NCBI RefSeq assembly: GCF_025628885.1
Contig: NZ_JAOTIF010000003.1
Span: 124,001 to 188,000, forward strand
Reading direction: 5' to 3'
DNA: 64,000 bases
DNA from: Paraflavisolibacter caeni
GTDB taxonomy: Bacteria > Bacteroidota > Bacteroidia > Chitinophagales > Chitinophagaceae
Part shown: piece by piece, positions 1 to 64,000 of the stretch
How the letters are laid out: each line of letters opens with the position of its first letter
Numbering within the stretch: position 1 is the stretch's first letter
Position numbers and translations under genes: made by a program
The notes under the pieces: model-generated
The model's input: the letters and a program-made list of their open reading frames with translations, nothing else
Told to the model about the DNA's origin: nothing
Database searches by the model: none

Positions 1-33
1 AAACATCTTAATTGGTTTAATATCCATATTACA

Positions 34-61
34 GCCGCTCTTTATTGGAGCGGCTTTTTTA
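34..61 (+). terminator. Rho-independent terminator of a gene left of the window
   Basis: A perfect 7-bp stem (GCCGCTC / GAGCGGC) with a 7-nt loop is followed directly by six T residues on the plus strand. The gene it ends must lie before the window, because the first gene inside runs the other way. Confidence 0.8.
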
Positions 62-123
62 TTATCTTCCTGCCATGGACCATTTTCCACCCCTTTGCAG
101 TGCAGTAATGTGCCCACGGTACT

Positions 124-192
124 AATGAAAAATGAATAATGAGTTGTCTGTAATGAGCATGCTTACTGATAACAGATCATTCATCATTCATC
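124..192. repeat. Short 7-bp repeats at the 3' end of kup
   Basis: Three 7-bp units (AATGAAA, AATGAAT, AATGAGT) lie at 124-144, and two ATTCATC units lie at 179-192, where they overlap the last codons and stop codon of kup. On the minus strand the second pair reads GATGAAT, close to the first set. Similar 7-bp units recur at several other places in the window. Confidence 0.5.
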
Positions 193-2168
193 AACTTCCT
201 TGGTTCCACTCTTTTCAGTTTCAGGTTGGTAACAGGTGCCACGATCAGCGGGAACTTTTCTACGGTTACCGTACTGACATCCAGTCCAAAGCCCCTTTCT
301 TCTGAAAGACTCACCTCCTTCAACCAGAAGTAAAGTTTCATGACCATGCGCTCTAAGATCGGCAGGTCGTTATCCTGGCTGAGGTATTTTTCCATGACAA
401 TAAAGGAGAAGTCTCCCACAATATTGCTGCGCTCCAGGCTTTCATAGCGACTGGTGATGTTCACTTCCCTGTTGGCTACCAGGTCTTCCACCACTTTGCG
501 GAACATCAGGTTGATGCGGGGCTGAACCCTGAAGCCTAATCTGAATTCCACACGGATGATATCGTTGGGAATGATGTGTTCAACTGTGTACTCTGAGGTA
601 TAAGGATCATCCAGGGTGTCCACATGCACAAACCAGTAGATATCCGCCCTTTTGGGCTTTTTGTTCAGTATAGAATAGATGATCTTGTGCTCTATTTCTT
701 TAGGGTTATCGGCACTGGTCAGGTACACCAGGTGGGTAGCATACTTGGGCACAGAGCGGTCGTTGCTCAACTCCTGGATCTTGGGAATATAGTGCTCCAG
801 CCGTACAAACTCCACATAGCGGTTCTTGATCTTACGGGCTTTGAACCAGGCATACATCACTAAGAATAAGGCGCCTCCAACAAACAGGGTAACATAGCCA
901 CCATGAGGGAACTTATCCATGTTTGCCCACAGGAAACTAAATTCAATGGTAAAGTAAATTGCCAGGTATAGATAGATCAAAATAGCCTTTGCTCTGTGCA
1001 GCACCAGGTAATTGGCAAAGAGAATGGAGGTGGCAATCATACAAAGTGTAATGGCCAGTCCATATGCAGCTTCCATACTCGAGGCTTTCTCAAAATGAAG
1101 TACAATCCCAACACATCCCGCATACAGTAAGAGGTTAATAGCCGGGATAAAAAGTTGACCTCTTTCCTCGGTTGGGTAAACAATTTTAAACTTGGGCCAC
1201 AGGTTCAGGCGCATGGACTCACTGATCAGGGTAAAGGAACCGGAAATCAGTGCCTGGCTGGCAATGATGGCCGCTGCTGTGGCAATAGCAATACCAAAAT
1301 AAAGGAACCACTCTGGCATCACACCATAAAACGGATTGAAACCATGCTCGATCATTGTGGAGGTAATAGGTTTACCATTGTAGTGGCTTATTAACCAGGC
1401 ACCCTGTCCCAGGTAGTTCAAAATCAGGCAGGACTTAACGAATATCCAGGAATAGCGTATGTTCCATTTCCCACAGTGGCCCAGGTCCGAATAAAGCGCT
1501 TCGGCACCCGTGGTACAGAGGAAAACACCACCTAGGATATAAAAGCCTTTGGGATATGTTGTGAGCAGTTTGATCGCATAATAAGGATTAAATGCCTTAA
1601 ATACTTGCAGGTCATCTGAAATGTGAATGAGTCCAAATAAGGCCAGCATCAGGAACCATAAGGACATAACCGGCCCAAAGAAACGGCCGATGAGGGCTGT
1701 ACCAAACTGCTGAATGAAAAATAATACTGAAATAATGCCAATGACAATATAAACGATAGTGGTTTGTGTGATGCCGGAAAAAGCAGGTAACTGTTTCAAA
1801 CCTTCAATAGCGGATGTAACTGAGATAGGAGGGGTGATCATGCCATCTGCCAGTAAAGAGGCTCCCCCGATCATGGCAGGTACCACAAGCCATCTGCGCC
1901 TTCTTCTTACTAAAGCGAAGAGTGAAAATACGCCGCCTTCACCCCTGTTATCCGCCTGGAGGGTAAGGATAACATATTTGACAGTGGTTTGCAAGGTAAG
2001 CGTCCAGATAATACAGGATAACGCGCCCACAATGAGCTGCTCGGTGATCACTTTCCCGCTGATGATGGCGTTCAGTACATAAAGGGGAGATGTTCCAATG
2101 TCTCCATAAATAATTCCCAGTGCAATCAGAAGTCCCGCAAATGTGACCTTATGATGTGATGTTGGCAT
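177..2168 (-). CDS. kup: KUP/HAK/KT-family potassium uptake transporter
   Basis: This is a 663-residue inner-membrane K+ uptake permease, close to the usual length of bacterial Kup (about 620-660). The N-terminus carries the family signature GIIYGDIGTSPLYVLNA at residues 18-34. About 12 hydrophobic segments fill residues 15-440, and a soluble C-terminal domain of some 200 residues follows. The ATG at 2168 places the first membrane segment correctly. It is the last gene of a minus-strand run after a KdpD-like sensor and a KdpE-like regulator, with 87 bp between regulator and transporter, which suggests osmotic or K+-dependent control. The family assignment is firm; the regulatory link is inferred from position only. 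Confidence 0.93.
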   Translation of the reverse strand: MPTSHHKVTFAGLLIALGIIYGDIGTSPLYVLNAIISGKVITEQLIVGALSCIIWTLTLQTTVKYVILTLQADNRGEGGVFSLFALVRRRRRWLVVPAMIGGASLLADGMITPPISVTSAIEGLKQLPAFSGITQTTIVYIVIGIISVLFFIQQFGTALIGRFFGPVMSLWFLMLALFGLIHISDDLQVFKAFNPYYAIKLLTTYPKGFYILGGVFLCTTGAEALYSDLGHCGKWNIRYSWIFVKSCLILNYLGQGAWLISHYNGKPITSTMIEHGFNPFYGVMPEWFLYFGIAIATAAAIIASQALISGSFTLISESMRLNLWPKFKIVYPTEERGQLFIPAINLLLYAGCVGIVLHFEKASSMEAAYGLAITLCMIATSILFANYLVLHRAKAILIYLYLAIYFTIEFSFLWANMDKFPHGGYVTLFVGGALFLVMYAWFKARKIKNRYVEFVRLEHYIPKIQELSNDRSVPKYATHLVYLTSADNPKEIEHKIIYSILNKKPKRADIYWFVHVDTLDDPYTSEYTVEHIIPNDIIRVEFRLGFRVQPRINLMFRKVVEDLVANREVNITSRYESLERSNIVGDFSFIVMEKYLSQDNDLPILERMVMKLYFWLKEVSLSEERGFGLDVSTVTVEKFPLIVAPVTNLKLKRVEPRKLMNDE

Positions 2169-2255
2169 TTTGATCTTTTAATAGAGCTTTAAAATTTATT
2201 TCTTTTCATATGGCCAAACATTAGATGTTATATCTACAATATCTTGCTATTTTAT

Positions 2256-2945
2256 TTATTGTTCTTTACATATAAAACGATAACCAATTCCTGATTCCGT
2301 TACAATGATTTCCGGGCGGTTTGGATCTTTTTCTATTTTCTTTCTGAGTTGAGCAATAAATACCCGAAGGTATTGTGATTGGTTGATATAACCCGGACCC
2401 CATATATCACGTAAAAGGTATTGGTGTGTCAATACTTTACCTTCATTCTTGGCAAATAGTGCAAGTAAGGCATATTCTGTTGCGGTTAGCTTTACCAGTT
2501 CGTCATTCTTTTTAACAGTCCTTTCTGCCAGGTCAATTTGCAAGTCATCGCAAATGATTACTGGTTTGCTTTCCTCTAAAACAGAAGTCCGTAAAGCTGA
2601 CCTGATGCGGGCGAGTAATTCCCCAGTACGGAATGGTTTAGATAAGTAGTCATTAGCACCATTATCAAGAGCCTTGATGACATCTGATTCGCTGTTCTGG
2701 ACCGAAAGAATAATAACAGGATTTGTAAACCATTCTCTAAGCTTCTTTAATATGGTATGACCATCTTCATCTGGTAGCCCCAGGTCAAGAATGATCAGGT
2801 CAGGAGGGTGGGTGGCTGCAGTAATGAGTCCTTCTTTAGCTGTACTGGCGTGCCTGACTGTGTATCCATTACTTTGAAGTGTAATGGATAGCAGTTTTCT
2901 TATCTGCGCTTCATCATCTATAATTAATAAATCCGCTTTTGCCAT
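2256..2945 (-). CDS. KdpE-like OmpR-family response regulator
   Basis: This 229-residue protein has a receiver domain at residues 1-120 (acidic pair in IIDDEAQ, phospho-acceptor Asp in LIILDLGLPDEDG, Lys in SKPF) and an OmpR/PhoB-type winged helix at about 130-229 (LTATEYALLALFAKNEGKV). The overall pattern resembles KdpE. Its start overlaps the 3' end of the upstream sensor kinase by 22 bp, so the two are almost certainly cotranslated and form a two-component pair. No kdpFABC pump genes are visible nearby; the adjacent downstream gene is a Kup transporter, a plausible target. The KdpE label rests on similarity to the family and on the KdpD-like partner. Confidence 0.88.
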   Translation of the reverse strand: MAKADLLIIDDEAQIRKLLSITLQSNGYTVRHASTAKEGLITAATHPPDLIILDLGLPDEDGHTILKKLREWFTNPVIILSVQNSESDVIKALDNGANDYLSKPFRTGELLARIRSALRTSVLEESKPVIICDDLQIDLAERTVKKNDELVKLTATEYALLALFAKNEGKVLTHQYLLRDIWGPGYINQSQYLRVFIAQLRKKIEKDPNRPEIIVTESGIGYRFICKEQ

Positions 2946-4021
2946 TGATCAGTTTTTTTTAAGAGGGTGGATTCAGCAGGAATTATCAATGTAAATCTTG
3001 CTCCACCGGTGCTGACATTCTGAAGCAGAACGGATCCGCCCATCGCTTCTGTAAAACCTTTGACAATGGACAATCCAAGTCCCGTGCCCCCTGTTCTGGA
3101 AGTCTTTAAACGGTAAAATTTTTCAAATACATTTTTGATTTCTTCCTCCGGAAAACCATCTCCATTGTCCTCAATGACAATCTCTAAAAAATGGGGCTTA
3201 TAAGTTGCCTTGAGTTGAATCATACTGTCTGGCGCAGTGTACTGACAAGCATTGTTTAAAAGATTATAGATGATTTGCTCCAACATGACTTTGTCCAGTT
3301 TAAGAACCGGCAAATTGGGACTGATATTTATAGTTATATGTTGCGTAGCTTTATTTTCTTCTATTCTTTTAACTGCATCATAAACAAGCTCATTGATATC
3401 GCACCAGTCTTTTTTAGGCTGTATAAAACCAGACTCCAACCTTGACATATTGAGTAGGTTTTCCACTTGCTGGTTGAGGCGGAATGAGGCAGTGGATATT
3501 TCAGCAAGGAGTTCCTCTTTGTCATTAGGAGTTAAATTGCTGCTGTTGGTTTGTAAGTTATCTGTAGCTGCAATAATAGTTGCAATTGGAGTCCGTAGTT
3601 CGTGAGATAAGGAGTTGAGTAATGTATTATACAGCTTTACTGTGTTGCTTTTCTCTTCTTTCTCTCTGGCTCCTTTTTCAATAAGTTTAATCTTATTGGT
3701 CAGTACAGCATTTACCATTGCAATGATAAAATACATAACAAACAAGATAGTATCTTCCGTTGACCCAACATGAAAAGTAAAACGGGGAGGAATAAAAAAG
3801 AAATTCCAGATCAAGGCACTGAGTACGGCGGCAGTCAATACCGGGAAGATGTCAAAAGTAATAGCGATCAGAGAAACAGTTACCAGGAGTATAAATGCTA
3901 CTATTTTGTAGTCTATAAAATTTGCGAATACAAAGCATAAAAACGATACAATGCATACGAACAATAAACTGAGAAAATATTGCCTGGATTTGCTGACTTT
4001 ATTAAAAAAAAACTCCGCCAT
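2924..4021 (-). CDS. KdpD-like sensor histidine kinase lacking the cytoplasmic KdpD N-terminal region
   Basis: This 365-residue protein contains a four-helix DUF4118 membrane domain (residues about 15-110, including the KdpD-typical WNFFFIPPRFTFHV). A HisKA dimerisation domain follows with the phospho-His in SLSHELRTPIAT, then a HATPase domain with N box NLLNNACQYT, G1 box EDNGDGFPEE and G2 box GTGLGLSIVKG. Classical KdpD is near 900 residues and carries an N-terminal KdpD/Usp region; that part is absent here. It is the first gene of the minus-strand set with the KdpE-like regulator and kup. It probably senses K+ or turgor, but the missing N-terminal region means the signal may differ from E. 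coli KdpD. Confidence 0.88.
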   Translation of the reverse strand: MAEFFFNKVSKSRQYFLSLLFVCIVSFLCFVFANFIDYKIVAFILLVTVSLIAITFDIFPVLTAAVLSALIWNFFFIPPRFTFHVGSTEDTILFVMYFIIAMVNAVLTNKIKLIEKGAREKEEKSNTVKLYNTLLNSLSHELRTPIATIIAATDNLQTNSSNLTPNDKEELLAEISTASFRLNQQVENLLNMSRLESGFIQPKKDWCDINELVYDAVKRIEENKATQHITINISPNLPVLKLDKVMLEQIIYNLLNNACQYTAPDSMIQLKATYKPHFLEIVIEDNGDGFPEEEIKNVFEKFYRLKTSRTGGTGLGLSIVKGFTEAMGGSVLLQNVSTGGARFTLIIPAESTLLKKTDQWQKRIY

Positions 4022-4331
4022 TAATCTCTAATCAAACCACAAATGTAGAACAGCGTTCATAAGTGAAGTATAAAATATTTCCGTTCATGCATAAAGATTT
4101 TATAAAGAGGGCTTCAGTTGTGGATTACTTTTTTATGCTGCACTTTAAAAAAGAATGCGCATTTTCAGGAACAATATTATTCCCTGTTTATAAGTCTTTG
4201 CTTTTCATTGTATTAAGGTTAGAATATCCCGGTAAAAGGTGAGGCCGAATGTATATTGTGAGATACATATAACTCTGTGGAAAAATATTTGGAAGTATCT
4301 TAATGGGGGGAATGACAATTCTTGTTTTATC
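4022..4331. other. Divergent spacer between the KdpD-like kinase and the PKD-repeat gene
   Basis: This AT-rich stretch separates two divergently transcribed genes and must hold both promoters. I see no convincing TTTG / TAnnTTTG promoter pair, no tandem repeat and no coding sequence I would defend. A candidate structured RNA begins at its right edge. Confidence 0.4.
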
Positions 4332-4467
4332 AAAAAAACTTCGGCCAAACCACTGCCTGGGGCTTTTAATTCTGCTCTTCTTTTAATATTTTTAGCCAGC
4401 ACGTACTCTTTTGATGCGAAACCTAATGCAGCCGTCTTATGGGGTTTTTGGCCACCGTCCAACGAAG
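4332..4467. ncRNA. Candidate structured RNA overlapping the start of the PKD-repeat gene
   Basis: Nested complementary segments suggest a folded RNA. CTTCG at 4339-4343 pairs with CGAAG at 4463-4467. GCCAAACC at 4344-4351 pairs with GGTTTTTGGC at 4443-4452 with a two-base bulge. CTGC at 4353-4356 pairs with GCAG at 4428-4431. On the plus strand the PKD gene's ATG (4439) lies beside the right arm of the second stem, so this could be a cis-acting leader. On the minus strand the outer arm is followed at once by seven T residues (complement of 4332-4338), like the end of a small RNA. I do not recognise the family, and the strand is undecided. Confidence 0.35.
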
Positions 4468-7400
4468 ATTATTTTTATTAATATTAGTTATACTAGTATC
4501 TAATACAAACGCCTTTTGCCAGCTTAAAGCGGCTTTTACAGCGTCTCCTGTATCTGGATGTGCTCCTATAGTGGTTCAGTTTACAGATGAATCGACAGGA
4601 AATCCAACACAATGGCAGTGGGATTTGGGTAATGGGGTTATTTCATATTTACAAAATCCTTCCGTAACATATTTTACACCTGGTACCTATAAAATAAAAC
4701 TGGTAGTGCGATCTGCCGATGCAGAGGATGTACTGATCAAGGACCAATATGTTACAGTTTATCCCAATCCAGCTGTTGATTTTAATGCTTCCGATACCAT
4801 GGGTTGCTTCCCTTTGTCTGTACAGTTTAAAGACTTGAGCACAACTTCGAGTGGAACGCTTACAAATTGGAGCTGGGACTTTGGTGATGGGATAACTTCT
4901 CAGGATCCTGATCCAATCCATACGTATTTGGATGCAGGCGACTACTCTGTAACATTAAGAGTCACCAACAGTTTTGGATGTCAGAAGATTTTGAAAAAGA
5001 CTCAGTATATAAAAATAGGAGATGGTGTGGATGCTGATTTTTCAAATAACAGTCCTGGAATATGCGGGGCTCCGGTATCGCTACAATTTACCAACCAATC
5101 TTCAGGACCTGGGTCCCTGACATATCAATGGGACTTTGGCGATGGTATTCGATCAACTGATAGGAATCCTCAGCATACCTATACAACAGGGGGAACCTAT
5201 AACGTAAGTTTGGTAACAGTCAGCTCAAAAGGCTGTAGGGATACGATGTTAAAGGAAAACCTGGTCTCTGTGGGCACTGTTTCATCGGATTTTAATCTCC
5301 CCGATACTGTTTGTGCCGGACAAACCTTTTCTTTGACCAATGCGTCTTCCCCTGAACCCGGGCTTGTAACCTGGAATTTTGGTGATGGGACAATTTCTGA
5401 ATCATTTATTCCTGTAAAAAAATACTCAGGTCCCGGAACCTATAAGATCAAACTGGTAAACAATTTTGGTGGCTGCCTTGATTCTATTACGAAAAGTATT
5501 ATTGTGACTCCCAATCCAAAACCTTCTTTTACCGCTCCTCTGGTTTCCGGTTGTATAGCTCCTTTTACAGTTAAGTTTACAAATAATACTTCGGGTAACA
5601 ATACTTATAAGTGGTTTTTTGGCGACGGTACTTCGTCTACCGATCGACAGCCGGAACACACCTATAAGGATACAGGCAGGTATACGGTTACCTTGATTTC
5701 TTTTAATGAGAACGGTTGTAGTGATACAACAGTGATGGATCAATTTATTAAGGTTCTGAAACCAACGGCAATCGTAAGCAACGTGTTGAAATCAGGGTGT
5801 TTGCCACTGGAATTTTCACCAATGGCAACTGTTGTTTCTAGTGAGCCTGTGACTTCCTATCTCTGGAAATTTGGCGATGGCACTACAAGCAATGATGTGC
5901 ATCCGAGTCATATTTTTACAACTGCCGGTAAATTTGATATCACCTTAATTGTTGCTACTCAAAGCGGGTGTGCAGATACTGTTGTCATTAAAGAGGCTGT
6001 AAAGACTGCAGAAAAGGCAAAAGCAAATTTTTCAGTCAACCCCAAACTTGTTTGTGCAAGGGACCCGGCTACGTTTACAGATAACAGTACCAGTACTGGG
6101 ATCATTGATGAATGGTTTTGGAAGTTTGGCGATGGCACGACTTCAACACAGCAAAATCCGGTTCATGAATACCAGGATACCGGATGGTTTTCAGTGACAC
6201 TGATCGTAAATGGCAAAACTTGTCCTGATACTATTACTATTGACGATGTGGTATATATTAAGCCGCCGATACCAAGTTTTTCTTTTATCAATAGCTGTGA
6301 TGATAAGTTTACTAAGAACTTTACAGACAAATCTGTTGGTGCACTAACCTGGGAGTGGACTTTTGGAGATGGATCAGGCTCAAAAGAAAGGAATCCCTCA
6401 CATACGTATGCTTCACCGGGAAATTATTCTGTGAAACTGGATATTTCAAATGGATCCTGCACCCATACGACTGCACAAATTGTAAGAGTGATCAATGAAA
6501 AAGCTGCGTTCAGCCTCGATCCAGCTATCGTTTGTAAGGGAAGCCCTGTAAATTTTAAAGGGAAGGACTTCAATATAGCTAACATTTCTAAAATGGAATG
6601 GAATTTTGGCGACGGAAGTAATGCAATCGGCGCCATCAACATTGCACATACTTATTCTAAAGCAGGAAAATACGTTCCTTCATTGACTATCACAGATTTA
6701 CTGGGATGTTCCGACACTACCACTGCTCCAGTTTCTGTTTATGGTCCAACGGCTGATTTCTACCCTAATGTTGAAGGTGCTTGCCTGGGTAGCAGCCTTA
6801 TTTTATTTGCTGATTCTTCCAAAACTGACGGCATCAATGAAGTAGTCAAAAGAATATGGAATTTTGGTGATGATTCCATTGACTCCACATCTGGCGCCCC
6901 TTACAAGCATTTGTATACGAAAGCAGGTGAATATACCGTAACGTTTAAAGTAGTGGATAGTTATGGCTGTACAGACGTGATATCCAAGCCAAAAGTTGTG
7001 ACCATTGCGCAACCTAAGGCCGATTTTATTTCTTTTGATTCTTCTTCCTGTACTGGTAAACCAGTTCGCTTCATTAACAGGTCAATTGGTTACAACCTAA
7101 CGAGTCAATGGAGTTTTGGCGATAGTTCTTTTTCTGATCAGCTTAACCCCATTTATAGTTATAAGGATACGGGTTTATATTCTATAAAATTAGTAGTGAC
7201 AGACAAATATGGCTGTAAGGATAGTTTGCTAAAAAATGAATATATTAAAATCACTTATCCAAGGGTGTCCTTCCTGGTTTCAGATACTTTTGCAACCTGC
7301 CCACCTTTATTGGTAAACTTTACTAATACCTCTGTCAACTATACAACAATCAAATGGAATTTTGATGACGGTGATCTATCAACATTTGGTTCACCTTCGC

Positions 7401-9244
7401 ATTATTATACTTATCCTGGTGTTTACAATGCCAGTCTTACAGTAACCAGTCCGGGCGGTTGTGTGGAAACTAAGATCCAAAAGATTGTTGTAAAAGGTCC
7501 AACTGGCACATTGGAATACCCGGAACAAATTGGTTGTAATCCCCATACTGTTACATTAACGGCGCATACTTTAAATAACATTTCATTTATATGGGATTAT
7601 AGTGATGGCAGCACTTTGGCGACAATAGACTCTGTAGTAAAACATACCTATACTCAAATTGGCAGTTACGTTCCCAGAATGATCCTTATCGATGACGCTG
7701 GATGTAAAGTTCCGGTTCAAGGGAAAGATACAATCAAAGTGGTGGACGTTATTGCAAAGTTTGGCCTTGATAATTTCAAGTTTTGCGATTCCGGATATGT
7801 CCGGTTTTCAGATTCCTCTTCTAGTGTTGAACCGTTAAAGTCATGGGAATGGAGCTTTGGTGATGGTAAATTCAGCAATGAACAGAATCCCGTATACCAT
7901 TATAAGAATCCTGGTTCATTCACAGCACAACTGATTACCACTTCAAAAACCGGTTGTAAGGATACCGCAGTTATCAACAAAAAGATTGATGTATTTGAAA
8001 GTCCAATAATCGATATAGCAGGAGATCTTGAAAGTTGTAAGCCTGGGAAGTTTTTATTTAAGGGCAAAGTTATAAGGGGAGATTCCATGGTCCTGAAATG
8101 GACCTGGGACTTTGGAAACAGAAATACCTCCACCGTTCAGTACCCGGCGGAGCAGGTTTATACAGAAGATAAAACTTACCTGCTCACAGCAAGTGTAACA
8201 GATGATCATAACTGTAAATCTATTAATACAAAGGAAGTGGTCATTCATCCTCTTCCTATTGTAGATGCCGGACCTGATATTTTAATTTGCCGAGGCGATT
8301 CGGTGCAATTGAAAGGTTCAGGGGCAGTAACTTATGGATGGAGTACAGCTAAAGAATTGACCTGTTACAATTGTGCCAGTCCTAAAGCCTCTCCAATTGA
8401 CACAACAATTTATGAGGTCACGGGGTATAACCAGTTTGGTTGCCTGGACATTGATTCCGTTAAGGTGGTTGTCAGGCAAAGGTTTGAAATCGATGCAGGG
8501 CCAAACGACAGTGTATGTGTAGGAAACAGTGTCCTTTTATCGGCCTGGGGTGCGGACAGTTTTTCCTGGTATCCTGCAACTGGTTTGGACAATCCCAATA
8601 TTCATAATCCCAAAGCAAGGCCGCTTACTTCCACTTTATATACAGTGGTAGGGCGGGATATAGACAAGTGCTTTACTGATACTGCAACAGTATTTATTAA
8701 AGTGAATCCATACCCAAAGGTTGATGCGGGCCCTGATGTGACCATTCCCGTTGGAAATTCTGTACAGATCAAACCTGTTAGTTCTACTGATGTGGTCAGT
8801 TGGCAGTGGACACCCCCTTATAACCTGAGTTGCTTGCATTGTGAAACGACAAATGCTACCCCTAGAAGAAATACAAAATATACGGTAACGGTGAAAAACA
8901 TAAGTGGTTGTACAAGTACTGATTACATGACGGTTTCACTGGTTTGTAATTCGGGTAATCTTTTTATTCCAAACACGTTTTCTCCGAACAATGATGGTAG
9001 CAATGATAAATTTTATCCTCGGGGTACAGGTATTTCGCTTGTACGTTCTTTAAGAGTTTTTAACCGCTGGGGTGAATTGGTATTTGAAAGGATGAATTTT
9101 AATGCCAATGATGATAAGTTAGGGTGGGATGGCATCTACAAAGGACAATTACTGACGTCTGATGTTTATGTATACACATGTGAGGTGATATGTGATAACA
9201 TGGAAGTGTTATCCTATACAGGGGATATTGCCCTGATTAGATAA
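4439..9244 (+). CDS. Large PKD-repeat surface protein with type IX secretion C-terminal sorting domain
   Basis: This 1601-residue secreted protein starts with a signal peptide (residues 1-28, hydrophobic core LFLLILVILVSN, ending near AFCQ). About 15 PKD-type repeats follow at a spacing of roughly 85-90 residues, each marked by a W-x-F-G-D-G-like motif; several are degenerate (WDYSDG, WNFDDG, WDFGNR). Cys pairs recur in the repeats. From about residue 1500 it has the gliding-motility-associated C-terminal domain (IPNTFSPNNDGSNDKFYP, then FNRWGELVFE), the type B signal for T9SS export and surface anchoring. The downstream PorP/SprF gene begins at the base after its stop codon, the usual partner for such substrates. 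The actual ligand or adhesive role cannot be told. Confidence 0.9.
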   Translation: MGFLATVQRRLFLLILVILVSNTNAFCQLKAAFTASPVSGCAPIVVQFTDESTGNPTQWQWDLGNGVISYLQNPSVTYFTPGTYKIKLVVRSADAEDVLIKDQYVTVYPNPAVDFNASDTMGCFPLSVQFKDLSTTSSGTLTNWSWDFGDGITSQDPDPIHTYLDAGDYSVTLRVTNSFGCQKILKKTQYIKIGDGVDADFSNNSPGICGAPVSLQFTNQSSGPGSLTYQWDFGDGIRSTDRNPQHTYTTGGTYNVSLVTVSSKGCRDTMLKENLVSVGTVSSDFNLPDTVCAGQTFSLTNASSPEPGLVTWNFGDGTISESFIPVKKYSGPGTYKIKLVNNFGGCLDSITKSIIVTPNPKPSFTAPLVSGCIAPFTVKFTNNTSGNNTYKWFFGDGTSSTDRQPEHTYKDTGRYTVTLISFNENGCSDTTVMDQFIKVLKPTAIVSNVLKSGCLPLEFSPMATVVSSEPVTSYLWKFGDGTTSNDVHPSHIFTTAGKFDITLIVATQSGCADTVVIKEAVKTAEKAKANFSVNPKLVCARDPATFTDNSTSTGIIDEWFWKFGDGTTSTQQNPVHEYQDTGWFSVTLIVNGKTCPDTITIDDVVYIKPPIPSFSFINSCDDKFTKNFTDKSVGALTWEWTFGDGSGSKERNPSHTYASPGNYSVKLDISNGSCTHTTAQIVRVINEKAAFSLDPAIVCKGSPVNFKGKDFNIANISKMEWNFGDGSNAIGAINIAHTYSKAGKYVPSLTITDLLGCSDTTTAPVSVYGPTADFYPNVEGACLGSSLILFADSSKTDGINEVVKRIWNFGDDSIDSTSGAPYKHLYTKAGEYTVTFKVVDSYGCTDVISKPKVVTIAQPKADFISFDSSSCTGKPVRFINRSIGYNLTSQWSFGDSSFSDQLNPIYSYKDTGLYSIKLVVTDKYGCKDSLLKNEYIKITYPRVSFLVSDTFATCPPLLVNFTNTSVNYTTIKWNFDDGDLSTFGSPSHYYTYPGVYNASLTVTSPGGCVETKIQKIVVKGPTGTLEYPEQIGCNPHTVTLTAHTLNNISFIWDYSDGSTLATIDSVVKHTYTQIGSYVPRMILIDDAGCKVPVQGKDTIKVVDVIAKFGLDNFKFCDSGYVRFSDSSSSVEPLKSWEWSFGDGKFSNEQNPVYHYKNPGSFTAQLITTSKTGCKDTAVINKKIDVFESPIIDIAGDLESCKPGKFLFKGKVIRGDSMVLKWTWDFGNRNTSTVQYPAEQVYTEDKTYLLTASVTDDHNCKSINTKEVVIHPLPIVDAGPDILICRGDSVQLKGSGAVTYGWSTAKELTCYNCASPKASPIDTTIYEVTGYNQFGCLDIDSVKVVVRQRFEIDAGPNDSVCVGNSVLLSAWGADSFSWYPATGLDNPNIHNPKARPLTSTLYTVVGRDIDKCFTDTATVFIKVNPYPKVDAGPDVTIPVGNSVQIKPVSSTDVVSWQWTPPYNLSCLHCETTNATPRRNTKYTVTVKNISGCTSTDYMTVSLVCNSGNLFIPNTFSPNNDGSNDKFYPRGTGISLVRSLRVFNRWGELVFERMNFNANDDKLGWDGIYKGQLLTSDVYVYTCEVICDNMEVLSYTGDIALIR

Positions 9245-10294
9245 ATGCTATTGATTCATAAATCAAAGTCCGTGACAATGGTGAAATTTTATATAAGAAG
9301 GCTGATGATGTGCATGGTCGCATTTTTTACAATAGCAGCAATGGCACAGGATATTCATTTTTCACAATTCACGGAAGCACCGCTTAGCCGCAACCCCGCG
9401 TTTGCAGGAATCGTCAATGGTGATATACGGGTACAGTCTGTATTCCGGTCTCAATGGAATAGTGTGGCCAATGCCTATAAAACAGCCTCTCTGGATGCTG
9501 AATATAAAATGAGGATTGGTAACTTTAATGACTTCATTACTACCGGTATCCAGTTGTTTCAGGATAGGGCTGGTACCATCGAAATGAATACTACTCATGT
9601 GTTGCCCGCTTTAAACTACCATAAATCGTTAAGCAGTGTCCACAATATTTATCTTTCTATGGCTTTTATGGGGGGATTGGTGCAACGGCGTTTTGACAAG
9701 TCAAAAATGACAACCAATAGCCAATATGAAGGTAGGGGGGATGGCGAGAGCATCACTAAGGCACGTTATTCTTATTTAGATGGGAGTGTGGGAATGAGCC
9801 TGAATGCAAACTTTGGCCAGAAACCGGAAAACAACTTATTGATTGGTGCTGCATATCATCATTTCAACCGGCCAAAGAACTCTTTTTACCGGGTAAACGA
9901 AATTGTGCTCAATCCTAAATATGTCTTTTCAGCAGGGCTTAAGTTTGGTGTTACAGAAATGACAACACTGAGGCTGGAAGCAGATCATATGATGCAGGGT
10001 ACATACAGGGAAACATTAGCGGGGATATTATATGGATTAAAGATGGGAAGTGACTTTGAACGTCCGGATTATATGCTGCATGGGGGAGCATTTCTACGCT
10101 GGAATGACGCCCTCATCCCAACTATCAGGCTCGATTATAGCCCCTTTACGTTTGGGTTGAGCTATGATGTAAACATTTCCAAACTCAGAACAAGCACCTA
10201 TGGCCGCGGGGGCTTTGAATTGTCTGTAGCATATATTGGTTTTCTCAATAAAGACAATTCCAGTATTGATGCCACATTATGCCCCAGGTTCTAA
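9245..10294 (+). CDS. PorP/SprF-family type IX secretion-associated outer membrane protein
   Basis: This protein of up to 349 residues is an outer membrane beta-barrel of the PorP/SprF family. The signature follows the signal peptide: QDIHFSQFTEAPLSRNPAFAG, with later family motifs around FRSQW and a predicted barrel to the C-terminal Phe. The first ATG abuts the stop of the PKD gene, but the ATG at 9278 (VKFYIRRLMMCMVAFFTIAA) gives a cleaner signal peptide and may be the real start. PorP/SprF proteins next to type B T9SS substrates are known to help attach those substrates to the surface. The pair is therefore read as one secretion and anchoring unit. Confidence 0.88.
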   Translation: MLLIHKSKSVTMVKFYIRRLMMCMVAFFTIAAMAQDIHFSQFTEAPLSRNPAFAGIVNGDIRVQSVFRSQWNSVANAYKTASLDAEYKMRIGNFNDFITTGIQLFQDRAGTIEMNTTHVLPALNYHKSLSSVHNIYLSMAFMGGLVQRRFDKSKMTTNSQYEGRGDGESITKARYSYLDGSVGMSLNANFGQKPENNLLIGAAYHHFNRPKNSFYRVNEIVLNPKYVFSAGLKFGVTEMTTLRLEADHMMQGTYRETLAGILYGLKMGSDFERPDYMLHGGAFLRWNDALIPTIRLDYSPFTFGLSYDVNISKLRTSTYGRGGFELSVAYIGFLNKDNSSIDATLCPRF

Positions 10295-10329
10295 GAATCT
10301 TCAGTTTAATAATTGAACTTTAAAGTTTG

Positions 10330-10345
10330 ATGCAATTAATTGCAT
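10330..10345. promoter_or_regulatory. 16-bp perfect palindrome upstream of galM
   Basis: ATGCAATTAATTGCAT is a perfect palindrome 52 bp before the galM start and 36 bp after the PorP stop. It could be an operator or part of a weak terminator. Nothing else supports a specific regulator. Confidence 0.3.
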
Positions 10346-10397
10346 TTTAATAGTTAATTTGACCTTTATTATTAAACCAAAAGCATTTTATAACTAA

Positions 10398-11537
10398 ATG
10401 AAAAGATTGCTCTTCTACCCGGCAATGATCGGAATGCTCTGCCTCACCTTATTGTCATGCGGTTCAAATGACGCTAAAAAAGATGCTGCTGCTACTACAA
10501 AACAGGGAGTAACTCAAACCAGTTGGGGGCAGGCTGATGGTAAAGATGTTAACCTGTATACACTTACGAATAAAAATGGTGTTCAGGTGAAGGTTACTAA
10601 TTATGGTGGTATTGTTACATCATGGCTGGTTCCGGACAAAAATGGCAAACAAAGCAGTATAGTAATAGGGTTTGATAGCCTGCAGGGGTATTTGCAGAAG
10701 CCTCCTTATTTCGGCGCACTGATTGGCCGTTATGGCAACCGTATTGGGAATGCCCGCTTTACGCTTGATGGAAAGACTTATACACTTGCTGCTAACGATG
10801 GTAAGAATCACCTGCATGGTGGTAATAAAGGCTATGATAAAGTGGTTTGGGATGCCGCATTTGCTGACAGTATTCCAGCTTTGACCCTTAATTACTTAAG
10901 CAAGGATGGAGAAGAAGGATATCCCGGAAACCTGAAAATTTCTGTTACCTATTCTTTGACTGATGATAATGAATTGGTGATTGATTACAATGCGGAAACG
11001 GATAAAGCAACACCTGTTAATTTAACCAACCACTGTTACTTTAACCTGTCAGGCGATGTGAAAAATACAATCCTTGACCACAGCTTGCAGATCGATGCGG
11101 ATAACTATACTCCGGTTGATGCAACGTTGATTCCAACAGGGGAGATCAAAGCTGTAAAAGGCACGCCATTCGACTTTACCCAATCAACTAAGATTGGCGC
11201 CCGTATCGACCAGGTGCAAGGAGGTTATGATCACAATTTTGTATTGAACAGTAAAGACTCTACCCTTCACTTAGTGGCAACGCTGGCAGACAGCATCAGT
11301 GGCAGGAAAATGGAGGTTTATACTGTAGAACCTGGCCTGCAATTCTATTCAGGTAATTTCCTGGACGGTACTTTCAAATTAGCTGATGGCACACCCATCA
11401 ACAAACACACAGCTTTGTGCTTAGAGACTCAACATTATCCTGACTCTCCAAATAAGCCAAACTTCCCAAGCACCATTTTACAACCTGGACAGAAGTATCA
11501 TACTGTAACAAAGTATAAAGTTTCTGTAGAGAAATAG
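10398..11537 (+). CDS. galM: Aldose 1-epimerase (mutarotase), lipoprotein
   Basis: This 379-residue protein interconverts the alpha and beta anomers of aldoses such as galactose and glucose. The N-terminus has a lipoprotein signal with lipobox LLSCG near residue 21, so it is likely exported and lipid-anchored. The epimerase fold starts near residue 40. Conserved segments include GALIGRYGNRIGNARFTLDG, HLHGGNKGYD, NLTNHCYFNLSG (catalytic His region) and LCLETQHYPDSPNKPNFPS (catalytic Glu region). It stands alone with its own terminator, so it is not clearly tied to the glycan loci further along, though mutarotation of released sugars would suit them. Confidence 0.93.
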   Translation: MKRLLFYPAMIGMLCLTLLSCGSNDAKKDAAATTKQGVTQTSWGQADGKDVNLYTLTNKNGVQVKVTNYGGIVTSWLVPDKNGKQSSIVIGFDSLQGYLQKPPYFGALIGRYGNRIGNARFTLDGKTYTLAANDGKNHLHGGNKGYDKVVWDAAFADSIPALTLNYLSKDGEEGYPGNLKISVTYSLTDDNELVIDYNAETDKATPVNLTNHCYFNLSGDVKNTILDHSLQIDADNYTPVDATLIPTGEIKAVKGTPFDFTQSTKIGARIDQVQGGYDHNFVLNSKDSTLHLVATLADSISGRKMEVYTVEPGLQFYSGNFLDGTFKLADGTPINKHTALCLETQHYPDSPNKPNFPSTILQPGQKYHTVTKYKVSVEK

Positions 11538-11571
11538 TAAGGCCGAGACTTTGTCTTAAAGAAGTTTTCAG

Positions 11572-11602
11572 AAATCCCATATCACACGATATGGGATTTT
11601 TT
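11572..11602 (+). terminator. Terminator of galM
   Basis: A perfect 12-bp stem (AAATCCCATATC / GATATGGGATTT) with the loop ACAC is followed by T residues on the plus strand, 35 bp after the galM stop. It reaches the stop codon of the convergent gene. Confidence 0.85.
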
Positions 11603-12386
11603 ATTTAGCAGCAATATTTGCTACAGCTTCGAGGAGCTGAAGTTGATCGTTGATATGATTATGCTCGGCTTCAATATTGGTGTAAGCTATCTTTCTTCTG
11701 CCAAATAGAATACTTAGTGAACCGTCATCAGTAGCCGGTATTTCCTTTTGTAATACTACACTGATATCCCGTTTTTGCAATCCATTAAAAATTCTATGGT
11801 CTGTGGTAAAAACAAAATCATCCGGGTCCATTTTTTTGCTTACATGCACCTTTTCGGCTTCGCCCTGTAAGGAACCGTTGGGTAGGTAGGAGAGCACTGA
11901 GTAATTGTTCGCAGTATTGTTATGCATGGCAATTACATAACTTTTTGCCGGGATTTTTTGAAGAAGAGAATTGGCAAATCTTTCAACCTCCGGAACAGCT
12001 TTCTCGTCAAAAGGTTGAAGGATTTGCAGTGATTCAATGATGCCTTTCCGGGTGAGCATCCTGTTTGGATCGAAAGTATATGACCTCCCGTTAAAAGGAA
12101 AAGTGATCAGCCGTTCTCCATTATTTTGAATACTGATCAAAGTGCCACCTTGATGTTCCAGGAATCTGTGGGTTGCATTTTTTGCAGTCTGTTCATCATC
12201 GTGTATATGAACGAATATCAATCTGCTTGATGAATCAAAAATGCTAACCTGTATGGTAAAGGAGGTATCTCCTAAAGCAACGGAAAGATTACTTACAGCA
12301 GGTGTAAAATCCTTTGCCGGAGAATCGGTCCGTGCACAGCTACAAAATATAACGGTGCAGGTAATGAAAATAAAAAGGCTTCGCAA
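11601..12386 (-). CDS. Hypothetical lipoprotein with possible metal-binding motifs
   Basis: This 261-residue protein opens with a short lipoprotein signal ending in the lipobox FCSC (Cys about residue 18). No in-frame ATG or GTG fits: the only start before the upstream in-frame stop is the TTG at 12386, twenty bases after the plsX stop. The mature part has HIHDDEQTA, VIAMHNN and EAEHNH motifs, whose His/Glu residues could bind a metal as in zinc carboxypeptidase-like amidases. This is a guess from short motifs, and I do not recognise the family. It appears to be translated from the tail of the yceD-rpmF-plsX transcript. Confidence 0.7.
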   Translation of the reverse strand: MRSLFIFITCTVIFCSCARTDSPAKDFTPAVSNLSVALGDTSFTIQVSIFDSSSRLIFVHIHDDEQTAKNATHRFLEHQGGTLISIQNNGERLITFPFNGRSYTFDPNRMLTRKGIIESLQILQPFDEKAVPEVERFANSLLQKIPAKSYVIAMHNNTANNYSVLSYLPNGSLQGEAEKVHVSKKMDPDDFVFTTDHRIFNGLQKRDISVVLQKEIPATDDGSLSILFGRRKIAYTNIEAEHNHINDQLQLLEAVANIAAK

Positions 12387-12405
12387 TGGTGAAAAGATTT
12401 ACCGC

Positions 12406-13347
12406 TTAAGCTACTAATTCTGCCTGTAGCTTTTGCAATATATCTTTTTCAATCATTTTTTGTGCCAATACAATCATATTCTTAAAAGCCTTTGCTTTTG
12501 AAATACCATGGCCGATTATTACTGGCTTGGATATGCCAAGAACAGGTGTACCGCCTACGTTTTCAAAATTAAAGCGTTCGAAATATTCGTGTTCGATTTG
12601 CTTGCGGTTGGTAATTTCAAACAATGACTCAGCAAATTTTAAAATAATATTGCCGGTATAGCCATCGCAGACCATTACATCAGCTTTATCAATCAAAAGA
12701 TCACGGCCTTCAACATTACCAACAAAGTTGATATGTTTGTTTTCTTTTAAAAGAGGATAAGCGGCTTGAGCCAACAGGTTTCCTTTTCCTTCTTCCTCAC
12801 CAATGTTCAGCAATCCTACTTTAGGATTTTCTATGCCAAGAATATTTTGAGCATAAACGCTTCCCATGACAGCGAATTGGTTCAGGTGTTCTGGTTTGCA
12901 ATCGGAATTGAGACCAACATCCAGTAATAAGCCAGTTTTGCCGTCTTCTTTGGGAATAATGGTGGAAATCGTAGGCCTTAGCACGCCTTCGATAGGCTTT
13001 AAGCTATACACCGAACCTACCAGCATGGCACCTGTATTGCCGGCGCTAATAAAAGCATCGGTTTTACCGGTTGCCAGCAAGTGAAAACCAACCGAGATGG
13101 AAGATTTTTGTTTTTCTTTCAATGCCCGGGTGGGATGTTCGTGCATATCAATAACCTGTGGGGCATGCACAATAGTAAATGCCTCTTCAGGAAAGGAAAA
13201 ATCTGAAAGCAGGGGCTTTATGACCTCTTCATTCCCAATCAAAAATAACTGTGCCGGATCTGCATTCTCTGAAAAATAACTCTGAATGCCCTTTAGGGCT
13301 TCCAGAGGGGCGAAGTCGCCGCCCATCATATCAATTCCAATCTTCAT
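12406..13347 (-). CDS. plsX: Phosphate acyltransferase PlsX
   Basis: PlsX converts acyl-ACP to acyl-phosphate for phospholipid synthesis. The protein is 313 residues when started at the ATG at 13347, giving the family-typical N-terminus KIGIDMMGGDFAPLEALKG. The longer reading frame to 13398 would need a TTG start and adds 17 residues lying in the upstream terminator, so it was rejected. Further family motifs are TGAMLVGSVY, LLDVGLNSDCKPEHL and VCDGYTGNIILK. It follows yceD and rpmF on the same strand, the conserved bacterial order, with a terminator hairpin in between that may reduce its expression relative to rpmF. Confidence 0.95.
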   Translation of the reverse strand: MKIGIDMMGGDFAPLEALKGIQSYFSENADPAQLFLIGNEEVIKPLLSDFSFPEEAFTIVHAPQVIDMHEHPTRALKEKQKSSISVGFHLLATGKTDAFISAGNTGAMLVGSVYSLKPIEGVLRPTISTIIPKEDGKTGLLLDVGLNSDCKPEHLNQFAVMGSVYAQNILGIENPKVGLLNIGEEEGKGNLLAQAAYPLLKENKHINFVGNVEGRDLLIDKADVMVCDGYTGNIILKFAESLFEITNRKQIEHEYFERFNFENVGGTPVLGISKPVIIGHGISKAKAFKNMIVLAQKMIEKDILQKLQAELVA

Positions 13348-13361
13348 GGCAATCAGAAATA

Positions 13362-13414
13362 AAAAAATCCATAACCTAACTTTGACCGGTAAAGCCAAAG
13401 GTTATGGATTTTTT
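13362..13414 (-). terminator. Terminator-like hairpin between rpmF and plsX
   Basis: A perfect 15-bp inverted repeat (AAAAAATCCATAACC at 13362-13376, GGTTATGGATTTTTT at 13400-13414) surrounds a 23-nt loop. With T-rich outer arms on both strands it can act as a terminator either way. Its place inside the operon suggests partial termination after the ribosomal protein gene. Confidence 0.8.
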
Positions 13415-13427
13415 GTTCAGAAGTACT

Positions 13428-13622
13428 TTACGCTTTTAGAGGGGCTTTTTCTGAAACCACCTGTCCTTTGTAATACAACTTGCCTTCACTTACGTGAGCA
13501 CGGTGGCGAACGTGGATTTCTCCAGTTGTTTTATCAGTAGAAAGCGTAGCAGCTTCTGCTTTATAATGTGTTCTGCGCTTTGCGCTCCTTTGCTGCGAGT
13601 GTCTGCGTTTAGGATTTGGCAT
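13428..13622 (-). CDS. rpmF: Large subunit ribosomal protein bL32
   Basis: This 64-residue basic protein has the bL32 N-terminus PNPKRRHSQQRSAKRRTHYK and the Bacteroidota-type middle RHRAHVSEGKLYYKG. The zinc-binding cysteines found in some L32 proteins are absent, so it is the Cys-free type. It lies between yceD and plsX in the standard order, 27 bp after yceD. Highly likely to be functional. Confidence 0.96.
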   Translation of the reverse strand: MPNPKRRHSQQRSAKRRTHYKAEAATLSTDKTTGEIHVRHRAHVSEGKLYYKGQVVSEKAPLKA

Positions 13623-13649
13623 GACTTAATAATTTAATAATTCTATTTT

Positions 13650-14198
13650 TTATTCACTATCCAGGCCTTTGAACTTTTGCAGGTTTTTCCAGATTGGATT
13701 TTCCTGCGGGTTCTCATCAGGCTTCATGTTATTGAGCATATCCCGTGCTGCTGGATTACAGTAAGGCCCGTCCATATTTTCATATTCACAGGTCTTCTGC
13801 ATGGGAATACTCAGGTTAATAAATTCATAGATCCAATTCTTTACATTAATATGGCTTTCGCCTCTTGAAATGTAAAAAACATCAGCATCTTCTTCCTGCT
13901 CATTCATTTCATCCGGCTCTTCCACCATTTTAACGGTCATGGTGAATTCTTCGAATAACTGCATGGGCAGGTCGCTGTTACAACGGTCACAGGTTACTTC
14001 GGCCTGTCCGCCTATTTCAAAGCGGAGCCTCATAAAACTGTTGTTCTTTTCCAGAAACAGCTTTACATGTGCATTGCTGCTCCTGAAATCCTGTTGTTCA
14101 TAACCCTCAAAGAACGAATCGTCGATTTCGTAATTAAACTCATGAATCCCGGGCTTTAAACCAACAAAAGCTATTTCAAATTCCCGGCGGCTGCTCAT
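13650..14198 (-). CDS. yceD: YceD/DUF177 family protein, 23S rRNA accumulation factor
   Basis: This 182-residue DUF177 protein is encoded just ahead of rpmF, as in many bacteria, where the family is tied to 23S rRNA accumulation. Two Cys motifs typical of the family are present: CDRCNSDLP in the middle and CEYENMDGPYCNP towards the C-terminus. The ATG at 14198 (N-terminus SSRREFEIAFVGLKPG) was chosen because upstream in-frame starts (ATG 14249, TTG 14261) would add residues with no family resemblance. The segment between the motifs is very acidic (EEPDEMNEQEEDAD). Confidence 0.88.
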   Translation of the reverse strand: MSSRREFEIAFVGLKPGIHEFNYEIDDSFFEGYEQQDFRSSNAHVKLFLEKNNSFMRLRFEIGGQAEVTCDRCNSDLPMQLFEEFTMTVKMVEEPDEMNEQEEDADVFYISRGESHINVKNWIYEFINLSIPMQKTCEYENMDGPYCNPAARDMLNNMKPDENPQENPIWKNLQKFKGLDSE

Positions 14199-14289
14199 CT
14201 TTCGGTTTTTAGAGTTTGCAAAGGTATAGTAAATCCGACAAAATCTCATAGTTTCACCCAAGAAATTAACGAATTTGGAATATTAAACT

Positions 14290-15381
14290 ATGTTCAGAAG
14301 TCTTTTACGTGATTATAAGCTGCTGTTGTTGCTCTTCCTGGCCCTTCTTATTAAAATTTTATCCTTTCAAAAGGCATGGGTAGAGCGTTATTACACTTAT
14401 GGTTTTTACCCTTATATATCAAAAGTATTAAGAATCTTATTTGGATGGATACCTTTTTCTATTGGAGATCTATTTTATCTCTGTTTAATTTGTTTTTTGC
14501 TGTACAAAGCAATCCGGTTCGGTATTTTTTTAAAACGGCGAAAGGAGAAAAAGTTTCTAATCAGGGTGGTAGTGAAGCAAATTTTACATTTTGCCCTTTA
14601 TGTTTATTTGGCTTTTAATATTCTTTGGGGACTTAATTATGACCGGCAGGGCATAGCAACCCAGTTGCAATTGGATGTTCAGCCTTATTCTGTAGAAGAT
14701 CTGAGGTTGCTGACCTCTGTTTTGCAGGAGAGGGTAAACAACTATGCTACAGGAGTTGATTCGTTAAAGCGGGTAGAACTCAATAAGAGCAGGAATCTCT
14801 TTCGGGCAGCAGTGGCAAGCTACCAGCAGGTTAATGGCAAGTATCCATTTCTTGCTTATGAAGGGCCTTCTATTAAAGCATCTTTTTTCAGCAATATTGG
14901 CCATTACTTTGGATTTACAGGATATTATAATCCCTTCAGTGGCGAAGCCCAGTTGAAAACAACGATCCCTTTCTTCTTAAAGCCTTTTGTGGTAACTCAT
15001 GAAATTGCACACCAGTTGGGCTATGGAAAGGAAAATGAAGCCAATTTTGTAGCCTTTCTTGTCGGTAGGCAAGCGTCCAATATCGAGATCAGGTATTCCA
15101 TTTACTTTGAAATGTATCTGTATGCATTTAGTGATCTTTCGCGTAAGGATACAGCAGCTGCCAGGAAATTCAGGGAAACTTTGCATCCACAGGTAAAAAG
15201 GGATCTGGAAGCGTTTTCCAATTATTTATACCGTACCCGCAATATCATAGAACCTGTCGTCTCCAGTTTTTATGACCAGTTTTTGAAGTGGAACAGCCAG
15301 CCTAAGGGGAAAAAGACCTATAATGAAGTGGTGACCTGGCTGATTGCTTATGGGAAAAAATATGGCCTGAACGCAATCTAA
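14290..15381 (+). CDS. DUF3810 family membrane protein with HExxH motif
   Basis: This 363-residue protein is typical of DUF3810. Three hydrophobic segments occupy residues 10-120 (for example LLLLFLALLIKILSF and ILHFALYVYLAFNILWG). The remainder carries VTHEIAHQLGYGKENEANFVAF around residue 235, an HExxH motif with a downstream Glu in a gluzincin-like arrangement. That suggests a membrane-bound zinc peptidase, but no substrate is known to me. It is transcribed alone, divergent from yceD. Confidence 0.82.
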   Translation: MFRSLLRDYKLLLLLFLALLIKILSFQKAWVERYYTYGFYPYISKVLRILFGWIPFSIGDLFYLCLICFLLYKAIRFGIFLKRRKEKKFLIRVVVKQILHFALYVYLAFNILWGLNYDRQGIATQLQLDVQPYSVEDLRLLTSVLQERVNNYATGVDSLKRVELNKSRNLFRAAVASYQQVNGKYPFLAYEGPSIKASFFSNIGHYFGFTGYYNPFSGEAQLKTTIPFFLKPFVVTHEIAHQLGYGKENEANFVAFLVGRQASNIEIRYSIYFEMYLYAFSDLSRKDTAAARKFRETLHPQVKRDLEAFSNYLYRTRNIIEPVVSSFYDQFLKWNSQPKGKKTYNEVVTWLIAYGKKYGLNAI

Positions 15382-15398
15382 TTACTTCATTATATAAA

Positions 15399-15427
15399 AG
15401 CCCTCTTTAACTGGTAAGTCAAGGGCT
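15399..15427. terminator. Bidirectional terminator between the DUF3810 gene and the dcd transcript
   Basis: The stem AGCCCT / AGGGCT, extendable with one mismatch to AAAAGCCCT / AGGGCTCTT, encloses a 17-nt loop and sits between convergent genes. On the minus strand it follows at once the stop of a possible small gene and is trailed by TTTATA. Confidence 0.55.
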
Positions 15428-15428
15428 C

Positions 15429-15533
15429 TTATTTATAAATATAATATTTCCTAGGCATTGCGACTCGGATGCGCTCCGCCCAAGGTGAACCGGGGTGGTA
15501 GTACTTAGCTTTGTCTAAAAAGAATTCTTCCAC
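15429..15533 (-). CDS. Candidate 34-residue small protein overlapping the end of dcd
   Basis: A reading frame beginning with the GTG at 15533 overlaps the last six codons of dcd in another frame and runs to a TAA just before the terminator. It would encode 34 residues with an ordinary protein-like composition: VEEFFLDKAKYYHPG, then SPWAERIRVAMPRK and YYIYK. An in-frame TGA lies upstream of the start. The local sequence is richer in G+C than the flanking spacers. I do not recognise a family. It might instead be a decayed extension, but dcd already ends at its normal length, so a frameshift in dcd is not needed. Confidence 0.4.
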   Translation of the reverse strand: MEEFFLDKAKYYHPGSPWAERIRVAMPRKYYIYK

Positions 15534-16051
15534 ATCATGCTTTCAACCGGGCGGTTAGGTTGGCCGCTGTATTTCGCATTTGCCTTCTGGTTGTATTTTA
15601 CCTCAATGTCACCCTCAACAGGGAAATAGATCAACTGGCCTACAGGCATACCGGCATAAACCCGAACGGGCTGCTTTACAGAGATCTCCAGGGTCCAGTT
15701 GCCACAGAAACCTACGTCGCCTTTACCAGCAGTGGCATGAATATCGATGCCCAGGCGGCCTGTAGATGATTTACCTTCCAGGAAGGGTACGTGGGCATGG
15801 GTTTCTGTATATTCGGCTGTGACGCCCAGGTAAAAAATATGTGGATATAATACAAAACCTTCTTCAGGTATTTCGAAATATTCAATCTGGTTGTGCTTTT
15901 TGGCATCGAGGATATGATTGCTGTAGGTTGCCAGCACTTTGCCAAGGTGAACATCATAGCTGTTACTACCCAGGCACTCGCGGCTGAAGGGCTGAACTTT
16001 AATCGTGCCTTTGTCCATTTCTTCCAAAATACGCTTATCAGAAAGAATCAT
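15515..16051 (-). CDS. dcd: dCTP deaminase
   Basis: This 178-residue enzyme deaminates dCTP to dUTP, feeding dTMP synthesis. The N-terminus IILSDKRILEEMDKGTIKVQPF and the core GRLGIDIHATAGKGDVGF, followed by NWTLEISV, are family hallmarks. The C-terminus RPVESMMWKNSF is also standard, so the length is complete. The ATG at 16051 is the only sensible start. It is read divergently from the phosphopantetheinyl transferase gene. Confidence 0.95.
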   Translation of the reverse strand: MILSDKRILEEMDKGTIKVQPFSRECLGSNSYDVHLGKVLATYSNHILDAKKHNQIEYFEIPEEGFVLYPHIFYLGVTAEYTETHAHVPFLEGKSSTGRLGIDIHATAGKGDVGFCGNWTLEISVKQPVRVYAGMPVGQLIYFPVEGDIEVKYNQKANAKYSGQPNRPVESMMWKNSF

Positions 16052-16135
16052 GAATATTTGTAGTTTATATGTTTTAATTTTCTCCCGCTGGTTGTCGGGA
16101 TTGCCGGCGGCAAAGTAATTCTGAAATTTTTAAAG

Positions 16136-16837
16136 ATGCCTATTTTTTTTCAACAAGACATTGATAAAGATACAAGGCTGGCCATTTGGAAGATAGAGGA
16201 GGGAGAAGATTTCTTCCTTCAAAAAGCTGTGCCACAACGCAAGGTAGGGCATCCTCATAAAAGGGTACAACACCTGGCCGGCCGTTATTTGCTCCGGCAT
16301 CTATTCTCCGATTTCCCTGTAGAACTGATCCGGATAGCAGATACAAGAAAGCCCTTCCTGGAGGATGAAGCCTATCACTTTTCCATTTCCCATTGTGGTG
16401 ATTTTGCAGCGGCTATCGTAAGCAAAACCAAAAGAGTTGGTGTGGATATTGAAGAAGTAAGGCCAACGGTTGGAAAGGTACAGCATAAGTTTGTGGCAGA
16501 AATGGAATTGGAAGCAGAGAAGTGGGAGCTAGGAATAAAGACTACTAAGGGGGGTAGCGAATTTATAGAACAGCGTCAATCTCAAATAAATGGGTTGCGA
16601 ACAATCGCTCCTGACCTGGAGACCCTGACTTTAATCTGGAGTTGCAAAGAGGCTGTTTATAAGTGGTTTGGCTGGGGCGAGGTGGACTTTAAGGAACATA
16701 TTGTATTTCAGAGCGTAAAGCGGCTATCTGATACGCTTTATCATTCAACCATCCACTTTCAGAAAGTTGAGCCGGTTATACTTCAATTGAATTCCCGTTC
16801 TTTCGACGGAATCGTTATGAGTTATGTAGTGACGTGA
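16136..16837 (+). CDS. 4'-phosphopantetheinyl transferase superfamily protein
   Basis: This 233-residue protein would attach the phosphopantetheine arm to acyl or peptidyl carrier proteins. It has the Mg-binding motif VGVDIEEVRP (about residues 101-110) and the second motif WSCKEAVYKW (about 178-187). Upstream, FSISHCGDFAAAIVS matches the family's first motif. Between KFVAEMELE and LTLIWSCKEA there are roughly 25 residues more than I expect for the family, with a low-complexity character (KTTKGGSEFIEQRQSQ). No carrier protein or synthase gene is adjacent, so the partner is unknown; it could serve fatty-acid ACP. Confidence 0.88.
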   Translation: MPIFFQQDIDKDTRLAIWKIEEGEDFFLQKAVPQRKVGHPHKRVQHLAGRYLLRHLFSDFPVELIRIADTRKPFLEDEAYHFSISHCGDFAAAIVSKTKRVGVDIEEVRPTVGKVQHKFVAEMELEAEKWELGIKTTKGGSEFIEQRQSQINGLRTIAPDLETLTLIWSCKEAVYKWFGWGEVDFKEHIVFQSVKRLSDTLYHSTIHFQKVEPVILQLNSRSFDGIVMSYVVT

Positions 16838-16842
16838 AGCGG

Positions 16843-16880
16843 CAAATGGAAAAGGAATACGTTGGTTCGTTTTCCATTTG
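16843..16880. terminator. Hairpin between convergent genes
   Basis: A perfect 11-bp inverted repeat (CAAATGGAAAA / TTTTCCATTTG) with a 16-nt loop sits between the transferase stop and the convergent DUF2130 stop. There is no clean T tract, so it is a probable rather than certain terminator. Confidence 0.5.
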
Positions 16881-16900
16881 ACGTTTCAAGATTCCTGTTA

Positions 16901-18187
16901 TTAGAACTTTAATCCAGGCATTTCTTCTTCCACTTCACCATCTTCCAATAAAGGAATTTCTCCTATTGAAGCGCCGGCAATGCCTTTGATGGAGCCATAC
17001 AGCCCGGAGGTGCTCAATAAAACCTTTTCCAGCTGTTTTTCCCGCTCTTTCCAAATTTTTTCCATTTGAACCCGTTCTTTGGAGATAGCATTTTTCATGG
17101 AAAGGAATCCTTCTACAATCGTTTCTATTTGCTGGCGGAATTCGGTGCCAGTCAGATAGCTATACAGCATCTGCATCTTCTCACCCTTGTTCTCTTCGGC
17201 CTTCTTGGTTTCTGAAACCCGGATAATGGTGTGACGGAGGGCGGAAGTTAATGCGATCACTTCGCTAAAGGAGCAGATCCAAACGCCGTCCCTTTCGCCA
17301 AAGCAGTGCATGTCTTTGGGGTAGATCTGTGTTACTATGATGGCCACATCTGCCTGCTGGTTGCGCATGTCTGTTTTCAGCTTTTCAATCCATACATTCT
17401 GGAACGCCTTTGTACGCTTACTTTCAAAGATGATCTTGCCACATTCAGCCCCGATGTGATTGCGAACTGTTTGCATACAATCTGCCCCTTCAACACCTTT
17501 GCCTACTTCGCTTATCTGGTCGTAAGGGAAATTGTCACGTAGCAATTCCTCTAAGAGCAGTTCCTGAACCTCTCCCTGAAGTTGCATAGAGCCTTGCTCC
17601 GCACGGCGTTTCATTTCTTCTGCCAGTTTGCGCTGGTCTTCCAGTTGTTTCTCCAGTTCTTTCAGTTTCAACTGGTATTCGGTTTCTTTCAGCATGATCC
17701 GCTCTGCTTCTTCCTTCCGGATCACCTGCATCAATTGATCCCTTTCGTGCAACAGCTTTTTCTGGAGCACGATTTCCAGTTCCTGTTCTTTATTTATTAG
17801 TTCCTGTTCTTTCTTCAGGTATTCAAACTCTTTCTGGCGGGCCGACTTTAACTTTTCCTCATTCTCCTGGATGTTTTGCTGTAAGAGCCTCAACTGGTTG
17901 TCGTAATCAGCGGTTATCGATTTGCGCAGTTGCTGCTGGATCTCAGATTCCAATTTGATCTTTTCCTGTTGCAGCTTTTGCTGGAACAACTCATTTTCAC
18001 GCCTGCGTTTTTCTTCGAACAGCCTTTGTTCTTCCTGTAGTTTTTTCTTCTCCTCGTTGATCTGGCCAAGCGACTGCTGCAGCTGCTTTTCATATTGCTG
18101 CTTTATTTTCTGTTCTACATCGGCAGACAGTACGTTCTCGACGTCGAAAACAGTAGCACAGGCAGGGCATTTAATATTCGTAGGCAT
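16901..18187 (-). CDS. DUF2130 coiled-coil protein
   Basis: This 428-residue protein begins with a half zinc-ribbon-like segment (IKCPACATVFDVEN). A long, highly charged coiled coil rich in E, K and Q spans about residues 25-220. The C-terminal half matches DUF2130, with conserved segments GKGVEGADCMQTV, CGKIIFESKRTKAF and VAIIVTQIYPKDMHCFGERDGVW. The FESKRT stretch resembles the core of restriction-like nuclease folds, which fits proposals that the family has a DNA-related role; that is an inference. No neighbouring gene helps. Confidence 0.82.
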   Translation of the reverse strand: MPTNIKCPACATVFDVENVLSADVEQKIKQQYEKQLQQSLGQINEEKKKLQEEQRLFEEKRRRENELFQQKLQQEKIKLESEIQQQLRKSITADYDNQLRLLQQNIQENEEKLKSARQKEFEYLKKEQELINKEQELEIVLQKKLLHERDQLMQVIRKEEAERIMLKETEYQLKLKELEKQLEDQRKLAEEMKRRAEQGSMQLQGEVQELLLEELLRDNFPYDQISEVGKGVEGADCMQTVRNHIGAECGKIIFESKRTKAFQNVWIEKLKTDMRNQQADVAIIVTQIYPKDMHCFGERDGVWICSFSEVIALTSALRHTIIRVSETKKAEENKGEKMQMLYSYLTGTEFRQQIETIVEGFLSMKNAISKERVQMEKIWKEREKQLEKVLLSTSGLYGSIKGIAGASIGEIPLLEDGEVEEEMPGLKF

Positions 18188-18270
18188 CCGGAAATATTTG
18201 GTACAAAGTAACGATGAATCCTAAAGTATTTAGCAGGGTGTGGATAATTTGAATGACGAATGGGGGAGAA

Positions 18271-18324
18271 GATGATGGATGATAGATGATAGATGATAGA
18301 GTTGATTTGGGATTTCGGATTTCG
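18271..18324. repeat. 7-bp tandem repeats (GATGATA and GATTTCG units)
   Basis: Four 7-bp units (GATGATG once, GATGATA three times) occupy 18271-18298. Five bases later, GATTTGG, GATTTCG and GATTTCG follow at 18304-18324. The unit length matches repeats at 124-192, 43187-43207, 58051-58078 and 59432-59466. Confidence 0.8.
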
Positions 18325-18376
18325 GAATATTGAGGTTTGGAATTGGGAGTTGTGGGCTGTAGGAGGGCAGTTGATA

Positions 18377-18486
18377 CGGAGTAGACAGGGAGTTACTAGG
18401 GAGTTCCTATGGAGTTACACTGCAGTAATGTCTCTATAAAGTCTCTATAAGGTCTCTATAACATCTCTATAAGGTCTCTATTAGGT
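18377..18486. repeat. 11-bp tandem repeat array
   Basis: Ten consecutive 11-bp units in constant phase fill 110 bp. The second half consists of five close copies of CTCTATAAGGT (18432-18486). The first half has diverged units built on GGGAGTTACTA (18388-18420). The period is close to one DNA helical turn. It lies in the spacer between the DUF2130 gene and the first susC. Confidence 0.85.
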
Positions 18487-19062
18487 TGGGGAGGAAATGA
18501 GAAAAGTAGTATCTAAAATGTAGCATTTAAGCTGAGGGTTTGGGGCAAGGCAAATAAAAAATGTTAGGGAAAGGGAAGATAATGAAAATTGGATAGTGTG
18601 GCAAAAAGGATGTAGGGGCAAGTGTTTGAAAGTTCGAAGGATAGAGAAAATTCAAGATGTGTTAAAAAAAGTAGAAAAAAAATTTGTTTAAATGTTAGAA
18701 TTACGTTTAAATTTATGTCTCGATCAGGAAATCATGCTGAATTCGCTGATTGACACTATAATACGATCCTGATTTTAAAAGTTTAAGTGACATTTAGAAC
18801 ATTGACTGAATTATAATTAGAACTTTTTAACCAAAGGAATTGCCATATGGAATTGACTAGCACATTACTACAATGTAGCACAGCTATGTTTGTGCGATCT
18901 CAGCAATCTTCTTGTCTTCAATTCTTTCAAGATTCATAATGAGGTTTAAGCAATAGCTTATTGCTTTGGTGCAAACATGTGTATTGTTCCTCTGAAGAGC
19001 ACCAGGTAAAACGGCTGTAGCTGAAGATTAACATCGTTATTCCTTACTAAACAATAAACAAA
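18487..19062 (+). promoter_or_regulatory. Long upstream region of the first susC with a weak promoter candidate
   Basis: This stretch holds no gene that I can support. TTTG at 18683-18686 and TAAATTTA at 18708-18715, spaced 21 bp, resemble the Bacteroidota promoter pattern TTTG-N19-TAnnTTTG with one mismatch and a longer spacer. If used, the leader would exceed 300 nt. A small hairpin (AAGCAATA / TATTGCTT) lies at 18948-18966. Confidence 0.3.
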
Positions 19063-22000
19063 ATGAAACTTGTCTTGCCACAATGGACAAATTGTTTGTC
19101 CTGGAATGGGTATGCTATGTACCATTCCAAATTTTTCAGGCTATTAGTTTTAGCTTCTCTTGTTTTATTCACTTCAACTGTATTTGCCCAGCAACGACCC
19201 GTCTCCGGGAAGGTCAGTGTCGGTGATACGGCATTGTCCGGAATAACTGTACAAGTGAAAGGTACAGCCATCGCTACTCAGACAGATGCCAATGGCCAAT
19301 ATACCATTAATGCTCCGGCTGACGCTACGCTGATTTTTAGTTCGATCGGCTATGGAGTCCAGGAGGTGAAACTGGGTAATCACACTACGTTGAATGTCCA
19401 AATGAAATCCACTACGCAACAGATGAATGAAGTGATCGTAGTAGGATATGGTACGCAACGGAAGGGTACAGTAACAGGCGCTATCAGTAACCTGAAAGCT
19501 GAAGATATTGTAAGAACACCTGCTACATCGGTATCGGCTGCATTGGTAGGTAAAATGCAAGGTATTACTGCCCGCGCCCCAGATGCAAGGCCTGGTAATG
19601 GTACTAACATTCAAATCCGGAACATGGGTAACCCGTTGTTTGTAATTGATGGTATTCCATATACAGGTGGAAATACCGGTAATACTGGATTTGGTTTTAA
19701 CCAGAGTTCTGGCCAGGATGTTTTTAATGATATAGGACTGGAGGATATAGAAAGTGTAACGATCTTGAAAGATGCCTCTGCCGCAATTTATGGTTTGCGG
19801 GCTGCCAACGGTGTGGTCTTGGTAACCACCAAAAAGGGTAAAAAGAACGAAGCGCCTACCATTAATCTTTCGGGCTATTATGGCTTGCAGGATTTTACAC
19901 GTTATCCCAAGCCGGGTACGGCACCTCAATTTGTTCGCGCCAAATTGGAAGCAGAACAAAATAGTGGAGGTAATCCCGCTTCTGTGTTTACAAAAGACCA
20001 GTATGCTAAATGGCTGGCCGGTACTGATTCCGGATATAAGAGTTATGATTATTATGGAATGGTTACCCGCCGCAATGTGCCACAATATTATTTGAATGCC
20101 AGCGCTTCTGGTGGTTCTCAAAGGTCTAATTATTATTTCTCTATCAGTCATATTGATCAGGATGCTATGATCAGGGATTTTAGCTACCAGCGCACAAACC
20201 TGCAGGCTAACCTGAATACTCAATTAGCCAACAGGTTCCAGATTGGTACCCAGATCAGCGCCAAAGTTGAAAAAAATCACAACGTGGGTGTGCCTGGGCT
20301 GGATGACTATTTCAATCCCTTGCTGAGTGTTTTTACTATGTGGCCAACAGAAGCCCCATATGCTAATGATAATCCCAATTATATCAACCAAACGCATAAC
20401 GTGAATGTGAATCCTGCCACGTATAAGGATGATGTAACCGGTTGGATCGATCAATATTGGCGCAGCATGAACGTGAACCTGAATGCGCAGTACGATTTCA
20501 AGTTTGGCCTGACTGCCAGAGGAACCTATTCTTACAATTTCCAGAACGAAGATTTTGATGGGTTTGAATATACCTGGAATGCTTACAAATATGATGCTGC
20601 AACAGGCACTTATTATACACAGCCTGGCTTTGGCAACCAGAATCCCTGGCGTGAAAGGCATAAGAGAAATGTGATTAACCGTTATGCCCAGTTCCAATTG
20701 AACTATAATAAATCCTTCGGCCTGCATACTATAGCTGCCGTTGCTGCTTACGAGCGTTCTGATTATGACAACTCCTATTTTGTTGTACATACCGTGCCTA
20801 CAAGTAATTATGTGGAACTCCAGACTTTCGCTGAGCAAGATTATCTTGATGATGCATGGGGGTTGGAAGCCAGAGCCGGATATATCGGACGTTTCAATTA
20901 TAACTACGGACAGAAATACCTGGTGGAGTTGATTGGCAGGTATGACGGGTCTTATTTATATGCATCGGACAAAAGATGGGGCTTTTTCCCTGCTGTATCA
21001 GTAGGTTGGCGATTGACTGAAGAAAGCTTCTTTAAGAATAACCTGGGCAGGATATTTAATGATTTAAAATTACGTGCATCTTATGGTGAAACTGGTAGTG
21101 AGAGTGGTATCGGTGCATTTGATTACTTGCCTGGATATAATTTCAATAATGGTAGTTCTGTTATAAATACTAATCTGAACAATAATGTATTGACAAATGG
21201 TTATGTTATTGGCTTGCGGCCTCGTGGATTACCTATAACCAACTTATCCTGGGTAACTAACCGTACCAAAAACATAGGTATTGACTTTAGCATATTGAAT
21301 GGAAAAATTACTGGTCAGTTTGATTTATTTGAGCGCAAGCGTACTGGTTTGCCTGCTGCTAAATACGACGTATTGTTGCCAAGCGAAGTAGGTTATACTT
21401 TGCCGAATGAAAACCTGAATTCAGATGCACACCGAGGTGTGGAAGGCATTGTTACCTATACCAATAATGTAGGTAAGGTGAATTATTCTATCGGGGCAAA
21501 TGCAACTGTGTCTCGTTTAAGAAGCCTAAGTACTTATAAACCCCGATTTGAAAATTCATGGCACGAATACCGCAACTCAATCGAAGATCGTTGGGCGGAT
21601 GTGTACTGGGGCTATCATGTGATTGGCCAATTCCAAAACCAGGAAGAAATTGACAACTACGAAATCGATAATGACAGGAAAGGTAACCGTTCCATGCTTC
21701 CAGGTGATTTTAAATACCAGGATGTGAATGGTGATAAGATCATCAATGCGATGGATGCACGTCCAATCGGTTATGCCAGGGGTGCGCAGCCTTATATGAG
21801 CTTTGGTGTGAATGGTGATGTAAGTTGGAAGAGTTTTTCACTTGCCTTTGATTTTGCAGGTGCTAATATGCAATCGTTTATCAGAGATTGGGAGTTGAGA
21901 TACCAATTCCAAAACGATGGTTCTGCTCCTGCTTATATGCTGGAAGACAGGTGGCATCGTGAGGATCCATATGATCCAAACAGCAAATGGATACCAGGAA

Positions 22001-22308
22001 AATATCCTGCGATCAGGAAACCAGATGGTTCACACTCCAATCATTTCATTGATGGCTTAACGAATGATTTCTGGCTGACCAATGTTCGTTACTTCCGCCT
22101 GAAGAACCTGGAACTTAGTTATACACTTCCAAAAGCATTAACCAAAAAAGCAGGTATATCCAAAATGAGGGTATATGCAAATGGCACCAACCTGTTTTCC
22201 TTTGATAACGTAAAAGATCTTGAGATTGATCCTGAGATCAGTTCCGCAAACGGTTTGGTGTATCCGCAACAAAGGCTGTACAACTTTGGTTTTAATGTAA
22301 CCTTTTAA
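19063..22308 (+). CDS. SusC/RagA-family TonB-linked outer membrane transporter, glycan locus 1
   Basis: This TonB-dependent transporter of up to 1081 residues imports oligosaccharides with its SusD partner. After the signal peptide (ending VFAQ), a carboxypeptidase-regulatory-like domain covers about residues 45-120 (VSGKVSVGDTALSG to VQMKS). The TonB box and plug follow (NEVIVVGYGTQRKGTVTGAI; GIPYTGGN; ILKDASAAIYGLRAANGVV), then a large barrel ending in Phe. No STN domain precedes it, so it is not a sigma/anti-sigma-type transducer. Two ATG codons are possible: 19063 and 19117. The latter (YHSKFFRLLVLASLVLFTS) gives the more typical signal peptide. The gene starts a plus-strand operon. Confidence 0.93.
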   Translation: MKLVLPQWTNCLSWNGYAMYHSKFFRLLVLASLVLFTSTVFAQQRPVSGKVSVGDTALSGITVQVKGTAIATQTDANGQYTINAPADATLIFSSIGYGVQEVKLGNHTTLNVQMKSTTQQMNEVIVVGYGTQRKGTVTGAISNLKAEDIVRTPATSVSAALVGKMQGITARAPDARPGNGTNIQIRNMGNPLFVIDGIPYTGGNTGNTGFGFNQSSGQDVFNDIGLEDIESVTILKDASAAIYGLRAANGVVLVTTKKGKKNEAPTINLSGYYGLQDFTRYPKPGTAPQFVRAKLEAEQNSGGNPASVFTKDQYAKWLAGTDSGYKSYDYYGMVTRRNVPQYYLNASASGGSQRSNYYFSISHIDQDAMIRDFSYQRTNLQANLNTQLANRFQIGTQISAKVEKNHNVGVPGLDDYFNPLLSVFTMWPTEAPYANDNPNYINQTHNVNVNPATYKDDVTGWIDQYWRSMNVNLNAQYDFKFGLTARGTYSYNFQNEDFDGFEYTWNAYKYDAATGTYYTQPGFGNQNPWRERHKRNVINRYAQFQLNYNKSFGLHTIAAVAAYERSDYDNSYFVVHTVPTSNYVELQTFAEQDYLDDAWGLEARAGYIGRFNYNYGQKYLVELIGRYDGSYLYASDKRWGFFPAVSVGWRLTEESFFKNNLGRIFNDLKLRASYGETGSESGIGAFDYLPGYNFNNGSSVINTNLNNNVLTNGYVIGLRPRGLPITNLSWVTNRTKNIGIDFSILNGKITGQFDLFERKRTGLPAAKYDVLLPSEVGYTLPNENLNSDAHRGVEGIVTYTNNVGKVNYSIGANATVSRLRSLSTYKPRFENSWHEYRNSIEDRWADVYWGYHVIGQFQNQEEIDNYEIDNDRKGNRSMLPGDFKYQDVNGDKIINAMDARPIGYARGAQPYMSFGVNGDVSWKSFSLAFDFAGANMQSFIRDWELRYQFQNDGSAPAYMLEDRWHREDPYDPNSKWIPGKYPAIRKPDGSHSNHFIDGLTNDFWLTNVRYFRLKNLELSYTLPKALTKKAGISKMRVYANGTNLFSFDNVKDLEIDPEISSANGLVYPQQRLYNFGFNVTF

Positions 22309-22319
22309 TTTCTGCAATT

Positions 22320-24233
22320 ATGAAAAAAGTAATATTCGTTTTTATATTAGGAATCAACATCCTTTTGCTCCCGGGGTGTAAAAAGAACTGGCTGGACAGG
22401 GAGTCTAAAACATTGGTGACAAATGAACAGGTGTGGAATGATCCCAAACAAATACTTGCCTTATTGGGCAACTATTATGATCGTTTACCTACTGATTTGG
22501 GTTTAAGGGACATTAACCAGAATGGTAATGGTAGTATTACCAAGCAGGAACAATGGCGCAATATGGCGAATTATGATGATGCGATGTGGTCGGGTTATTC
22601 CGGTGAAGATGGCCGGAACAACATCAGTTCTTATGCATTCAGTTCATGGCGCTATTGGGATTATACATTTATCAGGGATTGCAACCTGGCTTTGGAGAAT
22701 ATGGAAAAATATGGTACAGCTCTTTCTGCAGCTGAAAAGAAACAATTTACTGCCGAGTTCAGGTTCTTAAGAGCATTCATGTATTTTGAAATGGTGAAAA
22801 GAATGGGTGGTGTGCCATTGGTAACAAAGCAGCTGATCTATGATTACAGTGGTGATCCTTCACCATTGCAACAACCACGGGCTAAAGAATCGGAGGTATA
22901 TGATTTCATAGGCAGTGAAATGGATGCGATCAAAGTAGACCTGGGGAATTTTGATGGTACTAAATCTGAGGCCAGCTATACACGCGCCAATAAATACACT
23001 GCAATGGCATTGAAAAGTCGTGCTATGTTGTATGCAGGTTCTTTGGCTAAGTATAACAGTCAAATGGCTTCGCCCATCACAACACCAGGCGGCGAAGTGG
23101 GTATTCCTGCTTCTAAAGCCAATGAGTATTATCAAAAGTCGCTTGATGCATCGAAAGAGATCATCAATAGTGGCATATATTCTTTGTATAAGTCAAATCC
23201 AAATTTGGGTGAGAACTTTTATGAAGCAATTACCAAGAAGACTAATAATAAGGAAGTCATTTTTGTTAAGGATTTCCTGACTTCCAAGGCAAAGAAGCAT
23301 GGCTTTTCATATGATAATATTGCACGTAGTATTCGTGAAGATAACCTTGGATCTTCAGCTGTAACACCTGTATTGAACCTTGTTGAAAGTTTCGATTATA
23401 CAGATGGAACCACAGGCACTTTGAAAACCAGAACTTCAGATAACAGTGATTTTATTTATTATGACAATCTTGCAGACATCTTTGCAAACAAGGATGCAAG
23501 GTTATATGGCACTGTTATTTATCCTGGCACGACCTTCAAAGGATTGCCAGTTCAAATGCAAGCAGGTGTAATGGTTTGGAATGGCAGTTCTTATACTACT
23601 GTAGAAGGAACAGACCTGAGTACGAATTATCAACCAGATGGTAAGTTGTTAACAGGAAGTGCAGGCCCGCACAGGTCTATTCAGGAAGTTTCCAATACAG
23701 GTTTTTATCTTAGGAAATTCATCGATCCAGGTGCATTGACTTCCTCGAGGGGTATTCAAAGTGATATATGGTGGATCTGGTTCCGCCTTGGTGAGATTTA
23801 TATGAATGCAACAGAAGCCGCTTTTGAGTTGAACCAGGTTACTGATGCCTTAACCTATATCAATGCCCTTCGCGCAAGAGCAGGGATCACTGTTCCGCTT
23901 ACTTCTGACAAATTAAGCATTAACAAAATCCGAAATGAGCGTCGTGTTGAGCTGGCTTTTGAAGACCACCGTTTGTGGGATTTGAAACGCTGGAGAGTAG
24001 CTCACGAAGTTTGGAATGGAGATGCAGGCAATCCTAATGCTATGTTGTATGCTTTGTATCCTTACAGAGTTGTACGTCCGGGCGATCCAAGAGATGGAAA
24101 ATATGTGTTCGTAAAATTGGTCGCTCCAAGATATAAAGCTCCAAGGTTCTTCCAGATGGGTAATTATTATTCATCTATTGATCAGGCTGTCATCAACAAC
24201 AACCCGAAAATCATTCGTAATCCATTCCATTGA
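22320..24233 (+). CDS. SusD/RagB-family glycan-binding lipoprotein, glycan locus 1
   Basis: This 637-residue surface lipoprotein caps the SusC pore and binds the glycan. The lipobox LLPGCKKNW puts the modified Cys near residue 20. The N-terminal SusD-like region and the C-terminal RagB/SusD domain are both evident; the latter ends with ALTYINALRARAGI and KIRNERRVELAFEDHRLWDLKRW. It follows susC by 11 bp, the standard arrangement, and is followed by a DUF3823 lipoprotein. Confidence 0.93.
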   Translation: MKKVIFVFILGINILLLPGCKKNWLDRESKTLVTNEQVWNDPKQILALLGNYYDRLPTDLGLRDINQNGNGSITKQEQWRNMANYDDAMWSGYSGEDGRNNISSYAFSSWRYWDYTFIRDCNLALENMEKYGTALSAAEKKQFTAEFRFLRAFMYFEMVKRMGGVPLVTKQLIYDYSGDPSPLQQPRAKESEVYDFIGSEMDAIKVDLGNFDGTKSEASYTRANKYTAMALKSRAMLYAGSLAKYNSQMASPITTPGGEVGIPASKANEYYQKSLDASKEIINSGIYSLYKSNPNLGENFYEAITKKTNNKEVIFVKDFLTSKAKKHGFSYDNIARSIREDNLGSSAVTPVLNLVESFDYTDGTTGTLKTRTSDNSDFIYYDNLADIFANKDARLYGTVIYPGTTFKGLPVQMQAGVMVWNGSSYTTVEGTDLSTNYQPDGKLLTGSAGPHRSIQEVSNTGFYLRKFIDPGALTSSRGIQSDIWWIWFRLGEIYMNATEAAFELNQVTDALTYINALRARAGITVPLTSDKLSINKIRNERRVELAFEDHRLWDLKRWRVAHEVWNGDAGNPNAMLYALYPYRVVRPGDPRDGKYVFVKLVAPRYKAPRFFQMGNYYSSIDQAVINNNPKIIRNPFH

Positions 24234-24322
24234 TATCAATTATTATTCTATCCATGTCAAATCAGTAGAGGTTTGATATGGATAGATTCGATGAAGATTA
24301 ATAAACACTAAAAATATTTCAG

Positions 24323-25063
24323 ATGAGAAACAAATTTTTTTCACTTTTAAGCGCCGCCATCCTTCTATTTTCTGCAGGATGTAAAAAGGATAATTACGAG
24401 GCTCCCAAATCGGTCCTTTCAGGCCGTGTTGTTTTCCAGAAGCAGGCTGTGAACGTACGTTCTAATGCTGTGCAATTGGAACTATGGCAATATGGATATA
24501 AGTTGCTTGGAAAAATACCAGTTTATATTGCTCAGGATGGAACTTTTTCAGCTGAGTTGTTTGATGGTAATTATAAACTGGTGCGCTTAGCTGGAGGGCC
24601 TTGGTCAAACGGCACTGACTCCATTGATGTAAAGGTAGATGGAGCAACAACCCTGGATGTGCCAGTTGATCCCTATTATATGGTAGGAAATGAATCGTTT
24701 ACCTTCAACAAGGCAGATACCACCATTAGAGCGATTTTTAAAGTCAGCCAATTGTCATCAGCAAAAGCCATAGAGAAGATTTCCTTAAATATGGGCTTGA
24801 CTCAAATTGTTGATCTTACGAATAGAATACCAATTACAGGTGATGACTTTAATCCGCCTTCTGATATTAGCCAGCCAATCACTTTAACACTTAGTGTTAA
24901 TCCTGACAGGTATCCAGATCAGCAAGGCCTCAACAGAGCTGAGTTAAGACGTCAATTGAGCATGGCTCTGACAAAGAAATATGGGTATTTACGTGTAGGT
25001 GTTAAGGCAGCCGGTGTTGCTGAAAGAACTTATACACCAGTTAAAATGATTACATTACAATAA
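24323..25063 (+). CDS. DUF3823 domain lipoprotein, glycan locus 1
   Basis: This 246-residue lipoprotein (lipobox FSAGCKKDNYE, Cys about 20) contains a DUF3823-type N-terminal beta-sandwich around residues 30-120 (SGRVVFQKQAVNVRSNAVQ, then LFDGNYKLVRLAGGPW). A second all-beta domain follows. DUF3823 proteins are usually encoded after susCD and are thought to be accessory surface glycan-binding proteins. A strong terminator follows 16 bp downstream, separating it from the GH2 gene. Confidence 0.82.
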   Translation: MRNKFFSLLSAAILLFSAGCKKDNYEAPKSVLSGRVVFQKQAVNVRSNAVQLELWQYGYKLLGKIPVYIAQDGTFSAELFDGNYKLVRLAGGPWSNGTDSIDVKVDGATTLDVPVDPYYMVGNESFTFNKADTTIRAIFKVSQLSSAKAIEKISLNMGLTQIVDLTNRIPITGDDFNPPSDISQPITLTLSVNPDRYPDQQGLNRAELRRQLSMALTKKYGYLRVGVKAAGVAERTYTPVKMITLQ

Positions 25064-25079
25064 GAGCTTCTGTTTTTAT

Positions 25080-25124
25080 AAATGAATTATACCAAAGCAA
25101 TGCTTTGGTATAATTCATTTTTTT
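25080..25124 (+). terminator. Terminator after the susCD-DUF3823 genes
   Basis: A near-perfect 20-bp inverted repeat (arms AAATGAATTATACCAAAGCA and its complement) with a one-base centre is followed by a T run. It lies 16 bp after the DUF3823 stop and should reduce readthrough into the GH2 gene. Confidence 0.85.
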
Positions 25125-25177
25125 GGGAGATATAGCAAGTTGCTTATGACTCTTTCTAAACTCTTAATAATTAAACA

Positions 25178-27028
25178 ATGAATAAATACCTTTTGATTTT
25201 TTCATCCTTACTGCTTTATTCTTTCAATGGTCATGGGCAAAAAACGGATTGGAAGATTGCAGAAGGAAAGATCATTACAGCCTGGGCTGAGAAAGTGGAT
25301 CCCGGAAAACCTTTACCCGAATATCCCCGTCCGCAAATGGTGAGGGGAGAATGGAAAAACCTGAATGGGTTATGGGATTATGCGGTCATACCAAAGGCAG
25401 AAGCTAAACCTGCTGCATATGGAGGTAAAATATTAGTTCCATATGCAATAGAGTCGGCTTTATCGGGTGTTGCCAAAACTGTAGGTAAGGATAGTTCATT
25501 GTGGTATAAGACTACTTTCACGATGCCATCTTCCATGCAAAAGAAAAATGTATTGCTTCATTTTGGAGCCGTGGACTGGGAAGCGGAGGTGTTTGTGAAT
25601 GGTATACCGGTAGGTAAACACCAGGGCGGTTACGATCCTTTTTCATTTGATATTACACCAGCCTTGAAGAAGGGCACACAAGTGCTTGAAGTTAGGGTGT
25701 GGGATCCTTCTGACGATGGTCCTCAGCCAAGAGGCAAACAGGTGAAAAGGCCTCATGGTATTTGGTATACACCTGTGACTGGTATTTGGCAAACCGTTTG
25801 GCTCGAAGGTGTTCCAAAAGCTTATATCGCTTCCACGAAGCAAACGCCTGATATTGATCAAAAGACCTTACGTGTTGCTGCTGCTGTTGCTAACGGGCAA
25901 GCGACTGATCGCATCCGTATAACTGCCTGGGATGGTAATCAGAAAATAGCGGAGCAGGAAGTTGCGGCCAGCAGCGAAGCCGTCCTGGCAATTGACAATC
26001 CAAAATTATGGTCGCCCAAAACTCCTTTTTTGTATGATATAAAGGTGGCCCTCGTACGCAACAATAAAGTGCTGGATGAAGTGAAAACCTATTCTGCAAT
26101 GCGTAAAATTTCTATGGTGCCAGATGTAAATGGAGTGCAACGTATGCTGCTGAATAATGAGTTTGTTTTCCAGTATGGTCCGTTGGACCAGGGGTGGTGG
26201 CCTGATGGACTGTATACGGCGCCAACAGATGAAGCCTTGTTGTTTGATATTGTGAAGACGAAAGAAATGGGTTTTAATATGATCCGCAAGCATGTGAAAG
26301 TGGAGCCTGCCAGGTGGTACCGCTATACGGATAGTTTGGGGATACTGGTTTGGCAAGATATGCCTAGCGGCGATCTGGGTGCGCGTTGGGAATCCAGACC
26401 AGGAATCGTGGGTCTTGGAAGAGATATGGAAAGAACGGAGGAATCGGAAAAGATATACAGGACAGAGTGGAATGAGATCATGAAAGACCTGTACAACTTC
26501 CCAAGCATTATAGTTTGGGTGCCGTTCAATGAAGCCTGGGGACAGTTTAAAACTGAGGAGATCACTAAATGGACAATGGAGCAAGATCCTTCACGACTGG
26601 TGAACAGTGCCAGCGGAGGAAACTTTCATGCTGTTGGCCACATTATGGACCTGCACAATTATCCTGAGCCTTCAATGCCTGATCCAGGTATTTATGGTGG
26701 AAAACGTATTGTTGTTTTGGGAGAATTCGGAGGTCTTGGTCTGCCTGTAGAAAATCATACCTGGCAGAGCAAGGATAACTGGGGATACCAGAGTTTCAAA
26801 AACGCAGACGACCTGTTTAAAAGGTACGCTTCCTTTATTGACCGTTTTCCGGCATTAATCGAGAAGGGGCTTTCAGCAGCTGTGTATACACAGACTACAG
26901 ATGTGGAGGTAGAAACAAACGGGCTAATGACCTATGACAGGAAAGTAATCAAAATGCCTGTAGAGCGGTTGAAGGAAATACATCAGAAGCTGTATGATAC
27001 AAGAGTGAAAACTGTTGCAAACAGGTAG
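25178..27028 (+). CDS. Glycoside hydrolase family 2 enzyme, secreted
   Basis: This 616-residue exported enzyme has a signal peptide ending near SFNGHGQ. The GH2 layout is clear: a sugar-binding jelly roll (about 45-210, with VLLHFGAVDWEAEVFVNG), an immunoglobulin-like sandwich (about 215-310) and a TIM barrel (about 315-605). The acid/base is predicted as Glu452 in WVPFNEAWGQ and the nucleophile as Glu516 in VVLGEFGGLG. Substrate is uncertain; the family includes beta-galactosidases, beta-glucuronidases and beta-mannosidases. It is shorter than the classical LacZ type. It belongs to glycan locus 1 by position. Confidence 0.88.
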   Translation: MNKYLLIFSSLLLYSFNGHGQKTDWKIAEGKIITAWAEKVDPGKPLPEYPRPQMVRGEWKNLNGLWDYAVIPKAEAKPAAYGGKILVPYAIESALSGVAKTVGKDSSLWYKTTFTMPSSMQKKNVLLHFGAVDWEAEVFVNGIPVGKHQGGYDPFSFDITPALKKGTQVLEVRVWDPSDDGPQPRGKQVKRPHGIWYTPVTGIWQTVWLEGVPKAYIASTKQTPDIDQKTLRVAAAVANGQATDRIRITAWDGNQKIAEQEVAASSEAVLAIDNPKLWSPKTPFLYDIKVALVRNNKVLDEVKTYSAMRKISMVPDVNGVQRMLLNNEFVFQYGPLDQGWWPDGLYTAPTDEALLFDIVKTKEMGFNMIRKHVKVEPARWYRYTDSLGILVWQDMPSGDLGARWESRPGIVGLGRDMERTEESEKIYRTEWNEIMKDLYNFPSIIVWVPFNEAWGQFKTEEITKWTMEQDPSRLVNSASGGNFHAVGHIMDLHNYPEPSMPDPGIYGGKRIVVLGEFGGLGLPVENHTWQSKDNWGYQSFKNADDLFKRYASFIDRFPALIEKGLSAAVYTQTTDVEVETNGLMTYDRKVIKMPVERLKEIHQKLYDTRVKTVANR

Positions 27029-27054
27029 ACCGCTCAGTCTCATATAAAAATAAC

Positions 27055-27093
27055 AGCCGTTAAAATCCTCTACAATAAAGGACTTTAACGGCT
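27055..27093. terminator. Terminator between the two convergent GH2 genes
   Basis: A 14-bp stem with one mismatch (AGCCGTTAAAATCC / GGACTTTAACGGCT) and an 11-nt loop lies between convergent stops. The T-rich tail is on the minus-strand side, so it mainly ends the 928-residue GH2 gene. Confidence 0.75.
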
Positions 27094-27113
27094 ATCGTTG
27101 TAATTGTAAAATC

Positions 27114-29900
27114 TTATTGCAACTTCATTTGTTGCTTTACAACATTCCAGCCACTCACTTGCAATACGGAACTTTCTTTCAGCGTATTTAAAGGAACAGT
27201 TACAGATACAGTCATGCTTTCTTTTGGTGCAAGTGTAACATAGTTAGATGACCAAAAACATGGCGCAATTTCATCGTTGGCGTTGTTCAACGATAAATTA
27301 ATAAAGAATGCCAGTTGATTGGATGTATTGATTAACTGATAAGTAAAGGTCTTTTCATTTTTATTTACAACCGATTTTAGCAACTTAACTTCCACATTGC
27401 TTTTGCTCATATCCTGCATGGACTGGCAATTATTACCCGGCGCCAGCCAGTATATATTTCTTGAAATAACATTTCCATTGGCATCTTTAAGTCTCAATAC
27501 AGCAAAATTGACACCTTTCGCTGATGTAAGTACATTAGCTAACGAAAGTGTTTCTTTCACATCAGTCGCAGGTAAATTAAGGTTACTGATATTCTTATTA
27601 AAAACAGATGTTCCATTTATATCATATACATTCACTTCTGCCGAAAGCCCCTGCTGTGCAACATATGATCGATTTACAAGAATAATGGAAGAGTCGTCAT
27701 AGCAAAATTGGATATGCACGGGTTCACAGGCATTCTGCATGAAATAATAACCAGCATTGGGCTGCAAATACCAGTCGTAAATCTGCCATGCAACACTTGG
27801 AAATGCCGCATTCAGTTTCCACAACATCACACCGCCGGTTTCATTAAGCTTGTGATTTACCGCTTCAAAAATACCCCTGTAGCCAATGGCATTCAAAAGT
27901 TGCATTTTAATTGAAAAATCTTCAAGGCTTACCGCTTTTCCATAGCGGGTTTCCATTTCATTGTAATACCTATTGTAAAACATCGGGCTTGTGCAGGCAT
28001 CATGATAACCCCATGTGTGGTTGAGCGGATAAGGCAAAGTAGTATCCCACACAAGGTTGGGTATAATTTTATGCAAGGTGGAAATTGGGGGCTGTGAAGG
28101 CAGTCCTGTTTCATCTTTAAAAACCCAATCTTTTCCAGAATTTACTAAATTGTAATAATCCATTGGGTCGCGCCATGCATAAGGTCCGCCGCTATACACG
28201 CCGGAAGCTTTATCGTCAGGCCAGGAGCGCTTCATATCTTCCGGAAATTTTGCAAAGCCGGATGAATTTGGAATAAAAGGTCGCGTGCCATCTATGCTTG
28301 CAACAGCATCACGCATGGCGTTGTAAATTTCTTTACGGGCGTGCCCTTCGTTTCCCCCGGTCCACACTAGCAAGCTGGGATGATTGCGAATGCGGTATAT
28401 CGTATTCACCATATTGCGGATAAACACATTGGACTGGAACGGCCAGTCGGGGGATCCTTTAAATTCGCCCTGCGTATCGCCGGTAATCCAAAAGTCGGAC
28501 CATACCATTAATCCCAAACGATCCGCTATATCAAAAAATACATCTGGCGGTGTAATGCCACCGCCCCAAATTCTTACCAGGTTTACATTGGCATTTTTGC
28601 AAAGACGCAGTTCATTATCAAAGCGAAGGCTGTCGCGGTTGAGCATCATATCGGGTACCCATGCGCCACCTACAAGATGAACTTTTTTTCCGTTTACATA
28701 AAAATCCCTGCGCAGCCATCCGTTAACATCAGTAGTCTTTGTGTCAATACTTCTTATACCAAACACAAAAGAGGTATCGTCGGAAGTAACACCGTTGCTA
28801 CTGTAATTAATGCGCATACGATACAATTCCGGTTTACCATAACCTGCTGGATTCCATAAATGCGGATTTTTCATCACCAATTCTTTAGCGGTGTTTTTGT
28901 CCAGCGTTACTTTTGTTTCAGCCCATAAAGCAAGATTTATATTTTTAGTAATGACAACTGGTTTTCCTGTAAATGATTCAGGCGAAACAGTAATGGTAAG
29001 TTTCCCGTTTGTAACTGGTACCGGGCTGTTGTTTTTCAAAAACAAAGAAATTGATAAATCTGCAACGCTTGTATCGGGCAAGTTGGGCAGCTCCGTTTTG
29101 ATTTGCACATTTTTAATTGTTGCATTGCCCGAAGTTCTTAAATAGATGGGTTGCCAGATGCCCATGTTGCGGTCGCGCACAGGAGGCATCCAATCCCATC
29201 CCACACTGCAAAGCATGGTAACGTTTTTACCAATATCACCTGTGGGGCCGCCATTGAGATAAAAACTTTCCAGTGCTTTCAGTTGCTCTTTATCAGGCTC
29301 GCCTGGAAAATCCAGGGGGAAAATTTTAACAGCCAGAGCATTATTCTCTCCTATTTTTATTTGTGGACTTACATCAAAATTGTAAGTGGCAAACATACCT
29401 GCCATCATTGAAGAATCAGCTACTTTTTGTCCGTTCAGCCAAACTTCAGCTCTGTAATTGATGCCTTTAAAAATTAGTTCAAAATGGCGTCCCTTATCGC
29501 TTTGGGGCACGGTGAATGTAGTTTTGTACCAGTAGGGTTTTGCCCAAGGGTTAGACTGATTGGGTAAATGACTGTATTGAAATAAATTATAACGCTGATT
29601 GAAGCTATCCGAAGCATCAGGTATTCGCATATTGTTCAAACCCTGATAAGGGTCGGGATAAACATTATTGGCCACAAGCCCTGTAAGTACCGTGCAAGGC
29701 ACTTTTACAGGAAACCAGTATTCTTTTTCTTTAAATCCAGTAGTGGATAAATCCTTGCCGGAAGCCACAACAATTGATGATGACTGCAATTTAAAGTCCG
29801 TAAGTTTCATTTGCTTTACTTTGCCGTTTTGCGCAGCAGCATAAAACAAACCACCTTGTAATAGAAGCAACAAAACTATATTGTAAATTTTTCTTGTCAT
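27114..29900 (-). CDS. Glycoside hydrolase family 2, beta-mannosidase/exo-glucosaminidase-like
   Basis: This 928-residue secreted enzyme begins with a signal peptide (IYNIVLLLLLQGGLFYAAAQ). The N-terminal sugar-binding domain contains WYKTTFTVP and GINYRAEVWLNGQKVADSS. GWDWMPPVRDRNMGIWQPIYL is typical of the beta-mannosidase and exo-beta-glucosaminidase branch of GH2. The barrel shows VRIWGGGITPPDVFFDIADR, the acid/base candidate Glu518 in LVWTGGNEGH and a nucleophile candidate Glu597 in FKDETGLPSQP. A C-terminal beta domain completes it. It is convergent to the other GH2 gene. Which beta-linked sugar it removes cannot be read from the sequence. Confidence 0.86.
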   Translation of the reverse strand: MTRKIYNIVLLLLLQGGLFYAAAQNGKVKQMKLTDFKLQSSSIVVASGKDLSTTGFKEKEYWFPVKVPCTVLTGLVANNVYPDPYQGLNNMRIPDASDSFNQRYNLFQYSHLPNQSNPWAKPYWYKTTFTVPQSDKGRHFELIFKGINYRAEVWLNGQKVADSSMMAGMFATYNFDVSPQIKIGENNALAVKIFPLDFPGEPDKEQLKALESFYLNGGPTGDIGKNVTMLCSVGWDWMPPVRDRNMGIWQPIYLRTSGNATIKNVQIKTELPNLPDTSVADLSISLFLKNNSPVPVTNGKLTITVSPESFTGKPVVITKNINLALWAETKVTLDKNTAKELVMKNPHLWNPAGYGKPELYRMRINYSSNGVTSDDTSFVFGIRSIDTKTTDVNGWLRRDFYVNGKKVHLVGGAWVPDMMLNRDSLRFDNELRLCKNANVNLVRIWGGGITPPDVFFDIADRLGLMVWSDFWITGDTQGEFKGSPDWPFQSNVFIRNMVNTIYRIRNHPSLLVWTGGNEGHARKEIYNAMRDAVASIDGTRPFIPNSSGFAKFPEDMKRSWPDDKASGVYSGGPYAWRDPMDYYNLVNSGKDWVFKDETGLPSQPPISTLHKIIPNLVWDTTLPYPLNHTWGYHDACTSPMFYNRYYNEMETRYGKAVSLEDFSIKMQLLNAIGYRGIFEAVNHKLNETGGVMLWKLNAAFPSVAWQIYDWYLQPNAGYYFMQNACEPVHIQFCYDDSSIILVNRSYVAQQGLSAEVNVYDINGTSVFNKNISNLNLPATDVKETLSLANVLTSAKGVNFAVLRLKDANGNVISRNIYWLAPGNNCQSMQDMSKSNVEVKLLKSVVNKNEKTFTYQLINTSNQLAFFINLSLNNANDEIAPCFWSSNYVTLAPKESMTVSVTVPLNTLKESSVLQVSGWNVVKQQMKLQ

Positions 29901-30117
29901 TTGAGAATGATTAATGTAAAATTATAGGGATGAATATCCAAAAATAATGTGATAATATAAAAGTAATTAGGTGTTGGGCTTTTAAAAGTTCAAAGTTTGA
30001 TTGCTCTGATTCCTGGATAGGATTGAGACTTTTTGATGAAAAAATGATAAGATTTGTAGACATAAAACCATCTACTTATTTCGAACTTTAATCATCGAAA
30101 ACTTGTAACGATTTACC

Positions 30118-30570
30118 ATGCCAAATAAAAATCTCCTTACCAACATCCTGCTTGTCGAAGATGATGAAGATGATTGCTATCTTTTCAAATTGGCGATGGC
30201 GGAAATTAGTCCTCATACTATTATTAACTGCAGCCAGGATAGTGATCAACTGTTGGAAATGATAGGTAATGTAAAGCCCTCTTTGATATTTATCGATTAC
30301 CATTTACCCTGCATAGGTGGTATTAATTGCCTGGAACAAATTAAAGATCACCCGGTTTATAAAGATATACCTGTGATCATGTGGAGCACAAGCTGGTACC
30401 AAACCAATGTGGCCGCCTGTTATCATATGGGAGCTCAACTATATATGGAAAAACCATGCACTAAGAGATCCCTGGTGGAGCAATTAAAATTTGTGATACA
30501 GCAAAATGGCCTGTCAACTATTTCAACTGCAACACCAGCAAATGATCAATATACAATTACTTTCTCTTAG
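30118..30570 (+). CDS. Single-domain response regulator (CheY/Rcp1-like)
   Basis: This 150-residue protein is one receiver domain with no output domain. The acidic cluster is LLVEDDEDDCYLF, the phospho-acceptor Asp is in LIFIDYHLPCIGG (about residue 60), the Thr/Ser position is WSTSWY and the Lys is in MEKPC. Its 3' end overlaps the stop of the convergent AraC-type regulator by 14 bp. It may relay phosphate for the adjacent kinase or another one; nothing here decides. Another receiver of similar build lies at 53359-53817. Confidence 0.85.
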   Translation: MPNKNLLTNILLVEDDEDDCYLFKLAMAEISPHTIINCSQDSDQLLEMIGNVKPSLIFIDYHLPCIGGINCLEQIKDHPVYKDIPVIMWSTSWYQTNVAACYHMGAQLYMEKPCTKRSLVEQLKFVIQQNGLSTISTATPANDQYTITFS

Positions 30571-31327
30571 GTTGTTTCATGTTCTGGTAATCTGAAGGCG
30601 ACATCCCAAATTGCTTTAGAAAGTTTCTTCCAAAGTTGGTCTGGGAGCCATAACCAACCATTTCAGCTATTTCATAAATCTTGTATGATCCTTCTGCCAA
30701 TAATTCTGCTGCTCTTTTTAAACGGGTTATATTGATCAACTCATTTGGTGTCAGGTCTGAGATCGATTTGATCTTACGATACAAGGTCGGCTTGCTCATG
30801 ATCATGATCTTAGCCAGTTTTTCTACATCAAGTTCTGCATCTTCCAGGTTGTTGTAAATGACTTCATTCAGCTTTTCTAAAAATAGTTCATCTGCTTTGG
30901 AATAGGCCATGCTTTTAATGTGTACCAAAGGGGAGGAGGCAAAATATTCTTTGATCTTGCTGCGATTTGCCAACAGGTTGGCTATTTGCACTTGCAGGAA
31001 CTCCGGTGAAAAAGGTTTTTCTATGTAGGCATCGGCACCTAATTCCAACCCCTGTATCTTGGATTGTAATGTGTTTTTTGCAGTCAGCAGAATGACAGGA
31101 ATGTGGGTGTAGTCAAAAGTACTTTTTATGATCTTGCACAATTCAAAACCATCCATTACCGGCATCATCACATCGCTAACCACCAGGTGCACGGCTTCTT
31201 CATGCAACCGGTCCAGTGCTTCCTTTCCGTTGGTAGCTGTAATGACGGTGTATTTCTCGCTCAATACTTCGCCAACAAAGTCCAGAATATCTTCATGGTC
31301 GTCTACTAATAGAATAATTGGCTTCAT
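30557..31327 (-). CDS. Response regulator with AraC-type DNA-binding domain
   Basis: This 256-residue protein joins a receiver (acidic pair in LLVDDHEDILDF, Asp in LVVSDVMMPVMDGFE, Lys in IEKPFSP) at residues 1-120 to an AraC-family helix-turn-helix domain at about 155-256 (RLKRAAELLAEGSYKIYEIA, then VGYGSQTNFGRNFLKQFGMS). These are the parts that normally form the C-terminus of a hybrid two-component system protein. Here the start codon shares one base with the stop codon of the upstream sensor (TGATG), so the pair is cotranslated. Its likely targets are the divergent arabinan genes. Confidence 0.9.
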   Translation of the reverse strand: MKPIILLVDDHEDILDFVGEVLSEKYTVITATNGKEALDRLHEEAVHLVVSDVMMPVMDGFELCKIIKSTFDYTHIPVILLTAKNTLQSKIQGLELGADAYIEKPFSPEFLQVQIANLLANRSKIKEYFASSPLVHIKSMAYSKADELFLEKLNEVIYNNLEDAELDVEKLAKIMIMSKPTLYRKIKSISDLTPNELINITRLKRAAELLAEGSYKIYEIAEMVGYGSQTNFGRNFLKQFGMSPSDYQNMKQPKRK

Positions 31328-34300
31328 CAGTTTTCTTTTGCAGATGTAATTAACGTTTTTTCATTATTACTCTTCATGTCAAATTCGTTTTCTTGTTGCA
31401 TAGGCAGTTTCAATGCAAAAACGTTCATATTGTTTTGAGAATCCTTTAGTTCTAATACACCTTTATGAAGCTGCACCAGTGATTGGGCTAATGCCAGCCC
31501 TATTCCAGTGCCTTTTTGTTTTTCAGTTTCTCTTAAGCGGATAAAAGGCTCAAAGATCTTTTCCTTCATTTCTGCAGGGATCAGGTACCCATCATTACTC
31601 ACTTCAATTGTAAAGAATTGATCCTGTTGATTGAAGGGTAGGAGGCGTACTAATACTTTGTTCTCTGCATACTTAACTGCGTTGCTAAAGATATTACTGA
31701 GTATTTTCTGGAAGGCCTCTGTATCAATTGATGCAATTAATACTTCTTTTGGCATTTCTAACTGATAGTCCAGGTTCTTCTGCTCTGCTAAAGTCTTAAA
31801 GTTGCAGAAGTGATCAGCAAGAACTTCAGAGATATTTGCCTTTTCAAAATTTAAGCGGAATCCCTGGATCTCTGTTTGACGGAAGTCAAGCAATTGATTG
31901 GTCAATTCGATCAATCGCTCAGTATTCCGTTCCATAATTTTCAGGCTGTTTTTGATTTCTATGATATCGCCGGCCTTTTGAATTACTTTCTCCAGAGGCC
32001 CCTTGATCAGTGTCAGTGGTGTCTTGATTTCATGGGCTACATTAGTGAAGAATTCAATTTTAGCATTCAGGATTTCTTTTTCTTTTTCGGTTTCGAGCAA
32101 TTCAAATTTTCGCTTGTTTTTTTCTTCAACTTTTTTATGGTAGCTGATAATAAGGATGTAAAAACCTATAATCCCTAATAAGAAGTACAGACCATAAGCC
32201 CAACTACTCATCCACCAGGGCGGAAGAATCTGTATCAGCAGTTTTGTTTCCTGGTCATTCCATATGCCACTATTATTGGAAGCTTTTACCTTGAAAACAT
32301 AGTTGCCCGGAGCCAGTTCTGTAAAATACACCTTCCGGTTCCTTTTCAGGTAGGTCCAGTCTTTTTCGAGCCCCTCCATTTTATAGGCATATTCTGTCAT
32401 TTCCGGAGCAGTAAAACTCAGGGCTGCAAAGTCAATGCTAAAGGTTGACTGATTGTGTTCCAGGGTAATTTTTTCAGTGTAAGTAATGGATTTATGTAAA
32501 GGAGACCCATTTTGTGCAATAGCCAGTTCCTGGTTATTCAATTGGAAGCCGGTAATGTAGACAGGCGGGATGAATGTGTTTTGGATAAATTGATTAGGCT
32601 GAAAACTGATCAGGCCTCTGCCGCTGCCAAAATACATGGTGCCATTTTTGTCTTTGAAGGCAGAGTTAAAATTGAACTGGTCGCTAAGTAAACCGTTGGT
32701 CCTGGTATAAATAATAAATTTCTCCGTTTTGGGATTGAAACTTACCAAGCCTTTGGATGTGCTGATCCAAAGATTCTTTAATTCATCTTCCAGTACACAA
32801 AGAATGAAGTTGCTGGGCAATCCATTGAGTGTAGAATACCTTTTGAAGTTGTTTTGCTCGCGGTTGAAGAGGCAAAGGCCGTTTTCGGTAGCAAACCATA
32901 AGGTCTTGTCACTGGCTTCATAAATTGCATTTACCCTGTCGCTGCTTAGGCTGTATTTATCCTTGATATCATATTTGAAATTGCCGCTTTCATTAGTAGC
33001 AGTGTTATAGAAGTTCACCCCGTTACCATAGGTGCCGGCCCATACAACATCTTTTGAGTCTTTCAACAGAGCTGAATACCAGTTGTTCTGAGGCATACCA
33101 TGAAGGGGCGTAAAATCGTCACTTGCGCGGTTATAAACAAAGGCGCCGCGGGTGGTGCCCAGCATGATATCGCCTTCCGTAGTCTGGTATATCGTATAAA
33201 TAAAGTTGCTTTTTAGTGAGTTGGGACCTTGCCCCATTTCGTAATGACGCACCACTTTGCCCGATTTGATATTCAAGATATCAAGGCCATGTTCGAAGGT
33301 GCCAATCCATAGCTCATCATTATTGATCAAAAGACCATGTATGTTGGTATAGGATATGCTTTCCTTATTACCTTTTGGGAGGAAGTGGATAAATTGGCCA
33401 GTGGTTGCATCCAGTTTGTTTAAACCTGCATCTTCTGTACCTATCCATAGATTACCCGATTGATCCTGGCGTATTTCGCGTACAACATTTCCGCTGAGGG
33501 AATTTTCCCCAGTCATAGGAAAATACTTTTTGAAAGTAGTGTACTGTTTCCTGTAATAACTGATACCCCCAAAATAAGTGCCCACCCAAACTCCGCCTTC
33601 CTTGTCTTTGCAAAAAGTATAAATGGCATTGTCGGAAATGGAAAATGGGTCATTGTATTTTTTCTGCAGGTTTTCAGCCTTGCCCGTGGTAAGATTGTAT
33701 ATGAAAATGCCTGATTCTGTGGCAATCCAGAATTCGTCTTTGGCCGTTTGTGCAAAGTCCCTGACAAAAATGGCCGTTCTGTCCGTGTTGTAAGTGAGAA
33801 TGTCCTGGTAGGTGAATGTTTTAGGATCGAATATTTTGGCACCCTGGTTGGAGGTGCCAATAAAAATGGAGCCATTGGAAGCGTGGATCTTTTCAATCCA
33901 TTGAGCAACAACAGGTTGGGAATGGTCAAACAGATCGTAACTGGTAAAGGAGTTCTTGGCCGGATTATATTTTTTTAAGAGCCCGTTTGATGTAGATACC
34001 CAAAGTGTACCGTCGGGAGTTGTACATAGTGAGGTAGCTTCAAAATATTGGTTTTGATTGTAGTCTTCTAATTTCCTCTTTGCTTCATTGTATTTGTAGA
34101 GTGTAAACTCTTCAATAAACCAAAGGTTCCCGGACTGATCCATCATGATTTCCCGGATATGACCATGTGCTGTAGGTTCAACCAGTTGGAAACTTTCCGT
34201 GCTTTCATCATATTTATAGAGGCCTCTCTCTGTTCCAACCCATATTTTTCCATTTCTGTCTTCATATAAGCTATGTATGAAGTTGCTGCCCAGGCTGCCC

Positions 34301-34527
34301 TTTTCGTCTGGGTTATTACGGAAAACTTTAAAGGTATAACCATCAAACCTATTCAGTCCATCTTTGGTACCAAACCAAAGGAATCCTTTTTTATCCTGGA
34401 TACTACAAATCACCGCGTTATTGGAAAGGCCGTTTTCTACCAGGTACCGCCTGAAATAATACGGTTGTGCACTAAGGCTGCACCAAAAGAAGAAACAGCA
34501 AGCTGCAAGCAAAAGTCCCTTATTCAC
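31327..34527 (-). CDS. Sensor histidine kinase with two-component beta-propeller domain (hybrid-type, regulator split off)
   Basis: This 1066-residue periplasm-facing sensor has a signal peptide (residues 1-21, ending LSAQ) and about 14 propeller repeats (GTKDGLNRFDG-like) to residue 620. A Y_Y_Y domain lies at about 690-765, one membrane segment near 785 (GLYFLLGIIGFYILIISY), HisKA with FFTNVAHEIKTPLTLIKGP and HATPase with NIFSNAVKYAE and GTGIGLALAQ. Such proteins usually continue into a receiver and AraC domain; here these are a separate gene. The GTG at 34527 is the start, since an in-frame TGA lies three codons upstream. It is divergent from the second susC, so it probably senses an arabinan-derived oligosaccharide. 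Confidence 0.92.
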   Translation of the reverse strand: MNKGLLLAACCFFFWCSLSAQPYYFRRYLVENGLSNNAVICSIQDKKGFLWFGTKDGLNRFDGYTFKVFRNNPDEKGSLGSNFIHSLYEDRNGKIWVGTERGLYKYDESTESFQLVEPTAHGHIREIMMDQSGNLWFIEEFTLYKYNEAKRKLEDYNQNQYFEATSLCTTPDGTLWVSTSNGLLKKYNPAKNSFTSYDLFDHSQPVVAQWIEKIHASNGSIFIGTSNQGAKIFDPKTFTYQDILTYNTDRTAIFVRDFAQTAKDEFWIATESGIFIYNLTTGKAENLQKKYNDPFSISDNAIYTFCKDKEGGVWVGTYFGGISYYRKQYTTFKKYFPMTGENSLSGNVVREIRQDQSGNLWIGTEDAGLNKLDATTGQFIHFLPKGNKESISYTNIHGLLINNDELWIGTFEHGLDILNIKSGKVVRHYEMGQGPNSLKSNFIYTIYQTTEGDIMLGTTRGAFVYNRASDDFTPLHGMPQNNWYSALLKDSKDVVWAGTYGNGVNFYNTATNESGNFKYDIKDKYSLSSDRVNAIYEASDKTLWFATENGLCLFNREQNNFKRYSTLNGLPSNFILCVLEDELKNLWISTSKGLVSFNPKTEKFIIYTRTNGLLSDQFNFNSAFKDKNGTMYFGSGRGLISFQPNQFIQNTFIPPVYITGFQLNNQELAIAQNGSPLHKSITYTEKITLEHNQSTFSIDFAALSFTAPEMTEYAYKMEGLEKDWTYLKRNRKVYFTELAPGNYVFKVKASNNSGIWNDQETKLLIQILPPWWMSSWAYGLYFLLGIIGFYILIISYHKKVEEKNKRKFELLETEKEKEILNAKIEFFTNVAHEIKTPLTLIKGPLEKVIQKAGDIIEIKNSLKIMERNTERLIELTNQLLDFRQTEIQGFRLNFEKANISEVLADHFCNFKTLAEQKNLDYQLEMPKEVLIASIDTEAFQKILSNIFSNAVKYAENKVLVRLLPFNQQDQFFTIEVSNDGYLIPAEMKEKIFEPFIRLRETEKQKGTGIGLALAQSLVQLHKGVLELKDSQNNMNVFALKLPMQQENEFDMKSNNEKTLITSAKEN

Positions 34528-34735
34528 AAATGCTCATATTAATGATGTAAAGATAAACTTCTACTAAGAACGGTATTTTTTACGGTTTAGAAGTCATGCA
34601 ATTGCCTTGAAAATCCGTAATAAGCCATTTTGATAATTTTTGAAGAAAAACTGAGAAGATATGGATATACGAGAAAAGAAATAAGCGTCAATTTCACATT
34701 ACCATTTGGAATTTAATTACTAAATCTTACAGTTT

Positions 34736-37700
34736 ATGCGATTGACTTGTCGTTCGCTGTTGAAGAGCGGCTTATGCAGCCTTCTCTTTGCAGCACTAAT
34801 CGTTCAGAGCCACACTGCTTCGGCTCAACAATCAGTAAAAAGAGTTTTTAAAGGAGTTGTTACTAATGTAAAGGGCGAACCTGTGTCGGGTGCTACTGTG
34901 ATTGTGAAGGGAACATCCAATGGTGTCAGCACTGATGCGAACGGAGCTTTTATCATTGAGGCTCCTGAAAATGCTACAGTTGTTGTAACCAGTGTAGGTT
35001 TCCAGGGAGAGGAAATGGCTTTGAGAGGCCAGCAAATTTCAGTTCGGCTTAATGAAATTGCCAATAATTTGAATGAAGTAGTCGTAGTTGGTTATGGTAC
35101 ACAACGTAAAAAAGACCTGACAGGATCTGTGGCAGTGATTAAAGTGGATGATGCTAAGAAAACGGCCTCGTACGATGTTGCCAGGCAACTGCAAGGCCAG
35201 GCTGCAGGTATCTCCGTGCAAGGCTCTGGTGAGCCAGGCGGCTTTGTAAATATCCAGATCCGCGGTGCGAGCTCTTTTGCGGATAACAATCCTTTGTGGG
35301 TTGTGGATGGAGTGCCCTTGGGTGCCCCTTATGATTTTAACCCCAATGATATTGAAAGTATCCAGGTATTGAAAGATGCCTCTGCCGGTGCTATCTATGG
35401 CTCCCGTGGTGCCAATGGTGTTGTCATCATTACAACGAAGAAAGGTAAATCAGGTGCCTTAAGAGTTAATTACACCGGAACTTATGGTTTTCAGAGTGTT
35501 CCCAAGAAAATTCCTGTGCTGAACCGGGAGCAATACCAAAAATATGTATCGGTTGCGGAAAAGAATGCTGGAATTGCTACCCTGGCTCCAGCCAACGATC
35601 CTGCAAATCCTGCTTATGTCAATAACATCAATACCAACTGGCAGGACGAAATGTATAAAACCGGCACTATCCAGGACCATAATATCAACTTGTCGGGTGG
35701 TAATGAATTCATTTCATTCAATACATCGCTCGGTTACTTCGATCAAACCGGTACAGTAAGCGGTCCTCAGAAATATAACCGCTATACATTGAATAATGTT
35801 TTCCAGGGTAAAAAAGGCAGGTTAAGCTTCGGCGGAAAAGTAGCGTATACGCAATCGCATAAAGTGGGTTATGGTGTTACAGACGGACACGCTGTATTTG
35901 GTGGCACTGTCACAGGTATGCTGACCGCTATTCCAACAATACCAGTTTATGATGAAAAACGTTTAGGTGGTTATGGTGGTAGTGACCAGACAATTCACCG
36001 CGCTATCTCACAAAACCCCGTAGGTCTGAATAACATAGTGGAAGATGAGAACGACCGCAACAGGATGTTAGGAAACATCTGGGGTGAAGTAGAAATCGTT
36101 AAGAATCTAAAATACAAGTTAAACCTGAGTTATGATCGTGCAGACTGGTTCAATACGCACTTTGAGCCAAGATTTGATATGGGTTTTTACTACCTGAATA
36201 ACAATTATTATTTCAGGGAACAAAGAGGATTTGATAACTCAAAGCTTGCTGAAAACACACTAACATACCTGTTACTGGCAGGAAAACACAAGGTTGACTT
36301 TTTAGCAGGTTATACTTACCAGGAGGACAACAATTCATGGACTTTAAACAAAGCCCAGGATGCTACAGATTTGCCAAAAAGAGCATTTTCTCAAATTCCT
36401 GGTAGTGCGAAGTCTACAGAAGACTGGAAAGCAACCCGTGTGTTACTTTCTTACCTGGGACGTATGAATTATAACTATGATGACCGTTACCTGCTTACAG
36501 TTAACGTGAGAAGAGATGGTTCTTCAGCCTTTGGCCCAGCAAACAAATGGGGTAATTTCGGTGGTTTTTCAGGAGCCTGGAACCTGAGTAATGAAGATTG
36601 GATTCAGCTTCCTGCCTTTATCAGTAGTTTGAAATTAAGAGGTGGTTATGGTTCACTGGGGAACCAGGGTCCTTTGCCTAACTATTCTTATTTGTCTTAT
36701 ATCAATACCAGCGCAAATTATTTGTTTGGCACTACCGGTTCCAGCAGTCAGCTTCTTGCTTTAGGTACATCTACAGTGACACAGGTAGATCCATCCTTAA
36801 AGTGGGAAGAGCGGAATACTACCAGCGTAGCTGCCGATATGGCTTTTTTGAACAATAAGCTGACTTTTACAGCGGAATATTACAAAAACGTATCAAAAGA
36901 TATGTTGGCTACTATTCCAATCCCGGCTTCTGTAGGTTCTGTGCCTAGTTCTATCTGGACCAATGTTGCTTCCATGCAAAATACAGGTATGGAATTCACA
37001 TTAGGCTATAATGGACAGGCAGGCCAGTTGAAATATAATGTCAATGCCAACGCTTATACACAAAAGAATAAGGTGATAGGCCTGGGGCCGACTGTAGAGT
37101 ATATTGAAGGCGCAGGAAGCCGCACTGTAGTAGGCCGTTCTATTGGTGAATTGTATGGCTACCAGGTAGAAGGCATATTCCAAAGTGCCAGCGATATTTC
37201 CAAACATGCTTACCAGCAAGCTCAAACAGCTCCCGGGGATATCATGTACAAGGATATTAATGGAGACAAGAGAATAAGCGATGACAGTGACCGCGTTTAC
37301 CTGGGTTCGGTAATTCCAAAGTTGTCTTACGGCTTCAACTTTAGCGCTACTTATAAAAACTTTGATTTCTCCTTCTTTATCCAGGGGCGTTATGGCAACA
37401 AAGTGAATAATGGTGTTTATGCTGCCCTGATGACTGGCGATTACGGTAACCAGCATGCTGATGCTTTGAACTACTGGACGCCGACAAATACCAATACCAA
37501 TGTTCCGCGTCCGGTAATTGGTGATCCTAATAAGAACAACTGGTTCTCCAGCCGCTTTGTTCAGAATGGATCTTATGCACGCCTCCAGAGTATGCAGATC
37601 GGGTATACTTTGCCTGCCAGCTTATTGGAAAGAACTAAGGCGATTAAAAGCCTGCGTGTAAACCTGTCTGGTCAGAATTTGCTAACCATTACCAAGTATA

Positions 37701-37810
37701 AAGGTTACGATCCGGACTTCATCAGCAATGGTACGTTTGACAGGGGCTTTGACTATGGTTCTTTCCCTAATCCACGTTCTATCATTTTTGGTTTGCAATT
37801 AGGTTTATAA
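34736..37810 (+). CDS. SusC/RagA-family TonB-linked outer membrane transporter, glycan locus 2
   Basis: This 1024-residue transporter has a signal peptide (ending TASAQ), a carboxypeptidase-regulatory-like domain (about 38-115, FKGVVTNVKGEPVSGATVIV), the TonB box and plug (NEVVVVGYGTQRKKDLTGSV; VLKDASAGAIYGSRGANGVV) and a barrel ending in GLQLGL. It is the first gene of a plus-strand operon with susD, two GH51 genes and a GH43 gene, and diverges from the sensor kinase. By context it would import arabino-oligosaccharides. Confidence 0.93.
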   Translation: MRLTCRSLLKSGLCSLLFAALIVQSHTASAQQSVKRVFKGVVTNVKGEPVSGATVIVKGTSNGVSTDANGAFIIEAPENATVVVTSVGFQGEEMALRGQQISVRLNEIANNLNEVVVVGYGTQRKKDLTGSVAVIKVDDAKKTASYDVARQLQGQAAGISVQGSGEPGGFVNIQIRGASSFADNNPLWVVDGVPLGAPYDFNPNDIESIQVLKDASAGAIYGSRGANGVVIITTKKGKSGALRVNYTGTYGFQSVPKKIPVLNREQYQKYVSVAEKNAGIATLAPANDPANPAYVNNINTNWQDEMYKTGTIQDHNINLSGGNEFISFNTSLGYFDQTGTVSGPQKYNRYTLNNVFQGKKGRLSFGGKVAYTQSHKVGYGVTDGHAVFGGTVTGMLTAIPTIPVYDEKRLGGYGGSDQTIHRAISQNPVGLNNIVEDENDRNRMLGNIWGEVEIVKNLKYKLNLSYDRADWFNTHFEPRFDMGFYYLNNNYYFREQRGFDNSKLAENTLTYLLLAGKHKVDFLAGYTYQEDNNSWTLNKAQDATDLPKRAFSQIPGSAKSTEDWKATRVLLSYLGRMNYNYDDRYLLTVNVRRDGSSAFGPANKWGNFGGFSGAWNLSNEDWIQLPAFISSLKLRGGYGSLGNQGPLPNYSYLSYINTSANYLFGTTGSSSQLLALGTSTVTQVDPSLKWEERNTTSVAADMAFLNNKLTFTAEYYKNVSKDMLATIPIPASVGSVPSSIWTNVASMQNTGMEFTLGYNGQAGQLKYNVNANAYTQKNKVIGLGPTVEYIEGAGSRTVVGRSIGELYGYQVEGIFQSASDISKHAYQQAQTAPGDIMYKDINGDKRISDDSDRVYLGSVIPKLSYGFNFSATYKNFDFSFFIQGRYGNKVNNGVYAALMTGDYGNQHADALNYWTPTNTNTNVPRPVIGDPNKNNWFSSRFVQNGSYARLQSMQIGYTLPASLLERTKAIKSLRVNLSGQNLLTITKYKGYDPDFISNGTFDRGFDYGSFPNPRSIIFGLQLGL

Positions 37811-37838
37811 AATCATTTTTCAACACCAACTTATTATT

Positions 37839-39401
37839 ATGAAATTCTTACGTTCAACATATATCGCCCCAATTTTAGGTCTGACGTTGCTTGCATCAAG
37901 CTGCAGCAAGAAGCTGGACCAGGAAAATCCAAACGCCGTTACTTCCGGCGACTTCTGGAAAACATCTGATGATGCCGTTAAAGGTGTGAATGCTGCTTAC
38001 GGTAGCTTGTTGGTAGAAGGTACTTATATGCGTAGTACGCCTTTCTTACTAGATACACGTGGTGATGATGTAAAGAGTAACAGTCCCTGGGGCCAGATGC
38101 GTAATACAGGAAAGTTCGCTCTGGATATCAACGATGCGGCTCTGTTTGGCTGGGCCTTCAACGCCTATTATGAAGGTGTAGCCCGCTCAAACCAGGTTAT
38201 TGATAATGTTCCTGGTATTGAAATGGAAGCGGCATTAAAAGATCGGGTTTTAGGTCAGGCATATTTCCTCCGTGGTTTGTATTTCTTCCACCTGGTGAAT
38301 ATGTATGGTAACGTTGCACTTCCTACGCACTTTCCCAAATCAAACGATGACTTCTTTGTGCTTCAGTCTACTGAGCAACAAGGATGGGAACAGGTGATTG
38401 CTGACTTTAAAAAAGCAGCTGAATTGCTGCCAGTTTCCTATACCAATGTTTCAGGTCCGGATCAAAACCAATTAGGTCGTGCTACCAAGGGCGCTGCTAT
38501 AGGTTACCTGGGTAAGGCTTACCTGTTTACTAAAAAATATACTGAGGCTGCCGCCCAGTTCAAGGCAATCATTGACCTGAATGTATATGACCTGATGCCA
38601 GCCTACCAGGATAATTTCAGACTGGCTACTGAAAACAATAAAGAATCCATCTTCGAAGTGCAGTTTGACCGTGATGCAGGTGGAAAGGATCTTGGCTGGC
38701 AAGGTGTTCCCAACTCTTCATGGGGTAAAACATCTGCACGTGCTATTACCTATGGTCCTCCCGGCTTTGGTTGGACAGACGTACAGCCCACTCGCTTTAT
38801 TTTTAACGAGTTTCAGAAAGAGAAGACCACTGCTGGTGCTGAGGATCCCCGCCTGACGGTTACCTTGTTTTACAACAAACCAGGGCTGAAACTGTATGGA
38901 CAGGATTTTGCTACCTACTATGCAAATGATGCTGTCAAACTGAACGACCTGTTTGTTGCTAAATACCAGAACAGTGAAACAATGGCCAATGAATTTGACT
39001 GGCGCTCTGGTATGAATGAAAGACTGATGCGTTATTCAGACATCCTGTTGATGTATGCTGAATGTTTGAACGAACTGGGCCAAACTTCACAGGCTTATCC
39101 ATATATTCAGAAAGTAAGAAGTCGTGTAGGTTTAGCCGACCTGGCTACAGTAAAACCCAATATGACACAACAACAAATGCGCGATCAGCTAGCGCATGAG
39201 CGTTTACTGGAGTTTAGCCTGGAAGGTCACCGGTTTGATGATATCAAACGCTGGGGCTGGCTGCAGGATGCAACAAAGCTGACGCAGTTAAAACAAAACG
39301 ATCCAGAGTTTGAAGGCTATGTTCCTGGAAGGGAACTACTGCCCATTCCTCCAAGCGAGCTGAAAGTGAATAAAGGTTTTAAGCAAAACAAGGGCTGGTA
39401 A
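37839..39401 (+). CDS. SusD/RagB-family glycan-binding lipoprotein, glycan locus 2
   Basis: This 520-residue lipoprotein has the lipobox LLASSCSKKLD (Cys about 22) followed by the SusD N-terminal signature SGDFWKTSDDAVKGVNAAYG. The C-terminal part shows the RagB/SusD features RYSDILLMYAECLNELGQ and LAHERLLEFSLEGHRFDDIKRW. It starts 28 bp after susC. A strong terminator follows, so the downstream arabinosidase genes may have a separate promoter or depend on readthrough. Confidence 0.93.
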   Translation: MKFLRSTYIAPILGLTLLASSCSKKLDQENPNAVTSGDFWKTSDDAVKGVNAAYGSLLVEGTYMRSTPFLLDTRGDDVKSNSPWGQMRNTGKFALDINDAALFGWAFNAYYEGVARSNQVIDNVPGIEMEAALKDRVLGQAYFLRGLYFFHLVNMYGNVALPTHFPKSNDDFFVLQSTEQQGWEQVIADFKKAAELLPVSYTNVSGPDQNQLGRATKGAAIGYLGKAYLFTKKYTEAAAQFKAIIDLNVYDLMPAYQDNFRLATENNKESIFEVQFDRDAGGKDLGWQGVPNSSWGKTSARAITYGPPGFGWTDVQPTRFIFNEFQKEKTTAGAEDPRLTVTLFYNKPGLKLYGQDFATYYANDAVKLNDLFVAKYQNSETMANEFDWRSGMNERLMRYSDILLMYAECLNELGQTSQAYPYIQKVRSRVGLADLATVKPNMTQQQMRDQLAHERLLEFSLEGHRFDDIKRWGWLQDATKLTQLKQNDPEFEGYVPGRELLPIPPSELKVNKGFKQNKGW

Positions 39402-39445
39402 TCCGTTTGAATCATTGTAATGTGCATGTCGTAGTATATATTGAC

Positions 39446-39483
39446 AATAAGGGGAAACTGTTTGTCTGTTTCCCCTTATTCTT
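39446..39483 (+). terminator. Terminator after the second susD
   Basis: A perfect 13-bp stem (AATAAGGGGAAAC / GTTTCCCCTTATT) with a 9-nt loop and a short T-rich tail lies 45 bp after the susD stop, splitting susCD from the arabinosidase genes. Confidence 0.8.
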
Positions 39484-39630
39484 TAGAAAATAAAAGATGT
39501 AAAAGATTCTTTATAAATTAAAAAGCTGAGCAATAAGAAATAAGTTTATATATATGTCAAAAAGACAATTATATTTATAAATTATTCTAACGTTGTTTAT
39601 TTTCTAACCATCAATTTTTTGAATCTTTTC

Positions 39631-41169
39631 ATGAAAAAGACATTTTCAATTCTATTGCTTGCTTTCACTGCAAAGTTTTCTATTGCCCAAAACTCCGTTG
39701 TATTGCAAGCCGATTCTGCAAAAATTACCATCAGCCGTCATATTTACGGGCACTTTGCCGAGCACCTTGGCCGGTGTATCTATGATGGATTTTATGTTGG
39801 AGAGAATAACACTAAAATCCCCAACACAAATGGAGTACGCAATGATCTTGTGGAAGCTCTCAGGAAACTAAAGATCCCGAACCTGCGCTGGCCGGGTGGA
39901 TGCTTTGCCGATACCTATCATTGGAAAGACGGTATTGGACCTAAGGACAAACGCCCATCCATGGTGAATACATGGTGGGGAGGTGTTACTGAAAACAATT
40001 CCTTTGGAACCCATGACTTCTTAAATATGTGTGAACTGCTGGGCACAGAACCTTACCTGGCAGGCAATATCGGTAGTGGAACAGTGGAAGAACTACGTGA
40101 GTGGGTGCAATATGTGAACTTCAGCGGTAAAAGCCCCATGTCAGATTTGCGCCGTGAAAACGGTCGCGATAAACCCTGGAAAGTAAAATTCTGGGGCGTG
40201 GGTAACGAAGCCTGGGGCTGTGGCGGTAACATGAAGCCAGAGTACTATACAGACCTTTACCGTAAGTATGCAACCTTCATGGTTGATTGGGACAATACAG
40301 GTGGTCTGTTCCGCATTGCTTCTGGTGCGAATTCTGCTGATTACGCATGGACAGAGACCCTGATGAAAAACATTCCGATCAATATGCTGAGTGGTGTTGC
40401 TTTGCACCATTATTCTGTGATCGACTGGAATAAAAAAGGGGCTTCAACAGGATTTGATGAAAAACAATATTTCACTACCATGAAGCGGGCCACCTTTATG
40501 GATACCCTTGTTGTAAAACACTCCGCCATTATGGATAAATACGATCCCAGCAAAAGGGTAGCCTTGGTGGTAGACGAATGGGGTGGATGGTATGACGTTG
40601 AGCCCGGCACCAATCCTGGCTTTCTTTACCAGCAAAACACAATGAGGGATGCTATGATTGCCGGCGTTACCCTGAACATCTTTCATAACCACGCGGACCG
40701 CGTGCGTATGGCAAACCTGGCGCAAGCTGTAAATGTATTGCAGTCGGTGATACTTACAGAAGGAGACAAGATGCTGCTTACGCCAACTTATCACGTGATG
40801 GAAATGTATAATGTGCACCAGGATGCCAAGCTCATTCCTATTACACTGAAAAGCAATGATTATGTTTTTGAAGGAGAAAAACTGGCGGCTGTTTCTGCTT
40901 CAGCATCGATAGATTCCCTGGGACGCACGCATATTTCTTTGGTGAATATTGATGCAAAGAAAGATCAGGAGATTACAATTGACCTGAAAGGTGCCAAATT
41001 CAGCAGCCTTTCAGGACGGATACTATCCTCCGCCAAGTTGCAGGATTACAACTCTTTTAGCAATCCGGATAAAATAAAACCACAAGCATTTAAGGGCGCA
41101 ACTTTAAAAGGAAATTCACTTCAGGTAAAAATGCCGCCTTTTTCTGTTGTGGTGCTTGAATTGAAATAA
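39631..41169 (+). CDS. GH51 alpha-L-arabinofuranosidase, secreted
   Basis: This 512-residue exported enzyme removes arabinofuranosyl units from arabinan or arabinoxylan. The ATG at 39631 gives a clear signal peptide ([19 protein letters not shown]); the upstream TTG at 39619 was not used. The GH51 barrel shows [31 protein letters not shown], acid/base Glu193 in [12 protein letters not shown] and nucleophile Glu316 in [11 protein letters not shown]. The length and layout match AbfA-type enzymes with a C-terminal beta domain. It is adjacent to a second GH51 and a GH43 gene. Confidence 0.93.
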
Positions 41170-41198
41170 AGTCCAGGTTAAAATAACTTTTAAAGAAC

Positions 41199-43184
41199 AT
41201 GAAAAAACAATTATTAAAACTTGCCGCATGTGGGTTATTGCTTGCATCAGTGAATGCATATGCTCAAACCCCCACAAAGACATTTGTGGTGAAAGCAGGT
41301 GAAGTGAAAGCTCCCATACAATCAACAATGTGGGGTGTGTTTTTTGAAGACATCAATTTCGGTGCTGATGGCGGCATTTATGCCGAGTTAGTCAAAAACC
41401 GTTCATTTGAATTTTCCAAACCTATGATGGGATGGACAATTCAACGGAAGGAATTCAAAGAAGGCGATGTGCTGGTTTTGAACCGTCAGCAAACAAATAC
41501 TGCCAACCCTCGTTTTATACGTGTTACCGCAACCAATGCCGAAAAAGGCAGCCTGTCTTTAACCAATGAAGGCTTTCGCGGTATAGGTATCAAAAAAGAT
41601 CTGCGTTATGATTTTTCAGTAATGTACCGCCAGCAAACGCCTGGCGTAAAGTTGAATGTTGAATTGATAAATGCAAAAGGTGATGTAATTGGAAGTACCG
41701 TTGTGAACCCTGAAGCTTCGGCAAGTGATTGGAAAAAAGCAACTGTCAGTTTCCTTGCAACAGCCACTGAGCCAAATGGAAAGTTCAGGATTAGCTTTGA
41801 AGGAAATGGAGTGATAGACCTGGATATGATCTCCTTATTCCCTGAAGATACCTGGAAGGGCCGTCCTGGTGGCATGCGTGCTGATATGATTCAAATGCTG
41901 GCGGATATGAAGCCTGGCTTTATCCGCTTTCCTGGTGGATGCATTGTAGAAGGATTCGACCTTTCTCAACGCTATCAATGGAAAAAAACCATTGGACCTG
42001 TAGAAGAACGTCAATTGTCCATCAACAGGTGGAATTTTGAATTCGCACACCGTCCTGCTCCGGATTATTTCCAAACATTTGGTTTAGGTTTCTTTGAATA
42101 TTTCCAATTGGCTGAAGACATTGGCGCTGAGCCACTGCCTATCTTAAACTGTGGCATGTCCTGCCAGTTCAATACAGCAGAAGTAGTGCCTCTTGACCAG
42201 TTAGGGCCCTATGTTCAGGATGCCTTGGACCTGATTGAATTTGCTAACGGAGATGTAAACTCTACATGGGGTAAAAAGCGTGCAGAGTTGGGCCACCCTG
42301 CTCCATTTAATTTAAAGATGCTGGGTGTGGGCAATGAAAATTGGGGTCCTCAATATGTTGAGCGTCTGAAGATATTTACCAAGGCCATCAAGGAAAAATA
42401 TCCCGATATCAAGATCGTGAACAGTTCTGGTACTGATCCCAATGGCGACCGTTTTGATTATCTGAACACTTCTTTAAGGAGCATGAAAGCCGACATTATA
42501 GATGAACATTACTATCGTCGTCCGGAATGGTTTTTACAAAATGCAAAGCGTTACGATCAATATGATCGCAATGGATCTAAAGTATTTGCTGGTGAATATG
42601 CTGCACAAAGCGACAAAACGGTTAGTGTAAATAACAGGAATAATTGGTTGACAGCTTTGTCTGAAGCTGCATTTATGACTGGCCTGGAAAGGAATGCTGA
42701 TGTTGTGTTTATGGCTTCCTATGCACCTTTGTTTGCACATGCAGAAGGCTGGCAGTGGACGCCTGATCTGATCTGGGTTGATAACCTGAATGTGATCGGG
42801 TCGGCTAATTACCAGGTGCAAAAGCTGTATTCTATCAATAAGGGTACACATGTTGTTCCGATGTTGTTGAAAAACGAGGCAATTGCCGGACAGGATAGCC
42901 TGTATGCTTCTGCAAGCCTCGATAAGAATACAAATGATATTATCCTGAAAGTAGTGAATGCATCAGGAAAAGAACAGCAATCTGAGATTACATTGGAAGG
43001 TGTGAAAAAATTAGCAGGTAAGGCAACATTGTACCAATTAAGCAGTGAAGAGCTGGATAAAGTTAACACTTTAGGAAATCCACCTTCAATTGCACCTGTT
43101 GAAAAGCAACTTTCTTTGAAAGGCAAAAAAATGAAGCTTTCCTTAGCTCCATACTCATTTAGTGTGGTGCGGGTTAAAATGTAA
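41199..43184 (+). CDS. GH51-type alpha-L-arabinofuranosidase with N-terminal carbohydrate-binding domain
   Basis: This 661-residue secreted enzyme (signal peptide ending NAYAQ) is longer than its neighbour because a carbohydrate-binding-like beta domain sits at about residues 75-215, after the opening motif WGVFFEDINFGADGGIYAEL. The barrel contains IRFPGGCIVEGFDL, acid/base Glu380 in GVGNENWGPQ and nucleophile Glu466 in VFAGEYAAQ. This architecture resembles the larger arabinofuranosidases also found in plants. It starts 29 bp after the first GH51 gene, so both are likely cotranscribed and act together on arabinan side chains. Confidence 0.92.
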   Translation: MKKQLLKLAACGLLLASVNAYAQTPTKTFVVKAGEVKAPIQSTMWGVFFEDINFGADGGIYAELVKNRSFEFSKPMMGWTIQRKEFKEGDVLVLNRQQTNTANPRFIRVTATNAEKGSLSLTNEGFRGIGIKKDLRYDFSVMYRQQTPGVKLNVELINAKGDVIGSTVVNPEASASDWKKATVSFLATATEPNGKFRISFEGNGVIDLDMISLFPEDTWKGRPGGMRADMIQMLADMKPGFIRFPGGCIVEGFDLSQRYQWKKTIGPVEERQLSINRWNFEFAHRPAPDYFQTFGLGFFEYFQLAEDIGAEPLPILNCGMSCQFNTAEVVPLDQLGPYVQDALDLIEFANGDVNSTWGKKRAELGHPAPFNLKMLGVGNENWGPQYVERLKIFTKAIKEKYPDIKIVNSSGTDPNGDRFDYLNTSLRSMKADIIDEHYYRRPEWFLQNAKRYDQYDRNGSKVFAGEYAAQSDKTVSVNNRNNWLTALSEAAFMTGLERNADVVFMASYAPLFAHAEGWQWTPDLIWVDNLNVIGSANYQVQKLYSINKGTHVVPMLLKNEAIAGQDSLYASASLDKNTNDIILKVVNASGKEQQSEITLEGVKKLAGKATLYQLSSEELDKVNTLGNPPSIAPVEKQLSLKGKKMKLSLAPYSFSVVRVKM

Positions 43185-43186
43185 TA

Positions 43187-43207
43187 GTGAATGGTGAATT
43201 GACCATT
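43187..43207. repeat. Three 7-bp repeat units between GH51 and GH43 genes
   Basis: GTGAATG, GTGAATT and GACCATT lie in tandem directly after the GH51 stop. Read on the other strand they match the ATTCACC-type units at 59432-59466. Confidence 0.5.
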
Positions 43208-43227
43208 CTCTAATAAACATTATCTGT

Positions 43228-44247
43228 ATGCGTAAACTTTTGTTTTTATTCATCGCTTTCTCTGCTTTGCAAGGTTGGGCACAGCCTGTTCCGGTTGGTA
43301 CGGTTACTGAAACTTTGCAAACACCCGTGCACGATCCTGTAATGATCAAGCAAGGCGATACCTATTACGTGTTTTGTACAGGTTTTGGCATTTCTGTTTT
43401 TTCGTCCAAAGACATGAAATCATGGAAAAAGGAAAAAGCTGTTTTCGACAAAGCACCTGAATGGGCGGTAAAAACTATTCCTGGCTTCAAAGGACATATC
43501 TGGGCCCCGGATATCAGCTACCAGAATGGAATGTATTATCTCTATTATGCAGTATCTGCTTTTGGTAAGAATACTTCCTGCATAGGGGTAGCGGTCAATA
43601 AAACATTGGATCCAACATCTCCTGATTTTAAATGGGAGGATAAAGGCAAAGTAATCCAATCAGTACCTGGCAGGGACATGTGGAATGCTATAGACCCTAA
43701 CCTTGTCGTGGATGATAGGAGCACACCCTGGCTGGCATTCGGTTCCTTCTGGGAAGGTATGAAGCTGGTGAAGCTGAATACAGACCTGTTGTCTGTGGCA
43801 GAACCCCAAGAGTGGTATACTATTTCAAAAAGACCGCGTGAATTTTCCATACCGGATTCCTTGGCGGGGAATGCAGCAATTGAAGCCCCATTTATTTTTA
43901 AAAAGGGAAAGTATTACTACCAATTTGTTTCGTTCGACTATTGTTGCAGGGCTGAAAAAAGTGATTACAAAATTGTCGTAGGCAGAAGCGAAAAAGTGAC
44001 CGGTCCTTACCTGGATAAAAACGGTACGCATATGGACATGAATGGAGGATCACTGGTGTTACAAGGGGATAAAGAATGGCATGGTGTGGGGCATAATTCT
44101 GCTTATACTTTCGATGGTAAAGACTACCTGATCTTTCACGGCTATGATGCCAAGGATAAAGGCCGGTCGAAATTGAGAATCGAAGAATTAAGCTGGGATG
44201 CAGAGGGCTGGCCTGTAGTCGGCAAAGCTTTGTCTGCTAAACTGTAG
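43228..44247 (+). CDS. GH43 arabinan endo-1,5-alpha-L-arabinosidase
   Basis: This 339-residue secreted five-bladed propeller enzyme would cut the 1,5-linked arabinan backbone. A signal peptide (residues 1-19, ending GWAQ) precedes the catalytic domain. The three acidic residues of GH43 are Asp36 (VHDPVMIKQ), Asp156 (NAIDPNLVVDD) and Glu219 (AIEAPFIFK). Segments such as HIWAPDISYQNGMYYLYY and VGHNSAYTFDGKDYLIFHGYD fit the endo-arabinanase subgroup. It is the last gene of the arabinan locus and has its own terminator. Confidence 0.92.
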   Translation: MRKLLFLFIAFSALQGWAQPVPVGTVTETLQTPVHDPVMIKQGDTYYVFCTGFGISVFSSKDMKSWKKEKAVFDKAPEWAVKTIPGFKGHIWAPDISYQNGMYYLYYAVSAFGKNTSCIGVAVNKTLDPTSPDFKWEDKGKVIQSVPGRDMWNAIDPNLVVDDRSTPWLAFGSFWEGMKLVKLNTDLLSVAEPQEWYTISKRPREFSIPDSLAGNAAIEAPFIFKKGKYYYQFVSFDYCCRAEKSDYKIVVGRSEKVTGPYLDKNGTHMDMNGGSLVLQGDKEWHGVGHNSAYTFDGKDYLIFHGYDAKDKGRSKLRIEELSWDAEGWPVVGKALSAKL

Positions 44248-44267
44248 TGTAGTTAGTAATTGAATAG

Positions 44268-44303
44268 AAAAGACCTGTCGGTGTAAACCTGGCAGGTCTT
44301 TTT
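44268..44303 (+). terminator. Terminator of the arabinan operon
   Basis: The stem AAAAGACCTG / CAGGTCTTTT with a 15-nt loop and a T run follows the GH43 stop by 20 bp. It lies between convergent genes and its A/T-rich arms could work on both strands. Confidence 0.85.
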
Positions 44304-44322
44304 GTTTATTTGATGTACAGGT

Positions 44323-45867
44323 TTATACAACTTTTCGTTGAAATCTCTTTCGCCAATAAATTATCAGCCCTGTGAGTGCTATCAGCATCAATCCAAGTGT
44401 TGATAACATCAAAACAGCATTGCGAACAGTCTTGCCACTGTCTTTTCCCAACCACATTTCCCAGTAATGATGCATATGGAGATTGCTAAAGCTAAAACGC
44501 TCCAGCTTGTCGGAGGCGCTCGTGACAGCAGCCAGCCTGCCTGAAGAAGTTTCAATGAAATAACTGTTGCCATTATCAATACTTACTTGTACAACAGGCA
44601 ATATTTTGTTCATCATGCTGTAATTATGGTCAAATGCATTGATGTTTTCTGTCTTATTGATATTGTGTGGTGTGTTTCCGGTGAATTGTTTGACTAGATA
44701 AATCGCATAAGCAGCATCGCCATTTTTCATTTCCTGTTGATCCTGCATGTTGAAATATCTCTTGTACCTTTTATTTCCCTGTTGAATGGCTACTTGCCAA
44801 AAGCTTTGATCATTTATTTTTATTGGAGAAATGCCAATGAGCTTTTCTTTCTTGTCCAATGATTCCTGGATTTCTTTCCATGAAAGATTCAGTTCTGTAG
44901 CTTTAAAAGTAGATGGGTTTACAATAGTTTTTGATGAGGGTTTCTGGGGCGCCTTGTTCCATGCATGCCAGGCACCACTGAAAGAAAAGAGTAGGGTAGT
45001 GGTAAGGAAAACTATACCCAGGCTCCGGTGCCATTTGCGATTCTTATGGGTAAAGGAAATGGCCTTGATTTTTTTCCTGTTGCTGATATAGTATGCATAA
45101 AATCCAAATACAGAAGTAAGAAAGCTTAGAGCAGAGAAAGCACCAAGCAATATACTTTTGGTCTTTCCAAGATCATTCAGGAAGCTCCAACTATGTGCCC
45201 AGGAAAAAAAGATATTGAATGCAGCTTTTCGGTCATCCATAGCCAGAGATAACCTGTCAGCGCCTGTTTCGATATAGAGCCGGATGTGATCATCCCGGTC
45301 AAAATCAATTCTGTAAACAGGCAGCAACTTGTTACTGCTTTTATACTCCTGATCAAACTGCCTGATCAGCTTAACGCGAGTAACAGGAGCCTGGTGAAAC
45401 TGTGAAGGCTCAGTCATGGCAGTAACAACTTCCAGCGCACCTGCGGTTGCATGGTGATGGCCTTCATTTTTGTTTTTGTGTTCAGTAATGGGCTCAGATA
45501 AAAACCTTTGTGCCAGGTAAGCTGCGTATACTTGATCACCATTATTTAAAATAGAACCCGATTGGGTGTTAATATAAGTGAGCGTATCAGCCTTTGGTTG
45601 CTGCACCTGGTAATAGTAGTCCTTGTGAAGCCTCACAATCCGGAAATTATTCAGCGTCTGAATGCCGTTTTGCTGCAAAGCTTTTTGCAAAGGAATGCTT
45701 ATCCTTGATGAATCAATTTCATTTGCTGGCAATGCCTGGTTTTTTACTGCAGGCTTAAATGAACTCATGAGCGGGTGTAAAAATCCGCTGATAGTCCACA
45801 TCAGCATTGGCACCATCACAATGAGACTGGTGATCAGGTGCCATTTAAGAATATTACGTCTGATCAC
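44323..45867 (-). CDS. PepSY-associated transmembrane protein
   Basis: This 514-residue inner-membrane protein has a first hydrophobic segment at residues 10-35 (LITSLIVMVPMLMWTISGFL), a large periplasmic PepSY-like region, two central segments (ILLGAFSALSFLTSVFGFYA; SLGIVFLTTTLLFSFSGAW) and a last one near 485-505. This is the layout of PepSY_TM proteins linked to siderophore or metal uptake, some acting as iron reductases. The start is GTG at 45867; there is no ATG and an in-frame stop lies upstream. It is the last gene after a TonB receptor and a small Cys protein on the minus strand. Confidence 0.82.
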   Translation of the reverse strand: MIRRNILKWHLITSLIVMVPMLMWTISGFLHPLMSSFKPAVKNQALPANEIDSSRISIPLQKALQQNGIQTLNNFRIVRLHKDYYYQVQQPKADTLTYINTQSGSILNNGDQVYAAYLAQRFLSEPITEHKNKNEGHHHATAGALEVVTAMTEPSQFHQAPVTRVKLIRQFDQEYKSSNKLLPVYRIDFDRDDHIRLYIETGADRLSLAMDDRKAAFNIFFSWAHSWSFLNDLGKTKSILLGAFSALSFLTSVFGFYAYYISNRKKIKAISFTHKNRKWHRSLGIVFLTTTLLFSFSGAWHAWNKAPQKPSSKTIVNPSTFKATELNLSWKEIQESLDKKEKLIGISPIKINDQSFWQVAIQQGNKRYKRYFNMQDQQEMKNGDAAYAIYLVKQFTGNTPHNINKTENINAFDHNYSMMNKILPVVQVSIDNGNSYFIETSSGRLAAVTSASDKLERFSFSNLHMHHYWEMWLGKDSGKTVRNAVLMLSTLGLMLIALTGLIIYWRKRFQRKVV

Positions 45868-45898
45868 TGGAAGAAAATTTGAATGTTTTCACATGCAC

Positions 45899-48223
45899 TC
45901 AATAAAAGAGCTTTCCGAAATCATAAGAAACACCAACATTGAAATGCCTGGGTTCAGCAGGGGTGTAACTATAAGATGTTGTACTTCTACTGGCATTGTA
46001 AGCATAATACCGGTCTGTTGCGTTCATCATGTTCACCCAAACCTCAACACCCTTGAATTGGTAACCTGCACGCACATGAAATACATCATAACCCTCGTAC
46101 TTAGTTGTGTTTAAAGGGTCCATAAAGTAATTGCCTATTTTTTGCCATTCAATACCCATACGAAGGCCTTTTACAAAAGCAGGTTTGTACCATACTTCTG
46201 CATTATGCATCCAGCGGGGTGCTCCATTCATTTCATTTCCGTTATAATTATTACCCTTTTCAATGAACTCTGTAAACCGGTGTTCACTATAAGCTCCGCT
46301 GAAACGAATACTTACATTCTTGATAGGCGTTGCATTCATGCCTAATTCAATGCCTTTATGCGAAGTCTTACCAGTATTGCGATTCTCTGTAGAACCATCA
46401 TCAAGGCGAACAGAAATGATCTCATTGGTGCCATTAAGCAGGTATGCGCTGAAATCCGCGCTTAACTTGTTTTTGATCACTTCCATCCATCCTCCAATTT
46501 CATAGTTGTAAAAAGTTGAGGGGTTCAGATTGGGAACTTTTACACCCTTGTACATTTCTGTTACCTGGGGCGGTACAAAGCCCTGGCTGTAGTTAGCATA
46601 AAAGCCTGACCTTTCAGACAAGTTGTAAGTAAAACCAACCTTAGGGCTGAAGGCGCTGAAGTTGTTAACCGTATCAGGCGAACCGCTGAAAGACGATGGC
46701 TTAAGATGATTGTCGAAGTGAAATTGAAAGAGGTCATAGCGAACGGAGGCCACAACTCTTAATTTTTGTACAGGGCTAAACTCAAAATTGACAAAACCCG
46801 CATAGTTGTTAATATTTGTTTTGTAATCAGTCAGCGTGCTGTCCTTTTGTTCATAGCCAGTATACTTGCGGCTAATCGTATCTTTTTTGATACGGATGTA
46901 CTCAGCAAGGTAAGTGGAAGGGCTGAGGTCCGCACTTAAACCTCCAATCAGCACTGCATTCTTCCAGGCCAGGTTCTGACGGTGCTGTGCAATCAATGCA
47001 TAGCTATTGAAACTGCTGTTGTTGATCTCTCCATGCGCAAGATCTTTTTTACCAGTAAATCCAGTGCTTGTCTTGCGGTAATCATCTTTGATACTATAGG
47101 CCGGATTTTGACCGATCGTATTATCACGGTAAATAAGGGAAGCCGATGTTTTGCTATTATTGTTCCATTGATGCGTCAAGGTAGAACGGTAGCGCAGCGC
47201 AGCAACTTTTCGGTATGTAAAAGTTTGCTGGCTTTTGAATGAATGGTTTGCAAACATGGTGCTGTCTATACTTCCAGACATATCGCTGTAGTAATCCATC
47301 CAGGTAAGGCTGTTAGACAAAGTTGTCCGGTCTGTAAAGTGGTAATCGATTTTTGCAGAGACAGTACTTTTGTTAAAGTCACTGAATTCAATAAAGCTAT
47401 TTTGCTTTTTGGCGGTATAGCCGCTTAGAACAAAGCCCCACTTACCGGAAGTAAAACTGGCCTGGCCATCCAATCTTTTATAGCCGAAATTATTGCCTTG
47501 CAGGGAAAGCTTGGCTACAGGGGTGGCCGTTGGCGCCAGCGTGATGAAATTGACCACTCCCCCAATCGCTTCACTGCCATAAAGTGATGAAGAGGGCCCC
47601 TTGATAACTTCAATATTTTTTACGTTCGCCATGTTCATTTCCAGCAGTGCATTGTGATTGAACAAGCCAGTAGTGCGAACGGGTATGCCATCCTCCAGGT
47701 ATAAAAACAAGCTCTTGGTGGTCATTGGCTGGCGTATGCTCATTTGGTGCTGTTCGTTGCCAAGATTGACCATATATACTCCGCTGACCTTGTTTAGTAC
47801 CTGGTCGAATGAAATGGCTTTGGCATCCTGGAGTGTTTTTGCATTGATGCTGGCTATAGCAATCGGCGCTTGTGAACGCTGCATGCTTTCCCGATTGGCC
47901 GATACCACAACTTCCTGCATCAGCGATTGGCTGGGCACCAGGGAAATGACCTGTTCATGAGCCGACAGCTGTACATTTTGGGTTTCATATCCAATAAAGC
48001 TGACCTGTACTTCCGGCTTGTTTTCCGGTGACGTAAAGGAAAATGCGCCACTCTGGTTGGTCGAGCAGCCTGTTTTGCTGTTACTGTAGTTTACAGAGGC
48101 ACCAGCAATGGCTTCCCTGGTTACAGCATCAATTATTTTTCCTTTATAAACATTTTGTGTGAACGAGGTATAGCTAATAAGTATTGTAAAGACAGCAATT
48201 GCCATCCTTTTTATGGTAGACAT
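45899..48223 (-). CDS. TonB-dependent receptor (metal- or siderophore-type)
   Basis: This 774-residue outer membrane receptor starts at the ATG at 48223 (signal peptide STIKRMAIAVFTILISYTSFTQ); a longer frame to 48259 would need TTG. A carboxypeptidase-regulatory-like domain occupies about residues 25-105, followed by a plug with QEVVVSANRESM and IEVIKGPSSSLYGSEAIGGV, then a barrel ending near YDFGKLFY. It resembles vitamin B12, siderophore or copper receptors rather than SusC, being shorter and without a SusD partner. It is followed by the PepSY membrane protein, 31 bp on, supporting a metal-related cargo. Confidence 0.88.
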   Translation of the reverse strand: MSTIKRMAIAVFTILISYTSFTQNVYKGKIIDAVTREAIAGASVNYSNSKTGCSTNQSGAFSFTSPENKPEVQVSFIGYETQNVQLSAHEQVISLVPSQSLMQEVVVSANRESMQRSQAPIAIASINAKTLQDAKAISFDQVLNKVSGVYMVNLGNEQHQMSIRQPMTTKSLFLYLEDGIPVRTTGLFNHNALLEMNMANVKNIEVIKGPSSSLYGSEAIGGVVNFITLAPTATPVAKLSLQGNNFGYKRLDGQASFTSGKWGFVLSGYTAKKQNSFIEFSDFNKSTVSAKIDYHFTDRTTLSNSLTWMDYYSDMSGSIDSTMFANHSFKSQQTFTYRKVAALRYRSTLTHQWNNNSKTSASLIYRDNTIGQNPAYSIKDDYRKTSTGFTGKKDLAHGEINNSSFNSYALIAQHRQNLAWKNAVLIGGLSADLSPSTYLAEYIRIKKDTISRKYTGYEQKDSTLTDYKTNINNYAGFVNFEFSPVQKLRVVASVRYDLFQFHFDNHLKPSSFSGSPDTVNNFSAFSPKVGFTYNLSERSGFYANYSQGFVPPQVTEMYKGVKVPNLNPSTFYNYEIGGWMEVIKNKLSADFSAYLLNGTNEIISVRLDDGSTENRNTGKTSHKGIELGMNATPIKNVSIRFSGAYSEHRFTEFIEKGNNYNGNEMNGAPRWMHNAEVWYKPAFVKGLRMGIEWQKIGNYFMDPLNTTKYEGYDVFHVRAGYQFKGVEVWVNMMNATDRYYAYNASRSTTSYSYTPAEPRHFNVGVSYDFGKLFY

Positions 48224-48360
48224 AAATAAGCAGTTTGAAGAATTGAGAATTGACCTCAAACAGGCATATATTTCCCATTAGGAGTCATTTAATCAATTAT
48301 AAATAAGCAATAATTAATTAGCCTCACTTGAGGCATGAATTGGCATTAGATATTGCACAA

Positions 48361-48738
48361 TTATCCAAGCGGCGGATGAAAAACGGAAGGTATAGGCGCA
48401 GTGTACGCTTTTAAGATATAAAGTGAATTGTGGACAATACTTTCTGTTGAAGGAGCTATTAATTGGATATTGCAAAAATCATCAAAGGGGAGCACTTCTG
48501 GTAAACTGCTCTTAGCCATCCCGTTTTCTGACCCCGAATTGCTGTTTTCAGTATCTTCTGCCATTTTTTTCATTAACTGGCACTTGCCATGGCATTTCAA
48601 TTTTGGCTTCTCTTTATTGACACAAAGATTTTTAGCGATGTATTCCTTATTTACCGCATACTCCGCCAGCAACAGCCATTTGCTGAATACTTGCGTCATT
48701 ACAAGCAGGACTAGTATGGATGCGATAAAAAGTCTCAT
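48361..48738 (-). CDS. Small secreted Cys-containing protein, possibly metal-related
   Basis: This 125-residue protein has an N-terminal hydrophobic segment (RLFIASILVLLVMTQVFSKW) that can act as signal or anchor. The mature part has NLCVNKEKPKLKCHGKCQL, with three Cys and a His in about 15 residues, a plausible metal site, and ends with PSVFHPPLG. Such proteins are common in Bacteroidota beside TonB receptors, and I associate them with copper handling, but that is a recollection rather than a demonstrated function. It heads the minus-strand set with the receptor and the PepSY gene. Confidence 0.72.
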   Translation of the reverse strand: MRLFIASILVLLVMTQVFSKWLLLAEYAVNKEYIAKNLCVNKEKPKLKCHGKCQLMKKMAEDTENSNSGSENGMAKSSLPEVLPFDDFCNIQLIAPSTESIVHNSLYILKAYTAPIPSVFHPPLG

Positions 48739-48797
48739 CTGGGATACAAATGTCTTTTATAATTTAATATGAGACTTGATTATTTTCATAGCCGAAT

Positions 48798-48813
48798 GAT
48801 GATTTAAATCATC
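48798..48813. promoter_or_regulatory. 16-bp palindrome resembling a Crp/Fnr-family operator
   Basis: GATGATTTAAATCATC is a perfect palindrome between the divergent small Cys protein and the heme-copper-oxidase-like gene. The inner ATGATTTAAATCAT matches eight of the ten defined positions of the Fnr box TTGATnnnnATCAA. It lies 53 bp before the plus-strand start. Confidence 0.45.
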
Positions 48814-48840
48814 TTTTTTGCTGAGGCAACAAAAAAGATG
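48810..48840. repeat. Perfect 11-bp inverted repeat in the divergent promoter region
   Basis: CATCTTTTTTG and CAAAAAAGATG flank a 9-nt loop (CTGAGGCAA), ending 25 bp before the next ATG. It overlaps the right end of the neighbouring palindrome by four bases, so the two cannot always form independently. Confidence 0.6.
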
Positions 48841-48865
48841 TTAGGCAGGAATAACTCATTTTTGC

Positions 48866-50152
48866 ATGATGGAAACGAGCGGGGCCTTTCTTTTGGGGCG
48901 TCAAAAAACAACGATATGTACTATTGACCGTTCAGAACGGTTGCAGCAAAGGCTATTATTATTTTCATTTGTCAACTTGTTTTTGACTTCCTGCCTGGGT
49001 ATTTTACTGCGAACATTTCCGTACCTGTCTTTATTTCCCCTCAACTATAAAAATGTCTTACATGGACATTCTCATTTTGCTTTTGGCGGCTGGATAATGC
49101 CAGTATTGCTGGCTTTGGTATTAAAATGTTTCCCGGAATTGCGACAAACTGTTGCTTTCAAACATTGGCGCAACATCGCAGTGTTGATGCTGATCTCTGC
49201 CTATGGAATGCTGATTTCTTTTCCCTTGCAGGGCTATAAGGCAGTTTCTATTTCTTTTTCCACCTTGTCTTTAATATCCGGCTTTTACCTGGCTATGGTG
49301 TCATGGAAAGCCAGCCGGATCCTTTCACCCTCACTTTCTCAAAAGTTTTTGAATGCAGGCCTGTTTTATCATGTGTTGTCTTCTGCGGGACCTTTTGCTA
49401 CAGCTCCTTTGATCATTTTGGGCAAGGCAGGCACTCCTGTATATTATGATGTTATTTACTTTTTCCTTCATTTCCAATACAATGGGTTTTTCACTTTTAC
49501 GGTTCTTGCCCTGATCTATAAAATGCTGGAAAGGCAAAATGTTTCCATTAAAAGCGGTCAAAAGGTCTTTCTGTTACTCCAATTGGCTTGCATACCTGCC
49601 TATTTTTTGTCAGTGCTATGGCATGGACCTTCCCTCATTTTTAATATAATAGGAGGGGTGGCTGCCGGGCTACAGGTGATTGCAATGGTATTCTTGATCA
49701 GGGATGCCCGCTCTTTACAGTGGAAGAACCGTTTCATCAAGTTGCTCTTTACATTAGCAATCAGTGCATTTATATTGAAAAATATTCTTCAGTTTATGGG
49801 GGCTTTCCCATACATCGCCTCTATTAGCTATGGGTACAGGAACTTTGTCATTGCATACCTGCACCTTGTGCTTTTAGGTTTCATCAGTCTTTTTTCTTTC
49901 GCTGCAACATTTCAAAGCTTTGCCATCCGCATCACCAGGACTCTTTGCCTGGCAGTAATTTTATTTTTAGCTGCTTTCTTCACTACTGAATTACTCCTGG
50001 CTTCCTCAGCCTTGTCAGCCCTTTTGAAATATTATTTTTTCGGCATTACGCCATTACTGCTTATATGTAGTTGCCCGTTTCCCCTGGGTATCCTGATCAT
50101 GAATCTGGAGCTCAAAACACAATTGGCCACACCCCAGTCCCATGTAGACTGA
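48866..50152 (+). CDS. Multi-pass membrane protein related to heme-copper oxidase subunit I
   Basis: This 428-residue protein has about twelve hydrophobic segments. The motif VLHGHSHFAFGGWIMPVLLAL at residues 65-85 resembles the conserved His-rich helices of heme-copper oxidase subunit I and related NO-handling proteins, and other His residues occur in later helices (FFLHFQYNGFF, AYLHLVLLGF). It is shorter than true catalytic subunits, and no subunit II or cytochrome c partner follows directly. It may be a heme-binding relative without oxidase activity. The start could be either of two adjacent ATG codons. An Fnr-like palindrome lies upstream. Confidence 0.6.
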   Translation: MMETSGAFLLGRQKTTICTIDRSERLQQRLLLFSFVNLFLTSCLGILLRTFPYLSLFPLNYKNVLHGHSHFAFGGWIMPVLLALVLKCFPELRQTVAFKHWRNIAVLMLISAYGMLISFPLQGYKAVSISFSTLSLISGFYLAMVSWKASRILSPSLSQKFLNAGLFYHVLSSAGPFATAPLIILGKAGTPVYYDVIYFFLHFQYNGFFTFTVLALIYKMLERQNVSIKSGQKVFLLLQLACIPAYFLSVLWHGPSLIFNIIGGVAAGLQVIAMVFLIRDARSLQWKNRFIKLLFTLAISAFILKNILQFMGAFPYIASISYGYRNFVIAYLHLVLLGFISLFSFAATFQSFAIRITRTLCLAVILFLAAFFTTELLLASSALSALLKYYFFGITPLLLICSCPFPLGILIMNLELKTQLATPQSHVD

Positions 50153-50220
50153 TGATATATGTATTTATATCTCAATATCTTAATTTCCTGAATCTCACTT
50201 AGCTTTGGAGCCCATTAAAT

Positions 50221-51507
50221 TTGAAACCAGTGAAAAAGTTATTGATCCTGTTTTTAGGTATTTTGAGCATTATCAATGTTCAAACTGTCTTGGCCAATGA
50301 TAGTACAGTGGTAAAAACTACCCTTCCTGTTGACGACATTAAGCTTCCTCCCGGTTTTAAAGCAACAATTGTTGCCGGAAAGTTGGGCAGGGCGCGACAC
50401 CTGGTGGTAAATACAAACGGAGATATATATGTAAAACTCGAACGTCTTAGGAATGGTAAAGGCATCGTCCGCCTTCGTGATACCAATGGAGATGGAAAGG
50501 CTGATGACTCCATGTATTTTGGTAACTATGTGGGTACAGGTATAACCATCAAGAATGGTTACTTGTACGCATCTTCTAATAGCGAGGTCTTCCGTTATAA
50601 ATTAAATGAGAAGAATGAAGTAGCAAATCCTGATGCTCCGGAAAAAATTATCACCGGTCTTGTAGACCAGCGGACGCATAATTCTAAGTCAATTGTCCTT
50701 GATAATGACGGGAATATTTATGTAAATATCGGAGCCCCAACCAATGCTTGCCAGGTGCAGGACAGGACCAAAGGCTCTCCGGGACAGGAACCCTGCCCAA
50801 TATTGGAGAAAGCTGGAGGTATCTGGCAGTTCAAGGCTGATGGTAAGAACCAATCTTATGGAGAGGGTGTTCGTTTTGCAACTGGCTTACGCAATGTGGT
50901 GGGCCTGGACTGGAACGGGCAAACCAATTCTTTATTTGTGATGCAGCATGGACGCGACCAACTCAGTAACCTGTATCCTGAGATGTTTAACGATCAGCAA
51001 AGCGCAGAACTACCTGCCGAAGAGATGTTTGAATTAAAGAAGGGTGCTGACTGTGGCTGGCCTTATTGCTATTATGATCAGCAGCAAAATAAGAAGGTCC
51101 TTGCGCCTGAATATGGCGGAGATGGTAAACAAGTAGGACGGTGTGAAGGCGTGACTAAGCCAGTGGTTGCATTTCCCGGCCACCTTGCTCCCAATGGATT
51201 GCTGTTTTATACTGGCAGTCTATTCCCCGAAAAATATAAAAACGGGGCTTTCATCGCTTTTCATGGCTCCTGGAACCGCGCACCCTTGCCTCAGAAAGGC
51301 TTTTTCGTAGCCTTCGTCCCCTTTAAGGATGGAAAGCCCAGCGGCGAATGGGAAATCTTTGCCGATAACTTTGCTGGCATGGAAAATATATCTTCACCAG
51401 GCCAGGCTGAATACAGACCCTGTGGATTGTCCCAGGGGCCCGATGGCGCTCTTTATGTTTCTGAAGATGCCAAAGGAACGATTTGGAAAATCACTTATAA
51501 ACCATAA
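50221..51507 (+). CDS. Sorbosone dehydrogenase-like PQQ-type sugar dehydrogenase, secreted
   Basis: This 428-residue exported protein is a predicted six-bladed propeller of the soluble glucose/sorbosone dehydrogenase group. It has a signal peptide (LLILFLGILSIINVQTVLAND) and motifs such as IKLPPGFKATIVAG, RHLVVNTNGDIYV, GLRNVVGLDWNG and FHGSWNR. There is no ATG start: an in-frame TAG at 50200-50202 leaves TTG 50221 or GTG 50230. The gene is followed 21 bp later by a cytochrome c, which would be its natural electron acceptor. Whether the cofactor is PQQ is inferred from the family. Confidence 0.83.
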   Translation: MKPVKKLLILFLGILSIINVQTVLANDSTVVKTTLPVDDIKLPPGFKATIVAGKLGRARHLVVNTNGDIYVKLERLRNGKGIVRLRDTNGDGKADDSMYFGNYVGTGITIKNGYLYASSNSEVFRYKLNEKNEVANPDAPEKIITGLVDQRTHNSKSIVLDNDGNIYVNIGAPTNACQVQDRTKGSPGQEPCPILEKAGGIWQFKADGKNQSYGEGVRFATGLRNVVGLDWNGQTNSLFVMQHGRDQLSNLYPEMFNDQQSAELPAEEMFELKKGADCGWPYCYYDQQQNKKVLAPEYGGDGKQVGRCEGVTKPVVAFPGHLAPNGLLFYTGSLFPEKYKNGAFIAFHGSWNRAPLPQKGFFVAFVPFKDGKPSGEWEIFADNFAGMENISSPGQAEYRPCGLSQGPDGALYVSEDAKGTIWKITYKP

Positions 51508-51528
51508 GCAACAAATAGATTCTTAATC

Positions 51529-51975
51529 ATGAAAAAAAATGTGCTCCCTGTTATAATGTTTTTGTTTTTGGCTCCAGTCATATTGCATGCACAAACCAAA
51601 AAGCCAATTAGCCCTAAACCAAAGGCTGCGCCTGTATCCAAAGCAGTTATGGATCGGGGTAAGGAGGTTTATTTAATGAATTGCCTGGCCTGTCACCAGG
51701 CCGATGGTTCTGGCGTCCCTAATCTGAATCCACACCTTGTGAAAACGAAATGGGTGTTGGGCAGTAAAACCGTATTGGTAGAGCAAATATTGAAAGGCTC
51801 ACAGGGAAAGGTTGAAATTGATGGCGAGACATTCAATAATGCAATGCCTCCGCTACCTCAATTAACCGACCAGCAGATTGCTGATGTGCTTACCTACGTA
51901 CGTAATAGTTTTAGCAATAAAGCCAGCGTCGTATCAGCTGGAGAAGTAAAATCAATAAGGGCAAAGATCAAATAA
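51529..51975 (+). CDS. Class I cytochrome c, exported
   Basis: This 148-residue protein has a signal peptide (NVLPVIMFLFLAPVILHAQ), a Lys/Pro-rich linker and one c-type domain. The heme site is Cys52-Leu-Ala-Cys55-His56 (CLACHQADGSGVPN), and the axial Met is probably in NNAMPPLPQLTDQQIADVL. It follows the sorbosone-dehydrogenase-like gene by 21 bp, and together they may form a short periplasmic electron transfer chain from sugar oxidation. hisB begins 31 bp downstream. Confidence 0.88.
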   Translation: MKKNVLPVIMFLFLAPVILHAQTKKPISPKPKAAPVSKAVMDRGKEVYLMNCLACHQADGSGVPNLNPHLVKTKWVLGSKTVLVEQILKGSQGKVEIDGETFNNAMPPLPQLTDQQIADVLTYVRNSFSNKASVVSAGEVKSIRAKIK

Positions 51976-52006
51976 CTTAAAAGAGGAATAGATTCACCGT
52001 TATATA

Positions 52007-53146
52007 ATGAAAAAAGTATTATTTATAGACCGCGATGGAACGCTGATCAAAGAAGCACCGCCTACCTACCAGATCGACTCCTGGGAAAAACTGGAATTTT
52101 ATCCGTATGCTTTTAAATACATGAGCCTTATTGCCGCTGAATTGGACTACGAATTAGTGATGGTAAGCAATCAGGACGGCTTAGGTACGAATACATTCCC
52201 TGAAGAAGATTTCCTGCCCATACATAAGCACATACTGGCTTCATTCGAAAATGAAGGGGTTCATTTCCAGGCAATTCATATAGATCGTAGTCATCCTTCG
52301 GACAACCTCGATACCCGCAAACCTGGTATAGGTATGTTATTGGAATACCTAAATAGCGACAAATACGATATTAAAAATTCATACGTGATAGGGGACAGGA
52401 TAACAGATGTTCAATTGGCTAAAAACCTGGGCTGCAAGGCTATTTGGTTGAACAGCAATCCCAATCTCGGGGCTTCGGAAGTAAGTCACCAGGCTGAAGA
52501 ATTGCAGCAGGTGGTTGCTTTAGAAACCACAGATTGGAAGGAAATCTATGAGTTTTTGAAATTAGGTGAAAGGGTTGTCAGGCATACCAGGTCAACAAGC
52601 GAAACCCAGATTACAGTTGAAATCAACCTGGATGGTAAAGGAAAGGCAAACATCAAAACCGGACTTGGCTTTTTTGACCATATGCTCGATCAGATTGCCC
52701 GTCACGGTATGATCGACCTGACCGTGGATGTGAAAGGTGATTTGCATATCGATGAACACCATACGGTAGAAGATACCGGCATTACATTGGGCGAAGCTTT
52801 TGCCCAGGCTCTGGGTAGCAAAAGAGGTATTGAGCGTTATGGCTTTGCATTGCCTATGGATGAAGCGGAAGCCAAAGTGTTGATTGATTTTGGCGGTCGC
52901 AACTGGATCGTTTGGAACGCCCATTTTAGCCGCGAGAAAATAGGTGATGTGCCAACAGAAATGTTCTTCCATTTCTTTAAGTCATTCTCTGACGCAGCGA
53001 AATGTAATCTGAATATCGAGTGTAGGGGAGAGAACGAGCACCATAAAATTGAAGCCATTTTCAAAGCCTTTGCTAAAGCCATCAAAATGGCTGTAAAACG
53101 TGATCCTTTCAGCAATCAGTTACCATCTACCAAAGGTCTTTTATAG
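52007..53146 (+). CDS. hisB: Bifunctional histidinol-phosphatase / imidazoleglycerol-phosphate dehydratase
   Basis: This 379-residue protein fuses two histidine biosynthesis activities. Residues 1-165 form a HAD-type phosphatase (nucleophile Asp8 in [12 protein letters not shown], then VSNQDGLG). Residues about 187-379 form the dehydratase ([51 protein letters not shown]). The fusion matches the E. coli-type HisB. It sits after a cytochrome c gene rather than in a his operon; hisH and hisA are 10 kb away on the same strand, beyond the trp operon. Confidence 0.95.
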
Positions 53147-53185
53147 ATGGAACAACAGACAAGCCATTAATCTATACATACAAGA

Positions 53186-53227
53186 GTTACAAGATGACCG
53201 GTTTATTCCAACCTGTCATCTTGTAAC
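53186..53227 (+). terminator. Hairpin after hisB
   Basis: A perfect 13-bp inverted repeat (GTTACAAGATGAC / GTCATCTTGTAAC) with a 16-nt loop lies 39 bp after the hisB stop. It lacks a T run, so termination is probable only. The rest of the spacer up to 53358 shows nothing else. Confidence 0.5.
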
Positions 53228-53358
53228 CCAAATCCGGACAATAACCCATTTATAATTCCCGCTATCTCATCACCATGTAAAACCTTGTCAGCAGCTTTTT
53301 GTCTGATGGCTTGAATCGGCATGTAGTTGACATTTGATGAATTGGGATATTATGGTGT

Positions 53359-53817
53359 CTATGAGCTTACAATAAATGTAGAACTATTGTTGCTTAACAT
53401 GCGGATTTCTTTCTGTAAGTCTGTAGGGAAACCTTGGACAATCGTGCTGAGTATTCTTATTAATTCTTTCATGCTCGAGGGTTTCGTAATAAAGCATAAT
53501 GCTCCTGACATCATGGTTTCTTCAATGTCTTTAGCCTGTGAAGAAGTTGTATACATAATAACTGGGATTCTGCTTAATTCTGAATCCAGTTTTAGTAATT
53601 TTAGACATTCTTTGCCATCCATACGGGGCATATTCAGATCTAAAAAGATAAGGTCCGGCAAAGAGGAATTTCTTTCCTTTAAAATTTCTATTGTTTCCTG
53701 GCCATCCCTGGCATATTGAAGGCTAATTGAATGATCAACTTCTAATAGGGCATCCTGAAATATTGAAGCATCATCTGCATCATCGTCCGCAAGTAAAAAC
53801 GTGAGTGAATTCCGCAT
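53359..53817 (-). CDS. Single-domain response regulator (CheY/Rcp1-like)
   Basis: This 152-residue receiver-only protein has the acidic cluster LLADDDADDASIF, the phospho-acceptor Asp in LIFLDLNMPRMDGKE (about residue 58), TTSS at the Thr/Ser position and Lys in ITKPSS. It has no output domain and no adjacent kinase. Its layout resembles the receiver at 30118-30570, so both may be phosphate carriers for distant sensors. It is convergent to hisB. Confidence 0.85.
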   Translation of the reverse strand: MRNSLTFLLADDDADDASIFQDALLEVDHSISLQYARDGQETIEILKERNSSLPDLIFLDLNMPRMDGKECLKLLKLDSELSRIPVIMYTTSSQAKDIEETMMSGALCFITKPSSMKELIRILSTIVQGFPTDLQKEIRMLSNNSSTFIVSS

Positions 53818-53932
53818 AGTTTAGTTTGCCTGGGTGTTTATTGTTAAAAAACTAAACTATAGTAAAAATCGCGCCTGCTTTATACATTGAATAAATAATC
53901 ATTGTACTGCCGGGCTTGTTTTGTGATTGGCC

Positions 53933-55192
53933 TCACCTTCTTCTATAGATCCTGCCATCCTTCACCACTAATTTTACCTTTCTGATGTTTTTGATGTCGC
54001 TTAAAGGGTCTCCTTCCACAGCAATTACATCAGCCAGGAGGCCCTTTTTTAGTCTTCCGATTTTATCACCATAACCAAAAACATCCGCATTAACAGAAGT
54101 GGCTGACCGAAGAATATTTAATGGCTTCATTCCATATTCAGCCATCAATTCCATTTCTCTTGCATTTTCACCATGTGCAAATACACCAGCATCTCCTCCC
54201 ATGCAAATGGTTACTCCACTTTGTAATGCTAATTGAAAGCTTTTCTTTTTGGTCGCTACTTTAATTGGCTCCGGGTCTATACCTTTTCGCCAGCCTTTGT
54301 ATATTTCGTAAGCTTCTCCGGCTGCAAGAGTAGGGCAGAGCGCAACTTTCTTTTGTTTCATGAGTTGGTATACATCTGCTGTTCCCCCATCGCCATGCTC
54401 AATTGTCGCAGCTCCTCCCAGAACGGCTCTGCGCATGCCTTCAGGAGTGGTTGCATGTATGACTACCGGCCTCCCTCCGTTATTAGCTATTGCCGCAGCC
54501 GAAGCAATATCATCAACACTAAATGTTGGTAATACAGCACCGTCGATGCCCCAACCAAAATCTCCATAGATCTTAATAATGTCAGCACCTTTGTTAATTT
54601 GAGTTCTCACTTCTTCCATTAAGTCTTCAGTGCCTGCCACTTCTGCCGCACCTTGTGGTAAATCAAGATCCGGATTTACACTTCTGGGTGCATAAGTCCC
54701 CTTTGCTACGATTGCCCTGGTTGCCACGATCATTCTTGGACCGGGAATGACTCCCTTTTCAATAGCTATCTTTAGACCTGCGTCATCATAAAATGCACCT
54801 TCTGTTCCCAAGTCTCGTACAGTAGTAAAACCTGCCAGTAAAGTTGCCCTGGCGTGATTTACTGCCCTGGCTATCCGTTCTGCACGGCTTTCTTTCAATA
54901 CCTGGTCCTCCCACAATGTTTCGTTATACGGATGTAAAAACAAATGTGAGTGACCCTCTATGAGTCCCGGTAACAGTGTACAGCCTTGAAGATAGATGAC
55001 TTCCGCATTGGATGGATAGGACTGGATATTGCCGACATCTTCAATTTTGTTGTTCTTGATAAGCACTGCCCAATTGTTATGCATGCTTTCTCCATCAAAT
55101 ACACGGTCCGCTTTGAGTAAAATAAATTGATCACTCTGTGCAAGACCGGAGATAGATATAATTGTCAGCATAGCCAAAACGAAGACTCTCAT
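53933..55192 (-). CDS. Secreted imidazolonepropionase-like amidohydrolase
   Basis: This 419-residue metal-dependent hydrolase begins at the ATG at 55192, which gives a signal peptide (RVFVLAMLTIISISGLAQ); the longer frame to 55243 would need TTG. The amidohydrolase fold shows LPGLIEGHSHLFLHP (His-x-His metal ligands), GADIIKIYGDFG (possible bridging Lys), VIHATTPEG and ATIEHGDGG (His ligands) and MGGDAGVFAHG (catalytic Asp). This set fits the Xaa-Pro dipeptidase/imidazolonepropionase-like group. Substrate unknown; some relatives cleave prolyl or aryl amide bonds. Confidence 0.86.
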   Translation of the reverse strand: MRVFVLAMLTIISISGLAQSDQFILLKADRVFDGESMHNNWAVLIKNNKIEDVGNIQSYPSNAEVIYLQGCTLLPGLIEGHSHLFLHPYNETLWEDQVLKESRAERIARAVNHARATLLAGFTTVRDLGTEGAFYDDAGLKIAIEKGVIPGPRMIVATRAIVAKGTYAPRSVNPDLDLPQGAAEVAGTEDLMEEVRTQINKGADIIKIYGDFGWGIDGAVLPTFSVDDIASAAAIANNGGRPVVIHATTPEGMRRAVLGGAATIEHGDGGTADVYQLMKQKKVALCPTLAAGEAYEIYKGWRKGIDPEPIKVATKKKSFQLALQSGVTICMGGDAGVFAHGENAREMELMAEYGMKPLNILRSATSVNADVFGYGDKIGRLKKGLLADVIAVEGDPLSDIKNIRKVKLVVKDGRIYRRR

Positions 55193-55260
55193 ATAAACAG
55201 GATTATAAAGCCAAAAGTTAAACCAAATGAAGAATAAGTACAAATGGACAGCCTCTTATC

Positions 55261-55289
55261 AAAGCCGCATTACAAAGGCGGCTTTTTTT
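55261..55289 (+). terminator. Orphan terminator-like hairpin between divergent genes
   Basis: An 8-bp stem (AAAGCCGC / GCGGCTTT) with a 9-nt loop runs into seven T residues on the plus strand. It lies between the amidohydrolase start (minus) and the cytochrome c start (plus), so no annotated gene ends here. It may end a short unannotated transcript or act in the leader of the cytochrome gene. Confidence 0.65.
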
Positions 55290-55381
55290 ATTGAAAAATA
55301 TATTGATTCGTATTGTGTAGAAAGAAAAACTTTTCGGACATTTATAATAACCCTTCCTTTATAAACCAAATACCTATATAC

Positions 55382-56005
55382 ATGCGCACTCTTAATCATG
55401 CACTTTTTGCTGTGATTATCCTAGCCTTAATCTCTGGTTGCAGCAGCAATGAATCTAAAACAAAAGAGAAGGATATTTCTGCTGTAAGGCAGCATGAATC
55501 CGATGACATGGTTGCCAGGGGAGAGTACCTGGTTACGGTCAGTGGCTGTCACGATTGTCACTCGCCTAAAATTTTTAATGAAAAGGGAATGTCACTTGAT
55601 TCTACAAAGTTACTATCGGGCCATCCAAGCACAGCACAATTACCTCCCATACCTGCAATAGCTCATCAGCCAGGACAATGGATTATTATGTCACCCGACC
55701 TCACCGCATTCCTTGGCCCATGGGGAACTTCTTATACCGCTAATTTGACACCAGATTCAGCTACTGGTACAGGGACATGGAGCGAAGAAAATTTCATTAA
55801 TGCAATTCGTACAGGTAAACATATGGGACAAGAAAACGGGCGTCCAATAATGCCTCCTATGCCATGGGAATTTATAAGGAAAATGACAGATGAAGACTTA
55901 AAGTCAGTTTTCGCTTATTTGAGATCACTTCCACCAGTTAATAACCGTGTTCCAGCACCAACACCTCCTCCAGCTGCTGCTGCTGCACCAACAAAGACCC
56001 CTTAA
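55382..56005 (+). CDS. c-type cytochrome lipoprotein
   Basis: This 207-residue protein starts at the ATG at 55382, giving a lipoprotein signal (RTLNHALFAVIILALISGCS, Cys about 19). The heme motif is Cys56-His-Asp-Cys59-His60 in VSGCHDCHSPK, and a likely axial Met is in IMPPMPWEFIRKM. The C-terminus is a Pro/Ala tail (PTPPPAAAAAPT) that looks like a flexible linker. The domain resembles the diheme/alcohol-dehydrogenase-type cytochrome fold but has a single heme site. It is probably periplasmic or outer-membrane anchored; partner unknown. Confidence 0.85.
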   Translation: MRTLNHALFAVIILALISGCSSNESKTKEKDISAVRQHESDDMVARGEYLVTVSGCHDCHSPKIFNEKGMSLDSTKLLSGHPSTAQLPPIPAIAHQPGQWIIMSPDLTAFLGPWGTSYTANLTPDSATGTGTWSEENFINAIRTGKHMGQENGRPIMPPMPWEFIRKMTDEDLKSVFAYLRSLPPVNNRVPAPTPPPAAAAAPTKTP

Positions 56006-56024
56006 AAGTAAAAGATAAATTTTT

Positions 56025-56055
56025 TTTGCTTAATAAAGATTCTACCCGATATTTG
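56025..56055 (+). promoter_or_regulatory. Predicted Bacteroidota-type promoter of the trp operon
   Basis: TTTG at 56025-56028 and GATATTTG at 56048-56055 are separated by exactly 19 bp and match the Bacteroidota pattern TTTG-N19-TAnnTTTG with a single mismatch. Transcription would start near 56060, only a few bases before the leader peptide ATG at 56063. Confidence 0.6.
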
Positions 56056-56062
56056 CAACTCA

Positions 56063-56110
56063 ATGAAAAAAACAAATAATCAATACTGGTGGTGGCATAC
56101 AAACTCTTAG
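56063..56110 (+). CDS. trpL: trp operon leader peptide with three consecutive Trp codons
   Basis: A 15-residue reading frame MKKTNNQYWWWHTNS ends in TAG at 56108-56110. It contains TGG TGG TGG at 56087-56095, directly upstream of trpE and of a terminator hairpin. Three adjacent Trp codons in a short peptide at this position are the hallmark of ribosome-mediated trp attenuation. The predicted promoter would put the transcript start within a few bases of its ATG, so translation may be nearly leaderless. No homology search was possible, but the combination of position, codons and hairpins makes chance unlikely. Confidence 0.85.
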   Translation: MKKTNNQYWWWHTNS

Positions 56111-56176
56111 GGGTGCTGTATTGTCATTTCTGTACTTGATGATTATATTCAGGCCCCGGCAAAACCGGGGCTTTTT
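56110..56176 (+). promoter_or_regulatory. trp attenuator: antiterminator and terminator
   Basis: The terminator is GCCCCGG (56153-56159), loop CAAAA, CCGGGGC (56165-56171) and five T. A competing antiterminator can form between GGGGTGCTG (56110-56118) and CAGGCCCC (56150-56157) with one bulged base; both structures use the same CCCC. A ribosome stalled at the Trp codons would leave 56110-56118 free, favouring readthrough. One reaching the stop at 56108-56110 would cover it, favouring termination. No separate pause hairpin is evident. Confidence 0.8.
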
Positions 56177-56196
56177 ATTTGCTTTAAATCGTAAAA

Positions 56197-57672
56197 ATGA
56201 GTTCGCAAACGCTGAAAGAAACTTCTGGTAATAAAACCTCCAATTTAAGTTCTGGAGGTAAAAAGATCATCATCAAAACGGTGGTGAAAAAAATGCTGGC
56301 AGATATGTTCACGCCAGTGGGCATTTACCTCCGGCTGCGCGACCGCTTCCGTGATACGATTCTTCTGGAAAGTGCCGATTTTCACGTGGCGGAAAACAGT
56401 TATTCTTTCATCTGTATCAACGCAATTGCCGGTATAGAAGTAAATAATGAAAGTAATATAGAATATAAACTTCCCGGCCAGGCTCCTCAGAAAACCTCGT
56501 TACAAGATGAGCGAATTGAAGACCTGTTGTGGAACTTTATGCAGCGATTCGAAGGCGAAAGCGAGAACCCTAAGGCCGCTTCTTTTGCTCAGGGATTGTA
56601 TGGCTATACCACCTTTGATGCCGTGCAATTGTTTGAAACTGTTCGTTTTAAGGGCGAAGGCAATGAACTAACCGGAATTCCAATGGCCCGCTACAGGCTG
56701 TACCAGTATGTGATTGCTATCAATCACTTCAGGGATGAATTATTGCTCTGCGAAAATGTGATCAGTGATGTTGAAAGTGAGGTAGTTGTCGTGGAGTCGT
56801 TGATCAAAAGCAAAGATGTGCCGGTCTATCCTTTTAAAACCGTTTCGGAAGAAACGTCCAATATGATGGATGCTGATTACAAGGATATGGTAAGGAAGGG
56901 AATCGCCAGTTGCTACAGGGGCGATGTATTTCAAATCGTGTTAAGCCGCCGTTATCAGCAATCATTCATTGGCGACGAGATCAATGTATACCGTGCTTTA
57001 AGAAATATCAATCCTTCTCCATATTTGTTCTTCTTTGATTACGGAGACTATAAATTAATAGGATCTTCTCCCGAATCACAGATCATTGTAAAAGATGGAA
57101 AAGCTATTGTTCATCCTATAGCGGGCACGTTTAAACGTAGCGGTGATGATGCTATAGATCAGAAAATGGCAGAAGCACTTTTAAAAGACCCTAAAGAGAA
57201 TGCCGAGCACGTAATGTTGGTCGATTTGGCCCGCAACGATCTGAGTACTGTTTGTAGCAATGTTCAGGTAACCCATTACAGGCAGGTGCACTATTATTCT
57301 CATGTAATTCATCTGGTCAGCGAGGTGACTGGCGACGTGTCCGAAAAGACCAATCCTTTCAAGGTGCTTGCAAAGACTTTTCCTGCAGGAACTTTGAGTG
57401 GAGCTCCAAAATATAAGGCCATGCAGCTGATCAACGAATTAGAACCTACACCACGTAGCTTTTATGGCGGAGCTATAGGCTTTGTTGGACTGAATGGAAA
57501 CTGCAATCATGCTATCATGATCCGTACATTCTTAAGTAAGGACAACACTTTATTTTGTCAGGCAGGCGCCGGTGTTGTTGCTGCTAGCAAGCCTGAAAGC
57601 GAATTGATGGAAGTGGAGAATAAACTAAATGCTTTGAAGAGCGCTATTAAAATGGCTGAAACTATAAGCTAG
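56197..57672 (+). CDS. trpE: Anthranilate synthase component I
   Basis: This 491-residue subunit makes anthranilate from chorismate with TrpG. The N-terminal LLESADFHVAENSYSF matches the Trp feedback-binding motif. The chorismate-using domain is clear (RGDVFQIVLSRRYQQ, SPSPE-like GSSPESQIIV, HPIAGTFKRSGDD, DLARNDLSTVC, AGTLSGAPKYKAM, GGAIGFVGLNGNCNHAIMIR). So the enzyme is probably both feedback-inhibited and under attenuation. It is the first structural gene of trpEGDCFBA, 20 bp after the attenuator's T run. Confidence 0.96.
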   Translation: MSSQTLKETSGNKTSNLSSGGKKIIIKTVVKKMLADMFTPVGIYLRLRDRFRDTILLESADFHVAENSYSFICINAIAGIEVNNESNIEYKLPGQAPQKTSLQDERIEDLLWNFMQRFEGESENPKAASFAQGLYGYTTFDAVQLFETVRFKGEGNELTGIPMARYRLYQYVIAINHFRDELLLCENVISDVESEVVVVESLIKSKDVPVYPFKTVSEETSNMMDADYKDMVRKGIASCYRGDVFQIVLSRRYQQSFIGDEINVYRALRNINPSPYLFFFDYGDYKLIGSSPESQIIVKDGKAIVHPIAGTFKRSGDDAIDQKMAEALLKDPKENAEHVMLVDLARNDLSTVCSNVQVTHYRQVHYYSHVIHLVSEVTGDVSEKTNPFKVLAKTFPAGTLSGAPKYKAMQLINELEPTPRSFYGGAIGFVGLNGNCNHAIMIRTFLSKDNTLFCQAGAGVVAASKPESELMEVENKLNALKSAIKMAETIS

Positions 57673-57720
57673 TAATTAATTATTGATTGAATAATCACCC
57701 CAATCCTGAATTGTAGAACA

Positions 57721-58344
57721 ATGCCTAAAATATTAGTTTTCGATAATTACGACTCATTCACCTACAACCTGGTACATATGGTGGAAAAGATTTTGGGTCA
57801 AAAGGTGGATGTGTACCGTAACGACCAGATCCCATTGGAGAGGGTTGCTGAATATGATAAGATCATTCTGTCCCCAGGTCCTGGCATTCCAAGTGAAGCT
57901 GGTTTATTATTGCCATTGATCAAAGAGTACGCAAGTAGTAAATCTATTCTGGGTGTGTGTTTAGGCCACCAGGCTATTGGCGAGGCCTTTGGCGGCAAGT
58001 TGGTAAACCTGTCAACAGTATACCATGGCATAGCTACTCCGGTAAGAGTTAGCAATCAGCAATCATCAATTGGCAATGAGATAGATCCACCCGTTACAGT
58101 TCATCATGCACCTGTAAACCTGTTCGAAGGTCTGCCGGAAGAATTTGAAGTGGGTCGCTACCATAGTTGGGTCGTAAGCAATGAAAACTTTCCGGATGAA
58201 TTGGAGATTACCGCTCTGGATGCCAACGGCCTCATTATGGCCTTACGCCATAAAACATATGATGTCCAGGGCGTACAGTTCCATCCCGAAAGTGTTTTAA
58301 CACCTCAAGGCGAAGTCATTTTAAGGAATTGGTTAAAAAACTGA
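57721..58344 (+). CDS. trpG: Anthranilate synthase component II (glutamine amidotransferase)
   Basis: This 207-residue subunit supplies ammonia from glutamine to TrpE. The catalytic Cys is in ILGVCLGHQAIGEAFGG; His and Glu are in GVQFHPESVLTP; the N-terminus ILVFDNYDSFTYNLVHMVE is standard. Between ATPVRV and NLFEGLPEEFEVGRYHSW there are about 15-18 residues more than usual. Their DNA begins with four 7-bp repeat units (58051-58078) encoding SNQQSSIGNE. The rest is intact, so the protein should be functional. Confidence 0.95.
   Translation: MPKILVFDNYDSFTYNLVHMVEKILGQKVDVYRNDQIPLERVAEYDKIILSPGPGIPSEAGLLLPLIKEYASSKSILGVCLGHQAIGEAFGGKLVNLSTVYHGIATPVRVSNQQSSIGNEIDPPVTVHHAPVNLFEGLPEEFEVGRYHSWVVSNENFPDELEITALDANGLIMALRHKTYDVQGVQFHPESVLTPQGEVILRNWLKN
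58051..58078. repeat. 7-bp tandem repeat inside trpG
   Basis: AGCAATC, AGCAATC, ATCAATT and GGCAATG stand in tandem within the coding sequence, in a surface-loop position where the family normally has few residues. It resembles the 7-bp arrays between genes elsewhere in this window. Confidence 0.6.
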
Positions 58345-58419
58345 ACAGCACTCAATTCACGATGATCTGAAATCCTATTTGTCCATCCTACAAAAAGCTC
58401 AGGTAAGCCTACGAATAAG

Positions 58420-59412
58420 ATGAAAAAAATACTTCAGTTTTTATTTGAATATAAAACGTTAAGTCAATCCCAGGCCAAAGAGGTCATCATCAATTTGGCA
58501 AAAGGTCTCTATAACGATAGCGAAATAGCATCCTTTATCACTGTCTATTTAATGCGCAGCATTACTATAGACGAACTCCACGGATTTCGTGATGGCTTAT
58601 TGCAGCTTTGTGTTCCGGTTGACCTCAACGGCCACGAAGTAATGGACATTGTTGGGACTGGTGGCGATGGAAAGAACACATTCAATATTTCAACCCTTGC
58701 CTGTTTCATCGTGGCAGGCGCAGGTCAAAAAGTTGCCAAGCATGGCAACTATGGCGCTACCTCTGTGAGTGGGGCATCCAATGTAATGGAGCAAATAGGC
58801 TATAAATTCAAGAACGATAATGATCGCTTGAAAGCAGAAATTGAAGAAGCCAATATCTGCTTCCTGCATGCCCCCATGTTCCATCCGGCCATGAAAATGG
58901 TGGCTGGTATTAGAAAGAACTTAGGACTGCGCACCTTCTTTAATATGCTGGGGCCAATGATCAATCCGGCTTCTCCTTCCTACCAATTAGTAGGTGTGTA
59001 CAATCTGGAAATGGCTCGCATTTACAACTACCTTTTACAACAAACAGGTAAGCCATTTACAATCATAAACAGTTTAGACGGATATGATGAAATTTCGCTG
59101 ACCAACGATACCAAAGTCATTACAAACCGTGGCGAGCGGGTAATGACGCCAATTGAATTAGGCAAAAGAATGGTTAGTGCAGAAGATATTTATGGGGGTA
59201 ATACAGTAGATGAAGCTGCTGCGATTTTCAAAAAGATCATCAAAGGCGAAGGTACCTGGGCTCAGAATGCTGTCGTTTTAGCTAATGCAGCTATGGCTTT
59301 ACATTGTACTGGTAATTATGCGTCTTACGAAGATTCGTATAATGCAGCCATCGAAAGCCTTGAAAGCGGTAGTGCTTACCAATGTTTACAGAAATTAATT
59401 GCATTACAGTAA
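58420..59412 (+). CDS. trpD: Anthranilate phosphoribosyltransferase
   Basis: This 330-residue enzyme joins anthranilate to PRPP. The PRPP-binding GTGGDGKNTFNIST and the anthranilate-site segments KHGNYGATSVSGASNVMEQ, FLHAPMFHPAMK and RTFFNMLGPMINPA are all present. It is a stand-alone TrpD, not fused to TrpG. It starts 75 bp after trpG and is followed by a repeat-bearing spacer before trpC. Confidence 0.96.
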   Translation: MKKILQFLFEYKTLSQSQAKEVIINLAKGLYNDSEIASFITVYLMRSITIDELHGFRDGLLQLCVPVDLNGHEVMDIVGTGGDGKNTFNISTLACFIVAGAGQKVAKHGNYGATSVSGASNVMEQIGYKFKNDNDRLKAEIEEANICFLHAPMFHPAMKMVAGIRKNLGLRTFFNMLGPMINPASPSYQLVGVYNLEMARIYNYLLQQTGKPFTIINSLDGYDEISLTNDTKVITNRGERVMTPIELGKRMVSAEDIYGGNTVDEAAAIFKKIIKGEGTWAQNAVVLANAAMALHCTGNYASYEDSYNAAIESLESGSAYQCLQKLIALQ

Positions 59413-59431
59413 CAACTGAAATATAACAATT

Positions 59432-59466
59432 ATTCACCATTGACCATTCACCTTTCACCATTCACG
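59432..59466. repeat. Five 7-bp repeat units between trpD and trpC
   Basis: ATTCACC, ATTGACC, ATTCACC, TTTCACC and ATTCACG run in unbroken phase over 35 bp, inside the trp operon and just before the trpC start. Confidence 0.85.
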
Positions 59467-59481
59467 ACCGCACCAAATACC

Positions 59482-60288
59482 ATGAACATCCTCGATAAAA
59501 TAATAGCACAGAAAAGAATTGAAGTTGCCCAGCGTAAGGCAGAAGTAACCATTGCGGAATTAGAAAAAGGTCCTTTCTTCAAGAGTGAGACCTATTCGCT
59601 CAAGGCCGCTTTATTGGACAATACGAAAACTGGCATTATCGCTGAGTACAAAAGAAAGTCTCCTTCAAAAGGAATTATCAACGACAAAGCCACTATTGAA
59701 GAAGTAACAATGGCTTATGCTACGTATGGCGCTTCCGGAATTTCAGTGCTTACAGATCATGAATTTTTCGGTGGTTCTTTAGCCGACCTTCAGAAAGCGG
59801 CAATTATCAACAAAATACCACTGTTGCGGAAAGACTTTATGATCGATGAATACCAGTTGCTTGAGGCAAAGGCTTATGGTGCTTCTGTGATATTATTGAT
59901 CGCCGCTAACTTGTCGGTTGGTGAGGTTAAAAGTTTGGCCAGCGCTGCAAAGAACCTGGGATTGGAAGTGTTGCTGGAAATACATAATGAACAGGAATTG
60001 GAACACATCTGCGATGAGGTAGACCTGGTAGGTGTGAACAATCGTAACCTGAAAACTTTTGAGGTAAGCCTCGATACCTCAGTTCAACTGAGTAATCTGA
60101 TTCCATTGGATAAACTGAAAATATCCGAAAGCGGTATTCATAAAGTAGAAGACATCCATTATTTGGAGCAATATGGTTTCAAAGGATTCTTGATAGGAGA
60201 AAATTTCATGAAGCAGGAAGTTCCCGGTGAAGCCTTCAGGTCTTTTGCCGAAGAGCTGAAAAACTACAAGGTTTCGAAAACTTCATAG
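59482..60288 (+). CDS. trpC: Indole-3-glycerol-phosphate synthase
   Basis: This 268-residue TIM-barrel enzyme closes the indole ring. The ATG at 59482 (NILDKIIAQKRIEVAQRKAE) is preferred over the TTG at 59440, which lies in the repeat array. Family motifs are IIAEYKRKSPSKGII, GASGISVLTDHEFFGGS, PLLRKDFMIDEYQLLEA, VGVNNRNLKTFEV and ISESGIH. It is not fused to TrpF, which is the next gene. Confidence 0.96.
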   Translation: MNILDKIIAQKRIEVAQRKAEVTIAELEKGPFFKSETYSLKAALLDNTKTGIIAEYKRKSPSKGIINDKATIEEVTMAYATYGASGISVLTDHEFFGGSLADLQKAAIINKIPLLRKDFMIDEYQLLEAKAYGASVILLIAANLSVGEVKSLASAAKNLGLEVLLEIHNEQELEHICDEVDLVGVNNRNLKTFEVSLDTSVQLSNLIPLDKLKISESGIHKVEDIHYLEQYGFKGFLIGENFMKQEVPGEAFRSFAEELKNYKVSKTS

Positions 60289-60346
60289 TTAAAAACGATT
60301 GCCCATGCACAATTAATCTAACTTTTAAAACGAAAAACATTAAAAG

Positions 60347-60991
60347 ATGCGAGTAAAAGTTTGCGGCATGACACAGACAGAACAAGTGAACGAGCTGGCT
60401 GGTATGGGCGTCGAGTTTGCCGGTTTTATTTTTTATCATAAAAGTCCCCGGTATGTGCTCAATCACATGACCACGGCACAGGTAAGAAAAATAAATAACA
60501 TCAACAAGGTTGGCGTATTTGTGAATACTCCACTTGAAGAAGTAATGCGTATTGTTGATGAATGCCGTTTGCATATGGTTCAGCTGCATGGCGACGAGCC
60601 ACCTAAATATTGCGAGCGCATTGCAGACTATATTTCTGTAGTAAAGGCTTTCCGGTTAAGTGATAATGACAGCATTGAATGGATGACCCGCCCTTACCTG
60701 GATGTATGTGATATGTTCATGTTCGATACGCTGGGTGCAGGCTATGGTGGCACCGGAAAGAAATTCGACTGGAGCATTTTAAAGGATGTCTACATGCCAA
60801 AGCCTTTCTTTCTTAGTGGGGGCATCGAACCAGGAGATGAAGAAAAATTGCATGAGTTTACACACGAACCCATAGCTAAACATTTATTTTCTATTGATAT
60901 CAATAGCAAGTTTGAAGTGAGCCCGGGAGTGAAGGACCTGAAAAAAGTAAAGATTTTTGTAGATCAAGTTCATAATAATAATTCCAAATAA
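60347..60991 (+). CDS. trpF: Phosphoribosylanthranilate isomerase
   Basis: This 214-residue enzyme carries out the step before TrpC. Conserved parts are RVKVCGMTQTEQV (catalytic Cys), GFIFYHKSPRYV, VGVFVNTP, HMVQLHGDEPP, FDTLGAGYGGTGKKFDW (catalytic Asp) and PFFLSGGIEPGDE. It is 58 bp after trpC and 21 bp before trpB. Confidence 0.95.
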   Translation: MRVKVCGMTQTEQVNELAGMGVEFAGFIFYHKSPRYVLNHMTTAQVRKINNINKVGVFVNTPLEEVMRIVDECRLHMVQLHGDEPPKYCERIADYISVVKAFRLSDNDSIEWMTRPYLDVCDMFMFDTLGAGYGGTGKKFDWSILKDVYMPKPFFLSGGIEPGDEEKLHEFTHEPIAKHLFSIDINSKFEVSPGVKDLKKVKIFVDQVHNNNSK

Positions 60992-61012
60992 TACATAAGT
61001 CCCAGTTTAACC

Positions 61013-62230
61013 ATGGATCATAAAGTTTCATATCAGCGACCCAACGAGCAAGGCTACTACGGTAGGTTTGGTGGTGCGTTCATTCCTGAGATGCTGCACC
61101 CCAATGTAAAAGAACTTCAGGAACGGTATCTTGACATCATGTATGATGCTGCTTTCCAAAAAGAATATACAGAACTGCTCCGGGATTATGTTGGACGCCC
61201 TACTCCGCTCTATTTTGCGAAACGTCTGAGTGCACAATACAATACCAATATTTATCTGAAGCGGGAAGATCTATGTCATACAGGCGCCCACAAAGTGAAC
61301 AATACTGTTGGGCAGATCTTATTGGCGCAACGCCTGGGCAAAAAACGTATCATTGCTGAAACTGGTGCTGGACAGCATGGTGTGGCAACAGCTACAGTTT
61401 GTGCACTGAAAGGAATGGAGTGCATTGTATATATGGGTGAAAAAGATATTGAACGCCAGGCTCCTAATGTTGCCCGCATGAAGATGCTGGGTGCAACAGT
61501 GATTCCTGCTACCAGTGGTAGTAAAACCCTGAAAGATGCTACGAATGAAGCGATTCGCGACTGGATCAATAATCCTACGGATACGCATTATATCATTGGA
61601 AGTGTTGTAGGGCCGCATCCTTATCCCGATATGGTCGCTCGTTTTCAGAGTATTATTTCTGAGGAAACGCGCTGGCAGTTAAAAACCAAAACCGGGAGTG
61701 AGTTGCCCGATTATGTAATGGCATGTGTAGGTGGTGGTAGTAATGCTGCCGGGGCATTTTATAATTTCCTTGATGAACCTACGGTGAAAATTGTGGCTGT
61801 TGAGGCTGGGGGCATGGGCATAGAAAGCGGCATGAGTGCTGCTACTACCCGTCTTGGCAAACCTGGTATTCTGCACGGTAGCAAAAGCCTGGTTATGCAA
61901 ACTGAAGATGGACAGGTTGTAGAACCACATAGTATTTCTGCAGGCTTGGATTATCCGGGTATCGGACCTTTACATGCACACCTTTTTGATAGTGGTCGTG
62001 GTACTTTCTTACATGCTACTGATGATGAAGCTTTAGAAGCAGCTTTCCAGCTGGCCAAGTTAGAAGGTATTATTCCAGCACTGGAATCTTCTCATGCGCT
62101 GTCTGCATTAAAGCAGATACAGTTTAAGCAAAATGAAGTTGTGGTTGTTTGCTTATCTGGCCGTGGCGATAAGGACCTGGCTACTTATATGAAAGCAATG
62201 GGTGTGCATTCAAACGAAGTGACCGGTTAG
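61013..62230 (+). CDS. trpB: Tryptophan synthase beta chain
   Basis: This 405-residue PLP enzyme joins indole and serine. The PLP Lys is in [11 protein letters not shown], the substrate loop in [15 protein letters not shown], and the phosphate-binding loop in [12 protein letters not shown]. The N-terminus [15 protein letters not shown] and C-terminal [17 protein letters not shown] indicate the TrpB1 type that partners with TrpA. All family landmarks are intact. Confidence 0.97.
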
Positions 62231-62290
62231 TCACACATGCGCTTTTAATTTCAAAACCTGGGATTAATATCTCATTATTCACACTTTACA

Positions 62291-63088
62291 ATGAGCCGAA
62301 TACAAGAACTATTCAATCGGAAGAACAAAAAAATACTGAATGTTTATTGCACCGCGGGTTATCCGGAATTAGACAGTACGCTGGAAGTGATGAAAGCCTT
62401 ACAGGATTCTGGTGCAGACTTGATTGAACTCGGTATGCCTTATAGCGATCCTTTAGCCGATGGTCCAATTATTCAGGAAAGCAGTAGCATTGCGCTGAAA
62501 AATGGCATGACCATTTCAAGACTGTTCAAGCAGTTAAAAGATTTTCGTACTGACGCCGCTGCCGGTGGTGCTGGCATTCACGTGCCTGTGGTCCTGATGG
62601 GCTATCTAAATCCTATATTACAATATGGCTTTGAAAGATTCTGTGCTGACGCTGAAGCAGTAGGAATTGATGGCCTTATACTTCCCGACTTACCGATTTA
62701 CGAGTTTGAGACGGAATATGGCGAGATTATAAAGAAGCATAACCTTGATTTTGTTTTTCTGGTAACACCAGAAACATCCGCAGAAAGGATCAAAAAGCTG
62801 GATAGCTTGAGTTCTGGATTTTTATATGCAGTTTCATCCTCTTCAACAACCGGGAAGAACAAGGAGTTTGCATCCGCAGAGCAGTACCTGCAAAAACTGG
62901 CTTCTTTGAATTTAAAGAACCCGGTATTGGTTGGGTTTGGTATTAGGGACAGGGAAACTTTTGAAGCTGCTTGCAAACATACGAATGGTGCAATAATTGG
63001 TAGTGCTTACATCAAAGCTTTGAGTAACAGTTCAAATGTTCAGGAAGCTACAAAAGAATTTTTGGAAAGCATTTTAACTGAAGAGTGA
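62291..63088 (+). CDS. trpA: Tryptophan synthase alpha chain
   Basis: This 265-residue subunit cleaves indole-3-glycerol phosphate. The catalytic Glu is in DLIELGMPYSDPLADGP, and the catalytic Asp region is IDGLILPDLPIYE. VLMGYLNPILQYG and PVLVGFGIRDRE are also typical. Before VVLMGYLNP there is a short extra Gly/Ala stretch (DAAAGGAGIHVP), about eight residues beyond what I expect. It is the last gene of the trp operon. Confidence 0.96.
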   Translation: MSRIQELFNRKNKKILNVYCTAGYPELDSTLEVMKALQDSGADLIELGMPYSDPLADGPIIQESSSIALKNGMTISRLFKQLKDFRTDAAAGGAGIHVPVVLMGYLNPILQYGFERFCADAEAVGIDGLILPDLPIYEFETEYGEIIKKHNLDFVFLVTPETSAERIKKLDSLSSGFLYAVSSSSTTGKNKEFASAEQYLQKLASLNLKNPVLVGFGIRDRETFEAACKHTNGAIIGSAYIKALSNSSNVQEATKEFLESILTEE

Positions 63089-63098
63089 CGAAAAAATG

Positions 63099-63171
63099 AG
63101 CGGAAGACGGGACTCGAACCCGCTACCTACAGCTTGGGAAGCTGTCGCTCTACCAGGTGAGCTACTTCCGC
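63099..63171 (-). tRNA. tRNA-Gly (anticodon CCC)
   Basis: The minus strand folds as a full cloverleaf of 73 nt: acceptor GCGGAAG / CTTCCGC with discriminator U, D arm GCTC / GAGC, anticodon stem ACAGC / GCTGT with loop TTCCCAA, and T arm GCGGG / CCCGT with TTCGAGT. The loop places CCC at positions 34-36, reading the glycine codon GGG. CCA is not encoded. It lies between trpA and hisH, opposite in direction. Confidence 0.95.
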
Positions 63172-63243
63172 GGTACAATTAATATGATTTGTAATGGAAA
63201 ATGATTCTTAGGATACATTTTCAAATCACAGGTGAAAGATACA

Positions 63244-63843
63244 ATGAACTTAGCAATAATAAAATATAACGCAGGAAATATTCAGTCAGTTTTGTATGCA
63301 CTAGAAAGACTAGGCATACAGGCTGAGGTTACCGATGATGCGGAAAAAATCAAAAGTGCAGATAAGGTCATTTTTCCTGGGGTTGGTGAAGCCGGAAGCG
63401 CCATGCAAAGCTTGAAGGAAGGTAATCTCGACCAGGTGATCAAAGACTTGAAACAACCTGTCCTTGGCATTTGTGTGGGCATGCAACTCTTATGCAATCA
63501 CTCCGAAGAAGCTGATACAAATTGCTTAGGTATTGTGCCTGTAGAGGTAAAGCGTTTCCCTGCAACTAAAATAGGGGAGGGGGTGTTAAAAGTTCCACAG
63601 GTTGGCTGGAATAGTATATATGACCTGAAGTCACCACTATTCCGGGACATTAAGGAGCACAGCTACATTTACAACGTACATAGTTACTTCGCCGAGGATA
63701 GTGAATACACCATTGCTCACTGCAATTATGGAATCCAATACGCCGCAGCCATTAATAAGGATAACTTCTATGGCGTCCAGTTCCATACCGAAAAGAGCGC
63801 ACAAATAGGCGATCAAATCATCCAGAATTTTTTGAATATTTAA
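63244..63843 (+). CDS. hisH: Imidazole glycerol phosphate synthase subunit HisH
   Basis: This 199-residue glutaminase works with HisF in histidine synthesis. The ATG at 63244 gives the normal N-terminus NLAIIKYNAGNIQSVLYAL; the GTG at 63232 adds four residues and is unlikely. The nucleophile Cys is in VLGICVGMQLLC, and His and Glu are in GVQFHTEKSAQIG. It is followed 14 bp later by hisA and has no other his gene directly upstream. Confidence 0.95.
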   Translation: MNLAIIKYNAGNIQSVLYALERLGIQAEVTDDAEKIKSADKVIFPGVGEAGSAMQSLKEGNLDQVIKDLKQPVLGICVGMQLLCNHSEEADTNCLGIVPVEVKRFPATKIGEGVLKVPQVGWNSIYDLKSPLFRDIKEHSYIYNVHSYFAEDSEYTIAHCNYGIQYAAAINKDNFYGVQFHTEKSAQIGDQIIQNFLNI

Positions 63844-63857
63844 GCAACTTACACAAC

Positions 63858-64000
63858 ATGACAGATCCAAATAAAAAGAGCTCAGGAGCCCAACCGCTCT
63901 CCGCCTCAGGCGGAGAGCGGGGTGTGAGTGCCATCATCCCCGCCATCGACATCATCGATGGTAAATGTGTTCGCCTTACCCAGGGTGACTATAACCAGAA
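63858..64000 (+). CDS. hisA: HisA, N-terminal part (runs off the window)
   Basis: The frame from the ATG at 63858 encodes the 47 complete codons present in the window. The first 22 residues (including NKKSSGAQPLSASGGERG) are low-complexity and unlike HisA. From residue 23 the sequence is SAIIPAIDIIDGKCVRLTQG, the family N-terminus. A GTG at 63924 would start exactly at that conserved part, leaving the preceding DNA as a leader with a perfect palindrome. The family is certain; the start codon is undecided. Confidence 0.85.
   Translation, partial: MTDPNKKSSGAQPLSASGGERGVSAIIPAIDIIDGKCVRLTQGDYNQ
63894..63920. repeat. Perfect GC-rich palindrome at the start of hisA
   Basis: CCGCTCTCCGCC and GGCGGAGAGCGG are perfect 12-bp arms around the loop TCA. 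The element is far richer in G+C than its surroundings. It lies either inside an unusual N-terminal extension of HisA or three bases before a GTG start. Confidence 0.9.

Follow-up and report, generated by a model that had tools for sequence, protein, structure and literature searches.

A predicted ribosome-mediated trp attenuator with a near-leaderless start precedes trpEGDCFBA in Paraflavisolibacter caeni

The bacterium Paraflavisolibacter caeni (Bacteroidota; Chitinophagaceae) carries its trp genes in the order trpEGDCFBA within the 64,000-nucleotide stretch of DNA analysed here, the whole of which is designated as the window. A leader region at 56025-56177 lies directly 5' of this operon (Table 1). 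The gene at 55313-56005 is located upstream on the same strand as the leader and ends about 145 nt 5' of the terminator. At the other end of the operon, a tRNA-Gly (CCC) gene occupies 63098-63171 on the minus strand between trpA and a hisH gene. A bifunctional hisB is found before the leader, at 52007-53146.

Table 1. Positions of the trp genes and of the leader features in the window, with the basis of each assignment
Feature	Position	Strand	Basis
-33 promoter element TTTG	56025..56028	+	sequence; scan of relatives
-7 promoter element GATATTTG (consensus of relatives CATATTTG)	56048..56055	+	sequence and cited flavobacterial box
Predicted transcription start (5' UTR 2-3 nt)	56060..56061	+	inferred from -7 box spacing in excerpts of PMC9723704 and PMC6847099
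Leader peptide ORF, MKKTNNQYWWWHTNS and stop	56063..56110	+	15 sense codons; frame, conservation in relatives, chance simulation
Predicted 1:2 pause / anti-antiterminator hairpin (core arms 56091-56101 and 56117-56128)	56079..56140	+	folds, Trp_leader alignment, consensus
Strand 2, 5' antiterminator arm GGGGTGCTG	56110..56118	+	between-group pairing test and window pairing model
Strand 3, 3' antiterminator arm CAGGCCCC	56150..56157	+	common to antiterminator and terminator
Intrinsic terminator (3:4 hairpin 56151-56173 and T tract)	56151..56177	+	terminator prediction; pairing in relatives
trpE, first structural gene	56197..57672	+	best family TIGR00564, score below family cut-off; trpG and trpD downstream
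trpG	57721..58344	+	TIGR00566 above cut-off
trpD	58420..59412	+	TIGR01245 above cut-off
trpC	59440..60288	+	NF001377 above cut-off
trpF	60347..60991	+	best family NF002298, below cut-off
trpB	61013..62230	+	TIGR00263 above cut-off
trpA	62291..63088	+	TIGR00262 above cut-off

The leader frame opens with ATG at 56063-56065, carries TGG TGG TGG in tandem at 56087-56095 and closes with TAG at 56108-56110. An initial annotation had described a 15-codon frame with three Trp codons, a terminator and a competing antiterminator just before trpE; all of these are found at 56063-56177, and the probability of their chance occurrence is close to zero. When both strands were scanned, a frame with a Trp run followed by a terminator occurred once in the 64 kb window, and in 60 simulated windows (first-order Markov) such combinations numbered 0 per 64 kb when three Trp codons were required and 0.017 per 64 kb when two or more sufficed. 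The RNA fold of 56060-56180 had a z score of -4.33, and 0 of 200 shuffles were as stable. The contact claimed between the stop codon and strand 2 also exists in the window, where the GGGG of strand 2 lies at 56110-56113 and its first G is the last base of the stop codon. The earlier observation of a trp attenuator at 56025-56177 is thus confirmed.

To examine relatives, we used trpE loci from the own genome and 57 related genomes, plus 80 named genome contigs that include Chitinophagaceae, Terrimonas, Flavihumibacter, Niastella and Chitinophaga. These gave 110 loci including the own one; L107 has no upstream DNA and was excluded throughout, leaving 109 testable loci. A script scan detected a Trp leader and a terminator 5' of trpE in 105 of the 109, own included. 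Relatives thus retain the Trp codons and the terminator, and the outcome that had been named as evidence against an attenuator, their loss in relatives, is not what is seen. Among the 105 leaders, 94 have a WWW run, 99 have at least two Trp codons and six have one. L027, with an unconvincing leader, and L030, with a doubtful WW frame, were not counted as leaders, while L025 and L110 have WWW frames but lacked a terminator scoring above the threshold of the script. One leader stretch occurs twice among the 105, which leaves 104 distinct ones, and L034, whose contig begins within the promoter, was left out of the spacing, promoter-box, ribosome-simulation, sister-pair and G-run counts. The leaders with a single Trp codon (L090, L092, L097, L099, L101 and L102; NGWH or TGWH) still have the G-run, the terminator and, at 5 nt from the ATG, a TTTG box. 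In L018, L057 and L063, the terminator is located 231-351 nt before the aligned trpE start, with other sequence in between.

The leader extends beyond the family. A draw across the phylum gave 136 genomes with a match, from which 40 upstream stretches were chosen by the analyst. All 27 loci from the same class (26) or order (1) outside the family have a Trp leader and terminator, 25 with a Trp run and two with W-x-W; among the 13 loci fetched from other classes, seven have a Trp run, two have alternating Trp codons and four have nothing convincing. A covariance model was built from an alignment of 80 of the 104 leaders, from which mostly deviant leaders were omitted, so that the consensus leans to the typical form. 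It matched 111 of 195 family genomes at E <= 1e-8, at least 11 of which (own included) had contributed to the model; 144 matched at E <= 0.001, and the weaker matches were taken for chance and not counted. A class-wide search with the model (71 of 197 genomes at E <= 0.001) was not used, as the listed matches were mostly single and weak (1e-5 to 1e-3) and were taken for chance.

The position of the stop codon varies among these leaders. In 68 of the 86 loci with a placeable G-run (of 93 WWW loci), the G-run of strand 2 begins 8-9 nt before the stop codon, and the stop codon therefore lies within strand 2; in 8 of the 86, as in the window, the first base of the stop codon precedes the start of the G-run by 1-4 nt. 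The exact contact seen in the window is not shared generally. Leader peptides of the family often terminate in RGL or GVL, and the frame in the window ends earlier relative to the G-run.

The putative promoter reads TTTG-19-GATATTTG, ends at 56055 and is of the Bacteroidota type. Excerpts of two studies give the flavobacterial sigma-A box as TAnnTTTG at -12 to -5 (PMC9723704) and place the box 4-5 nt before the transcript start (PMC6847099), and by either spacing the transcript would start 2-3 nt before the leader ATG. In 54 of 104 leaders, the TTTG closest to the leader ATG is 7 nt away, and in 95 it is 4-9 nt away, as counted with a script whose choice of start codon included a bonus for a nearby TTTG box. 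In an unbiased recount confined to the 67 WWW loci (of 93) with exactly one in-frame ATG, the box was 4-9 nt from the ATG in 61; among the other ATGs of these regions, taken as background, 76 of 1121 had a box at 3-9 nt. A matrix of the -7 box, trained on 53 of the same leaders that it scored, placed the box 3-10 nt 5' of the leader ATG in 94 of 104 loci and 5' of the trpE ATG in 0 of 81; in shuffled upstream DNA, the best matrix site fell at 3-10 nt in 12% of cases, always with a score below the real median. The -33 TTTG was found upstream of the -7 box in 86 of 104 leaders, with a spacer of 19-20 nt in 79 of the 86, a count for which the best of spacers 16-24 was taken and which has no shuffle baseline. 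The near-leaderless start, as deduced from promoter motif and spacing, is conserved in the relatives. Other Bacteroidia vary, the nearest TTTG being 16-20 nt from the ATG in 8 of 14 loci of family code f24. Such conserved closeness of promoter and leader ATG is unusual for the phylum: according to passages of the respective papers, about 3.7% of 5' UTRs in Bacteroides thetaiotaomicron measure less than 10 nt (PMC7366714), and in F. johnsoniae 87% of the predicted leaders are longer than 10 nt (PMC6847099). In F. psychrophilum, 5.5% of the mRNAs examined are leaderless, as stated in part of PMC9723704.

The initial annotation had seen no separate pause hairpin, a claim that did not stand. A hairpin of the 1:2 type is predicted in the window, in the alignment to the Trp_leader model and in the RNAalifold consensus of 80 relatives. 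In this predicted hairpin, Trp codons 2-3 and a portion of the two codons that follow pair with the end of strand 2 and bases beyond; GGGT of strand 2 is also held opposite ACTC. Covariation hardly tests this hairpin because its 5' arm is almost invariant in the alignment of 80 relatives, where 3 of the 13 pairs show double changes, in one to three sequences.

We simulated the effect of ribosome position, with the front edge of the ribosome assumed to lie 12 nt past the first base of the A-site codon. When the RNA of the window leader extended up to strand 3, the mean 2:3 pairing probability over eight named pairs was 0.01 without a ribosome and 0.81 with a ribosome on Trp codon 1, 2 or 3, and a ribosome at the stop codon covered strand 2. 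In the complete leader, 3:4 pairing was 0.98-0.99 even with a stalled ribosome; since the terminator is more stable there despite the stall, the switch must be kinetic and depend on order in time. Among the relatives, 2:3 formed with the simulated ribosome on Trp codon 1 in 59 of 104, on codon 2 in 53 of 98 and on codon 3 in 50 of 93, compared with 16 of 104 without a ribosome and 15 of 104 with a ribosome at the stop codon. Simulated ribosome position gives the classic switch in the window but is reproduced in only part of the relatives. Under this simple ribosome model, nearly half of the 104 leaders do not switch; the direction is right, but the behaviour is far from universal.

Covariation of the stems, which had been proposed as a check, was borne out in part: it is seen for 3:4 and, between groups, for 2:3, but not for 2:3 in sister pairs, and 1:2 offers few double changes. 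For 3:4, which served as the control, a test of 50 sister pairs favoured the own partner in 46 pairs and the exchanged one in three, with one tie. For 2:3, we compared 19 groups, of which 15 were family codes and four were subgroups drawn by hand within the window's family. The mean energy with the own strand 3 was -13.0, compared with -9.0 (sd 0.73) after exchange, and 0 of 300 exchanges reached the own value. This test covered 49 loci, comprising 35 of the 40 wider loci and 14 family and order loci; of the five wider loci left out, two have no leader at all and three lack a convincing Trp run. In 30 of the 49 loci, the own strand 3 was better than the mean of those from other groups, and in 34 it was better than shuffles. 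The f24 loci, with 2:3 pairing as defined here, were no better than shuffles. The same test in 50 close sister pairs gave 20 with the own partner better, 19 with the exchanged one better and 11 ties, with two negative controls at 26 vs 19 and 20 vs 20; there is no fine-scale covariation of 2:3 beyond the GGGG:CCCC core. A within-family permutation test (0 of 5000; own better than the cross mean in 70 of 105) was set aside, as it is confounded by relatedness and the sister pairs do not bear it out. The claim of an antiterminator therefore rests on the between-group test. The Trp leaders of L143, L144 and L148, from other classes of the phylum, differ in sequence and have very strong predicted 2:3 pairing, at -27 to -28 kcal/mol.

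Several features characteristic of a ribosome-mediated attenuator are thus found together at this locus. A tandem-Trp frame, predicted from the sequence to be translated, precedes the first trp gene; an intrinsic terminator lies between this frame and trpE; a competing antiterminator has one strand in common with the terminator, as indicated by the between-group and window tests, though not by the sister pairs; and a pause / anti-antiterminator hairpin is predicted over the Trp codons. These features support a reading of the leader as a trp attenuator that is ribosome-mediated and has a predicted near-leaderless start. We consider it very probable that such an attenuator controls trpEGDCFBA, and it would probably turn the trp genes off when tryptophan is plentiful. 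The analysis shows the parts, their conservation, the spacing of promoter and ATG and the predicted pairing; from these, we deduce where transcription starts, that the peptide is translated, how the leader responds to Trp and in what order the events occur.

According to this model, RNA polymerase would start 2-3 nt before the leader ATG, and a ribosome would load once the RNA emerges. With ample charged tRNA-Trp, the ribosome would reach the stop codon and cover strand 2, leaving strand 3 free to pair with strand 4, and transcription would terminate at about 56177. When charged tRNA-Trp is scarce, the ribosome would halt on one of the three Trp codons, thereby breaking 1:2 and leaving strand 2 free; strands 2 and 3 would then pair before strand 4 is made, and the polymerase would continue into trpE. 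In an RNA carrying no ribosome, the 1:2 hairpin would sequester strand 2 and the terminator would form. If true, this would be a simple case of transcription-translation coupling without Shine-Dalgarno initiation.

The nascent peptide might take part in this attenuation, and the residue that would be involved is Asn at the third codon before the Trp run (codon -3; 56078-56080 in the window), which could aid the stall or release. Asn occupies this position in 82 of 94 WWW leaders (58 AAT and 24 AAC), while Lys occurs there in none of the 94 and is nearly as common as Asn further upstream in the leaders (64 Asn, 58 Lys; a Fisher test that ignores relatedness). On a TrpE tree of 88 loci, codon -3 underwent 7 amino-acid changes and 16 switches between AAT and AAC, compared with 53, 52, 38 and 39 amino-acid changes at codons -5, -4, -2 and -1, respectively. 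The third base of the Asn codon has a pairing probability of 0.58, like that of unconserved neighbours. However, where this base is predicted to be paired (P > 0.3), U faces A or G and C faces G in 58 of 62 loci, which is compatible with an RNA reason, and Asn is absent from 12 of the 94 WWW leaders; of 32 wider loci, 17 have it and 15 do not. Asn thus appears to be kept as an amino acid, and its cause may still lie in the RNA; we consider a role of the nascent peptide unlikely. It is equally doubtful that Chitinophagaceae and many other Bacteroidia share a distinct attenuator design for ribosomes without Shine-Dalgarno pairing, in which the frame would be kept within 0-5 nt of the transcript start, allowing immediate loading of the first ribosome, and a selected Asn would tune the stall via the nascent chain. 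Conservation of the peptide was rejected for His-Thr-Asn after the Trp run, as its nearly fixed third bases (CAT 77 of 82, ACA 65 of 69, AAC 68 of 70) point to an RNA constraint; on the tree, these codons underwent 10, 19 and 21 amino-acid changes vs 2, 4 and 1 synonymous ones.

TrpR, TRAP and T-box systems control trp genes in other phyla, and the leader might accordingly be sensed directly by a protein or an uncharged tRNA (a TrpR operator, TRAP or a T-box) instead of by a ribosome. Searches of the own genome for TrpR, TRAP and T-box each gave 0 matches at E <= 0.001, while control genomes matched, and the frame that carries the Trp run is conserved; we therefore give this possibility very little credence. 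It is also highly improbable that the hairpin merely terminates the upstream gene, whose strand and distance would suit such a role, and that the short Trp frame is there by chance, given the recurrence of Trp leader and hairpin at 105 of 109 loci and the simulated windows described above.

At Rfam gathering scores, only a tRNA was detected in the window. The Rfam model for the phylum is Bacteroid-trp (RF01692, 'Bacteroidete tryptophan peptide leader RNA'), which an excerpt of PMC2864571 lists for Bacteroidetes. The window leader does not reach its gathering score of 49, and the window region gave no match to it even at E <= 10, nor did 15 family loci at E <= 0.05. With stricter filters, 0 of 58 genomes (own and 57 relatives) matched, while a Bacteroides control did. 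Hits to RF01692 above the cut-off came from 11 of the 40 wider trpE-upstream loci, all of family code f24, whose leader peptides differ from that of the window and are typically LNNTWWW.NLRQTS. Passages of PMC9723704 report strong clues of leader-peptide attenuation before amino-acid operons in F. psychrophilum, which also figures in the documentation of attenuation in Bacteroidota in the part of PMC6414381 consulted. Literature searches found no trp attenuator named in Chitinophagaceae among the matches listed; the survey of Lopatovskaya et al. (2010), cited in PMC4833913, may cover Bacteroidetes.

Trp attenuators in Bacteroidota and a leaderless trpL in Sinorhizobium are already known. As far as the searches show, the set of leaders missed by RF01692, the conserved spacing of promoter and ATG and the Asn three codons before the Trp run are new. 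They extend a documented type of switch to a large family that the Bacteroidetes model of Rfam misses, with its parts named and testable. The enterobacterial trpL model, Trp_leader (RF00513), aligns over its full length to the window leader, and the Trp codons, the 1:2 hairpin and the terminator follow in order. The match scored 33.9 bits, short of the gathering score of 41, with E 2.7e-5 when 401 bases were searched; at E <= 0.05, the model detects 2 of the 15 family loci, own included. The window leader differs from RF00513 in its near-leaderless start. A leaderless leader ORF of 14 codons forms part of the trpL attenuator of Sinorhizobium meliloti, as described in excerpts of PMC7298713 and PMC10117765; according to these, the S. 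meliloti RNA begins at the ATG itself, whereas that of the window would begin 2-3 nt before it. S. meliloti belongs to another phylum, and the promoter of the window leader is of the Bacteroidota type.
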